From positions 1 to 34,031 of the forward strand of contig CAIMWE010000132.1 in NCBI GenBank assembly GCA_903845115.1: a DNA stretch of 34,031 nt. Direction: 5' to 3'. This document shows positions 1-34,031 of this stretch, piece after piece (positions within the stretch are counted from its first letter, which is position 1; every line of letters starts with the position of its first letter). Both the position numbers and the translations under genes were made by a program. The DNA is from an uncultured Acidobacteriota bacterium (GTDB taxonomy: Bacteria; Acidobacteriota; Thermoanaerobaculia; UBA5066). The notes beneath the pieces are model-generated. The model was not told the DNA's origin. It ran no database searches and was given only the letters and a program-made list of their open reading frames with translations.

Positions 1-1457
1 CGGAGCGACTGGACGAGCATCTCCTTCGTCGCCAGGTCGAGGTGGTTGGTGGGCTCGTCCAGCACCAGGAAGTTCGGCGGGTCGAACAGCATCCGCGCCA
101 GGACCAGCCGCGTCTTCTCTCCGCCCGACAGGAACCGGATCGGCTTCTCCACCTCGTCCCCGGAGAACTGGAACGCGCCGAGGAGGTTCCGGAGGGCCCC
201 CACGCTTTCGAGGGGAAAGTCCTTCTGCGTCTGCTCCCAGACCGTCAGCTCCGGGTCGAGGAGGTCAAGGGCCTGCTGCGCGAAGTAGCCCAGCTTCAGG
301 CTCGCCCCCAGCTTCACGGTCCCGGCGTCCGGGGCGAGGACCCCGGCCACCATCTTCAGGAGCGTCGTCTTCCCCGCCCCGTTCTTCCCCATCACGCACC
401 ACCGCTCGCCGCGGCGGATCAGGAAGTCGAAGCCGTCGTAGATCGTCTTCTTCCCGTAGCGCTTCGTCACCCCCGAGAGGGCCGCCACGTCGTCCCCCGA
501 GCGCGCCGCCCGCCGGAAGTCGAACGCGACCGCCTTGCGCCGCTTCGGCAGCTCGATCGCCTCGATCTTCTCCAGCTTCTTCACCCGGCTCTGCACCTGG
601 GCCGCCTTCGCGGCGTGCGTCGAGAAGCGCTCGATGAACCGCTGCTCCTTCGCGAACATCGCCTGCTGCCGGGACCAGGCGGCTTCCCGCTGGGTCTCGC
701 GGAGGGCCCGCTCGCGCTCGTAGAAGTCGTAGTTCCCCGCGTACGTCACCAGCTCGCCGCCGTCCACCTCGACGATCTCCGTCACCACCCGGTTCATGAA
801 GTCCCGGTCGTGGCAGGTCATCAGGAGCGTCCCCTGGTAGCCCCTCAGGAACCCCTCCAGCCAGAGGATCGACTCGATGTCGAGGTGGTTCGTCGGCTCG
901 TCCATCAGCAGGACGTCGGGCCGTCCCAGCAGGACCTTCGCCATGGAGACGCGCATCTTCCAGCCGCCCGAGAGCGCCCCGACGTCCCCGTCGATCGCCT
1001 CGCCCTCGAAGCCGAGCCCCTCGAGGACCTCCCGGGCCCGCGCCTCCAGCTCGTACCCCCCGCGCTGCTGGTACTCGTGCTGCACCTCGCCGAACCGCTC
1101 CAGGATCGTCTCCATCTCGTCCATCCGTTCCGGGTCCGAGAGGGCGTGCTCGAGGGCCGCCAGCTCGTGGTGGAGGTCCCCGAGGCGGCCGCTCCCCGCG
1201 ATCGCCTCCTCCAGGACCGTCCGCCCCGACATCGTGTCGACCTCCTGCTTGAAGTACCCGATGGAGAGCTTCTTCGGCACGGCCACGTCGCCGTCGTCCG
1301 CGTGCTCGTCCCCGACGATCATCCGGAAGAGGGTGGTCTTCCCCGAGCCGTTCGGGCCGACGAGCCCCGCCCGGTCGCCCGGGTTGAGCTGGAACGAGGC
1401 GTCGACGAAGAGGACCTGCCGGCCGTACTGCTTGGTGACACGGTTGAACGAGATCAT
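1..1457 (-). CDS. ABC-F family ATPase (partial, C-terminus outside window)
   Basis: Soluble ABC-F protein with two ATP-binding cassettes and no membrane segments. Such proteins act on the ribosome as translation factors or antibiotic-protection factors. Reading from the ATG at 1457, the first cassette has Walker A GPNGSGKTT near residue 35, signature LSGGWKMRVSMAK, and Walker B LLMDEPTNHLD. A charged linker follows (FAKEQRFIERF, then KKLEKIEAIELPKRRKA). The second cassette has GKNGAGKTT, LSGGEKTRLVLARM and LVLDEPTNHLD. About 485 codons are present before the window edge, so only the extreme C-terminus is missing. No Shine-Dalgarno is obvious before the ATG. The N-terminus and linker resemble the YbiT/Uup side of the family, but I cannot fix the subfamily. 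It shares no operon with the TA module that follows it upstream. Confidence 0.93.
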   Translation of the reverse strand, partial: MISFNRVTKQYGRQVLFVDASFQLNPGDRAGLVGPNGSGKTTLFRMIVGDEHADDGDVAVPKKLSIGYFKQEVDTMSGRTVLEEAIAGSGRLGDLHHELAALEHALSDPERMDEMETILERFGEVQHEYQQRGGYELEARAREVLEGLGFEGEAIDGDVGALSGGWKMRVSMAKVLLGRPDVLLMDEPTNHLDIESILWLEGFLRGYQGTLLMTCHDRDFMNRVVTEIVEVDGGELVTYAGNYDFYERERALRETQREAAWSRQQAMFAKEQRFIERFSTHAAKAAQVQSRVKKLEKIEAIELPKRRKAVAFDFRRAARSGDDVAALSGVTKRYGKKTIYDGFDFLIRRGERWCVMGKNGAGKTTLLKMVAGVLAPDAGTVKLGASLKLGYFAQQALDLLDPELTVWEQTQKDFPLESVGALRNLLGAFQFSGDEVEKPIRFLSGGEKTRLVLARMLFDPPNFLVLDEPTNHLDLATKEMLVQSL

Positions 1458-1589
1458 GGGCGGCGGACGATACCCGAAGAGCCGGAGGCCCGCTCGGGGC
1501 AGCTTCGAAGCGGGCAAGCTGATCCCCGGAAGTGGAAGGGATGAGTCCAGCCGCCGACGGGCGGCCCGAGGGCCTGGGCTCCACCGGCC

Positions 1590-2009
1590 CTACGAACCGG
1601 AGAACGGGTTCTCGACCCGCAGCGTCCCGAAGCGCCGACCCTCCTGGAGATCCTCCGTCAGGAGCCTTCCGCAGCCCCCCTGGAGAGCCGCCTCGACGAT
1701 CAACGCATCCCACAGCGAGAGGCGGTCTCCCCGGGAGCGGGCGATCCCCGAGAGGACGAGCGGACCGTCGACGGAGACGACCTCGAGCTCCGCCAGCTCG
1801 CGGGCGGCGGCCTCGGCGTCCCGCTCGGACATCGGGTGCCCGAGCTTCCGCGTCACCGTGACGTAGAACTCCTGCAGGACCTGGGTGCTGACGGCGGCAG
1901 AGCTCCCCTCGGCCTCCAGCACGGCGCAGGCTCGCCGCTGCTTTTCGGGCGAGTCCTGGTCGAACAGGTAGACGAGGACGTTCGTGTCCAGGAACGCTCT
2001 ACCGCTCAT
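1590..2009 (-). CDS. PIN-domain toxin (VapC-like)
   Basis: 139-residue PIN-domain protein, a Mg-dependent RNase toxin of a type II TA pair. The acidic residues expected for the active site are visible: D8 in FLDTNVLVYLFD, an E near residue 46 (TQVLQEFYVT), D in SLWDALIVEAA and D in LLTEDLQEG. It starts at ATG 2009, 11 nt inside the end of the antitoxin gene, so the pair is translationally coupled. The length is normal for the family. RNA target unknown. Confidence 0.88.
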   Translation of the reverse strand: MSGRAFLDTNVLVYLFDQDSPEKQRRACAVLEAEGSSAAVSTQVLQEFYVTVTRKLGHPMSERDAEAAARELAELEVVSVDGPLVLSGIARSRGDRLSLWDALIVEAALQGGCGRLLTEDLQEGRRFGTLRVENPFSGS

Positions 2010-2229
2010 GGAGCTCGTCCCGGGTCCAGGTCCGGCCGCCGCGGCCGCTGCGCGCCTTCCCGGAGCGCTCGACGAGCGATTCGATGGCCCGCGACCGCTT
2101 GTCCACCCCTCCGAGCCACGAGACGAGCTGCTCCCGCAGGACGGAGTTGACGCTCGTGCCGAGCTGGGCCGCCTTCACGCGCGCCCGCCGCAGCAGGGTG
2201 CCGTCCACGACGATCGTCAGGTTGGCCAT
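1999..2229 (-). CDS. Ribbon-helix-helix antitoxin
   Basis: 76-residue DNA-binding antitoxin paired with the PIN toxin. The N-terminus (MANLTIVVDGTLLRRARVKA, then GTSVNSVLREQLVSWL) fits the beta-helix-helix fold of CopG/Arc-type repressors, followed by a basic tail that should bind the toxin. I chose the ATG at 2229 because GGAGG sits 9 nt before it. The in-frame GTG at 2238 directly abuts that GGAGG and is a poorer start. The gene overlaps the toxin start by 11 nt. It probably represses its own operon through the inverted repeat at 2247-2273. Confidence 0.8.
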   Translation of the reverse strand: MANLTIVVDGTLLRRARVKAAQLGTSVNSVLREQLVSWLGGVDKRSRAIESLVERSGKARSGRGGRTWTRDELHER

Positions 2230-2246
2230 GGTCCGCACCCTCCATC

Positions 2247-2273
2247 CGTGCTACACGGGTTCAGCGTAGCACG
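2247..2273 (-). promoter_or_regulatory. Candidate operator of the RHH/PIN operon
   Basis: Perfect 8-bp inverted repeat CGTGCTAC (2247-2254) and GTAGCACG (2266-2273) with an 11-nt spacer, 18 nt before the antitoxin ATG. CACGGGTTC is also repeated directly here. A weak -10-like TACGCT on the minus strand overlaps the repeat. The position and symmetry fit autoregulation by the RHH antitoxin (inference). Confidence 0.5.
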
Positions 2274-2299
2274 GGTTCCGTCGGACCGTCGCCAGCACC

Positions 2300-2351
2300 T
2301 CACATGGCCTGGGCGAAGGTGCCGCCGTCGTCGACGGTGAAGAGGGCCACC
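2300..2351 (-). pseudogene. Remnant of a sulfate-binding protein gene 3' end
   Basis: This stretch matches the 3' end of the intact sbp gene at 14701-15753. The minus-strand translation reads VALFTVDDGGTFAQAM then stop. The intact protein reads [11 protein letters not shown], a 15-residue segment ending in THFD, then [12 protein letters not shown]. By eye, 45 of 48 bases agree once a 45-nt deletion is allowed. The deletion lies between two CGTCGA repeats of the intact gene. Nothing upstream or downstream of this piece looks like sbp. Confidence 0.65.
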
Positions 2352-2370
2352 CGTCGAGCCGCTCGACCGG

Positions 2371-2400
2371 TTGACATGAAAGAACGATGAAACTATCGTT
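2371..2400 (+). promoter_or_regulatory. Promoter and operator of FitAB-like operon
   Basis: A -35 box TTGACA (2371-2376) and a -10 box TATCGT (2394-2399) are 17 bp apart. A perfect inverted repeat AACGAT (2383-2388) / ATCGTT (2395-2400) covers the spacer and -10, where a bound repressor would block RNA polymerase. The predicted transcription start falls at about 2406, the A of the antitoxin ATG, so the mRNA would be leaderless. TTGACATG recurs at 2401-2408. Confidence 0.72.
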
Positions 2401-2405
2401 TTGAC

Positions 2406-2639
2406 ATGTCGATGACGATGGTCCAGATCAGGAACGTCCCGGCCGAGGTCCACCGCCAGCTCAAGGCGCGGGCGGCAGTCGAAGGGCTCACGATGTCCGA
2501 CTACGTCCTGCGCGAGGTCCGAAAGGCCCTGGAGCGCCCGACAAGGGCGGAGCTCCTCGCCCGACTCGGGGCCAGCCCGGTGCGGCGCCTCCGGCGTTCC
2601 GCCGCCGACGTGATCAGGGCTGAGCGCGAGGCCCGTTGA
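2406..2639 (+). CDS. FitA-like antitoxin (RHH)
   Basis: 77-residue antitoxin with an N-terminal ribbon-helix-helix: VQIRNVPAEVHRQLKARAAV then GLTMSDYVLREVRKAL. This is close to the FitA/VapB pattern of strand, helix, turn, helix. The C-terminal part is basic and would wrap the toxin. No Shine-Dalgarno precedes ATG 2406, which sits at the predicted transcription start. In-frame ATGs at 2412 and 2418 are possible alternatives. It ends in a TTGA overlap with the toxin gene. Confidence 0.82.
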   Translation: MSMTMVQIRNVPAEVHRQLKARAAVEGLTMSDYVLREVRKALERPTRAELLARLGASPVRRLRRSAADVIRAEREAR

Positions 2640-3031
2640 TCGTCCTGGACGCGTCGGCCCTCGTCGAGCTCCTGCTCGGGACCGAACGCGGCCGGTCGAT
2701 CGCCGCGCGGATCGCGGACCCCGGGCTGGGCCTCCATGTCCCTCACCTGGCCGACGTCGAGGTCACCCACGCCCTGCGGCGCTTCGTGAGGGACGGAGAG
2801 CTTGACGCGACCACCGGGGCGTCTGCGCTTCACGACCTCCGGGCGCTCGATCTGGAACGCCATCCCCACGAACCGCTTCTCGACCGCGTCTGGGCCCTCC
2901 GCGACCGGCTGACGGCCTACGACGCGGTCTACGTCGCGCTGGCCGAAGCGCTCGACACGGTGCTCCTCACCTGCGACGCTCGGCTCGCCCGCGCCCCCGG
3001 CCTGGGAAAGCGCGTCGAGCTGGTCCGGTAG
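2636..3031 (+). CDS. FitB/VapC-like PIN toxin
   Basis: 131-residue PIN-domain RNase toxin. Acidic residues are in place: D5 in IVLDASALVELLLG, E in HLADVEVTHALRR, D in LTAYDAVYVALAE and D in LLTCDARLA. The start is TTG at 2636, whose last two bases form the TGA stop of the antitoxin (TTGA overlap). This gives tight coupling and the canonical N-terminus (M)IVLDASALVE. Confidence 0.87.
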   Translation: MIVLDASALVELLLGTERGRSIAARIADPGLGLHVPHLADVEVTHALRRFVRDGELDATTGASALHDLRALDLERHPHEPLLDRVWALRDRLTAYDAVYVALAEALDTVLLTCDARLARAPGLGKRVELVR

Positions 3032-3114
3032 CCTGACCGCCGAGCCCGGCCTGGCAGGCATCCCCCCGGTTCACCTCGAATCCGTCCCGCGTCGTTTCCG
3101 CCCGGAGGGAGCCC

Positions 3115-3144
3115 GAGGGAAACCGGGCCGTCCCGGGTTCCCTC
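3115..3144. terminator. Strong hairpin between convergent genes
   Basis: 13-bp stem with one mismatch, GAGGGAAACCGGG (3115-3127) and CCCGGGTTCCCTC (3132-3144), with a 4-nt loop. It lies 9 nt past the cysteine desulfurase stop codon and about 85 nt past the convergent PIN toxin gene. There is no U-tract. It is a likely end for the encapsulin operon and perhaps for both directions. Confidence 0.6.
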
Positions 3145-3152
3145 GGTTCACT

Positions 3153-4985
3153 TCAACCCGCCAGGTGCTTCCGGTCCGCCTGCATCCGGAGCAGCGCCGC
3201 GACCAGCGCGTCCACGTCCTCGCAGGAGTTGTAGAGCGCCAGCGACGCCCGCACCGTGCTCTCCAGCCCGAAGCGCCGGAGGATTGGCTGCGCGCAATGG
3301 TGGCCGGCCCGGACCGCGATCCCCTCGCGGTCGAGCGCCGTCCCGACATCCTCCGAGCGGACGCCGTCCAGGACGAACGAGAGGACCCCGGCCTTCTCCC
3401 GGGCGGTCCCGATCAGCTTCAGCCCCGGGACGCTCCGGAGCCCCTGCGTGGCGTAGGCCAGCAACCCGTGCTCGTAGTGCGTGATCGCCTCGAGCCCGAC
3501 GCTGTCCACGTAGTCGAGCGCCGCCCCGAGGCCGACCGCGTCGGCGATGTTCCCGGTCCCCGCCTCGAAGCGGGCGGGCGGCTCCTGGTAGACCGTCCGC
3601 TCGAAGGTGACGTCGGCGATCATGTTGCCGCCCCCCTGCCACGGGGGCATCGCCTCCAGGACCTCCGGCCTCCCGTAGACGGCCCCGATCCCGGTCGGCC
3701 CGAAGACCTTGTGGCCCGAGAAGACGAAGAAGTCGCAGCCCAGCTCCTGCACGTTCACCCGCAGGTGCGAGACCGACTGGGCCCCGTCCACGAGAGCCCT
3801 CGCTCCGTGCCGGTGCGCCATCGAGACCATGTCGCGTGCGGGCGTGATCGTCCCGAGGGCGTTGGACACCTGCGTCAGCGAAACGAGCCTCGTCCTGGGG
3901 CCGAGCAGCTTCTCGTACTCCTCCAGGATCACCTGGCCGCTGTCGTCCACGGGCGCCACGCGGAGCCGCGCCCCCTTCTCGGAGCAGAGCTGCTGCCACG
4001 GGACGATGTTGGCGTGGTGCTCCAGCCAGGTGACGACGATCTCGTCCCCCGCCCCGACGTTCCTCCGCCCCCACGCCTGGGCGACCAGGTTGATCCCCTC
4101 CGTCGTCCCGCGCACGAAGACGATCTCGCGCGGAGACGACGCCCCGAGGAAGCGCCGGACCTTCTCGCGGGACGCCTCGTAGGCGTCGGTGGCGCGGGCC
4201 GCCAGCGTGTGCGCGGCCCGATGGATGTTGGAGTTCTCGTGCTCGTAGAACGACGAGAGACGGTCGATCACCGCCCTCGGCTTCTGCGTGGTGGCGGCGT
4301 TGTCGAGCCAGACGAGGCGCCGCCCGTGGACCTGCTCGTTCAGGATCGGGAAGTCCCGCCGGACGGCCCGCGGGTCGAACGGACGCGCCGCGAATCCGAG
4401 GTCCGGGACACGCTCGTGCTGGAAGCCGAGGACGTCGGCACCGAGGCCGGGCCGTTCGGACCGCACCGGCGAGGAATCCCCCTTCGCCGTGCCCGCCCTC
4501 GCCTCGTCGACGAAATAGAAGAGCTCGCCCGGAATGGCCGGAGCCCTCTCCGGGACCAAGGGCAGGATCGAATGGACGCCGCCGATCGTGAAGGGGAGGG
4601 AGCGGAGGTCGTCCTCCGTCGGAACGGCGACCGGCGAACGGGGAACGACGGGGACGGCTGGCGCCTGAACTCCGAGCGGCGACTCCGGGGGCCTCCCGGG
4701 GGCCGCCGTCGAAGCCACCAGGACGGGTGGATCGAACGCCCCGGCGGGAGCGGTTCCGGGCACGGCCAGCGCCGGTCCGGCCGCTGGCGCCGGCTGCGCC
4801 AAGGCCACGGGGGCAGCCGTGGTCCACGGGCCCGCCCCGAAGAATTCGTTAGCGAGCCTGGCGATCAGGGCCGGGTCCGGGGCAGAGGCCATCCGGGCTG
4901 CCGCCGCCTCCCAGAAATCGGTCGCCCGGCCGCCCGTCACCGGGGCCGCGGGATCCGGAGCGCTCCCCGGCTCACGCGTACTCAT
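3153..4985 (-). CDS. Cysteine desulfurase with N-terminal encapsulin-cargo extension
   Basis: 610-residue PLP enzyme of the SufS/CsdA type, which converts cysteine to alanine and an enzyme-bound persulfide. The catalytic part starts near residue 203 (FDPRAVRRDFPILNEQVHG). It holds LDNAATTQKP, the PLP lysine K426 in SGHKVFGPTG, and the catalytic C564 in RAGHHCAQPILRRFG. Ordinary SufS is about 410 residues. The extra 200 residues are Pro/Ala-rich and probably disordered, broken by conserved-looking patches: DPALIARLANEFFG (37-50), DLRSLPFTIGGVHSILPLVP (126-145) and GELFYFVDEA (153-162). Such N-terminal domains load cysteine desulfurases into family 2A encapsulins (established for the family). 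The gene overlaps the encapsulin gene by 14 nt. No sufBCDU genes are nearby, so the sulfur acceptor is unknown. Confidence 0.93.
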   Translation of the reverse strand: MSTREPGSAPDPAAPVTGGRATDFWEAAAARMASAPDPALIARLANEFFGAGPWTTAAPVALAQPAPAAGPALAVPGTAPAGAFDPPVLVASTAAPGRPPESPLGVQAPAVPVVPRSPVAVPTEDDLRSLPFTIGGVHSILPLVPERAPAIPGELFYFVDEARAGTAKGDSSPVRSERPGLGADVLGFQHERVPDLGFAARPFDPRAVRRDFPILNEQVHGRRLVWLDNAATTQKPRAVIDRLSSFYEHENSNIHRAAHTLAARATDAYEASREKVRRFLGASSPREIVFVRGTTEGINLVAQAWGRRNVGAGDEIVVTWLEHHANIVPWQQLCSEKGARLRVAPVDDSGQVILEEYEKLLGPRTRLVSLTQVSNALGTITPARDMVSMAHRHGARALVDGAQSVSHLRVNVQELGCDFFVFSGHKVFGPTGIGAVYGRPEVLEAMPPWQGGGNMIADVTFERTVYQEPPARFEAGTGNIADAVGLGAALDYVDSVGLEAITHYEHGLLAYATQGLRSVPGLKLIGTAREKAGVLSFVLDGVRSEDVGTALDREGIAVRAGHHCAQPILRRFGLESTVRASLALYNSCEDVDALVAALLRMQADRKHLAG

Positions 4986-5919
4986 GGTAGTGGCCGACCT
5001 CGACGTCCTCGAGCGCGCCGATGGCGTCCTCCGTCAGGATGGCGGCCGAGCAGTAGAGCGAGATCAGGTACGACGCGATCGCCTTGTGGTTGATCCCCAT
5101 GAACCGGACCGAGAGGCTCGGCGTCACCTCGCCCGGGATTCCGGGCTGGAAGAGGCCGACCACGCCCTGCTTCTTCTCGCCGGTCCGGAGGAGGAGGATG
5201 CTCGTCTTGCCGCTCTTCTCTCCGGGCTTTCCGGCGACGTGAACCTTGTCGCACGGGACGAGCGGAAGGCCGCGCCACGTGAGGAACTGCGACCCGAAGA
5301 GCGCCGCCGTCGGGGGCGGAACGCCGCGACGCGTGCACTCGCGGCCGAACGCCGCGATCGCCCGGGGGTGCGCCAGGAAGAACGCCGGCTCCTTCCAGAC
5401 CTTCGAGATCAGCTCGTCCATGTCGTCCGGCGTCGGCGGGCCCTTGCGCGTCTTCAGCCTCATCGAGGGGGCGACGTGCCTGAGGAGCCCGTACTCCGCG
5501 TTGTTGACCAGCTCCTCCTCCTGCTTCTCCTTCACCTTCTCGATGATCAGCCGGAGCTGCTCGCGGATCTGGTCCATCGGGTGGGCGTAGAGGTCCGAGA
5601 CCCGGGTCTGGACGTCGAGGACGGTGGTCACCGCGTTCAGCGTGTATTCCCGCGGCTTCTCCTCGTAGTCCACGAACGTCTCCGGCAGGTCCTTCCCGTC
5701 CCGGGGGCTGCACTCCACATCCCCGCCGGCGATCTCGACCTTCGTCTCCTTCACCCGGTTGACGCGGTACGTCCCCGCCTCCACCGGGACCCAGGGAAGG
5801 AACGAGACGAGCCAGCGCGGCGTGATGCCGTCCCACTGGGGCGGGGTCTTCGTCGTGTTCGCCAGCTGCCGGGCAGCCTGTTCGCTCAGCGTGTGCCTGA
5901 CCTTCGTTTCTTCAGCCAT
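4972..5919 (-). CDS. Family 2A encapsulin shell protein
   Basis: 315-residue HK97-fold shell protein that self-assembles into a protein nanocompartment. The sequence has the SrpI-like N-terminus (QAARQLANTTKTPPQWDGIT, then PRWLVSFLPWVPVEAGTYRVN). It also has the E-loop/P-domain segment rich in Lys and Glu (IIEKVKEKQEEELVNNAEYG), FFLAHPRAIAAFGRECTRRG and the C-terminal YLISLYCSAAILTEDAIGAL then GHYHEY. It has no cyclic-nucleotide-binding insertion, which separates family 2A from 2B. The start at ATG 5919 follows GGAGGAGAG. The last 14 nt overlap the desulfurase gene, matching the known shell-cargo pairing. Reported roles for this family are sulfur-related (starvation response, sulfur storage). 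The role here is inferred from context. Confidence 0.94.
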   Translation of the reverse strand: MAEETKVRHTLSEQAARQLANTTKTPPQWDGITPRWLVSFLPWVPVEAGTYRVNRVKETKVEIAGGDVECSPRDGKDLPETFVDYEEKPREYTLNAVTTVLDVQTRVSDLYAHPMDQIREQLRLIIEKVKEKQEEELVNNAEYGLLRHVAPSMRLKTRKGPPTPDDMDELISKVWKEPAFFLAHPRAIAAFGRECTRRGVPPPTAALFGSQFLTWRGLPLVPCDKVHVAGKPGEKSGKTSILLLRTGEKKQGVVGLFQPGIPGEVTPSLSVRFMGINHKAIASYLISLYCSAAILTEDAIGALEDVEVGHYHEYA

Positions 5920-6017
5920 GAGCTCTCTCCTCCGCTTTCACATCATAGTCGCCGGGCCGGTCGATGGATGGCTTTCGCGTTGATTTGCTAACCTTCCATC
6001 GGTGCCCAATAAATACC

Positions 6018-6035
6018 TGACAACGACCGTTATCA
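6018..6035. promoter_or_regulatory. Palindrome upstream of the encapsulin operon
   Basis: TGACAACGACCGTTATCA is an 18-bp near-perfect palindrome with one mismatched pair per arm. It lies about 100 nt upstream of the encapsulin start, in the AT-richest part of a 166-nt gene-free stretch. On the minus strand it reads TGATAAC near its start, like the AT-rich sites upstream of the Cys-leader promoters (8956-8976, 33834-33853). A shared sulfur regulator is possible but not shown. No convincing -35/-10 pair was identified. Confidence 0.4.
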
Positions 6036-6085
6036 TCTCCGTTTTCAACGAGATTTGGTACTTTCCGGGCATTCGCAACCGGGAG

Positions 6086-7249
6086 TCAACCCGAGAGCGC
6101 CGACTCCAGGTCCGCAATCAAATCGTCCAATGACTCGATTCCGACCGAGAGGCGGACGAGGCCCCCCTCGATGCCGAGCTTCCGCCTCACCTCGGCCGGC
6201 ACCGAGGAGTGGGTCATGATGCCGGGGTGCTCGATGAGGCTCTCCACGCCTCCGAGGCTCTCGGCCAGGGAGAAGACGCGGCACCTCTCGAGGAATCGCC
6301 GGGCCTCGTTCTCGCCCCCCTTCAGGACGGCCGACACCATGCCGCCGAAGCCGTTCATCTGGCGCTGCGCCAGCTCGTGCTGCGGGTGGCTCGGGAGGCC
6401 CGGGTAGATGACGCGCTCGACTCTCCGGTGGCCCTCCAGCCACGACGCCACGGCCAGGGCGTTCAGACAGTGCTGCCGCATCCGGAGCTCCAGCGTCTTC
6501 AGCCCGCGGCTGACCAGGAAGCAGTCGAACGGGCTCGGCACCGAGCCGACCGCGTTCTGGAGGAACCGGAGCCTCTCGGCGAGGGCGTCGTCGCCCGCCA
6601 CGACCACGCCGCTGATGACGTCCGAGTGACCGTTGAGGTACTTCGTCGCCGAGTGGAGGACGAGGGAGAAACCGCGCGCGAGAGGCTCCTGGACCCACGG
6701 CGAGGCGAACGTGTTGTCGGCCACCGCCAGGATCCCCCGCTCGCGCGCCACCTCGCCGACCATCGAGAGGTCGACCAGCTTCAGGAGCGGGTTGCTCGGC
6801 GTCTCCACCCAGATCATCCGCGTGTCGGGCCGGAGCGCCGCCTCGAGGTCGGCCCGGCTCGTCATCGGGGAATAGGTGAAGTCGAGGTTCGCCGAGCGGC
6901 GGCGCACCTTCTCGAAGAGCCGCTGCGTCCCGCCGTAGAGGTCGTCGAGGGCGACGACGTGCGACCCGGCGTCCAGGAGCTCCAGGACCGTGGCGATCGC
7001 GGCCATGCCGGACGAGAACGCGAAGCCCGCGCGCCCCCCTTCGAGCGAGGCGACGCACTCTTCGAGAGCGTAGCGCGTCGGGTTGTGCGACCGGCCGTAG
7101 TCGAGCCCCTTGTGGACCCCGGGGCTCTCCTGCACGTACGTCGCCGTCGCGAAGATCGGCGTGATCACCGCGCCGGTGGCCGGGTCCGGAGGCTGCCCCG
7201 CGTGGATAGCCCGGGTCGCGAAGCCGGCTTTCCTTTCGGCGTCGCTCAT
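6086..7249 (-). CDS. Cystathionine gamma-lyase (Cys/Met PLP family)
   Basis: 387-residue PLP enzyme of the Cys/Met metabolism family. Visible motifs are YGRSHNPTRYALEE, FSSGMAAI, VETPSNPLLKLVD, DNTFASPW, and the PLP lysine in LHSATKYLNGHSDVISG. The C-terminal SLGGVESLIEHPGIMTH is typical. Sequence alone does not cleanly separate gamma-lyase from gamma-synthase. The 4-nt ATGA overlap with the CBS gene favours a lyase acting after CBS: cystathionine to cysteine, 2-oxobutyrate and ammonia. A second family member at 20529-21722 is of the plant synthase type, which also argues that this copy is the lyase. Confidence 0.87.
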   Translation of the reverse strand: MSDAERKAGFATRAIHAGQPPDPATGAVITPIFATATYVQESPGVHKGLDYGRSHNPTRYALEECVASLEGGRAGFAFSSGMAAIATVLELLDAGSHVVALDDLYGGTQRLFEKVRRRSANLDFTYSPMTSRADLEAALRPDTRMIWVETPSNPLLKLVDLSMVGEVARERGILAVADNTFASPWVQEPLARGFSLVLHSATKYLNGHSDVISGVVVAGDDALAERLRFLQNAVGSVPSPFDCFLVSRGLKTLELRMRQHCLNALAVASWLEGHRRVERVIYPGLPSHPQHELAQRQMNGFGGMVSAVLKGGENEARRFLERCRVFSLAESLGGVESLIEHPGIMTHSSVPAEVRRKLGIEGGLVRLSVGIESLDDLIADLESALSG

Positions 7250-8736
7250 CCGGCCTCCTGCTTCGCCCGCCGGCGAAGATAGTTCAGCAAGTCGATCCTG
7301 GTGATCAGCCCCTGGAATCGGCCGTCCTGGACGACGATCGGGACCTTCCCCTGCTCGAAGACCGGCAGGAGGGCGTCGACCGAGGCGTCGGGCGTCAGCG
7401 TCTCGAGGCGGGTCGTCATGTGGGCCCGGACCGGCTCCCGGAAGACCTCGCCCCGGCGGTAGGCGGCGAGGAGGAGGTCCGATTCGTCGACGATCCCGAC
7501 GATCCGGTCGTTCTCCAGGACGGGGAGCTGCGAGACGTCGTAGAGGCGGAAGCGCTGGTCGGCGACGGCGAGCGTGTCGTCCGGGTCGAGGCTGACGACC
7601 GCGTTGTCGGCGAACCGGCGCCCGATCAGGTCGCGGAGGTCGCCGAACCGCTCCCGCTCGAGGAACCCCTGGTCCAGCATCCAGAAGTCGTTGTACATCT
7701 TCGAGAGGTACTTGTTCCCGCTGTCGCAGATGAACGTGACGACCCGCTCGGGGGCGGTCCGGCTCCGGCAGTAGCGGAGCGCGGCGGCCACCAGCGTCCC
7801 CGCCGTGGAGCCCGCGAGGATCCCCTCCTCGAGCAGCAGCGCCCGGGCCGTCGCGAAGCTCTCGGCGTCGCCGATCGTGTAGGCCTCCGCAACCCCCGTC
7901 AGGTCGGCGATGGGGGGGAGGAAGTCCTCTCCGATCCCCTCGACGAGCCACGAGCCCGCCTCCCCGATCGTCCCGTCCCGGACGTACCCCGCCAGGATCG
8001 ACCCCTCGGGATCGGCCAGGACCATCCGGACGGACGGTTCGACCCTCCGGAAGTAGCGCGTCAGGCCCGTCAGCGTCCCGCCGCTCCCGACGCCGCAGAC
8101 CACGGCGTCGACCTTCCCGCCCATCTGCCTCCAGATCTCGGGGCCCGTCCGCGTCTCGTGGGCCTCCGGGTTGGCGGGGTTGCCGAACTGGTTCACGTAG
8201 AACGCCCCCGGCGTCTCCCGCGCGATCTTCTCGGCCAGGTCCTGGTAGTACGCCGGGTGCCCCTTGCCGACGTCCGACCGGGTCAGGACCACCTCGGCCC
8301 CGAGCGCCTTCAGGTGGAAGACCTTTTCCTGGCTCATCTTGTCCGGGATGACGAGCTTCAGCCGGTACCCCTTCCGCGCCGCCACGAGGGCGAGGCCGAG
8401 GCCGGTGTTGCCGGCCGTCGCCTCCACGAGCGTCCCGCCCGGCGGGAGCTTCCCTTCCCGCTCGGCGGCGGCGATCATCGAGAGCGCGATCCGGTCCTTG
8501 ATCGAGCCGCCCGGGTTCTGGTTCTCCAGCTTGACGAAGAGGCGGCACGGGCCGCGGTCCAGCTTCTTCAGCTCGACGAGCGGCGTGTTCCCGATCAGGT
8601 CGAGAACGTCCGACACCACGCCCAGGCGATCTCCGGGGGCGTCGAAGGTCCCCGGCCCCGCGCCGAGCCCGGAGCAGCCGTCGGTCGCGCGTAGCGGCGA
8701 CGGGGCGAGCGCGGGGATGGGGGTGAAACCGTGCAT
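7246..8736 (-). CDS. Cystathionine beta-synthase with CBS regulatory domains
   Basis: 496-residue PLP enzyme condensing homocysteine with serine (or O-acetylserine) to give cystathionine. The catalytic domain, about residues 38-345, has DLIGNTPLVELKKLD, the PLP lysine in NPGGSIKDRIAL, EATAGNTGLGLA and GVGSGGTLTGLTRYF. The C-terminal part, about 365-490, holds two CBS motifs (QLPVLENDRIVGIVDESDLL and KVPIVVQDGRFQGLITRIDL). In some homologues these bind adenosyl ligands. ATG 8736 is chosen because GAGG lies 5 nt upstream. The first 35 residues are unlike the family core, and an in-frame GTG starting VSDVLDLIGN is an alternative. It is first in the operon, 79 nt behind the Cys leader ORF. The stop overlaps the lyase start. 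Confidence 0.93.
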   Translation of the reverse strand: MHGFTPIPALAPSPLRATDGCSGLGAGPGTFDAPGDRLGVVSDVLDLIGNTPLVELKKLDRGPCRLFVKLENQNPGGSIKDRIALSMIAAAEREGKLPPGGTLVEATAGNTGLGLALVAARKGYRLKLVIPDKMSQEKVFHLKALGAEVVLTRSDVGKGHPAYYQDLAEKIARETPGAFYVNQFGNPANPEAHETRTGPEIWRQMGGKVDAVVCGVGSGGTLTGLTRYFRRVEPSVRMVLADPEGSILAGYVRDGTIGEAGSWLVEGIGEDFLPPIADLTGVAEAYTIGDAESFATARALLLEEGILAGSTAGTLVAAALRYCRSRTAPERVVTFICDSGNKYLSKMYNDFWMLDQGFLERERFGDLRDLIGRRFADNAVVSLDPDDTLAVADQRFRLYDVSQLPVLENDRIVGIVDESDLLLAAYRRGEVFREPVRAHMTTRLETLTPDASVDALLPVFEQGKVPIVVQDGRFQGLITRIDLLNYLRRRAKQEAG

Positions 8737-8758
8737 GGTTCCTCGTCACGAAAGCGAA

Positions 8759-8784
8759 GGCCCACCGCCTCGGGTTGGTGGGCC
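8759..8784 (-). terminator. Attenuator hairpin upstream of the CBS gene
   Basis: Perfect 8-bp stem GGCCCACC / GGTGGGCC with a 10-nt loop, between the leader stop (8816) and the CBS start (8736). In the transcript it is followed by TTCGCTTT, a weak U-rich run. The loop sequence resembles those of the hairpins at 15793-15819 and 33631-33664. The 5' arm can instead pair (7 of 8) with GGCGGGCC inside the leader ORF (8830-8837), which would be an antiterminator. Confidence 0.62.
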
Positions 8785-8815
8785 TGGTGTATCCGGGTGC
8801 TGATCGAGACCAGCG

Positions 8816-8881
8816 TTACGGACTGAATCGGCCCGCCACCCCGCGACAACACATCGACTTCAGGGGCGTGCCGTTCTTCAT
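8816..8881 (-). CDS. Cys-Cys leader peptide of the CBS operon (uORF)
   Basis: 21-codon ORF starting 8 nt downstream of the -10 box and ending TAA 79 nt before CBS. It begins MKNGTPLKS, then MCCRG: residues 11-12 are two consecutive TGT cysteine codons. The rest is GVAGRFSP. The leader at 33693-33758 is the same except for one Val-to-Ala change, and the leader at 15845-15922 also has Met-Cys-Cys at residues 10-12. No ribosome-binding site fits between promoter and ATG, so it would be translated as a leaderless mRNA. Expected role: ribosomes stalling at the Cys codons when Cys-tRNA is short permit readthrough of the downstream hairpin. Confidence 0.72.
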   Translation of the reverse strand: MKNGTPLKSMCCRGVAGRFSP

Positions 8882-8889
8882 CGCGGACG

Positions 8890-8918
8890 AGTATCGGGAA
8901 AGGGCCCGATCGAGTCAA
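8890..8918 (-). promoter_or_regulatory. Promoter of the CBS leader transcript
   Basis: Minus-strand -35 TTGACT (8913-8918) and -10 GATACT (8890-8895), spacer exactly 17. The identical hexamers and spacing recur at 15931-15959 and 33767-33795, each 8 nt before a leader ORF. Confidence 0.72.
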
Positions 8919-8976
8919 GAGTTTTCTTTAAAATCCTTATCACTTACATAACTTGCTATAAACAAAATTGTTATAG
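8919..8976 (-). promoter_or_regulatory. Conserved AT-rich upstream activator region
   Basis: AT-rich block directly upstream of the -35 box, in strong contrast to the surrounding GC-rich DNA. It aligns base by base with 33796-33853, sharing AAGGATTTTA, AGAAAACTC and GTTAT. At its far end is an imperfect inverted repeat, CTATAAACAAAATTGTTATAG (8956-8976), with core ACAAAATTGT. The layout resembles a LysR- or Rrf2-type regulator site (inference). Confidence 0.55.
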
Positions 8977-9101
8977 ACCATGTTCCGCCCACCGCGGTGC
9001 AGGCGTCCGTTCCCCACGACGAGTTCCACAGCCGACCCGACCGGCACGCCGGGGAACTCCCGGGAAAGGGGGTCGCCGGGCGCCGGCCGTCGCGCCCACG
9101 G

Positions 9102-10154
9102 TCACTTCCCCTTCGCCGCCGGACCGAGGTTCAAGCTCCGGACGTCCATCAGGTACAGGTGAAGGCCCTTCTCGCCCGGCTTCTCCGCCCGCGCCGACGA
9201 GAACGCCAGCCACCGGCCGTCCGGCGAGAGGGCCGGGAAGCCGTCGAACACGTCGTCGTAGGTCAGGCGCTTCTCCTCCCCGGTCGGGATGTCGCGGAGG
9301 AAGATCTCGAAGTTCCGGGGCGGCAGGACCTTCACGTAGACGAAGTGGCGGTTGTCGGGAGCCGGGAACGGCGCCCAGTTCGTCCCCGGGTCGCTGGTCA
9401 GCGCCGTCAGGCCGGTGCCGTCGGCGTTGATCAGGAAGACGGTCATCGGGAGCGGCTTCTTCTTCCCCTGGTCCTCGATCTTCCAGGCCCGGAAGAGGAT
9501 CCGCTTCCCGTCCGGCATCCACTGGGCGCCCCCTTCCTGCCAGTCGGGCGTCTTCGTGATCTGGAAGAGGCCACTCCCGTCGGGACGCATCTTGTAGAGG
9601 TCGAGGCGCCCCTCCACCTGTCGCGCGAAGACGATCCACTGGCCGTCGGGAGAGACGCTCACCTCGGCGTCGTACTGCTCGTTGTTCGTCAGGCGGACGA
9701 CGTTCCCCCCCTCGAGGTCGGACGTGTAGAGCTCGGCGCCCTGCGGGTAGTCGGCCGGGTCCGAGTAGTTGCCGTGCGGTAGGTCGAGCCGGTCCTTCGT
9801 CGACGTCCAGATCAGCTTCTTGCCGTCCGGGAAGTAGAACGAGCAGGCGTCGTCTCCTTTTCCGTTGATCTTGCGGACCTTCGTCCCGTCGATGCCGAAG
9901 GTGGTGACGTGGAAGGCGGTGTCTCCTTCCAGCTTCGCGTTGCAGATGACGCTCCGGCTGTCGGGCGAGAAGTAGGCCTCGGCCGCCTCGCCGGCGACCG
10001 GGATCCTCTTCACCGGCAGCTCCGGCGACGGCCTGGCGGGAACGGGGCTCTCCGCCGTCTGCCCGGCGCCCGGACGCCCGGACAGGAGCAGAACGGACAC
10101 TCCGATGGACGCGAGGACGATCGGACGGACTCCCGTCCGCAGGTGATGACTCAT
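9102..10154 (-). CDS. TolB-like beta-propeller (PD40 repeat) secreted protein
   Basis: 350-residue protein with an N-terminal hydrophobic signal segment (VLASIGVSVLLLSG) followed by PD40/WD40-like repeats. Repeat signatures include AYFSPDSRSVICN, SFYFPDGKKLIWTS, VSVSPDGQWIVFAR, QWMPDGKRILFRA and PALSPDGRWLAFSS. The predicted product is a periplasmic or surface six-bladed propeller, as in TolB and the propeller part of prolyl oligopeptidases, but it lacks a peptidase domain. ATG 10154 is preferred because AGGAGG lies 5 nt upstream; an adjacent in-frame GTG precedes it. It lies after the receptor gene on the same strand but behind a hairpin. Substrate unknown. Confidence 0.8.
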   Translation of the reverse strand: MSHHLRTGVRPIVLASIGVSVLLLSGRPGAGQTAESPVPARPSPELPVKRIPVAGEAAEAYFSPDSRSVICNAKLEGDTAFHVTTFGIDGTKVRKINGKGDDACSFYFPDGKKLIWTSTKDRLDLPHGNYSDPADYPQGAELYTSDLEGGNVVRLTNNEQYDAEVSVSPDGQWIVFARQVEGRLDLYKMRPDGSGLFQITKTPDWQEGGAQWMPDGKRILFRAWKIEDQGKKKPLPMTVFLINADGTGLTALTSDPGTNWAPFPAPDNRHFVYVKVLPPRNFEIFLRDIPTGEEKRLTYDDVFDGFPALSPDGRWLAFSSARAEKPGEKGLHLYLMDVRSLNLGPAAKGK

Positions 10155-10198
10155 CACACCCTCCTGAGGTGAAGACGGACGTGGGTGAATCGGGAGAC

Positions 10199-10224
10199 GG
10201 GGGCCCAGCCAGGCCAGGGCCCCC
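10199..10224 (-). terminator. Hairpin after the TonB-dependent receptor gene
   Basis: Perfect 8-bp stem GGGGGCCC (10199-10206) / GGGCCCCC (10217-10224) with a 10-nt loop, 17 nt past the receptor stop codon. No U-tract follows. It probably ends or weakens transcription before the propeller gene. Confidence 0.5.
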
Positions 10225-10240
10225 GCTTTCGAGAGCCGAT

Positions 10241-13200
10241 CTAGAAGCGGACGCCGGCCGAGATCCGGAACGTCCGGGGACTCTGATAGCTGGTGGGCCC
10301 GGTCGGCTGGCCGAACAGGGGCCCGGTGTTCCAGTTGGCCCCGGTCCCGCGGGCGCCCTGAACCGGCGTCGTCGTGAAGGGGTTGAACTTCGCGTAGTAC
10401 TTCGACTGGTTCGCCGGGTTCTCCACGGTCTGGTCGACCGAGATCACGTGCTGCGCGTTGAAGAGGTTGAGGACCTGGGGCGAGACGTACAGCTCCACCG
10501 CCCCGCCGAACTTGAAGGAATAGTTGAGGGAGACGTCGGTCGAGAAGACGTCCTCCGTCCGGAACGCGTCGCGAGGCGTGTACCAGTAGGTCTGGTCGCT
10601 TCCCGACGAGGCTGCCGGTGGGGTCAGGTAGCCAGGGTTCGTGACGTAAGCCCGGGTGTCGACGTTCCCCTTCGCCCCGTACGGCGTCCCCGTGTCATAG
10701 GCCTGCAGGACGCTGGCGCTCAACGCGCCGGCGGCCGGCGGGATCGGGACGTCGTAGGTGGCGTAGAGGCGCACCCGGTGCCGCTGGTCGCTCGAGAGGT
10801 CTCCGACCGGGTTGTTCCAGCGCGGGTCCTTGTACTCGGGGTAGTTGTGGGCGTTGAGCTGCATGGAGCCCGACGCGACCGACTCCCCGATCGCGTTGCC
10901 GAGGAGGTGAGACCAGGTCCAGTTCCCCCCGAGGTTCAACCGCTCGTAGAGACGGATCGCGGCCTGCGTGTGCAGCCCCGTGTACTCGCGGCGGTAGTCG
11001 TTCGAGGTCTGGATCAGCCCTAGGTCGTACCTGTTCCCGACGGCGTCGGTCACCTTCCCGGTCGAGAGGTCTCGCCTCAGGTCGTAGAAGTTCCCGTACG
11101 TCCGGCGGACCAGGTCCGAGCGGAAGGTGCCGCGGGGCCCGAGGTTGCCGGAGACGCCGACGACGAGCTCGTCCGCGTACGGGGAGGCGAGGGAGCCGAG
11201 GAGCTGGACGTTCGTGCCGTTGATCCGGGCGGCGGCGAGGGGGACCTTGCAGCTCGCGGCGAGCGGGTCCGGATAGCAGCCGGCCCCGGCGAACCAGTTG
11301 TAGATCTGCTGGACGACGTCGCGCGTGGAGACGAGCGGCTGGGTCGAGTCGACGTTGATCGGCTTGGCCCCGAAGCCGTCGTAGTACCACCAGAAGTCGA
11401 CGGCGTTCCCGCCGAGGCTCCCCCCGGTCGCCTGCGTGTCCTGGATGGCCGCCACGTACTTCGCGTAGCTCGCCGTCACCCGGAGCTTGGAGTCGCCCAG
11501 CACGTCGTATGTCGCGGCCAGCCGGGGGCTCCAGGCGCTGTCGTTCGACGTCACGGCGCCGAGGGTGTCGACGGCGTGGTTCTTGTCGTACCGGACGCCG
11601 AGGTTGAACGACAGGCGGTTCGACGCCCGCCAGGTGTCGTTCAGGTAAGCCGACCGGGTCCTCACGTCCGACCCCTGGCTGGTCGCGAAGAGCGGCATCC
11701 AGTCCAGCTCGGCCGACTGGTTCACGTCCACGACGGGATAGGCCGTGTTCCCCCGGACGAGGGGCGACGCGTAGCTCATGAAGATGAAGTTGCTCCCCGA
11801 CTGGTACTTGTCCTCTTTCCGCTGCCCGCCGAAGTCGTCGTAGCCGAGGACGACGTTGTGGGAGCCGAACGAGGGGGAGGCCCAGAAGTAGGTCCCCTTC
11901 ACGATGACGTCGTCGTTGTTCCGCTCCTTGGGGGGACAGAAGCCGCAGTAGACCGCGGCGTTCATCGTGGCACCGGTGACGTCCATGACGGTCGTGCCGC
12001 GCACGAAGTCGGGGTACTGCCCCCCGAGCCCCTCGGTGGAGGACTTCCTCTTCGAGTACTGGGCCTCGACGAAGAGGGACGCGGTGAGGACCCCGTTGTA
12101 GTTGAGCGCGAAGAGCGACTGCGGGAGCGACTGGTTCGTCAGGGTGTCGAGGTCGTACGTCCGGACCGGGGCGAAATTGTCCTCGTGCCGCGTGATCCCG
12201 ATGTACGAGCCGGTCACGGAGTGCCCCTGCAGAGGCGTCAGGGTCAGCTTGGCCTCGTAGCGCTTCTCGGTGGTGCCGTACGTGTAATCGACGTTCGTCA
12301 GGTAGGTCAGCTTCGACGCTTCCGAGTTGTTGTACCGGCCGGCCAGGAAGAACCAGAGCGTGTCCTTGAGGATCGGCCCGCCGAGCGTCGCCTCGTAGGT
12401 GGGGAGGAGCTTCTGGACGAAGGTCCCCTCCTGCGGATTCGCGCCGCTCGAGTCCCGATAGGCCGACGTGGACCGCCACGTGTCGTTCGCGAGGCTGGTC
12501 CGGAAGGAGCCGCTGAACGTGTTGCCGCCGGAGCGGGTGATGGTGTTGATCACGCCGCCCGAGAAGCGGCCATATTCCGCCGAGACCGCGGAGGACAGCG
12601 TGGTCGTCTCCAGGACCGCGTCCTCGATGTAGAGGTTGAGGAGCGTTCCCTTGGTGTTGTCCTGGACCACGACGCCGTTGATCGTGTAGAGGTTCTCGAT
12701 CGACTGCCCTCCCGAGATGGAGACGCCTGTCGGGGCCGAGGCGCTCGGCACGTTCGAGGACGGGGCGTTCTGGTTGACGCCGGGAGAGAGCAGGACCGCG
12801 TCGTTGATCGTCCGGGTGGTGGGGAGCGTCGAGAGAAGCTCCGCGGTGTAGGTCGTCGCCTCCACCGACGTCTGGGAGATCGACTCCACCCTTCCGACCA
12901 CCGTCGTGTCGGACGCCACGGCCGCCAGGCCCAGCGCCGTGTCGAGGCGGCTCGTCTGGGACGCCGAGAGCTTGATGCTCTTCGTCTGGGGGCTGAATTT
13001 CGCCAGGGAGAAGGTGACCGCGTACTCGCCGGGCGGCAAGTTGACGAAGACGTAGTCGCCGGTGGACCCGGTGACCGCCGTCCGGACCCCCTGGAGGGCG
13101 GGCGACTTGACCGTCACCGAGACCCCCGGCAGCGCCTGCCCCTCGCCCGTGACCCTGCCGCTCAGGATGGCCGTCGGCACCTGCGCCGAGACCGGCCCTG

Positions 13201-13285
13201 CGGCCACGACGACCGCGCAGGCGGCCCAGGCGGAGAGCCATCTCCATCCGTGAAGAGATCGAACGTTTCCTTTTCCGTCAACCAT
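10241..13285 (-). CDS. Oar-like TonB-dependent receptor
   Basis: 1014-residue outer-membrane protein. The N-terminus has a signal peptide (WLSAWAACAVVVAAGPVSA, cleavage expected near residue 35) and a carboxypeptidase-regulatory-like domain (SGRVTGEGQALPGVSVTVKS). A plug follows (TRTINDAVLLSPGVNQNAPS, then ISGGQSIENLYTINGV and EYGRFSGGVINTITRSGGN). The rest is a long aromatic-rich beta barrel ending in aromatic Phe (FRISAGVRF). This is the Oar/CarbopepD-plug architecture expanded in Acidobacteriota and Myxococcota. Start ATG 13285 has GAGGAG 8 nt before it. It lies 71 nt after the M14 carboxypeptidase gene, so its ligand may be a peptide or sulfur-containing compound (inference from the Cys-leader operon). 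Confidence 0.92.
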   Translation of the reverse strand: MVDGKGNVRSLHGWRWLSAWAACAVVVAAGPVSAQVPTAILSGRVTGEGQALPGVSVTVKSPALQGVRTAVTGSTGDYVFVNLPPGEYAVTFSLAKFSPQTKSIKLSASQTSRLDTALGLAAVASDTTVVGRVESISQTSVEATTYTAELLSTLPTTRTINDAVLLSPGVNQNAPSSNVPSASAPTGVSISGGQSIENLYTINGVVVQDNTKGTLLNLYIEDAVLETTTLSSAVSAEYGRFSGGVINTITRSGGNTFSGSFRTSLANDTWRSTSAYRDSSGANPQEGTFVQKLLPTYEATLGGPILKDTLWFFLAGRYNNSEASKLTYLTNVDYTYGTTEKRYEAKLTLTPLQGHSVTGSYIGITRHEDNFAPVRTYDLDTLTNQSLPQSLFALNYNGVLTASLFVEAQYSKRKSSTEGLGGQYPDFVRGTTVMDVTGATMNAAVYCGFCPPKERNNDDVIVKGTYFWASPSFGSHNVVLGYDDFGGQRKEDKYQSGSNFIFMSYASPLVRGNTAYPVVDVNQSAELDWMPLFATSQGSDVRTRSAYLNDTWRASNRLSFNLGVRYDKNHAVDTLGAVTSNDSAWSPRLAATYDVLGDSKLRVTASYAKYVAAIQDTQATGGSLGGNAVDFWWYYDGFGAKPINVDSTQPLVSTRDVVQQIYNWFAGAGCYPDPLAASCKVPLAAARINGTNVQLLGSLASPYADELVVGVSGNLGPRGTFRSDLVRRTYGNFYDLRRDLSTGKVTDAVGNRYDLGLIQTSNDYRREYTGLHTQAAIRLYERLNLGGNWTWSHLLGNAIGESVASGSMQLNAHNYPEYKDPRWNNPVGDLSSDQRHRVRLYATYDVPIPPAAGALSASVLQAYDTGTPYGAKGNVDTRAYVTNPGYLTPPAASSGSDQTYWYTPRDAFRTEDVFSTDVSLNYSFKFGGAVELYVSPQVLNLFNAQHVISVDQTVENPANQSKYYAKFNPFTTTPVQGARGTGANWNTGPLFGQPTGPTSYQSPRTFRISAGVRF

Positions 13286-13356
13286 TGGAGTCACTCCTCT
13301 TTCCTTCCTGGATTCGTGTCGTCTGCTGCGCGCGACGCCGGCCCGGGCTTGCCCCC

Positions 13357-14670
13357 TCAAGGCGCGGCCGGCATTCGTCTCCCGGCGATCCTGCCAGCCG
13401 GCGGCCTCCAGCGGTAGACCGCGCTCCTCGGCTTCTTCCCGTCCCGCCGGCGGACCGGCGGAGCCCACGACGTCCTTCTCGCGCCCGTCTCCGGCCGCCG
13501 GCCGGACTCCTCGAACAGCTCCAGCGGAACCACCGCTCCGGCCGGGATCGAGGACGCCGCGACCGAGAGTCCCGAGCCGTCCCGCTCCTCCAGGCCTCCG
13601 TGGCGGCTCAGGTCGCCGATCTCCCGGACGACCGCCGAGGTGGCCTCGGCCAGGCCCCGCCGAAGCTGCGGCGGGTGGAACGACAGGCCGACGTCGACCC
13701 GGCCCGACCAGCCTGAGCCTGTCTCCCTGATCTCGACGCCGCGGAGGAGAAGGTCGAAGACGCGCGGGCCGTTGACGGGGATCCCCAGGTAGCGCTCCAC
13801 GGGGATCTCGTCCACGGCGTCCGTGGCGATGGCGTGGAGCGAGACCAGCAGCGCGACGAAGTTCAGCTTCCGGATGAAGCACTTCTCCGGGTCGCCCGCC
13901 CAGTGGCCCGACTCGATCAGCAACGTGCTGCTGCCGCTCCCCTGGAACAGGTCCCCGAAGGCGCGCGGCTCGTACGTGTCGTCCCACGCGGCGATCCGGC
14001 CGCCGACGATCGGGTCCAGGATCCCGGCGACGAGCGAGGCGAGGCGCATCGCCCGGCGACGGACCGGCGTCACCCTCCGGCCGGGCTCGGACGCCGGGGC
14101 CAGGAGGGCGATCGCCGTCGCCTTCGTCGAGGTGCCGACCGAGCCGAGCCCCTGGTCGTGGAGGTTGAAGGCGAACTCCGGGCGCAGGTCCCGCTGCGCT
14201 TCGAAGAGGGCCCTCGCCTCGGGCGAGACGAGGCTCCGGGCATCTCGGTTGACGTCGATCCCGACCGCGTTGTGCCGCTGGTGACGCTCGGCCCCGTCGG
14301 GGTTGAGCATCGGGATGACGTGGACGTTGCACCCCTTCAGGATCTCGGTCAGCCATCCCTCCCGCCCCCGATCCTCGGCGAGGAGACTGAGGAGGTCGGC
14401 GAGGGCCAGCGTGGCCGTCGGCTCGTCACCGTGCATCTGCGACCAGAGGAGGACCGTCCGCTCGCCCCGCCCGAACGAGACGAGCGGGATCGGCCGCCCC
14501 TCGACCGAGCGGCCAGCCTCCCGGATCCGAACCCGGCCCCCGCTCCGCGCGACCAGGCCCACGACCTCCCCGTAGAGGCGCGAGTGCCGGCACGTCGACG
14601 GCCGGAGGTGGTCCAGACGGTGATCGTCGTAGATCGAGTAGAGGTGGATGGCCAGTGCGTTCGGGTTCAT
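13357..14670 (-). CDS. M14-family zinc carboxypeptidase
   Basis: 437-residue metallopeptidase of the M14 carboxypeptidase family. Zinc ligands fit H80 and E83 in SQMHGDEPTATLAL, and the third His in FAFNLHDQG. The substrate-binding NPDGAERHQRHNAVGIDVNRD segment is intact, and a catalytic Glu candidate is in LLIESGHW. There is no clear signal peptide. The C-terminal 60 residues are Arg/Pro-rich and probably flexible. ATG 14670 has GGAGG 4 nt before it. The gene begins 30 nt downstream of sbp and is followed by the Oar receptor. This suggests one operon under the Cys leader, perhaps for taking up and trimming Cys-containing peptides (inference). Confidence 0.85.
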   Translation of the reverse strand: MNPNALAIHLYSIYDDHRLDHLRPSTCRHSRLYGEVVGLVARSGGRVRIREAGRSVEGRPIPLVSFGRGERTVLLWSQMHGDEPTATLALADLLSLLAEDRGREGWLTEILKGCNVHVIPMLNPDGAERHQRHNAVGIDVNRDARSLVSPEARALFEAQRDLRPEFAFNLHDQGLGSVGTSTKATAIALLAPASEPGRRVTPVRRRAMRLASLVAGILDPIVGGRIAAWDDTYEPRAFGDLFQGSGSSTLLIESGHWAGDPEKCFIRKLNFVALLVSLHAIATDAVDEIPVERYLGIPVNGPRVFDLLLRGVEIRETGSGWSGRVDVGLSFHPPQLRRGLAEATSAVVREIGDLSRHGGLEERDGSGLSVAASSIPAGAVVPLELFEESGRRPETGARRTSWAPPVRRRDGKKPRSAVYRWRPPAGRIAGRRMPAAP

Positions 14671-14700
14671 ATCGCCTCCCCTGTCCAGGTCCCGGTCACG

Positions 14701-15753
14701 TCACTTGACCTGGTAGGCCTGGTCGAAGGTGCCGCCGTCGTCGAAGTGGGTCTTCTGCGCCTTCCTCCAGCCGCCGAAGAGTTCGTCGACGGTGAAGAGG
14801 GCCACCTTCGGGAAGTGGTCGGCGTGCTTCGCGGCGACGGCCGCCGATCGGGGGCGGTAGTGGTGCTTCGCCGCGATCTCCTGCCCCTCCTCGGTGTAGA
14901 GGAACTCGAGGTAGGCCTGCGCCAGCGCGCGGGTCCTGTGCTTGTCGGCGTTCACGTCGACGACGGAGACGGGGGGTTCGGCCAGGATGCTCACCGACGG
15001 CAGGACGATCTCGAACCTCTCCTTCCCCACCTCGCGGGTCAGGAGGAAGGCCTCGTTCTCCCAGGCGATCAGGACGTCGCCGATCCCGCGCTCGGAGAAC
15101 GTCGTCGTCGAGCCTCGCGCCCCCGTGTCCAGGACGGGGACGTTCCTGTACAGGTCCCTGACGAAGGCCCGCGCGGTCGCCTCGCTCCCGCCGGGCCGCT
15201 TCAGCGCGTAGCCCCAGGCCGCCAGATAGTTCCAGCGCGCCCCCCCGGAGGTCTTCGGGTTCGGGGTGACGACCGAGATCCCGGGCTTCGCCAGGTCGTC
15301 CCAGTCCTTCACCTTCTTCGGGTTCCCCTTCCGGACGACGAAGACGATCGTGGAGGTGTAGGGAGAGCTGTTGCTCGGGAGCCGCTTCTGCCACGTCTCC
15401 GGAAGGAGCTTCGACTTGTCGGCGATCGCGTCGATGTCGTACGCCAGGGCGAGGGTGACGACGTCCGCCTCGAGACCGTCGATCACCGACCGGGCCTGCT
15501 TCCCGGAGCCGCCGTGGGACTGGTTGACGGTCACCGTCCGGCCGCTCTTCGCCTTCCAGGCCTTCGTGAAGGCGGCGTTCACGTCGGCATAGAGCTCCCG
15601 GGTCGGGTCGTACGAGACGTTCAGGAGCGTCGCCGGCGCCTCGGCGGCCTCCGCGGGGCTCGCGGCCGGACCGGCCGGCCCGAGGAGCGCGGCGAGCCCG
15701 ATCGCCGCGGCGATCGGAAGGGTCCGTCTCCGTGTGTCCGTCTGCTGTCCCAT
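14701..15753 (-). CDS. sbp: Periplasmic sulfate/thiosulfate-binding protein
   Basis: 350-residue solute-binding protein of the Sbp/CysP family. It has a twin-arginine-like or Sec signal ([20 protein letters not shown]) and an Ala-rich cleavage region, then [20 protein letters not shown]. Ligand-site segments are present: [59 protein letters not shown] and [16 protein letters not shown] 15753 follows AAGGAGAGAG. It is the first gene after the second Cys leader. The permease and ATPase genes (cysTWA) that normally accompany it are not in this window. A 3'-terminal remnant of a close relative lies at 2300-2351. I use sbp rather than cysP by resemblance only. Confidence 0.94.
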
Positions 15754-15792
15754 TTCTCTCTCCTTTTCGCTGGGTCCGCCAAGCACGACAAC

Positions 15793-15819
15793 GCCCACCT
15801 CCCCTCGCGGGTGGTGGGC
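15793..15819 (-). terminator. Attenuator hairpin upstream of sbp
   Basis: 7-bp perfect stem GCCCACC / GGTGGGC with a 13-nt loop, extendable by CAA/TTG across one bulged base. It lies between the leader stop and the sbp start. No clear U-tract follows. Its 5' side (CCACCACC in the transcript, 15810-15817) is exactly complementary over 8 nt to GGTGGTGG in leader codons 16-19 (15868-15875), a candidate antiterminator. Confidence 0.55.
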
Positions 15820-15844
15820 TTGCTCCGATCCTCGTGACCTGGGT

Positions 15845-15922
15845 TCAGGTCAGCAGGAGTCGCAGATCCACCACCTCGCGGGTGCCACAACACATGTGCA
15901 TCTGCTCGGCGGGGATCTTCAT
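15845..15922 (-). CDS. Cys-Cys leader peptide of the sbp operon (uORF)
   Basis: 25-codon ORF starting 8 nt after the -10 box and ending TGA 91 nt before sbp. It begins MKIPAEQMH, then [14 protein letters not shown]. Met-Cys-Cys falls at residues 10-12, exactly as in the two other leaders, although most other residues differ. That pattern suggests selection on the Cys codons and on RNA pairing rather than on the peptide. It has no Shine-Dalgarno, so it should be translated leaderless. Codons 16-19 carry the segment complementary to the downstream hairpin. Confidence 0.7.
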
Positions 15923-15930
15923 CGAGGGAG

Positions 15931-15959
15931 AGTATCCGGACCGCCCGGATCGAAGTCAA
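15931..15959 (-). promoter_or_regulatory. Promoter of the sbp leader transcript
   Basis: Minus-strand -35 TTGACT (15954-15959), 17-bp spacer, -10 GATACT (15931-15936). It is identical in hexamers and spacing to the promoters at 8890-8918 and 33767-33795, although the spacer sequences differ. Confidence 0.72.
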
Positions 15960-15967
15960 GAAAATTC

Positions 15968-15996
15968 TTGACAATCCTGAAACAGATAACAAGAAT
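15968..15996 (+). promoter_or_regulatory. Divergent promoter for the sulfate-activation operon
   Basis: Plus-strand -35 TTGACA (15968-15973) with AAGAAT (15991-15996, four of six) 17 bp later. GATAAC lies in the spacer. The site is back-to-back with the sbp leader promoter, so one regulator could act on both operons. The -10 is weak. Confidence 0.42.
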
Positions 15997-16008
15997 CACC
16001 CGCCACGA

Positions 16009-16032
16009 GGCCCGGGACCACCCTCCCGGGCC
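16009..16032 (+). terminator. Terminator-like hairpin in the 5' leader of the sulfate-activation operon
   Basis: Perfect 8-bp stem GGCCCGGG (16009-16016) / CCCGGGCC (16025-16032) followed by CTTTCGTTCTCTTCG. It lies just downstream of the predicted start of the plus-strand transcript and 111 nt before its first gene, so it may act as an attenuator. No Cys-rich leader ORF was found on this strand. Confidence 0.5.
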
Positions 16033-16143
16033 CTTTCGTTCTCTTCGCCCCCCCCCCCGCGCACACCCCCGACCATTCGCGGGAGCGGGGCATCTCTTCC
16101 ACCCCCGACGGACGAAGAAAGGAAACCGAGGGAATCGAGACGC

Positions 16144-16461
16144 ATGAAGCCAGCAGCGGACCACCCGGCCTTTCCGAGCGGCGGGACGCCCCAGGCGATC
16201 CTGGCCTGGGCCGTGAAGATCAGTCCCCTGCTCGACTGGAGCCGCGACGACGTGGCCCGGTACGTCGAGACCCACGCCGTCCCGATCAACGCCCTCCACG
16301 CGCAGGGATACCCCAGCATCGGCTGCCGCCCCTGCACCACCGCGGTGAGACCCGGGGAGGACCTCCGTTCCGGCCGCTGGAGGGGAGCCCTCGAGACCGA
16401 GTGCGGAATCCACGCGCCCTCGCAACCGTCCGATTCCAGGAGGACCGACGACCATGCCTGA
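16144..16461 (+). CDS. C-terminal stub of PAPS/APS reductase (CysH)
   Basis: 105-residue ORF whose residues about 22-92 match the C-terminal part of CysH: KISPLLDWSRDDVARYVETH, then NALHAQGYPSIGCRPCTTAV, PGEDLRSGRW and the catalytic-tail ETECGIH. The roughly 150-residue N-terminal nucleotide-binding domain is missing, including its P-loop and the Cys-Cys pair that helps hold the 4Fe-4S cluster in APS reductases. It is absent upstream too, where a hairpin and C-rich spacer lie. The ORF is uninterrupted, starts at ATG 16144 with GAGGGA 10 nt upstream, and overlaps sat-cysC by 8 nt. It could be a decaying gene kept for translational coupling or a repurposed thiol/redox module. Catalysis on PAPS is unlikely. 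Confidence 0.72.
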   Translation: MKPAADHPAFPSGGTPQAILAWAVKISPLLDWSRDDVARYVETHAVPINALHAQGYPSIGCRPCTTAVRPGEDLRSGRWRGALETECGIHAPSQPSDSRRTDDHA

Positions 16462-18217
16462 TCGCAACGAACTGGTGGCGCCGCACGGCGGAACGCTCGT
16501 GAACCGGATCGTCCCGGAGCGGACGATCCCCTCCTTCCTCGATGAAGCGCGAGACCTCCCGCACCTCGTCCTGGACGCCCGGGAGCTGGCCGACCTCGAG
16601 CTGATCGGGACGGGGGCCGCCAGTCCCCTGACCGGGTTCCTGGGCTCGGAGGACTACGAGAGCGTCGTCTCGCGGCTGCGGCTCGCGAGCGGGACGGTGT
16701 GGCCGCTCCCGCTGACGCTGGCGGTTCCCGACGAGAAACGCGCCGAGATCGAGGCGGCCGGCGCGGCGGCCCTCCACGACGGCGCCGGGCACCTCTGGGG
16801 GACGATCCAGGTCTCCTCCCTCTTCCGCCGCGACCCGGCGTCGGAGGCCCGACAGACCTACGGCACCGACCGCGCCGACCACCCGGGGGTGGCCTACCTC
16901 CTGTCGCGGCCGACCCTCCTGGCGGGCGGGCCGGTCCGCCTCCTTCCTCTCCGCGACCTTCCCTTCGCGCTCTACCGGTTCACGCCGGCAGACCTGAGGG
17001 AGCGGATCCGGGCGCTCGGCTGGAAGACGGTGGCCGGGTTCCAGACGCGCAATCCGATCCACCGGGCCCACGAGCACCTGACGAAGCTGGCCCTCGAGAT
17101 GACCGACGGCCTCGTCATCCACCCGCTCGTCGGCGAGACGAAGGGGGACGACGTCCCGGCCGCGGTCCGCTTCCAGACCTACGAGGCGCTCGTGAGCCGC
17201 TACTACCCGCGGGAACGGACCCTCCTCGCCGCGTTCCCGGCGGCCATGAGGTACGCCGGGCCCCGCGAGGCGCTCTTCCACGCCCTCGTGAGGAAGAACT
17301 ACGGCATCACCCACCTCATCGTCGGCCGCGACCACGCCGGCGTCGGCAACTTCTACCATCCGACCGCCGCGCAGGAGATCTTCGACACGTTCACTCCCGA
17401 GGAGCTGGGCGTGACCCCGCTCCGTCTCGACCCGACCTTCTTCTGCCGGAGCTGCCGCTCCCTCGCCTCGACCCGGACCTGCCCGCACGACGAGGGGTCC
17501 CGGCTCCAGCTCTCGGGGACGCGCGTCCGCGAGATCCTCGCCGGCGGGGGACGCCTCCCCGCGGAGTTCACGCGGCCCGAGACGGCCGAGATCCTGAAGG
17601 CCCATTACTCGGCCGGCCGTCCGCAGGCGCCGTCTCCCTCGCGGCTCCCGAAGCCCGTCGCTCCCGGTTTCGTCCTCTGGATGACCGGCCTTTCCGGCGC
17701 GGGAAAGAGCACCCTGGCCGAGGCGCTGCGCCCCGAGATCGCCAGCGAATGGCCGGTCGAGGTCCTGGACGGAGACGAGGTGCGCACCCACCTCTCGAAG
17801 GGGCTCGGGTTCTCGAAGGAGGACCGCGACACGAACATCCGGCGGATCGCCTGGGTCGCGAGGACCCTCGCACGGAACGGCGTCGCCGTGATCACGGCCG
17901 CCATCTCGCCGTACCGCGGGGCACGGGAGGAGGCCCGCGCCATGGCCCGGGAGAGCGGCGTGCCGTTCGTGGAGGTCTTCGTCCGGGCGCCTCTCGAGAC
18001 CCTCCTCGCCCGAGACGTGAAGGGCCTCTACCGGAAGGCCCTCGCCGGAGACGTGAAGTCCTTCACCGGTGTCTCCGACCCCTACGAGCCGCCCGTGGCG
18101 CCGGAGGTGACGGTCGACTCCGGCACGCAGACGCTCGAGCAATCCGCCGAAGCGATCCTCGACCACCTACGGGAAGCGGGACTGCTCGGCGGAGAGGAGT
18201 CGGAGGCGGTGGCGTGA
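16454..18217 (+). CDS. Bifunctional sulfate adenylyltransferase / APS kinase
   Basis: 587-residue Sat-CysC fusion making APS from sulfate and ATP and then PAPS. The Sat part (about 1-385) has FQTRNPIHRAHEHLTKLAL, HPLVGETKGDD, AMRYAGPREALFHALVRKNYG, GRDHAGVG and FFCRSCRSLASTRTCPH. The APS kinase part (about 400-578) has P-loop GLSGAGKST (412-420), VLDGDEVRTHLSKGLGFSKE, DRDTNIRRIAWVA and FTGVSDPYEPP. AGGAGG precedes ATG 16454. It is the only apparently intact enzyme of the sulfate-reduction branch here, flanked on both sides by reductase fragments. Confidence 0.96.
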   Translation: MPDRNELVAPHGGTLVNRIVPERTIPSFLDEARDLPHLVLDARELADLELIGTGAASPLTGFLGSEDYESVVSRLRLASGTVWPLPLTLAVPDEKRAEIEAAGAAALHDGAGHLWGTIQVSSLFRRDPASEARQTYGTDRADHPGVAYLLSRPTLLAGGPVRLLPLRDLPFALYRFTPADLRERIRALGWKTVAGFQTRNPIHRAHEHLTKLALEMTDGLVIHPLVGETKGDDVPAAVRFQTYEALVSRYYPRERTLLAAFPAAMRYAGPREALFHALVRKNYGITHLIVGRDHAGVGNFYHPTAAQEIFDTFTPEELGVTPLRLDPTFFCRSCRSLASTRTCPHDEGSRLQLSGTRVREILAGGGRLPAEFTRPETAEILKAHYSAGRPQAPSPSRLPKPVAPGFVLWMTGLSGAGKSTLAEALRPEIASEWPVEVLDGDEVRTHLSKGLGFSKEDRDTNIRRIAWVARTLARNGVAVITAAISPYRGAREEARAMARESGVPFVEVFVRAPLETLLARDVKGLYRKALAGDVKSFTGVSDPYEPPVAPEVTVDSGTQTLEQSAEAILDHLREAGLLGGEESEAVA

Positions 18218-18244
18218 CGGCCGGACTGGAGAAGGAGAGCGCGC

Positions 18245-18574
18245 ATGCCGGCTCCCGCTGAGTCGAGGACTCTCGGCCGCGCGTCGCTCGAGGGACTCCC
18301 GGAGCGGGGTCGGTCACCGACGTCACGAGCTGTCCCGGCGCGGCGCGTTCCGGAAGCCTCCGGGCGCCTAATCGAGACGTACGCGAAGGAACGGCAGCCG
18401 GACGAGACGGCTCCCGCGTTTTTCCGCCGGATCGGGGCGGCCCGGCAGAAGGAGCTCCTCGCCGACCTCGAGCAGCTGCTGCCCGCCCAGGCGCGTGCCG
18501 AGGACTTCGTCGACCCGGGACAGGACGGGGGGCCCTTCACGGTCGAGACGAAAAGTGGAGAATGCGCGAGGTGA
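18245..18574 (+). CDS. C-terminal stub of an assimilatory sulfite reductase
   Basis: 109-residue ORF. Residues about 30-107 resemble the tail of siroheme ferredoxin sulfite/nitrite reductases: VPARRVPEASGRLIETYAKE, RQPDETAPAFFRRIG, KELLADLEQL, EDFVDPGQDGGPF, and the end SGECA. All catalytic parts are missing: the siroheme/4Fe-4S cysteine motifs and most of the protein, several hundred residues. The ORF has its own AAGGAGA 6 nt before ATG 18245, a low-complexity first 25 residues, and overlaps the next gene by 13 nt. Like the CysH stub, it is in-frame and translatable but lacks the catalytic core. Family assignment is from pattern memory. Confidence 0.58.
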   Translation: MPAPAESRTLGRASLEGLPERGRSPTSRAVPARRVPEASGRLIETYAKERQPDETAPAFFRRIGAARQKELLADLEQLLPAQARAEDFVDPGQDGGPFTVETKSGECAR

Positions 18575-19050
18575 ACGACGAGAGGAAGGCCGTGAGAATC
18601 GACGCCGGCGTCCTGGCCGCCATCCACGCGGAAGCGGCGGCCGCCTACCCGAACGAGGGGTGCGGGGCCCTCCTCGGGCGGAGTACCGGGGGCCGCCGCG
18701 TCACGGCCAGTCTCCCCGTCCCCAACACCGAGGCCGGGACGCCCCGGATGCGCTTCGAGGTGGCCCCGCGCGACTACCTCGCCGTCGAGGACGAGGCCGA
18801 CCGCAGGGGCCTGGCGCTCCTCGGCTTCTGGCACAGCCACCCCGACGACACGGCCCGGGCCTCGAAGACGGACCGGGCCTACGCCTGGGAGGGTCTCCTG
18901 ACCGTCATCGTCTCCGTCCCCGGAGGAGCGCCCGGCGAGGTCATCGCGTGGGAGATCCTCGGCCCCGACGAACCGTTCACCCCCGTCCCGATCGAGGAAG
19001 GCTCGACCGGCGCGCCCGTCACGGTACTCTCCCCGTTTCCCGCGAGCTGA
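18562..19050 (+). CDS. JAMM/MPN+ metalloprotease (Mec-like)
   Basis: 162-residue zinc isopeptidase-type protease. The JAMM motif is complete: E32 in PNEGCGALLG, then H91, H93, S101 and D104 in HSHPDDTARASKTD (HxHx7Sx2D). In mycobacteria the relative Mec cleaves newly made cysteine from the C-terminus of the sulfur carrier CysO (established). Here the next gene encodes a CysO-like domain fused to E1 and rhodanese, so this protease may remove cysteine from that carrier or cut the fusion after its Gly-Gly. Start ATG 18562 overlaps the previous ORF by 13 nt. GTG 18592, preceded by GAGGAAGG, is an alternative. Confidence 0.9.
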   Translation: MREVNDERKAVRIDAGVLAAIHAEAAAAYPNEGCGALLGRSTGGRRVTASLPVPNTEAGTPRMRFEVAPRDYLAVEDEADRRGLALLGFWHSHPDDTARASKTDRAYAWEGLLTVIVSVPGGAPGEVIAWEILGPDEPFTPVPIEEGSTGAPVTVLSPFPAS

Positions 19051-19062
19051 GGAGGATCGACC

Positions 19063-20481
19063 ATGTCCGTCGAGTTCCGGATCCCGACCCCGCTGAGGCG
19101 GTTCGCCTCCGACCAGGCGACCGTTCGCGTCACGGCCGCCACCGTGGCGGAGGCGCTCGAGCAGCTCTTCGCCGAGTGTCCGGGGCTGAAGGCGCAGATC
19201 GTCGAGGAGAGCGGCCAGGTCCGGCGGTTCGTCAACATCTACGTCAACGGGGAGGACATCCGGTTCCTGGACGGGCCGAAGACGGCCCTGATCGCGGGCG
19301 ACCAGATCGCGATCGTCCCCGCCATCGCCGGCGGGAGCGCGCCGCTGACCCACCCGGAGATCGCCCGCTACTCGCGGCACCTCCTCCTGCCGGAGGTCGC
19401 CGTGGAGGGGCAGAAGAAGCTCCGCGACGGACGGGTCCTCCTGGTCGGGGCCGGCGGCCTCGGCTCCCCCGCGGCCCTCTACCTCGCCGCCGCCGGCGTC
19501 GGCACGATCGGCATCGTCGAGTTCGACGTGGTCGACGAGTCGAACCTCCAGCGGCAGATCATCCACGACACCACGTGGGTCGGCAGGCCGAAGCTCGAGA
19601 GCGCCGCCGCGAGGCTCTCGGCCCTGAACCCGCTCGTGAAGGTCGTCCCGTTCGAGGAGCGCCTCACCAGCCAGAACGCCCTCCGGATCTTCGAGGGCTT
19701 CGACATCGTCGTGGACGGGACCGACAACTTCGCCACCCGCTACCTGACCAACGACGCCTGCTACATGCTGAAGAAGCCGAACGTCTACGGCTCCATCTTC
19801 CGGTTCGAGGGGCAGGCGAGCGTCTTCTGGCCCGACAAGGGGCCGTGCTACCGGTGCCTCTACCCGACGCCCCCCCCGCCCGGCCTCGTCCCGAGCTGCG
19901 CGGAGGGCGGGGTCCTGGGCGTCCTGCCCGGCGTCATCGGCTGCATCCAGGCGACCGAGGCGATCAAGATCCTCCTCCAGGCCGGGCGCCCGCTCGTCGG
20001 CCGGCTCCTCCTCTACGACGCCCTCGACCTCTCCTTCCGCGAGCTGAAGCTCCGGAAGGACCCCGACTGCCCGCTCTGCGGCACGAACCGGACCGTCACC
20101 GGCCTCGTCGACTACGAGGAGTTCTGCGGGATCGGGCGCGGCGAGGACGCCGCCCTCCCGGCCGGCCAGGAGATCAGCGTCCGGGAGCTGAAGGAGTGGC
20201 TGGACCGCGGCGACCAGATCCAGCTCCTCGACGTCCGCGAGCCGCACGAGGCCGCGATCTGCCTGATCGAGGGGGCCCGGCTCATCCCGCTCGCGATCCT
20301 CCCGGAGCACCTGCACGACCTCGACACGGCGAAGACGACCGTCGTCCACTGCAAGTCGGGCGTCCGCTCCGCCAGGGCGGTCCAGCTCCTCCGGCAGGCG
20401 GGACTGTCGAGGACCTACAACCTCCGCGGAGGGATCCTGGCCTGGGCGCGGGAGATCGACCCCTCCCTGCCGACCTACTGA
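19063..20481 (+). CDS. Fusion: ubiquitin-like sulfur carrier + MoeB/ThiF E1 + rhodanese
   Basis: 472-residue three-domain protein. Residues 1-91 are a MoaD/CysO-like beta-grasp sulfur carrier ending AIVPAIAGG; the Gly-Gly (90-91) is internal instead of C-terminal. Residues about 96-340 form an E1 adenylyltransferase: YSRHLLLPEVAVEGQKKL, GAGGLGSPAALYLAAAGVG, DVVDESNLQRQIIH, and zinc cysteines in CYRCLYP and CPLCG. Residues about 370-470 are a rhodanese with C430 in HCKSGVRSARA. The E1 would adenylate the carrier's Gly-Gly and the rhodanese would deliver persulfide sulfur, giving a thiocarboxylate. That requires the GG to be freed first, which the JAMM protease encoded 12 nt upstream could do (inference). 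GAGGAGG precedes ATG 19063. Confidence 0.93.
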   Translation: MSVEFRIPTPLRRFASDQATVRVTAATVAEALEQLFAECPGLKAQIVEESGQVRRFVNIYVNGEDIRFLDGPKTALIAGDQIAIVPAIAGGSAPLTHPEIARYSRHLLLPEVAVEGQKKLRDGRVLLVGAGGLGSPAALYLAAAGVGTIGIVEFDVVDESNLQRQIIHDTTWVGRPKLESAAARLSALNPLVKVVPFEERLTSQNALRIFEGFDIVVDGTDNFATRYLTNDACYMLKKPNVYGSIFRFEGQASVFWPDKGPCYRCLYPTPPPPGLVPSCAEGGVLGVLPGVIGCIQATEAIKILLQAGRPLVGRLLLYDALDLSFRELKLRKDPDCPLCGTNRTVTGLVDYEEFCGIGRGEDAALPAGQEISVRELKEWLDRGDQIQLLDVREPHEAAICLIEGARLIPLAILPEHLHDLDTAKTTVVHCKSGVRSARAVQLLRQAGLSRTYNLRGGILAWAREIDPSLPTY

Positions 20482-20528
20482 AGGACGCCGCGAGCACGGA
20501 CGCCGTGAGCAAGGACCAGGGAGGCAAG

Positions 20529-21722
20529 GTGCGCGCCGCATTCGGGACCCGCACCGTCCACTCGGGCGAGGCGAGGAAGAGGGCCTCGAACGCCGTCACC
20601 GAGCCTGTCGTCTGCACGTCGACGTACGCCTTCTCCGGGCGCGCAGAGCTGGCCGACCACTTCGAGGGGCGGATCGAGCGCGAGGAGTACGGCCGCTACG
20701 GCAACCCCACCGTCCGGACGGCCGAGCAGAAGATCGCCTCGCTCGACGGGGCCGAGGACGCCGTCCTCTTCGGGAGCGGGATGGCGGCCATCACGACCAC
20801 CCTCTTCGCCTTCCTCAAGTCCCGGCAGCACGTCGTCATGACGAGCGACTGCTACCGCCGCACCCGGCAGTTCGTCACCTCCTACCTGGAGCGGTTCGAC
20901 GTCGAGGCGACCCTCGTGCCGCCCGGCGACGTCGCCGCTCTGGAGGGGGCCATCCGGGACGGCGAGACGCGCCTCGTCATCACCGAGTCCCCGACGAACC
21001 CCTACCTCCGGGTGGCTGACATCCCCGCGGTCGCGGCCGCCGTCCACCGCCACCGGGGGGTCAAGCTGCTGGTCGACTCGACGTTCGCCACGCCCGTCAA
21101 CCAGCGCCCCCTCGAGCTGGGGGCCGACCTCGTCGTCCACTCCTGCACGAAGTACCTGGGCGGCCACAACGACCTCCTCGCGGGGTCGCTCTCGGGCAAC
21201 GCCGGCGTCGTCTCGGCGATCCGGGACCTCCGCGGCGTGATCGGGACGCTCCTCGACCCGCACAGCGCCTACCTCCTCATCAGGGGTCTGAAGACGCTCG
21301 AGGTGCGGGTCCTCCGCCAGAACGCCTCCGCGCTGCGGATCGCCGGATGGCTCGAGGCCCACCCGCTCGTCGAACGGGTCTTCTACCCCGGGCTGCCGAG
21401 CCACCCCGACCACGAGGTCGCCTCCGCCCAGATGAGCGGCTTCGGCGGCGTGATCAGCTTCGTCGTCAAGGGAGGGCTCGACGCCGCCTCCCGTCTCGTG
21501 GACGGCGTGAAGATCCCCCTCATCGCCCCCTCCCTCGGCGGGGTCGAGAGCCTGATCGAGCAGCCCGCCATCATGTCGTTCTACGAGCTGACCACCGAGG
21601 AGCGCCGCGCCATCGGCATCGAGGAGGGCCTCGTCCGCTTCTCGATCGGCGTCGAGGACCCGGACGACCTCGTCGACGACCTCCGGCAGGCCCTCGAGAA
21701 GCTCGCCCGGTACCCGGCCTGA
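20529..21722 (+). CDS. Cystathionine gamma-synthase, plant-like type
   Basis: 397-residue PLP enzyme of the Cys/Met family. It has STYAFSGRAELADHFEG, EEYGRYGNPTVRTAEQKIAS, the distinctive TSDCYRRTRQFV, TESPTNPYLRVADIP, DSTFATPVNQRPLELGADLV and the PLP lysine in HSCTKYLGGHNDLLAGSLSG. These resemble plant cystathionine gamma-synthase more closely than E. coli MetB. It would join cysteine to an activated homoserine in the forward transsulfuration route. I chose GTG 20529, which has GGGAGG 5 nt upstream. GTG 20505 is in frame but has no such site. It follows the carrier/E1 gene by 47 nt. Confidence 0.88.
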   Translation: MRAAFGTRTVHSGEARKRASNAVTEPVVCTSTYAFSGRAELADHFEGRIEREEYGRYGNPTVRTAEQKIASLDGAEDAVLFGSGMAAITTTLFAFLKSRQHVVMTSDCYRRTRQFVTSYLERFDVEATLVPPGDVAALEGAIRDGETRLVITESPTNPYLRVADIPAVAAAVHRHRGVKLLVDSTFATPVNQRPLELGADLVVHSCTKYLGGHNDLLAGSLSGNAGVVSAIRDLRGVIGTLLDPHSAYLLIRGLKTLEVRVLRQNASALRIAGWLEAHPLVERVFYPGLPSHPDHEVASAQMSGFGGVISFVVKGGLDAASRLVDGVKIPLIAPSLGGVESLIEQPAIMSFYELTTEERRAIGIEEGLVRFSIGVEDPDDLVDDLRQALEKLARYPA

Positions 21723-21761
21723 CGCCCGCCGCCCAAGTTGACCGCCCCCAAGGAGAACCCG

Positions 21762-22694
21762 ATGTACCTGATCGACGACGGCTCCGCCCACGAGGAAGTC
21801 CTGGCCACGGTGGTCGACCAGCTCTGCTCCGAGGCGATCGCCGCCACGGGCTCCCGCTGGGGGGGACGGCTCGTCCTCCCCTCCCGCGAGTCGGTCCTGG
21901 CCTGCATGGAGGGGATCCGGCAGGTCTTCTTCCCGGGCTACTTCGGCGCCACCGACCTCCACGACAAGAGCCTCCACTACTACGTCGGCGCGACCCTCGA
22001 CCACGCCCTCCACGAGCTGGAGGAGCAGATCACCAGGGCCGTGGCGTTCGCCGAGGGGCACGACTTCGCCACTTGCGACCACTGCGCCCAGGTCGCGCGG
22101 AAGGCCACGCGGGAGCTCCTGCAGCGCCTCCCAGGCGTCCGGCGGCTCATCGCCTCCGACGTCGAGGCCGCCTTCGAGGGGGACCCCGCCCTCCGGATCA
22201 AGGACGAGGCGATCTTCAGCTACCCGGGCGTCTACGCCGTCACCGAGCAGCGGATCGCCCACGAGCTCTACCTCCTCGGCGTCCCGCTCATCCCGCGGAT
22301 CATCACCGAGCACGCCCACGGCGAGACTGGGATCGACATCCACCCGGGCGCCGCCATCGGCGAGCGGTTCTTCATCGACCACGGCACCGGCGTCGTCATC
22401 GGGGAGACGACGCGCATCGGGAGCGGCGTCCGCCTCTACCAGGGGGTCACGCTCGGGGCGCGGAGCTTCCCGCGGGATTCCAAGGGCGTGCCGATCAAGG
22501 GGGTGGACCGCCACCCGATCGTGGAGGACGACGTCGTCATCTACGCCGGGGCCACCATCCTCGGCCGGATCACCATCGGCCGCGGCGCCTCCATCGGCGG
22601 GAACGTCTGGATCACGCACGACGTCCCGGCCCGGAGCCGCGTCACCCAGGCCGAGGTCCAGGAGGAGAAGTTCCTGGACGGCGCCGGGATCTGA
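21762..22694 (+). CDS. cysE: Serine O-acetyltransferase
   Basis: 310-residue acetyltransferase making O-acetylserine, the acceptor for sulfide or carrier-bound sulfur in cysteine synthesis. The C-terminal left-handed beta-helix has the classic SAT signature: TGIDIHPGAAIGERFFIDHG, TGVVIGETTRIGSGVRLYQG, VTLGARS and HPIVEDDVVIYAGATILGRI. The N-terminal 170 residues form the helical SATase region with a HCAQ-containing stretch and make it longer than E. coli CysE. ATG 21762 has AAGGAG 6 nt upstream; the in-frame TTG at 21738 lacks one. It closes the sulfur operon, followed by a hairpin. Serine acetyltransferases commonly accompany family 2A encapsulin loci. Confidence 0.94.
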   Translation: MYLIDDGSAHEEVLATVVDQLCSEAIAATGSRWGGRLVLPSRESVLACMEGIRQVFFPGYFGATDLHDKSLHYYVGATLDHALHELEEQITRAVAFAEGHDFATCDHCAQVARKATRELLQRLPGVRRLIASDVEAAFEGDPALRIKDEAIFSYPGVYAVTEQRIAHELYLLGVPLIPRIITEHAHGETGIDIHPGAAIGERFFIDHGTGVVIGETTRIGSGVRLYQGVTLGARSFPRDSKGVPIKGVDRHPIVEDDVVIYAGATILGRITIGRGASIGGNVWITHDVPARSRVTQAEVQEEKFLDGAGI

Positions 22695-22700
22695 GGGCTC

Positions 22701-22732
22701 GGGACGGGGGCGGGCGGTCGCCGCCGTGTCCC
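22701..22732 (+). terminator. Terminator-like hairpin after cysE
   Basis: Nested inverted repeat: GGGAC (22701-22705) pairs with GTCCC (22728-22732), and GGCGG (22713-22717) with CCGCC (22721-22725), 6 nt past the cysE stop. There is no strong U-tract. It probably ends the sulfur operon. Confidence 0.42.
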
Positions 22733-22921
22733 GTTCCGACTCTCGAGGCCCGAAGCTCGCCCCCCATCCCGAAAGTGACCTCCGGACGCCCTCCAATTGT
22801 GACCTCCGAATCGACAATCCCCCCCCCGGGGGGGGTACGATGAACAATGGGTTGTCTCGGATTCCCCTTTGGCGTGCGGGAGAGATTTCTTGATCCGACC
22901 TAATAGCCTTGGCCTCTGGAA
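22733..22921. other. Gene-free spacer with short repeats
   Basis: This stretch holds a direct repeat GTGACCTCCG at 22775-22784 and 22799-22808 (24-nt period) and an uninterrupted C9G8 palindrome at 22819-22835. No gene and no convincing promoter for the following kinase gene were seen. Confidence 0.5.
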
Positions 22922-24620
22922 ATGAAACATGACAAGCCGGGCGCCTCCTCCGCGATGGGGCTGAGGGAGCGTGCGGAAGAGCAGTTCCGGAAACGTCCGG
23001 CACCGGCGGCGGCCGCAGGCACAGGCGATTCCGACCTGAAGCGAGTCGTCCAGGAGCTGCAGATCCACCAGATCGAGCTGGAGCTCCAGAACGGGGAGCT
23101 GCAACAGGCGAAGCTCGAGCTGGAGGAGTCCCGGAGGAGTTACGAGGACCTCTTCGACTTCGCCCCCGTGGGGTACTTCACGCTCGAAGCCGACGGGAGG
23201 ATCCGGCAGGTCAACCTCGCGGGGGCCCGTCTCGTGGAGGTCCCGCGGGGGCAGCTCCAGGGCACGCGGCTGGGGATCCGGCTGACCGGGTCAAGCCGTC
23301 CCGCCTTCGCCTCGTTCGTCGCGGACGTGCTGGCGGGAAGGGCCACGGGGCCGTGCTACGCGGGCCTCCTGCGGGAGAGCGGCGAACCGGCCTGCGGGCG
23401 CCTCGAAGGCGTCGCCAGCGACGACGGGAGCTGGGGCCGGATCGTGATGACGGACGTGACGGAAGCCAGGAAGGCCACGCAGGTGGCGCAGGAGGCCGAA
23501 GCGGCCCTTCGCGTCCACCGGGAGGCGCTGCGCTCGGTCCTGGCATCCACCGCGGACGGCATCCTCGCCGTGGGACTGAATCGGCGCGTCGTCCACAAGA
23601 ACAGGCGCTTCCTGGAGATCTGGCGGATTCCTCCCCGGGTCGCGGCGTCGGGGGACGACAAGGCTCTCCTGGAATCGGCCCTCTCCCAGCTCGTCGAGCC
23701 CGAGCAGTTCCTGGCGAAGGTGGAGGCGCTGTACGGTTCCGACCGGGATGACCAGGATGTTCTCGCCTTCATGGACGGCCGGGTCGTGGACCGCTTCTCG
23801 TCGGCCATGATGCTGGAGGGCGCCGTCGCGGGGAGGGTCTGGTCCTTCCGCGACATCACCGCGCGGAGGCGGGCCGAGGAGGCGCTGCGGGCCCTTCGCG
23901 CCGAGCTGGAGCAGCGGGTGAGCGAGCGGACGGCCTCCCTGGAGGAGGCGAACCGGGAGCTGGAGGCGTACTCGCACTCGATCGCGCACGAGCTGCGGAC
24001 CCCGCTCCGCGCCATCGACGGCCATTCGGCCCTGATCGCCCGGGACCAGGCGGGACGGCTCGACGACGAGGGCCGCCGCCATTTCGAGCAGGTGCGCTGG
24101 AACGCGCGGCGGATGGGGCAGCTGATCGACGACTTCCTCGTCTATTCACAGGCGGGCCGCGGGGACCTTCACGTGACCGCGCTGGACATGGCCGGGGAGG
24201 CGCGCGGCCTTTGCCGAGGTCGTCCCCGACCCCGTCTCCCGCCGCCGGATCTCGTTCTCGGTGGAAGCCCTGCCGGGGACCCGGGGGGACGCGGCCCTCC
24301 TGGGCAAGGTCTGGGCGATCCTCCTCTCGAACGCCGTGAAGTTCTCGGCCGTGCGGGAGAACCCGGAGATCCGGGTCGAGGGGAGCATCTTGAACGGCGA
24401 GGCAGTCTATAGCGTCCGGGACAACGGCGTCGGGTTCGACATGCAGTACGCCGGCAAGCTCTTCGGCGTCTTCCAGCGCCTGGTCGGACAGAACGAGTTC
24501 GAGGGGACCGGGGTCGGCCTCGCCTTCCTCCGGCGGATCGTCGTCCGCCACGGCGGGCGCGTCTGGGCCACGGGAGCCGTGGACGGGGGGTCGACCTTCT
24601 TCTTCACGCTCGGCCGGTAG
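22922..24620 (+). pseudogene. PAS-domain sensor histidine kinase, frameshifted
   Basis: Soluble hybrid-free histidine kinase. It has an N-terminal coiled coil (LKRVVQELQIHQIELELQNG), a PAS domain (RSYEDLFDFAPVGYFTLEAD), and a second PAS-like region around residues 195-315. A coiled coil follows, then the HisKA box with H356 (AYSHSIAHELRTPLRAIDGH). The reading frame then breaks near 24205-24215, within GGCGCGCGGCC. The ATPase half continues one frame over: FAEVVPDPVSRRRISFSVEA, N-box LLSNAVKFSA, DNGVGFDMQYAGKLFGVFQR, TGVGLAFLRRIVVRHGGRVW, stop at 24618-24620. Restoring one GC dinucleotide in the GC run would rejoin the frames as GEARAAFAEV. This could be a sequencing error or a recent mutation. 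The start at ATG 22922 has only a weak GGA before it. No response regulator is adjacent. Confidence 0.8.
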
Positions 24621-24626
24621 GGAGAT

Positions 24627-24754
24627 GGGGTCAGGGCTGCGTTTTGTGTTTTTCGGTCTAACCCCGAACAGGCCGACGATCCCGAGGAGACTTGCCCGGG
24701 TGTCCCACCTTCAGGGCTTCTCTGTATTTCCACACAAAACACAGCCCTGACCCC
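24627..24754. repeat. 128-bp inverted-repeat element, copy 1
   Basis: Bounded by 22-bp terminal inverted repeats with one mismatch: GGGGTCAGGGCTG... at the left and ...CAGCCCTGACCCC at the right. Copies 2 (25422-25550) and 3 (26495-26622) are about 95% identical by eye and in the same orientation. It has no transposase, so it resembles a MITE or long REP element. It begins 6 nt after the kinase stop codon. Short ORFs run through it on both strands and are treated as by-products. Confidence 0.85.
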
Positions 24755-24787
24755 GAGGGTCCCGAGGGTCCACCGTTTCACTGGCGT

Positions 24788-24793
24788 TATACT
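24788..24793 (+). promoter_or_regulatory. -10 box of the RHH/MazF operon
   Basis: TATACT ends 6 nt before the antitoxin ATG at 24800, so transcription should begin at the start codon (leaderless). No good -35 box was found. The -10 lies 33 nt after the repeat copy 1. Confidence 0.5.
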
Positions 24794-24799
24794 CCGGGT

Positions 24800-25036
24800 A
24801 TGAAGACCGCCGTTTCGATTCCGGATGACGTCTTCCAGCGTGCGGAGCGCCTGGCCAAGCGGGCCCGGCAGTCTCGGAGCGAAGTGTTCAGCCGAGCCTT
24901 GCGAGAGTACGTGGCCAGGCACGCGCCAGACGAGGTGACCGAGGCAATGGACCGTGTCTGTGCGGAATTGGGGGGACCCGCCGACCCCTTCGTCACCGAA
25001 GCGGCCCGGCAGACCCTGGAGCGGAGTGAATGGTGA
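24800..25036 (+). CDS. Ribbon-helix-helix antitoxin of a MazF-type pair
   Basis: 78-residue protein with the RHH pattern MKTAVSIPDDVFQRAERLAK, then RQSRSEVFSRALREYVARH, and an acidic C-terminal tail suited to binding MazF. ATG 24800 is chosen because it matches the canonical RHH N-terminus and sits at the predicted transcription start. No Shine-Dalgarno is present. It overlaps the toxin gene by 7 nt. It lies between copies 1 and 2 of the inverted-repeat element. Confidence 0.85.
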   Translation: MKTAVSIPDDVFQRAERLAKRARQSRSEVFSRALREYVARHAPDEVTEAMDRVCAELGGPADPFVTEAARQTLERSEW

Positions 25037-25374
25037 TCGCTCAGGGCGAGATCTGGTGGGCGGACCTCCCGGCGCCCATCGGCTCGGGCCCCGGATTTCG
25101 CAGGCCCGTGCTGGTGGTCCAGGGCGATGCCCTCAACGCCAGCCGCATAGCGACGGTGGTGTGCGTGCCCCTGACGAGCAACCTGCGATGGGCAGACGCG
25201 CCCGGGAACGTCCTGCTGACGGCAGGCGTGACCGGTCTGGCCAGGGACTCCGTCGCAAACGTGTCGCAGGTCATCGCACTCGACAAGGCTGTCCTGACCG
25301 AGAGAGCCGGAAAGCTGTCCCGGGCGAAGACGGATCTCGTTCTCTCCGGAGTCGACGTCATCCTGGGCCGGTAG
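25030..25374 (+). CDS. MazF/PemK-family endoribonuclease toxin
   Basis: 114-residue mRNA interferase. The SH3-like fold signatures are visible: QGEIWWADLPAPIGSGPGFR then RPVLVVQGDALN, TVVCVPLTSNLRWADAPGNV, and DSVANVSQVIALDKAVLTER. The catalytic Arg is likely in the GFRRPVLVV segment and the Thr/Ser in PLTSN, by family analogy. ATG 25030 overlaps the antitoxin stop. The length is normal. The cleavage motif cannot be read from sequence. Confidence 0.9.
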   Translation: MVIAQGEIWWADLPAPIGSGPGFRRPVLVVQGDALNASRIATVVCVPLTSNLRWADAPGNVLLTAGVTGLARDSVANVSQVIALDKAVLTERAGKLSRAKTDLVLSGVDVILGR

Positions 25375-25421
25375 CCGCTGACCCCGAGTGTCCCGAGGAG
25401 GTCAAGGCGCGCGGGGGAGAT

Positions 25422-25550
25422 GGGGTCAGGGCTGCGTTTTGTGTTTTTTCGGTCGAACCCCGAACAGGCCAACGATCCCGAGGAGACTTGCCGGGGTGTC
25501 CCACCTTCAGAGCTTCTCTGCATTTCCACACAAAACACAGCCCTGACCCC
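25422..25550. repeat. Inverted-repeat element, copy 2
   Basis: 129-bp copy of the element at 24627-24754, with the same terminal inverted repeats and orientation. Just before it, 25377-25399 carries a stray right-end fragment (CTGACCCCGAGTGTCCCGAGG), suggesting that another copy was overwritten or recombined here. It separates the MazF-type module from the VapBC module. Confidence 0.85.
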
Positions 25551-25756
25551 GAGTGTCCAGCGTCTTCCCGACGTTCATTCGTCACCTCGGGTCTTTCGAG
25601 CCTGAAGGCACCGCGAGGCAACGGATCGAAATTCAAATCGTGGACACCCGCAAACCGCCCTAACGCCCGGCGCATCAAAATGTTAGCAGCAGCGCGCATC
25701 AAATCAACCGAACACTAGTGGGGTCATGGTGTCCTTTCTCCCGCAGCCAGGCCGGC
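25551..25756. other. Gene-free stretch before the VapBC promoter
   Basis: No coding region was recognised. It contains CCCTAACGCCCGGCGCATCA followed by AAAATGTTAGC (25661-25690 area). This loosely resembles the outer boxes of an integron attC site but lacks the central stem and does not match RYYYAAC/GTTRRRY exactly. Confidence 0.4.
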
Positions 25757-25794
25757 TCGACAGACACTCGCGCGGTCGATATGCTTCGGCATAT
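25757..25794 (+). promoter_or_regulatory. Promoter and operator of the VapBC operon
   Basis: -35 TCGACA (25757-25762), 17-bp spacer, -10 TATGCT (25780-25785). A perfect inverted repeat ATATGC (25779-25784) / GCATAT (25789-25794) overlaps the -10 and the first bases of the antitoxin gene. Transcription should start at about the ATG (25793). The layout matches the FitAB-like promoter at 2371-2400. Confidence 0.62.
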
Positions 25795-26047
25795 GCGGAC
25801 CTCGGTGGAGATCTCCGACAGCCTTCTCGAGCAGGCGCGGCGTGTCGTGGCAGAGCAGAGGACGACGTTGCGAGCGCTCGTCGAGGAGGGCCTCCGCCTC
25901 GTCGTGAAGGAGCGGCGAGCGAGGAAGCCGGCCCGCCTTCCGGACGCGGCCTTCCCGGGCCCGAAGGGGTTCGCGCGCGGCGTCGCCGCCAGGGACCTTC
26001 CCCGGCTCCTCGAAGAGGCTCGAAAGGCCGGCCGGCCCGGATCTTGA
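25793..26047 (+). CDS. VapB-like antitoxin
   Basis: 84-residue antitoxin beginning MRTSVEISDSLLEQARRVVA, then TTLRALVEEGLRLVVKERR: strand plus two helices, as in VapB family RHH proteins for PIN toxins. The C-terminal GPKGFARGVAARDLPRLLEE is a typical toxin-wrapping tail. ATG 25793 coincides with the predicted transcription start, with no Shine-Dalgarno. The stop forms a TTGA overlap with the toxin start. Confidence 0.8.
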   Translation: MRTSVEISDSLLEQARRVVAEQRTTLRALVEEGLRLVVKERRARKPARLPDAAFPGPKGFARGVAARDLPRLLEEARKAGRPGS

Positions 26048-26481
26048 TCGCCGTCGACACGAACGTCTTCGTCTACGCGCATCGGCCCGAGGCGCCCCTG
26101 CATCGAGACGCGGCGCGGGTCGTCCGGGCGCTCGCAGAGTCGGGCCGGACCTGGGGAATTCCGTTCCACGTCCTGGTCGAGTTCGCCGCGGTCGTGTCCA
26201 GCCCCAGGATCTGGAAGGTCCCCTCTAGCCGCGAGCAGGTCGCGGCTCAGGTGAAGGCGTGGCGGTCGAGCCCGGGCCTGCGCATCCTCGGAGACGACGA
26301 GACGGTCTGGGAGAGAAGCGTCGCTCTCGCGAATGCCGGCTCGATCCAGGGCGGCCAGTGGTACGACGCGCGGATCGCCGCCGTCTGCCTCGCCCACGGC
26401 GTCACGGAGCTGTGGACCGCCGACCGGGACTACTCCCTCTTCGCGCCGCTCCGGACACGCAACCCCTTCCGGCAGCGCTAG
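26044..26481 (+). CDS. VapC-like PIN toxin
   Basis: 145-residue PIN RNase. It begins at TTG 26044: (M)IAVDTNVFVYAHRPEAPLH with D5 catalytic. E is in FHVLVEFAAVV and D in GGQWYDARIAAVCLAHG. The last acidic cluster is in LWTADRDYSLFAP. TTG overlaps the antitoxin TGA (TTGA), the same arrangement as at 2636. Repeat copy 3 starts 13 nt after the stop. Confidence 0.87.
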   Translation: MIAVDTNVFVYAHRPEAPLHRDAARVVRALAESGRTWGIPFHVLVEFAAVVSSPRIWKVPSSREQVAAQVKAWRSSPGLRILGDDETVWERSVALANAGSIQGGQWYDARIAAVCLAHGVTELWTADRDYSLFAPLRTRNPFRQR

Positions 26482-26494
26482 GCGCGGGGGAGAT

Positions 26495-26622
26495 GGGGTC
26501 AGGGCTGCGTTTTGTGTTTTTCGGTCGAACCCCGAACAGGCCGACGATCCCGAGGAGACTTGCCCGGGTGTCCCACCTTCAGAGCTCTTCTGCATTTCCA
26601 CACAAAACACAGCCCTGACCCC
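26495..26622. repeat. Inverted-repeat element, copy 3
   Basis: 128-bp copy of the element at 24627-24754, same orientation, with conserved GGGGGAGAT just outside the left end as in copy 2. It closes a repeat-TA-repeat-TA-repeat array and precedes the CheB-CheR gene by about 100 nt. Confidence 0.85.
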
Positions 26623-26723
26623 GAAGGTAAGCGGCGTAGACTCTTATCGGGCGCCTCGGGCGTCGCGGCAGATCTGGCCGGGCAGCCTGCCATCGGTCTG
26701 TCCGCGAGAAAGCGGAGAGGACG

Positions 26724-29378
26724 ATGAAGAAAGGGAAGCCACCCGAGAAGCGGCCCGTCAAGGCGCCCGAGAGGACGGTCGCCCCCGCCCCTGCGCCTCC
26801 TCCCGCTCCTCTCGACCTCGCGACCGGGGTCGAGCCCGCGGCCGGCCCCTCCGCCCGCTTCCCGATCGTCGGCATCGGCGCCTCGGCCGGGGGGCTCGAG
26901 GCGCTCGAGCAGTTCTTCTCCCGCGTCTCCCCCTCTTCCGGCATGGCCTACGTCGTCGTCCAGCACCTCGACCCGACGCAGAAGGGGTTCATGCCTGAGC
27001 TGCTGCAACGCTTCACCCCGCTGCCGGTGCAGCAGGTCCGCGACCGGATGAAGGTGAAGCCCGACTCCGTCTACATCATCCCGCCGAACAGGGACCTCTC
27101 GATCCTGAACGGCGCTCTCCACCTCCTCGAGCCCACGGCCCCGCGCGGGCAGCGGCTCCCGATCGACTCCTTCTTCCGGGCCCTGGCGAGGGACCAGGAG
27201 GAGATGGCCGCGGGAGTGGTCCTCTCGGGGATGGGATCGGACGGGACCCTCGGCCTCCGGGCGATCAAGGAAGGGGCGGGGGTCACCCTCGTCCAGACCC
27301 CCTCGACGGCCAAGTTCGACGCGATGCCGAGGAGCGCCGTCGACGCCGGCCTCGCCGACTTCGTCGTCCCGCCCGAAGAGATGGCGCTGACGCTCCTCGG
27401 ATACCACCAGCACGTCCCTCACGAGCCGGCGAGGCCGGAGCCCGGGAAACCCCACGGGGGCCTCGAAAAGGTCGTCCTCCTGCTCCGGGGCCACACCGGG
27501 CACGACTTCTCCCTCTACAAGAAGAGCACCCTCTACCGCCGGGTGGAACGGCGGATGGGGATCCACAAGATCGACAGGATCGCGACCTACATCCGCTACC
27601 TGCAGGAGAACCCCCAGGAGCGGGGTCTCCTCTTCCGTGAGCTGCTCATCGGCGTGACGAGCTTCTTCCGCGACGAAGAGGCGTGGGAGCAGCTCGGGCG
27701 GAAGGCCCTCCCGGGGCTGATCGAGCGCCTCCGCCCGGGGCAGTCGCTCCGCGCCTGGATCCCGGCCTGCTCGACGGGGGAAGAGGCCTACTCCCTGGCG
27801 ATTCTCTTCCGGGAGGCGGCGGAGAAGCTGAAGCCCCACGCTCGTCTCTCGCTCCAGGTTTTCGCGACCGACATCGACCCAGACGCCATCGACCGGGCGC
27901 GGCAGGGGACGTATCCCGCGAGCATCGCCGCCGACGTCTCGCCCGAGCGCCTGGACCGCTACTTCGTCCAGGAGGACACCAGGTACCGGGTCGGCAAGGA
28001 AATCCGGGAGACGGTGATCTTCGCGACCCAGAACCTGATCTCGGACCCCCCCTTCACGAAGGTGGACGTCGTCATCTGCCGGAACCTCCTGATCTACTTC
28101 GAGCCGGAGCTGCAGAAGAAGGTCCTCCCGCTGCTCCACTTCAGCCTGTCGCCGGGCGGCGTCCTCTTCCTGGGCAGCGCCGAGAGCCTCGGCTCCCACT
28201 CGGACCTTTTCACCCCCATCGAGGCGAAGGTGAAGATCTACCGTCGGGCCGAAGCCGTCCGGACCTCCGGGGTCGGGATCCTTCCGATCGCTTTCGGCCT
28301 TCCCCACCCGAAAGGCGCGGGGGAGCCGGACGCGAACCGGCAGACGGAGAGCCTCCAGGCGCTGACCGAGAAGCTCCTCCTTTCGCGTTTCTCCCCGGCT
28401 GCCGTCCTGACCGACCCGAAAGGGAACATCCTCTTCTTCAACGGCCGGACAGGGCGCTACCTCGAGCCGGCGGCCGGTAAGGCCGACTGGAACCTCTTTG
28501 CCATGGCCCGCGAGGGACTCAGGTACGACCTGGTCAGTGCCTTCCAGAAGGTAGTCCGGACGGCGGGGGCGGAAGAGGTCCGGCACACGAAGGTCACGAC
28601 CGACTCCGGGGAGGCGGCCGTCAGCATCTCCCTGCAGTCGATCACGGAGCCCGAGTCGCTCAGGGGGATGGTGTTGGTCGCCTTCGCGGACACGCCCGCC
28701 GGTGCCTCCCCGACCGCGCCCGCCTCCCTCCTGCGCGGGAGGAGGAGAGCGGCGGAAGGCGAGGACGCGGCGAAGGGCCCCGGTGGCGATCTGGAAAGGG
28801 CTCTCCAGCGCTCGCGCGAGGAGCTGCAGTCGACCCGCGAGGAGATGCAGACCTCCCAGGAGGAGCTGAAGTCGTACAACGAGGAGATGCAGTCGACCAA
28901 CGAGGAGCTCCAGTCGACCAACGAGGAGCTGACGACCTCCAAGGAAGAGCTGCAGTCGCTGAACGAGGAGCTGCAGACGGTGAACGCCGAGCTGATGGCG
29001 AAGGTGACCGAGCTGTCGCGGTCGAACAACGACATGAAGAACCTCCTGAACTCCACCGACATCGCGACGGTGTTCCTGGACGGCGCCCTTAAGGTGAGGC
29101 GCTTCACGACCCAGGCGACGAAGATCGTCCAGCTGATCCCGGGGGACATCGGCCGCCCCTTGACCGACATCGCCTCTTCACTCGTCTACCCCGCGATGAC
29201 GGACGACGCGCGCGAGGTCCTCCGAACGCTGGTCTTCTCGGAGAAGAGCGTAGACTCCTCGGACGGGCGGCGGTTCCGCGTCCGGATCATGCCGTACCGG
29301 ACGATCGAGGACATGATCGACGGGGTGGTCATCACCTTCACCGACGTCACCGGCTTCGGCCGGGACGGGGCGTCCTGA
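26724..29378 (+). CDS. CheB-CheR-coiled coil-PAS fusion protein
   Basis: 884-residue chemotaxis-type protein. A Pro/Ala-rich N-terminus (1-45) leads to a CheB methylesterase domain (about 47-232): GIGASAGGLEALEQFF, VVQHLDPTQKG and GMGSDGTLGLRAIKEG. A CheR methyltransferase follows (about 250-500): FFRDEEAWEQL, ACSTGEEAYSLAI, FATDIDPDAIDRARQGTYP and ICRNLLIYFEPELQ. A linker PAS-like region, a heptad coiled coil rich in EELQST/NEEL repeats (about 690-762), and a PAS_10-like domain at the C-terminus complete it. GGAGAGG precedes ATG 26724. Many relatives continue into a histidine kinase; this one stops after the PAS. It could tune a receptor or the frameshifted kinase upstream, but no receptor gene is present. 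Confidence 0.93.
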   Translation: MKKGKPPEKRPVKAPERTVAPAPAPPPAPLDLATGVEPAAGPSARFPIVGIGASAGGLEALEQFFSRVSPSSGMAYVVVQHLDPTQKGFMPELLQRFTPLPVQQVRDRMKVKPDSVYIIPPNRDLSILNGALHLLEPTAPRGQRLPIDSFFRALARDQEEMAAGVVLSGMGSDGTLGLRAIKEGAGVTLVQTPSTAKFDAMPRSAVDAGLADFVVPPEEMALTLLGYHQHVPHEPARPEPGKPHGGLEKVVLLLRGHTGHDFSLYKKSTLYRRVERRMGIHKIDRIATYIRYLQENPQERGLLFRELLIGVTSFFRDEEAWEQLGRKALPGLIERLRPGQSLRAWIPACSTGEEAYSLAILFREAAEKLKPHARLSLQVFATDIDPDAIDRARQGTYPASIAADVSPERLDRYFVQEDTRYRVGKEIRETVIFATQNLISDPPFTKVDVVICRNLLIYFEPELQKKVLPLLHFSLSPGGVLFLGSAESLGSHSDLFTPIEAKVKIYRRAEAVRTSGVGILPIAFGLPHPKGAGEPDANRQTESLQALTEKLLLSRFSPAAVLTDPKGNILFFNGRTGRYLEPAAGKADWNLFAMAREGLRYDLVSAFQKVVRTAGAEEVRHTKVTTDSGEAAVSISLQSITEPESLRGMVLVAFADTPAGASPTAPASLLRGRRRAAEGEDAAKGPGGDLERALQRSREELQSTREEMQTSQEELKSYNEEMQSTNEELQSTNEELTTSKEELQSLNEELQTVNAELMAKVTELSRSNNDMKNLLNSTDIATVFLDGALKVRRFTTQATKIVQLIPGDIGRPLTDIASSLVYPAMTDDAREVLRTLVFSEKSVDSSDGRRFRVRIMPYRTIEDMIDGVVITFTDVTGFGRDGAS

Positions 29379-29484
29379 CCTGAGGGGCGCCGAGCGAAGG
29401 GCCGGACGAAGACGAAGAGATCCCAAGTCCACCCCGGAGGGGAAGGCGCTCCGCCTCCCACGGTTCCTCGCGCCCGGGGGGGGA

Positions 29485-29501
29485 GTGTCAGCATCTGACA
29501 C
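29485..29501. repeat. Short REP-like palindrome
   Basis: GTGTCAGCATCTGACAC is a perfect 7-bp inverted repeat with a 3-nt loop, followed by CGTTTC. TGTCAGGCATG at 30995-31020 and 31766-31790, with GACACCGTTTCC after the latter, look like the same family. Confidence 0.55.
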
Positions 29502-29616
29502 CGTTTCGGTTCTGTTTCCGTTTCCGTTCGGTACGCAGGCATGGCGTCAAGGGCCCACGGACCGCTCCACTCTGAAGCCTTCCGGCGACACGACGTTCAC
29601 AGTAGACTTCCGAGTC

Positions 29617-30987
29617 ATGGAGTTGCTCGACGCATTGAAACGCCCGGAAGGGAAGACGCTGGAATTCAAGCGGGATCTCTCGTCGCCAGAGGGGATCATG
29701 AAGACGATCGTCGCCTTCGCCAACACCGCGGGAGGAACGATCTTTCTAGGCATCGACGACGCTACGAGGAACGTCCGAGGGGTCCACGACCCCCTCCGGG
29801 ACGAGGAACGGCTCGCGAACCTGGTCAGCGACAGCATCCTTCCACGCCTGGTCCCTGATATCGAGCTTCTCCCCTGGCGACGGACGAACGTATTGAGGGT
29901 GGAGGTCTACCCGAGTCCCGGCCGGCCACATCACCTCTCGCGGGTAGGTCCCCGGGACGGCGTCTATGTCCGGGTGGGCTCCACGAATCGGCGGGCTGAT
30001 CGCCAGCTCGTCGAGGAGCTCGGCCGGACGACCCGCGGAGAGGCCTTCGACGAACAGCCGATGCCCGAGCTCGGCGCGGAGGCGATCGACTTCCGAGCTG
30101 CCTCCGATTGCTTCGCCACGATGCGGAAGCTCAGGCGGAGCGACCTCGAGACCCTCCGGATTCTCGTACCCCACCAGGGGCGCAAGGTGCCCTCGGTCGG
30201 CGGACTCCTGCTATTCGGGACCGACCGGGCACGCCACTTCCCCGACGCTTGGATCCAGGCGGGCCGCTTCGACGGCACCGACAAGGCAAGGATCCTCGAC
30301 CACGCCGAGATCCGCTCGCTGCCTCTTCCGGCCATCGAGGCCGCCATTGCCTTCGTTGGCAAGCACGGCATTCACGGAGCTGCCATCGGGGCCGTTCGGC
30401 GCTCGGAGAGCTGGAGTTTGCCACCGGCCGCGGTGCGTGAGGCCGTCGTCAACGCTGTCGCGCATTCCGACTACTCCCAGCGCGGCGCGCCGATACGGAT
30501 CTCCCTCTTTGACGACCGGCTCGAGGTGGAAAGCCCGGGCCTGCTGCCGTTCGGCTTGACGGTCGACGACCTTCGCCGAGGGGTTTCGAAGCTCCGGAAT
30601 CGCGTGATTGGACGCGTCCTTCACGAGCTCGGCCTGATGGAACAGTGGGGAAGCGGCATCCAGCGGATGACGGCGGCCTGCCGGGAGTCCGGTCTCGAGC
30701 CACCGGAGCTCGAGGAGATCGCGACGAGGTTTCGCGTGACCATTCACACGACCCGAAACAGGCCGATCGCCGTGGGGCCAGTCGATCAGACCATCCTCGA
30801 TTCCCTTTCCACGGGTGCCGGGCTCTCGACCCAGAAGATCGCCGCCGCCATCGGCCGAACCCCCAGGGCGACCCGCAATCGCCTCGCGCGGCTCGTCGAG
30901 TCCGGCCTCCTCCTCGAGATCGGGTCGAGTCCCCAGGACCCGCGCAAGCTCTATTACCTGGCGGCTCCCCTGGCCAATCGAGAGTGA
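29617..30987 (+). CDS. AlbA_2 (Schlafen-type) domain protein with GHKL-type ATPase and winged helix
   Basis: 456-residue protein resembling the RecG-like/AlbA_2 putative transcriptional regulators. The AlbA_2 domain (about 10-125) has EGKTLEFKRDLSSPEGIMKT, AFANTAGGTIFLGIDD and VYVRVGSTNRRAD. The middle part has a GHKL/HATPase_c_4-like motif, PAAVREAVVNAVAHSDYSQR, then PIRISLFDDRLEVESPG and RNRVIGRVLHELGLMEQWGS. A C-terminal helix-turn-helix (TQKIAAAIGRTPRATRNRLA) ends it. I chose ATG 29617 because it starts the domain and has a -10-like TAGACT 8 nt upstream (leaderless style). Longer in-frame extensions upstream are poor. Function unknown; regulatory or defence roles are known for relatives. 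Confidence 0.85.
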   Translation: MELLDALKRPEGKTLEFKRDLSSPEGIMKTIVAFANTAGGTIFLGIDDATRNVRGVHDPLRDEERLANLVSDSILPRLVPDIELLPWRRTNVLRVEVYPSPGRPHHLSRVGPRDGVYVRVGSTNRRADRQLVEELGRTTRGEAFDEQPMPELGAEAIDFRAASDCFATMRKLRRSDLETLRILVPHQGRKVPSVGGLLLFGTDRARHFPDAWIQAGRFDGTDKARILDHAEIRSLPLPAIEAAIAFVGKHGIHGAAIGAVRRSESWSLPPAAVREAVVNAVAHSDYSQRGAPIRISLFDDRLEVESPGLLPFGLTVDDLRRGVSKLRNRVIGRVLHELGLMEQWGSGIQRMTAACRESGLEPPELEEIATRFRVTIHTTRNRPIAVGPVDQTILDSLSTGAGLSTQKIAAAIGRTPRATRNRLARLVESGLLLEIGSSPQDPRKLYYLAAPLANRE

Positions 30988-30994
30988 GCAGGGC

Positions 30995-31020
30995 GTGTCA
31001 GGCATGCGTCATTGCATTTC
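30995..31020. repeat. REP-like repeat, copy B
   Basis: TGTCAGGCATGCG, five variable bases, then GCATTTC. It matches 31766-31790 in 22 of 25 positions by eye. It lies 114 nt before the Phd/PIN module, and the other copy lies just after it. Confidence 0.6.
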
Positions 31021-31133
31021 CCTCGGCCGCACCGCCGAAGGGAACCCGGTCCTTGCCGCCGAGCACTGCGAAAGGGAGGGGCTGGCGGCCGGTCCAAATG
31101 ACCATCTAGAATGACCATCCTGGAGGGCACCCG

Positions 31134-31361
31134 ATGTCCCAGTTCAATGTCGCCGAGGCCAAGAGCCATCTCTCGGACCTCCTCCGGAAGGCGCTGAGGG
31201 GCGAGGAGGTCGTGATCGCCAGGGACAGCAAGCCCCTCGTCAGGCTGGTGCCGGTCGATCGCCCCGCGGTCGCCCGCGAGCCGGGGTCCGCCCGCGGCGA
31301 GGTCTGGATGGCCCCCGACTTCGACGAGACCCCCGAGGATTTCAAGGAGTACCTCCGCTGA
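31134..31361 (+). CDS. Phd/YefM-family antitoxin
   Basis: 75-residue antitoxin: MSQFNVAEAKSHLSDLLRKA, then GEEVVIARDSKPLVRLVPV is the standard Phd/YefM N-terminal DNA-binding domain. The tail WMAPDFDETPEDFKEYLR is the usual toxin-binding segment of PIN-partnered Phd proteins. ATG 31134 has GGAGGG 6 nt upstream, so unlike the other TA operons here it has a normal ribosome-binding site. The stop overlaps the toxin start as CTGA. Confidence 0.9.
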   Translation: MSQFNVAEAKSHLSDLLRKALRGEEVVIARDSKPLVRLVPVDRPAVAREPGSARGEVWMAPDFDETPEDFKEYLR

Positions 31362-31744
31362 GGCTTCTCCTCGACACGCACGCTTTCCTCTGGTGGGTCG
31401 AGGACGACTCCCGGCTCTCGCGGAAGGCCCGGGCGGCCGTCGCCGACCCAGGGAACGACTGTTTCCTCAGCCTCGCGAGCTCCTGGGAGATGGCGATCAA
31501 GATCAGCCTCGGGAAGCTGAAGCTGACCGGCCCTCTCGAGAGGTTCATCCCCGACCAGTTCGCCGCCAACGGATTCCGCGAGCTTCCCATCGGCTTCCGG
31601 CACGTTTCCCGGGTCTCCCGGCTCCCCTTCCATCACCGGGATCCATTCGACCGGCTCCTCGCGGCTCAAGCGCTGGAGGAGGACCTCGCGGTCGTCTCGG
31701 CCGATCGGGTCTTCAGCGCCTACGGGGTGACGAGGATCTGGTGA
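31358..31744 (+). CDS. PIN-domain toxin with CTG start codon
   Basis: 128-residue PIN RNase of the Phd-linked group. The sequence (M)RLLLDTHAFLWWVEDDSRLS is the canonical N-terminus of this group, and the codon at the Met position is CTG 31358. It overlaps the antitoxin stop TGA (CTGA). No ATG, GTG or TTG occurs in frame between 31232 and 31489, so a start at the internal ATG 31490 would delete the first strand and the catalytic D. Other acidic positions are in ASSWEMAIKISLGKL, FHHRDPFDRLLAAQAL and VVSADRVFSAYG. Confidence 0.85.
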   Translation: MRLLLDTHAFLWWVEDDSRLSRKARAAVADPGNDCFLSLASSWEMAIKISLGKLKLTGPLERFIPDQFAANGFRELPIGFRHVSRVSRLPFHHRDPFDRLLAAQALEEDLAVVSADRVFSAYGVTRIW

Positions 31745-31765
31745 CGGGCTCGCAGGTGCGGGCCA

Positions 31766-31828
31766 TGTCAGGCATGCGCAATCGCATTTCGATCGCGTGA
31801 CGCGGCGATGGAAGCCCGACACCGTTTC
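31766..31828. repeat. REP-like repeat, copy C
   Basis: TGTCAGGCATGCG...GCATTTC (31766-31790), continuing to CCGACACCGTTTCC by 31828. The ends TGTCAGGC and GCCCGACA form imperfect terminal inverted repeats. It lies between the Phd/PIN module and the convergent AbrB/PIN module. Confidence 0.5.
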
Positions 31829-31838
31829 CCCGCGATCA

Positions 31839-32273
31839 TCAGCCGGGAGCGACGACCTCGAGACCGGGCGGAGCCAGCCTCTCGAAATGACGGCTGTCGA
31901 GCGTCAGGATCCGGGCCGCGCGGCCCTTCACGGCCGCAGCGACGATCCGGACGTCGTAGACCGCCCCGCCCGCGATCTGCCCCGCGGCGCACGCCTCGAG
32001 AAGGTCCCACGTCTCGCCTGGGTCCAGGGCGACGACCTCCACGCCTCGAAAGCTCCCTCGCAGCAGCTCGATGGTGACGGCGGGCGAGAGCCGGTGAGGT
32101 GCCGGCAATCGTGTGAGCACCGCGTACGTTTCCGCGAGCGCGTCTGCCGGGACGACGAGGGCCGCCCCCTTCTCCATCGCGCTCTCGAGCGCCCGGAGCG
32201 CCCCCGCGTGACTCTCGTGCCAGCTGGCGAGCGCCGCGACGAGGATGCTCGAGTCGGTCGCGGTCCGCGTCAC
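31839..32273 (-). CDS. PIN-domain toxin of an AbrB-type pair
   Basis: 144-residue PIN RNase. D7 lies in ATDSSILVAALASWHESH. E is in VPADALAETYAVLTRLP, D in IAGGAVYDVRIVAAAVKGRA, and D in ARILTLDSRHFERL. It starts at GTG 32273, 4 nt after the antitoxin stop. The length and fold elements are complete. It converges with the neighbouring Phd/PIN module, with only the REP-like repeat between them. Confidence 0.87.
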   Translation of the reverse strand: MTRTATDSSILVAALASWHESHAGALRALESAMEKGAALVVPADALAETYAVLTRLPAPHRLSPAVTIELLRGSFRGVEVVALDPGETWDLLEACAAGQIAGGAVYDVRIVAAAVKGRAARILTLDSRHFERLAPPGLEVVAPG

Positions 32274-32277
32274 GGCT

Positions 32278-32550
32278 TCAGGCGCGGCCCCGCCCCTGAC
32301 GGATCGACTCCAGCGTCCTCCTGACCTGCCCGGCCGTGAGCGCCCCGGACCGGCCGGTCGGCACCGCCACCCGGATTCGCCCTTTCGTCACGATCCTGAC
32401 CGACCTCCCCTCCGGAACGATCTCGATCCGTCCGTCCACCACTTCGATCCGGAGCGGCGTGCCCGGCTCCAGCTCCGCCTCTGCCCGGATCGCCTTCGGG
32501 ATGACGACCCGTCCGGCCGCGTCGATGGTTGTCGTGATGGCATTTCCCAT
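32278..32550 (-). CDS. AbrB/MazE-family antitoxin
   Basis: 90-residue protein with an N-terminal SpoVT-AbrB swapped-hairpin domain (ITTTIDAAGRVVIPKAIRAE, then PGTPLRIEVVDGRIEIVPEG) and a basic C-terminal tail. ATG 32550 is chosen because a TATATT -10 box ends 7 nt upstream and the AbrB fold starts directly. An upstream in-frame extension would include the promoter. No Shine-Dalgarno is visible. Confidence 0.88.
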   Translation of the reverse strand: MGNAITTTIDAAGRVVIPKAIRAEAELEPGTPLRIEVVDGRIEIVPEGRSVRIVTKGRIRVAVPTGRSGALTAGQVRRTLESIRQGRGRA

Positions 32551-32557
32551 GCCAGCG

Positions 32558-32563
32558 AATATA
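32558..32563 (-). promoter_or_regulatory. -10 box of the AbrB/PIN operon
   Basis: Minus-strand TATATT, 7 nt before ATG 32550, so the transcript is probably leaderless. No good -35 box was found at 16-18 bp. Confidence 0.5.
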
Positions 32564-32615
32564 CCATTGCCGTCCGCGGTCTCCCGCGTGACCCGGGCCG
32601 GTCCGATCCCGGCTT

Positions 32616-33152
32616 CTAACCGCACGTCGTCTCGCGAACCGCGGGAGGAGGCTGCGGCGCGACGGTGGCCGGCAGGGTGACGGCCAGCGCTGGAGGAGGC
32701 GCGGCGGCGGTCTCCTCGTCGCCGTCCCGCCCGGGGGCGAAGCGGTCCGCGGCGACGAGCCCGGCCGCCATCGCGGCGACGAAGGCCAGGACCGGCACGG
32801 ACCCGGTGACGGCCGCGACGAGCGCGGGTCCGGGACAAACTCCGGCCAGCCCCCAGCCGACGCCGAAGAGGGCGGAGCCGAGAAAGAGGCGGGCGTCGAG
32901 GCTGTGTCTCGCCGGGAGGACGAAGCGGGACACGAGCACCGGCGACGCCCGCCGGAGGATGAGAGCGAACGAGACGAGCCCGACGAAGACCGCGCCTCCC
33001 ATCACGAGGACCAGGCTGGGGTCCCAGGCGCCGAAGAGGTCCAGGAAGCCGATCACCTTCGAGGGGCGCGTCATCCCCGCTATTCCGAGGCCGAGGGAGA
33101 AGACGAGGCCGGAACCGAACGCCGCCGCGTTCCGGAGGGCGGGGCCCTTCAT
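32616..33152 (-). CDS. YeeE/YedE transporter, C-terminal half (DUF6691-like)
   Basis: 178-residue membrane protein with about four hydrophobic helices: AAAFGSGLVFSLGLGIAGMT, LVLVMGGAVFVGLVSFALIL, LFLGSALFGVGWGLAGVCPG and GSVPVLAFVAAMAAGLVAAD. GVGWGLAGVCPGPAL carries the conserved cysteine of the second half of thiosulfate transporters of the YeeE/TsuA type. A 40-residue Pro/Ala tail ends in Cys-Gly. I chose ATG 33152, whose ATGA overlaps the stop of the upstream half; ATG 33161 is an alternative. The two halves probably form one heteromeric channel for thiosulfate or a similar sulfur compound. Confidence 0.85.
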   Translation of the reverse strand: MKGPALRNAAAFGSGLVFSLGLGIAGMTRPSKVIGFLDLFGAWDPSLVLVMGGAVFVGLVSFALILRRASPVLVSRFVLPARHSLDARLFLGSALFGVGWGLAGVCPGPALVAAVTGSVPVLAFVAAMAAGLVAADRFAPGRDGDEETAAAPPPALAVTLPATVAPQPPPAVRETTCG

Positions 33153-33610
33153 CGGACCCATCCCGGGAGGTGCAGCCGGACGAGCACGACGGCGATCGCG
33201 GCCGCCATGAACGTGAGGGTGGCCGCGAGCGACCGGACCGAGCGGCGGCTCAGACCGCAGACGCCGTGGCCGCTGGTGCAGCCGCCCCCGAGCCGGCTCC
33301 CGAAGCCGACGATCAGGCCGGCCAGGGCGAAGCGAAGGACCGTGGCCGGGGCCGGGTCGATCGCCTCGAAGGCGGCGGGCCAGGCGACCAGCAGGACGGC
33401 CCCGCCCGCGATCAGCCCAGCCACGAAGGTGCCGCGGACGGAGCGGCCCTCGGCGGACGTCTCTCCCGCAGGCTCGAAGAGGCCGGCCACGATCCCGCTG
33501 ATTCCGGCCAGCCGGCCGTTCAGGAAGAGGAGCGCCGCGGCGGCGATCCCGATGAGGAGGCCGCCGGCGAGAGCCGGAACGGGAGTGAAATTGACCGTCG
33601 CCACTGGCAC
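33149..33610 (-). CDS. YeeE/YedE transporter, N-terminal half
   Basis: 153-residue membrane protein with about four helices and the diagnostic motif GFGSRLGGGCTSGHGVCGLS, where the conserved cysteines sit in the pore in the YeeE family. In single-chain homologues both halves are fused; here they are two overlapping genes. I chose GTG 33610 because AGGGGA lies 7 nt upstream and a start further up (33640) would fall inside the terminator hairpin. It is the first gene after the third Cys leader, which supports a role in sulfur-source uptake. Confidence 0.87.
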   Translation of the reverse strand: MPVATVNFTPVPALAGGLLIGIAAAALLFLNGRLAGISGIVAGLFEPAGETSAEGRSVRGTFVAGLIAGGAVLLVAWPAAFEAIDPAPATVLRFALAGLIVGFGSRLGGGCTSGHGVCGLSRRSVRSLAATLTFMAAAIAVVLVRLHLPGWVR

Positions 33611-33630
33611 GTCGTTTCCCCTGCAAAAAG

Positions 33631-33664
33631 GAAGACCCACCCCCTCGCCGGGTGGTGGGCCTTC
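33631..33664 (-). terminator. Attenuator terminator upstream of the YeeE genes
   Basis: 11-bp stem GAAGGCCCACC / GGTGGGTCTTC with one G-U wobble pair in the RNA, followed by CTTTTTG: a textbook intrinsic terminator placed 20 nt before the start codon. It is the clearest of the three leader hairpins. Its 5' arm can alternatively pair with GGCGGGCC in the leader ORF (33707-33714). Confidence 0.75.
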
Positions 33665-33692
33665 TGCTTCCGGATGCTGATCGAGACCAGCG

Positions 33693-33758
33693 CTACGGAC
33701 TGAATCGGCCCGCCGCCCCGCGACAACACATCGACTTCAGGGGCGTGCCGTTCTTCAT
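33693..33758 (-). CDS. Cys-Cys leader peptide of the YeeE operon (uORF)
   Basis: 21-codon ORF starting 8 nt after the -10 box. It is identical to the CBS leader peptide except Ala for Val at residue 15, with Met-Cys-Cys at residues 10-12 (ATG TGT TGT). It ends at TAG, 82 nt before the YeeE start. No Shine-Dalgarno is present, so translation should begin at the 5' end of the transcript. Confidence 0.74.
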   Translation of the reverse strand: MKNGTPLKSMCCRGAAGRFSP

Positions 33759-33766
33759 CGCCGCCG

Positions 33767-33795
33767 AGTATCGGGACAGGGGCCGATCGAGTCAA
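33767..33795 (-). promoter_or_regulatory. Promoter of the YeeE leader transcript
   Basis: Minus-strand -35 TTGACT (33790-33795), 17-bp spacer, -10 GATACT (33767-33772). It is the same as the promoters at 8890-8918 and 15931-15959. Confidence 0.73.
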
Positions 33796-33853
33796 GAGTT
33801 TTCTATAAAATCCTTAGCACCTATATAACTGTTTGTAAACAATATTGTTATCA
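33796..33853 (-). promoter_or_regulatory. AT-rich upstream regulator region with palindrome
   Basis: This region aligns closely with 8919-8976. The perfect 12-bp palindrome AACAATATTGTT (33838-33849) lies within CTGATAACAATATTGTTTAC on the minus strand. It is a candidate site for a sulfur-responsive activator or repressor shared with the CBS operon. Confidence 0.55.
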
Positions 33854-33923
33854 GGCATATTTGCTTCCCGGAGGCCCCGTCCCACCCCCCGGCAATCCTC
33901 CCTGCCGCCCCGACTGCGCCGCT

Positions 33924-33951
33924 TTGTCCCTACTGGCGAGGGGCGTAACAT
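33924..33951 (+). promoter_or_regulatory. Promoter for the riboswitch-like leader
   Basis: Plus-strand -35 TTGTCC (33924-33929), 16-bp spacer, -10 TAACAT (33946-33951). Transcription would begin near 33957, directly at the structured RNA that follows. Confidence 0.5.
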
Positions 33952-33954
33952 GCT

Positions 33955-34031
33955 TTCGTGGAGAGATCGGGCAGCGGGGCGACCGTCTGGCGCCCCGGCA
34001 ACCAAGCCGCGACTATCCCGCGCACGGAGGC
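33955..34031 (+). ncRNA. Possible SAM-type riboswitch (cut by window end)
   Basis: The RNA begins GGAGAGATCGGGCAGC, then a hairpin GGGGCG / CGCCCC, immediately followed by GGCAACCAAGCC. AGAGA near the 5' end and GGCAACC after a stem are hallmarks of the SAM-I/SAM-IV riboswitch group, which controls methionine and transsulfuration genes. The loop is shorter than in standard SAM-I and the 3' half lies outside the window, so the class cannot be settled. Confidence 0.35.

Follow-up and report, generated by a model that had tools for sequence, protein, structure and literature searches.

Putative leaderless cysteine attenuators upstream of sulfur genes in Acidobacteriota

Why should a minute reading frame with two adjacent cysteine codons be followed by a terminator-like hairpin, immediately ahead of a gene of sulfur metabolism? 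This question is raised by the DNA upstream of a cystathionine beta-synthase (CBS)-type gene in an Acidobacteriota bacterium, located in a stretch of 34,031 nucleotides that was analysed at its full length (here referred to as the window). The DNA itself shows the parts of this leader and the order in which they stand, the recurrence of the arrangement, its occurrence with sulfur genes and the complementarity of the arms. Each leader of this kind very probably acts as a ribosome-mediated transcription attenuator, which reads the charging of Cys-tRNA.

Three leaders in a sulfur-gene window

An earlier note had described, ahead of the CBS operon, a promoter TTGACT-17-GATACT, a 21-codon ORF with TGT codons at positions 11 and 12, an 8-bp terminator-like hairpin and a leader segment pairing at seven of eight positions with the 5' arm of this hairpin. 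All of these are present, and the pairing segment turned out to be part of a longer duplex:

8890-8918, minus strand: promoter; -35 box TTGACT (8918-8913), 17-nt spacer, -10 box GATACT (8895-8890)
8816-8881, minus strand: leader ORF of 21 codons, MKNGTPLKSMCCRGVAGRFSP followed by a stop, with its ATG at 8881
8846-8851, minus strand: control codons TGT TGT (codons 11-12)
8829-8844, minus strand: 5' strand of the predicted antiterminator duplex, GCGGGGTGGCGGGCCG, including the segment GGCGGGCC at 8837-8830
8791-8823, minus strand: predicted helper stems 8823-8819/8795-8791 and 8814-8809/8804-8799 between the antiterminator strands, from a fold of the nascent RNA with the ribosome at codon 12
8758-8785, minus strand: terminator-like hairpin with 8-bp GC arms GGCCCACC (8784-8777) and GGTGGGCC (8766-8759), dG -18.1
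7246-8736, minus strand: CBS-type gene (PLP enzyme with CBS domains), start ATG 8736
6086-7216, minus strand: second gene of the operon, Cys/Met metabolism PLP enzyme (PF01053, E 9.9e-144), start approximate

The promoter scores 9 of 12, and scores of at least 9 are reached at 0.5% of random positions. Since its -10 box ends 8 nt before the ATG, the 5' end of the transcript is expected to coincide with the start codon or to lie no more than 1-2 nt from it; no Shine-Dalgarno (SD)-like site was found before the ORF. The U-tract of the hairpin, TTCGCTTTCG, is poor, at best moderately U-rich. Among NCBIfam models the CBS-type gene is best matched by TIGR01137, with a score under the equivalog cut-off, and the second gene of the operon is, judging from its family, the reverse trans-sulfuration partner of the CBS-type enzyme.

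For such a leader we infer leaderless translation, stalling, termination, antitermination and dependence on cysteine, which could be coupled in the following manner: RNA polymerase would start at or beside the ATG, and a ribosome would load on the leaderless ORF and trail the polymerase. When Cys-tRNA is plentiful, the ribosome would clear the tandem Cys codons and reach the stop region, where it would cover or melt the leader segment at approximately codons 14-19; the GC hairpin may then form, and transcription would end before the gene. When Cys-tRNA is scarce, the ribosome would be held up at the tandem codons; the leader segment, left free, may then pair with the terminator's loop and 5' arm once this arm has been made. 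With the terminator blocked by this pairing, the sulfur genes would be transcribed.

The two further leaders of which the earlier note spoke were located at 33758-33693 and 15922-15845:

33767-33795, minus strand: second leader, promoter TTGACT-17-GATACT
33693-33758, minus strand: second leader, uORF MKNGTPLKSMCCRGAAGRFSP
33631-33664, minus strand: second leader, terminator GAAGGCCCACCACCCGGCGAGGGGGTGGGTCTTC followed by the tail CTTTTTGC, dG -26.3
33149-33610, minus strand: start of the gene behind the second leader, DUF6691/Sulf_transp (YeeE/YedE-like)
15931-15959, minus strand: third leader, promoter TTGACT-17-GATACT
15845-15922, minus strand: third leader, uORF
15788-15823, minus strand: third leader, terminator-like hairpin GCAAGCCCACCACCCGCGAGGGGAGGTGGGCGTTGT with a weak U-tract, dG -23.4
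14701-15753, minus strand: gene behind the third leader, sulfate ABC transporter substrate-binding protein (NF008022, 508 bits, cut-off 288)

The second leader is a DNA copy of the CBS leader (88% identical), and all three have in common the arrangement TTGACT-17-GATACT-8-ATG and two cysteines at codons 11-12. The pattern TTGACN{15,21}GATACTN{24,54}TGYTGY matches the 5.8-Mb genome at three sites, which are exactly these leaders, and its reversed control at none. The genes behind all three are sulfur genes; together with an ATP sulfurylase/APS kinase gene and a ThiF-rhodanese gene, which the window also contains, they mark it as a sulfur assimilation island. All six control codons are TGT, the minority Cys codon (3 TGT to 34 TGC in nine ORFs of the window; Fisher p=1.4e-5). 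Codon choice in attenuation leaders affects their sensitivity (PMC1183508), although in this genome TGT and TGC are probably read by one tRNA. No NCBIfam model matches the leader peptides, and neither the window nor the leaders of 11 loci gave an Rfam 15 match at gathering score, with sub-threshold noise only at E<=10.

Several other features of the window were recorded. An AT-rich block lies immediately 5' of the -35 boxes (8919-8945, 33796-33822 and 15960-15986, minus strand); it is near-identical in the CBS and second leaders and partly kept in the third, and it may be an operator site for a sulfur regulator of the Rrf2 type. The PAPS reductase domain encoded ahead of the ATP sulfurylase/APS kinase gene (16144-16461, plus strand) is represented by its C-terminal part only, possibly due to a truncation or frameshift. 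A 141-nt repeat is present in three copies, which are 82-96% identical (24620-24760, 25416-25556 and 26488-26628).

Related leaders and the tRNA-Cys loci

The orthologous sulfate-binding protein is present in all genomes of the same family. In two of them (G007 and G006), leaderless MCC-type uORFs, MTALPHLACMCCRSRWMVEASPLN and MSSVHLMCCCRLRPARWMS, stand before it, together with the hairpins GCCCACCATCCGCCAGGACGGTGGGC and GCCCACCACCCGCGAGGGACGGTGGGCGTTTTTCTTTT, which are GCCCACC/GGTGGGC terminators; the distance between the last Cys codon and CCCACC is 63-68 nt in all five leaders, the three of the window included. In other genera of the family (L041-L054), the Cys leader is absent before the sulfate-binding-protein gene. 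At these loci the gene adjoins an Rrf2-like regulator gene, identified by eye and without a family search, which suggests that RNA control and protein control have been exchanged at this gene. Most genomes of the class (Thermoanaerobaculia) hold zero copies of the exact leader pattern: across the class, a rigid pattern of promoter and two cysteines retrieved, besides the three leaders of the window, a single unrelated gene, and generic TGYTGY patterns with CCCACC/GGTGGG yielded mostly noise.

More distant leaders were sought by a GTDB-wide pattern scan and a covariance model (CM) of nine leaders. Cys leaders were found before sulfite reductases (L131, L103, L137), a cysteine synthase (L143), a sulfur transporter (L148), 1-Cys peroxiredoxins (L112, L138, L142) and homoserine dehydrogenases (L145, L140), as well as before a DUF2325 gene in two Myxococcota genomes (L093, 4652-5002, by Pfam; L213, approximately 1750-2069, by eye), hinting at a sulfur or thiol role of this family. 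A set of 25 leaders carries 2-9 Cys codons each, and the genes behind them belong mostly to sulfur metabolism. Most of the 50 GTDB pattern matches were discarded as chance, with MCC falling inside genes and no promoter present; L144 and the majority of the Myxococcota CM matches were set aside as false positives and L113 as lying inside a gene; L141 was left out, its Cys codons being separated. L146 is a tryptophan (WWW) rather than a Cys leader: at approximately 1501-1613 (minus strand) of another Acidobacteriota genome, it consists of a tryptophan attenuator MTTSIRYAWWWYASLREVATD and a U-tract terminator with a similar hairpin, and the gene behind it looks like the anthranilate-synthase type.

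Both searches are biased towards the GCCCACC stem, so that the duplex, folding and promoter tests rest partly on members selected for their hairpin sequence; two gene-based surveys free of this bias were therefore added. Upstream of sulfite-reductase-like genes, a Cys uORF with a terminator occurs at 10/30 and 9/29 loci, compared with 2/30 and 2/29 in antisense (pooled 19/59 vs 4/59, Fisher p=4e-4; background rate 0.03 per kb), where one or two of the matches (L167, L193) look accidental. Upstream of Acidobacteriaceae peroxiredoxin genes the figures are 20/30 and, in antisense, 1/30 (p=1e-7), one or two matches being doubtful (L235, L249). The same test for eleven other amino acids gave no comparable excess.

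From the position of their promoters, most of the leader ORFs would be leaderless: in 16 of the 25 leaders, the start codon follows the end of a -35/-10 pair (score at least 8) at a distance of 3-12 nt, in comparison to 3% of random positions, and an SD-like site was found in none of the 25.

In Acidobacteriaceae, a tRNA-Cys(GCA) gene lies 45-70 nt past the leader-controlled 1-Cys peroxiredoxin gene, in the same direction, at seven survey loci (L220-L225, L227), all of which carry the Cys leader. It follows the peroxiredoxin gene also at L138:2386-2461 and L142:2364-2439. In six Acidobacteriaceae genomes (three of them in one contig), this copy is the sole full-length tRNA-Cys sequence match and apparently the only such gene. 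If peroxiredoxin and tRNA-Cys are co-transcribed, the switch would govern the supply of the very molecule it senses; a separate promoter for the tRNA is possible. In other genera of Acidobacteriaceae, ARAGORN calls a tRNA-SeC 100-300 nt past the peroxiredoxin gene (L230, L244, L248). Taken more broadly, leaderless cysteine attenuators may constitute a phylum-wide cysteine regulon of Acidobacteriota, shared with some Myxococcota and comprising sulfate uptake, sulfite reduction, cysteine synthesis and peroxiredoxin, with the only tRNA-Cys gene of Acidobacteriaceae expressed through such a leader and uncharged tRNA-Cys exerting feedback on the supply of tRNA-Cys and, along with it, of a thiol peroxidase; to this larger picture we give even weight for and against.

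Antiterminator pairing and rival explanations

A possible duplex between the segment that follows the Cys run and the 5' arm and loop of the same leader's terminator was assessed in 17 leaders. In the CBS leader, the duplex of GCGGGGTGGCGGGCCG (8844-8829) with AGGCCCACCAACCCGA reaches -25.5 kcal/mol, compared with -16.2 +/- 2.6 in shuffled leaders (p=0.005). The duplex is significant against dinucleotide shuffles (p<0.05) in 14 of the 17, the exceptions being L093, L138 and L142, and matched pairs average -24.5 kcal/mol vs -19.4 for swapped pairs (permutation p=5e-5). Leader arm and terminator arm vary jointly, from GGTGGTGG with CCACCACC in the window to GGATGGTGG with CCACCATCC in G007, GCATCCGG with CCGGATGC in L103 and CTCTCCGGCGGTGG with CCACTGCCGGAGAG in G443 (one G-U). 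The earlier note had proposed cysteine attenuation by mutually exclusive hairpins, and had held that its reading would fall if Cys codons and pairing arms were not conserved in related genomes; they are conserved in G006, G007 and the wider Acidobacteriota, and the relatives' leaders with their jointly changing arms support the proposed logic.

When the complete terminator is included, it always wins at equilibrium and the two ribosome states are not separated. The attenuation model thus needs co-transcriptional kinetics, as classical attenuators do, and the nascent state (RNA without the terminator 3' arm) was modelled instead. In this state the leader holds the terminator arm with a median of 0.65 when the ribosome is at the Cys codons vs 0.26 when it is at the stop; the difference exceeds 0.3 in 15 of 25 leaders and runs in the opposite direction in none of the 25. 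Part of the difference stems from the position of the ribosome mask, and the leaders were therefore also shuffled: the stalled state then stands at 0.65 observed vs 0.46 shuffled (p=4e-7 over the set; 6 of 25 leaders individually). Taken singly, the CBS leader carries less weight than the leader family; its duplex favours the attenuation reading, whereas its stalled-state ensemble (0.50 vs 0.35, p=0.26) is not significant, nor is that of its copy, the second leader (p=0.62). Part of the antiterminator segment would stay uncovered in the sulfate-binding-protein leader when the ribosome is at the stop codon.

Across all leaders, hairpin dG ranges from -10 to -36 and the U-tract is strong in most, but weak in two leaders of the window, those before CBS and the sulfate-binding protein. 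These two weak U-tracts out of three would suit an alternative in which the gene's ribosome-binding site is buried in a structure and becomes accessible when the ribosome stalls on the Cys codons, without any termination of transcription, as proposed for mycobacteria, which have leaderless Cys uORFs of the same kind (PMC4633059; PMC9031893, on Canestrari 2020). Such translational attenuation is unlikely, as the SD and start of the gene lie 18-89 nt beyond the hairpin and outside it, a position because of which SD sequestration was rejected as the main mechanism, and TTTTT-type tails directly follow the hairpin in many relatives (e.g. G006, L112, L131, L103, G268).

Less likely still is a constitutive insulating terminator combined with a uORF-encoded small thiol- or metal-binding peptide, the promoter being run by a transcription factor such as an Rrf2 regulator. 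The AT-rich block common to the two copied leaders and partly to the third would fit such a factor, as would the Rrf2-like genes, recognized by eye, that adjoin sulfate-binding-protein genes in other genera of the family. Across genera, however, conservation extends to the Cys codons, the spacing and the RNA pairing but not to the peptide outside the Cys run, and a terminator between promoter and gene is sensible only if it is regulated. An attenuation of the Rho-dependent or polarity type, in which a stalled or released ribosome alters the access of Rho and the hairpin is incidental, has been proposed for mycobacterial Cys leader peptides, where no terminators were found (PMC1262725), but is highly improbable here in view of the conserved hairpin and U-tract at a fixed distance and the matched antiterminator.

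Comparison with known systems

The leader set combines tandem Cys codons, an intrinsic terminator before the gene and a predicted, mutually exclusive antiterminator. It thereby resembles attenuators of the trp/his type (Rfam His_leader, Trp_leader etc.), which likewise have control codons, an antiterminator strand approximately 5-25 nt after them and an intrinsic terminator; it differs by cysteine control, the leaderless ORF, the location of the control codons outside a clear 1:2 pause hairpin and the lack of any Rfam match.

Two cysteine systems are closer: (i) the polycysteine uORFs of mycobacteria, which are leaderless and act on translation (PMC4633059; PMC9031893, on Canestrari 2020; PMC13236596), share with the present leaders a short leaderless ORF with contiguous Cys codons before cysteine genes and a readout of cysteine by elongation speed. 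A leaderless Cys uORF before cysteine genes is predicted here too (by the promoters of 16 of the 25 leaders), and masking of the SD was not found. The mycobacterial mechanism is described as translational, and Cys leader peptides of Mycobacterium, P. acnes and B. longum have no conserved terminators (PMC1262725), whereas the present leaders have hairpin, U-tract and antiterminator, with the SD of the gene outside the structure; (ii) the uORFC-8-2 motif before cysS in Rhodobacterales is likewise a predicted ribosome-mediated transcription attenuator with tandem Cys codons and an intrinsic terminator (PMC8632094). It has been found only before cysS in Rhodobacterales, its control codons are in the first stem and mostly UGC, and a leaderless ORF is not described for it. 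The present leaders, in contrast, are leaderless by prediction, occur in Acidobacteriota and Myxococcota and are found at sulfur assimilation, peroxiredoxin and tRNA-Cys loci, preceding CBS, sulfate-binding protein, sulfite reductase, peroxiredoxin and other genes.

The claim that this architecture had not been described therefore has to yield to uORFC-8-2 for tandem Cys codons with an intrinsic terminator, and stands for the rest. Predicted attenuators of Acidobacteria are almost wholly without assigned function (PMC2965389), and a search of the open-access literature yielded no account of a cysteine attenuator in Acidobacteriota, nor of one at tRNA-Cys. The leader family provides an annotation rule for small Cys-rich ORFs overlooked by gene finders and a testable model of cysteine sensing in Acidobacteriota. 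Cysteine attenuation has rarely been documented, namely for the translational uORFs of mycobacteria and one predicted cysS leader; what appears to be new here is a phylum-wide cysteine attenuator, leaderless, with an intrinsic terminator and absent from Rfam 15, i.e. a putative ribosome-mediated switch on a leaderless ORF that recurs in a large, poorly studied phylum and reaches a tRNA gene.
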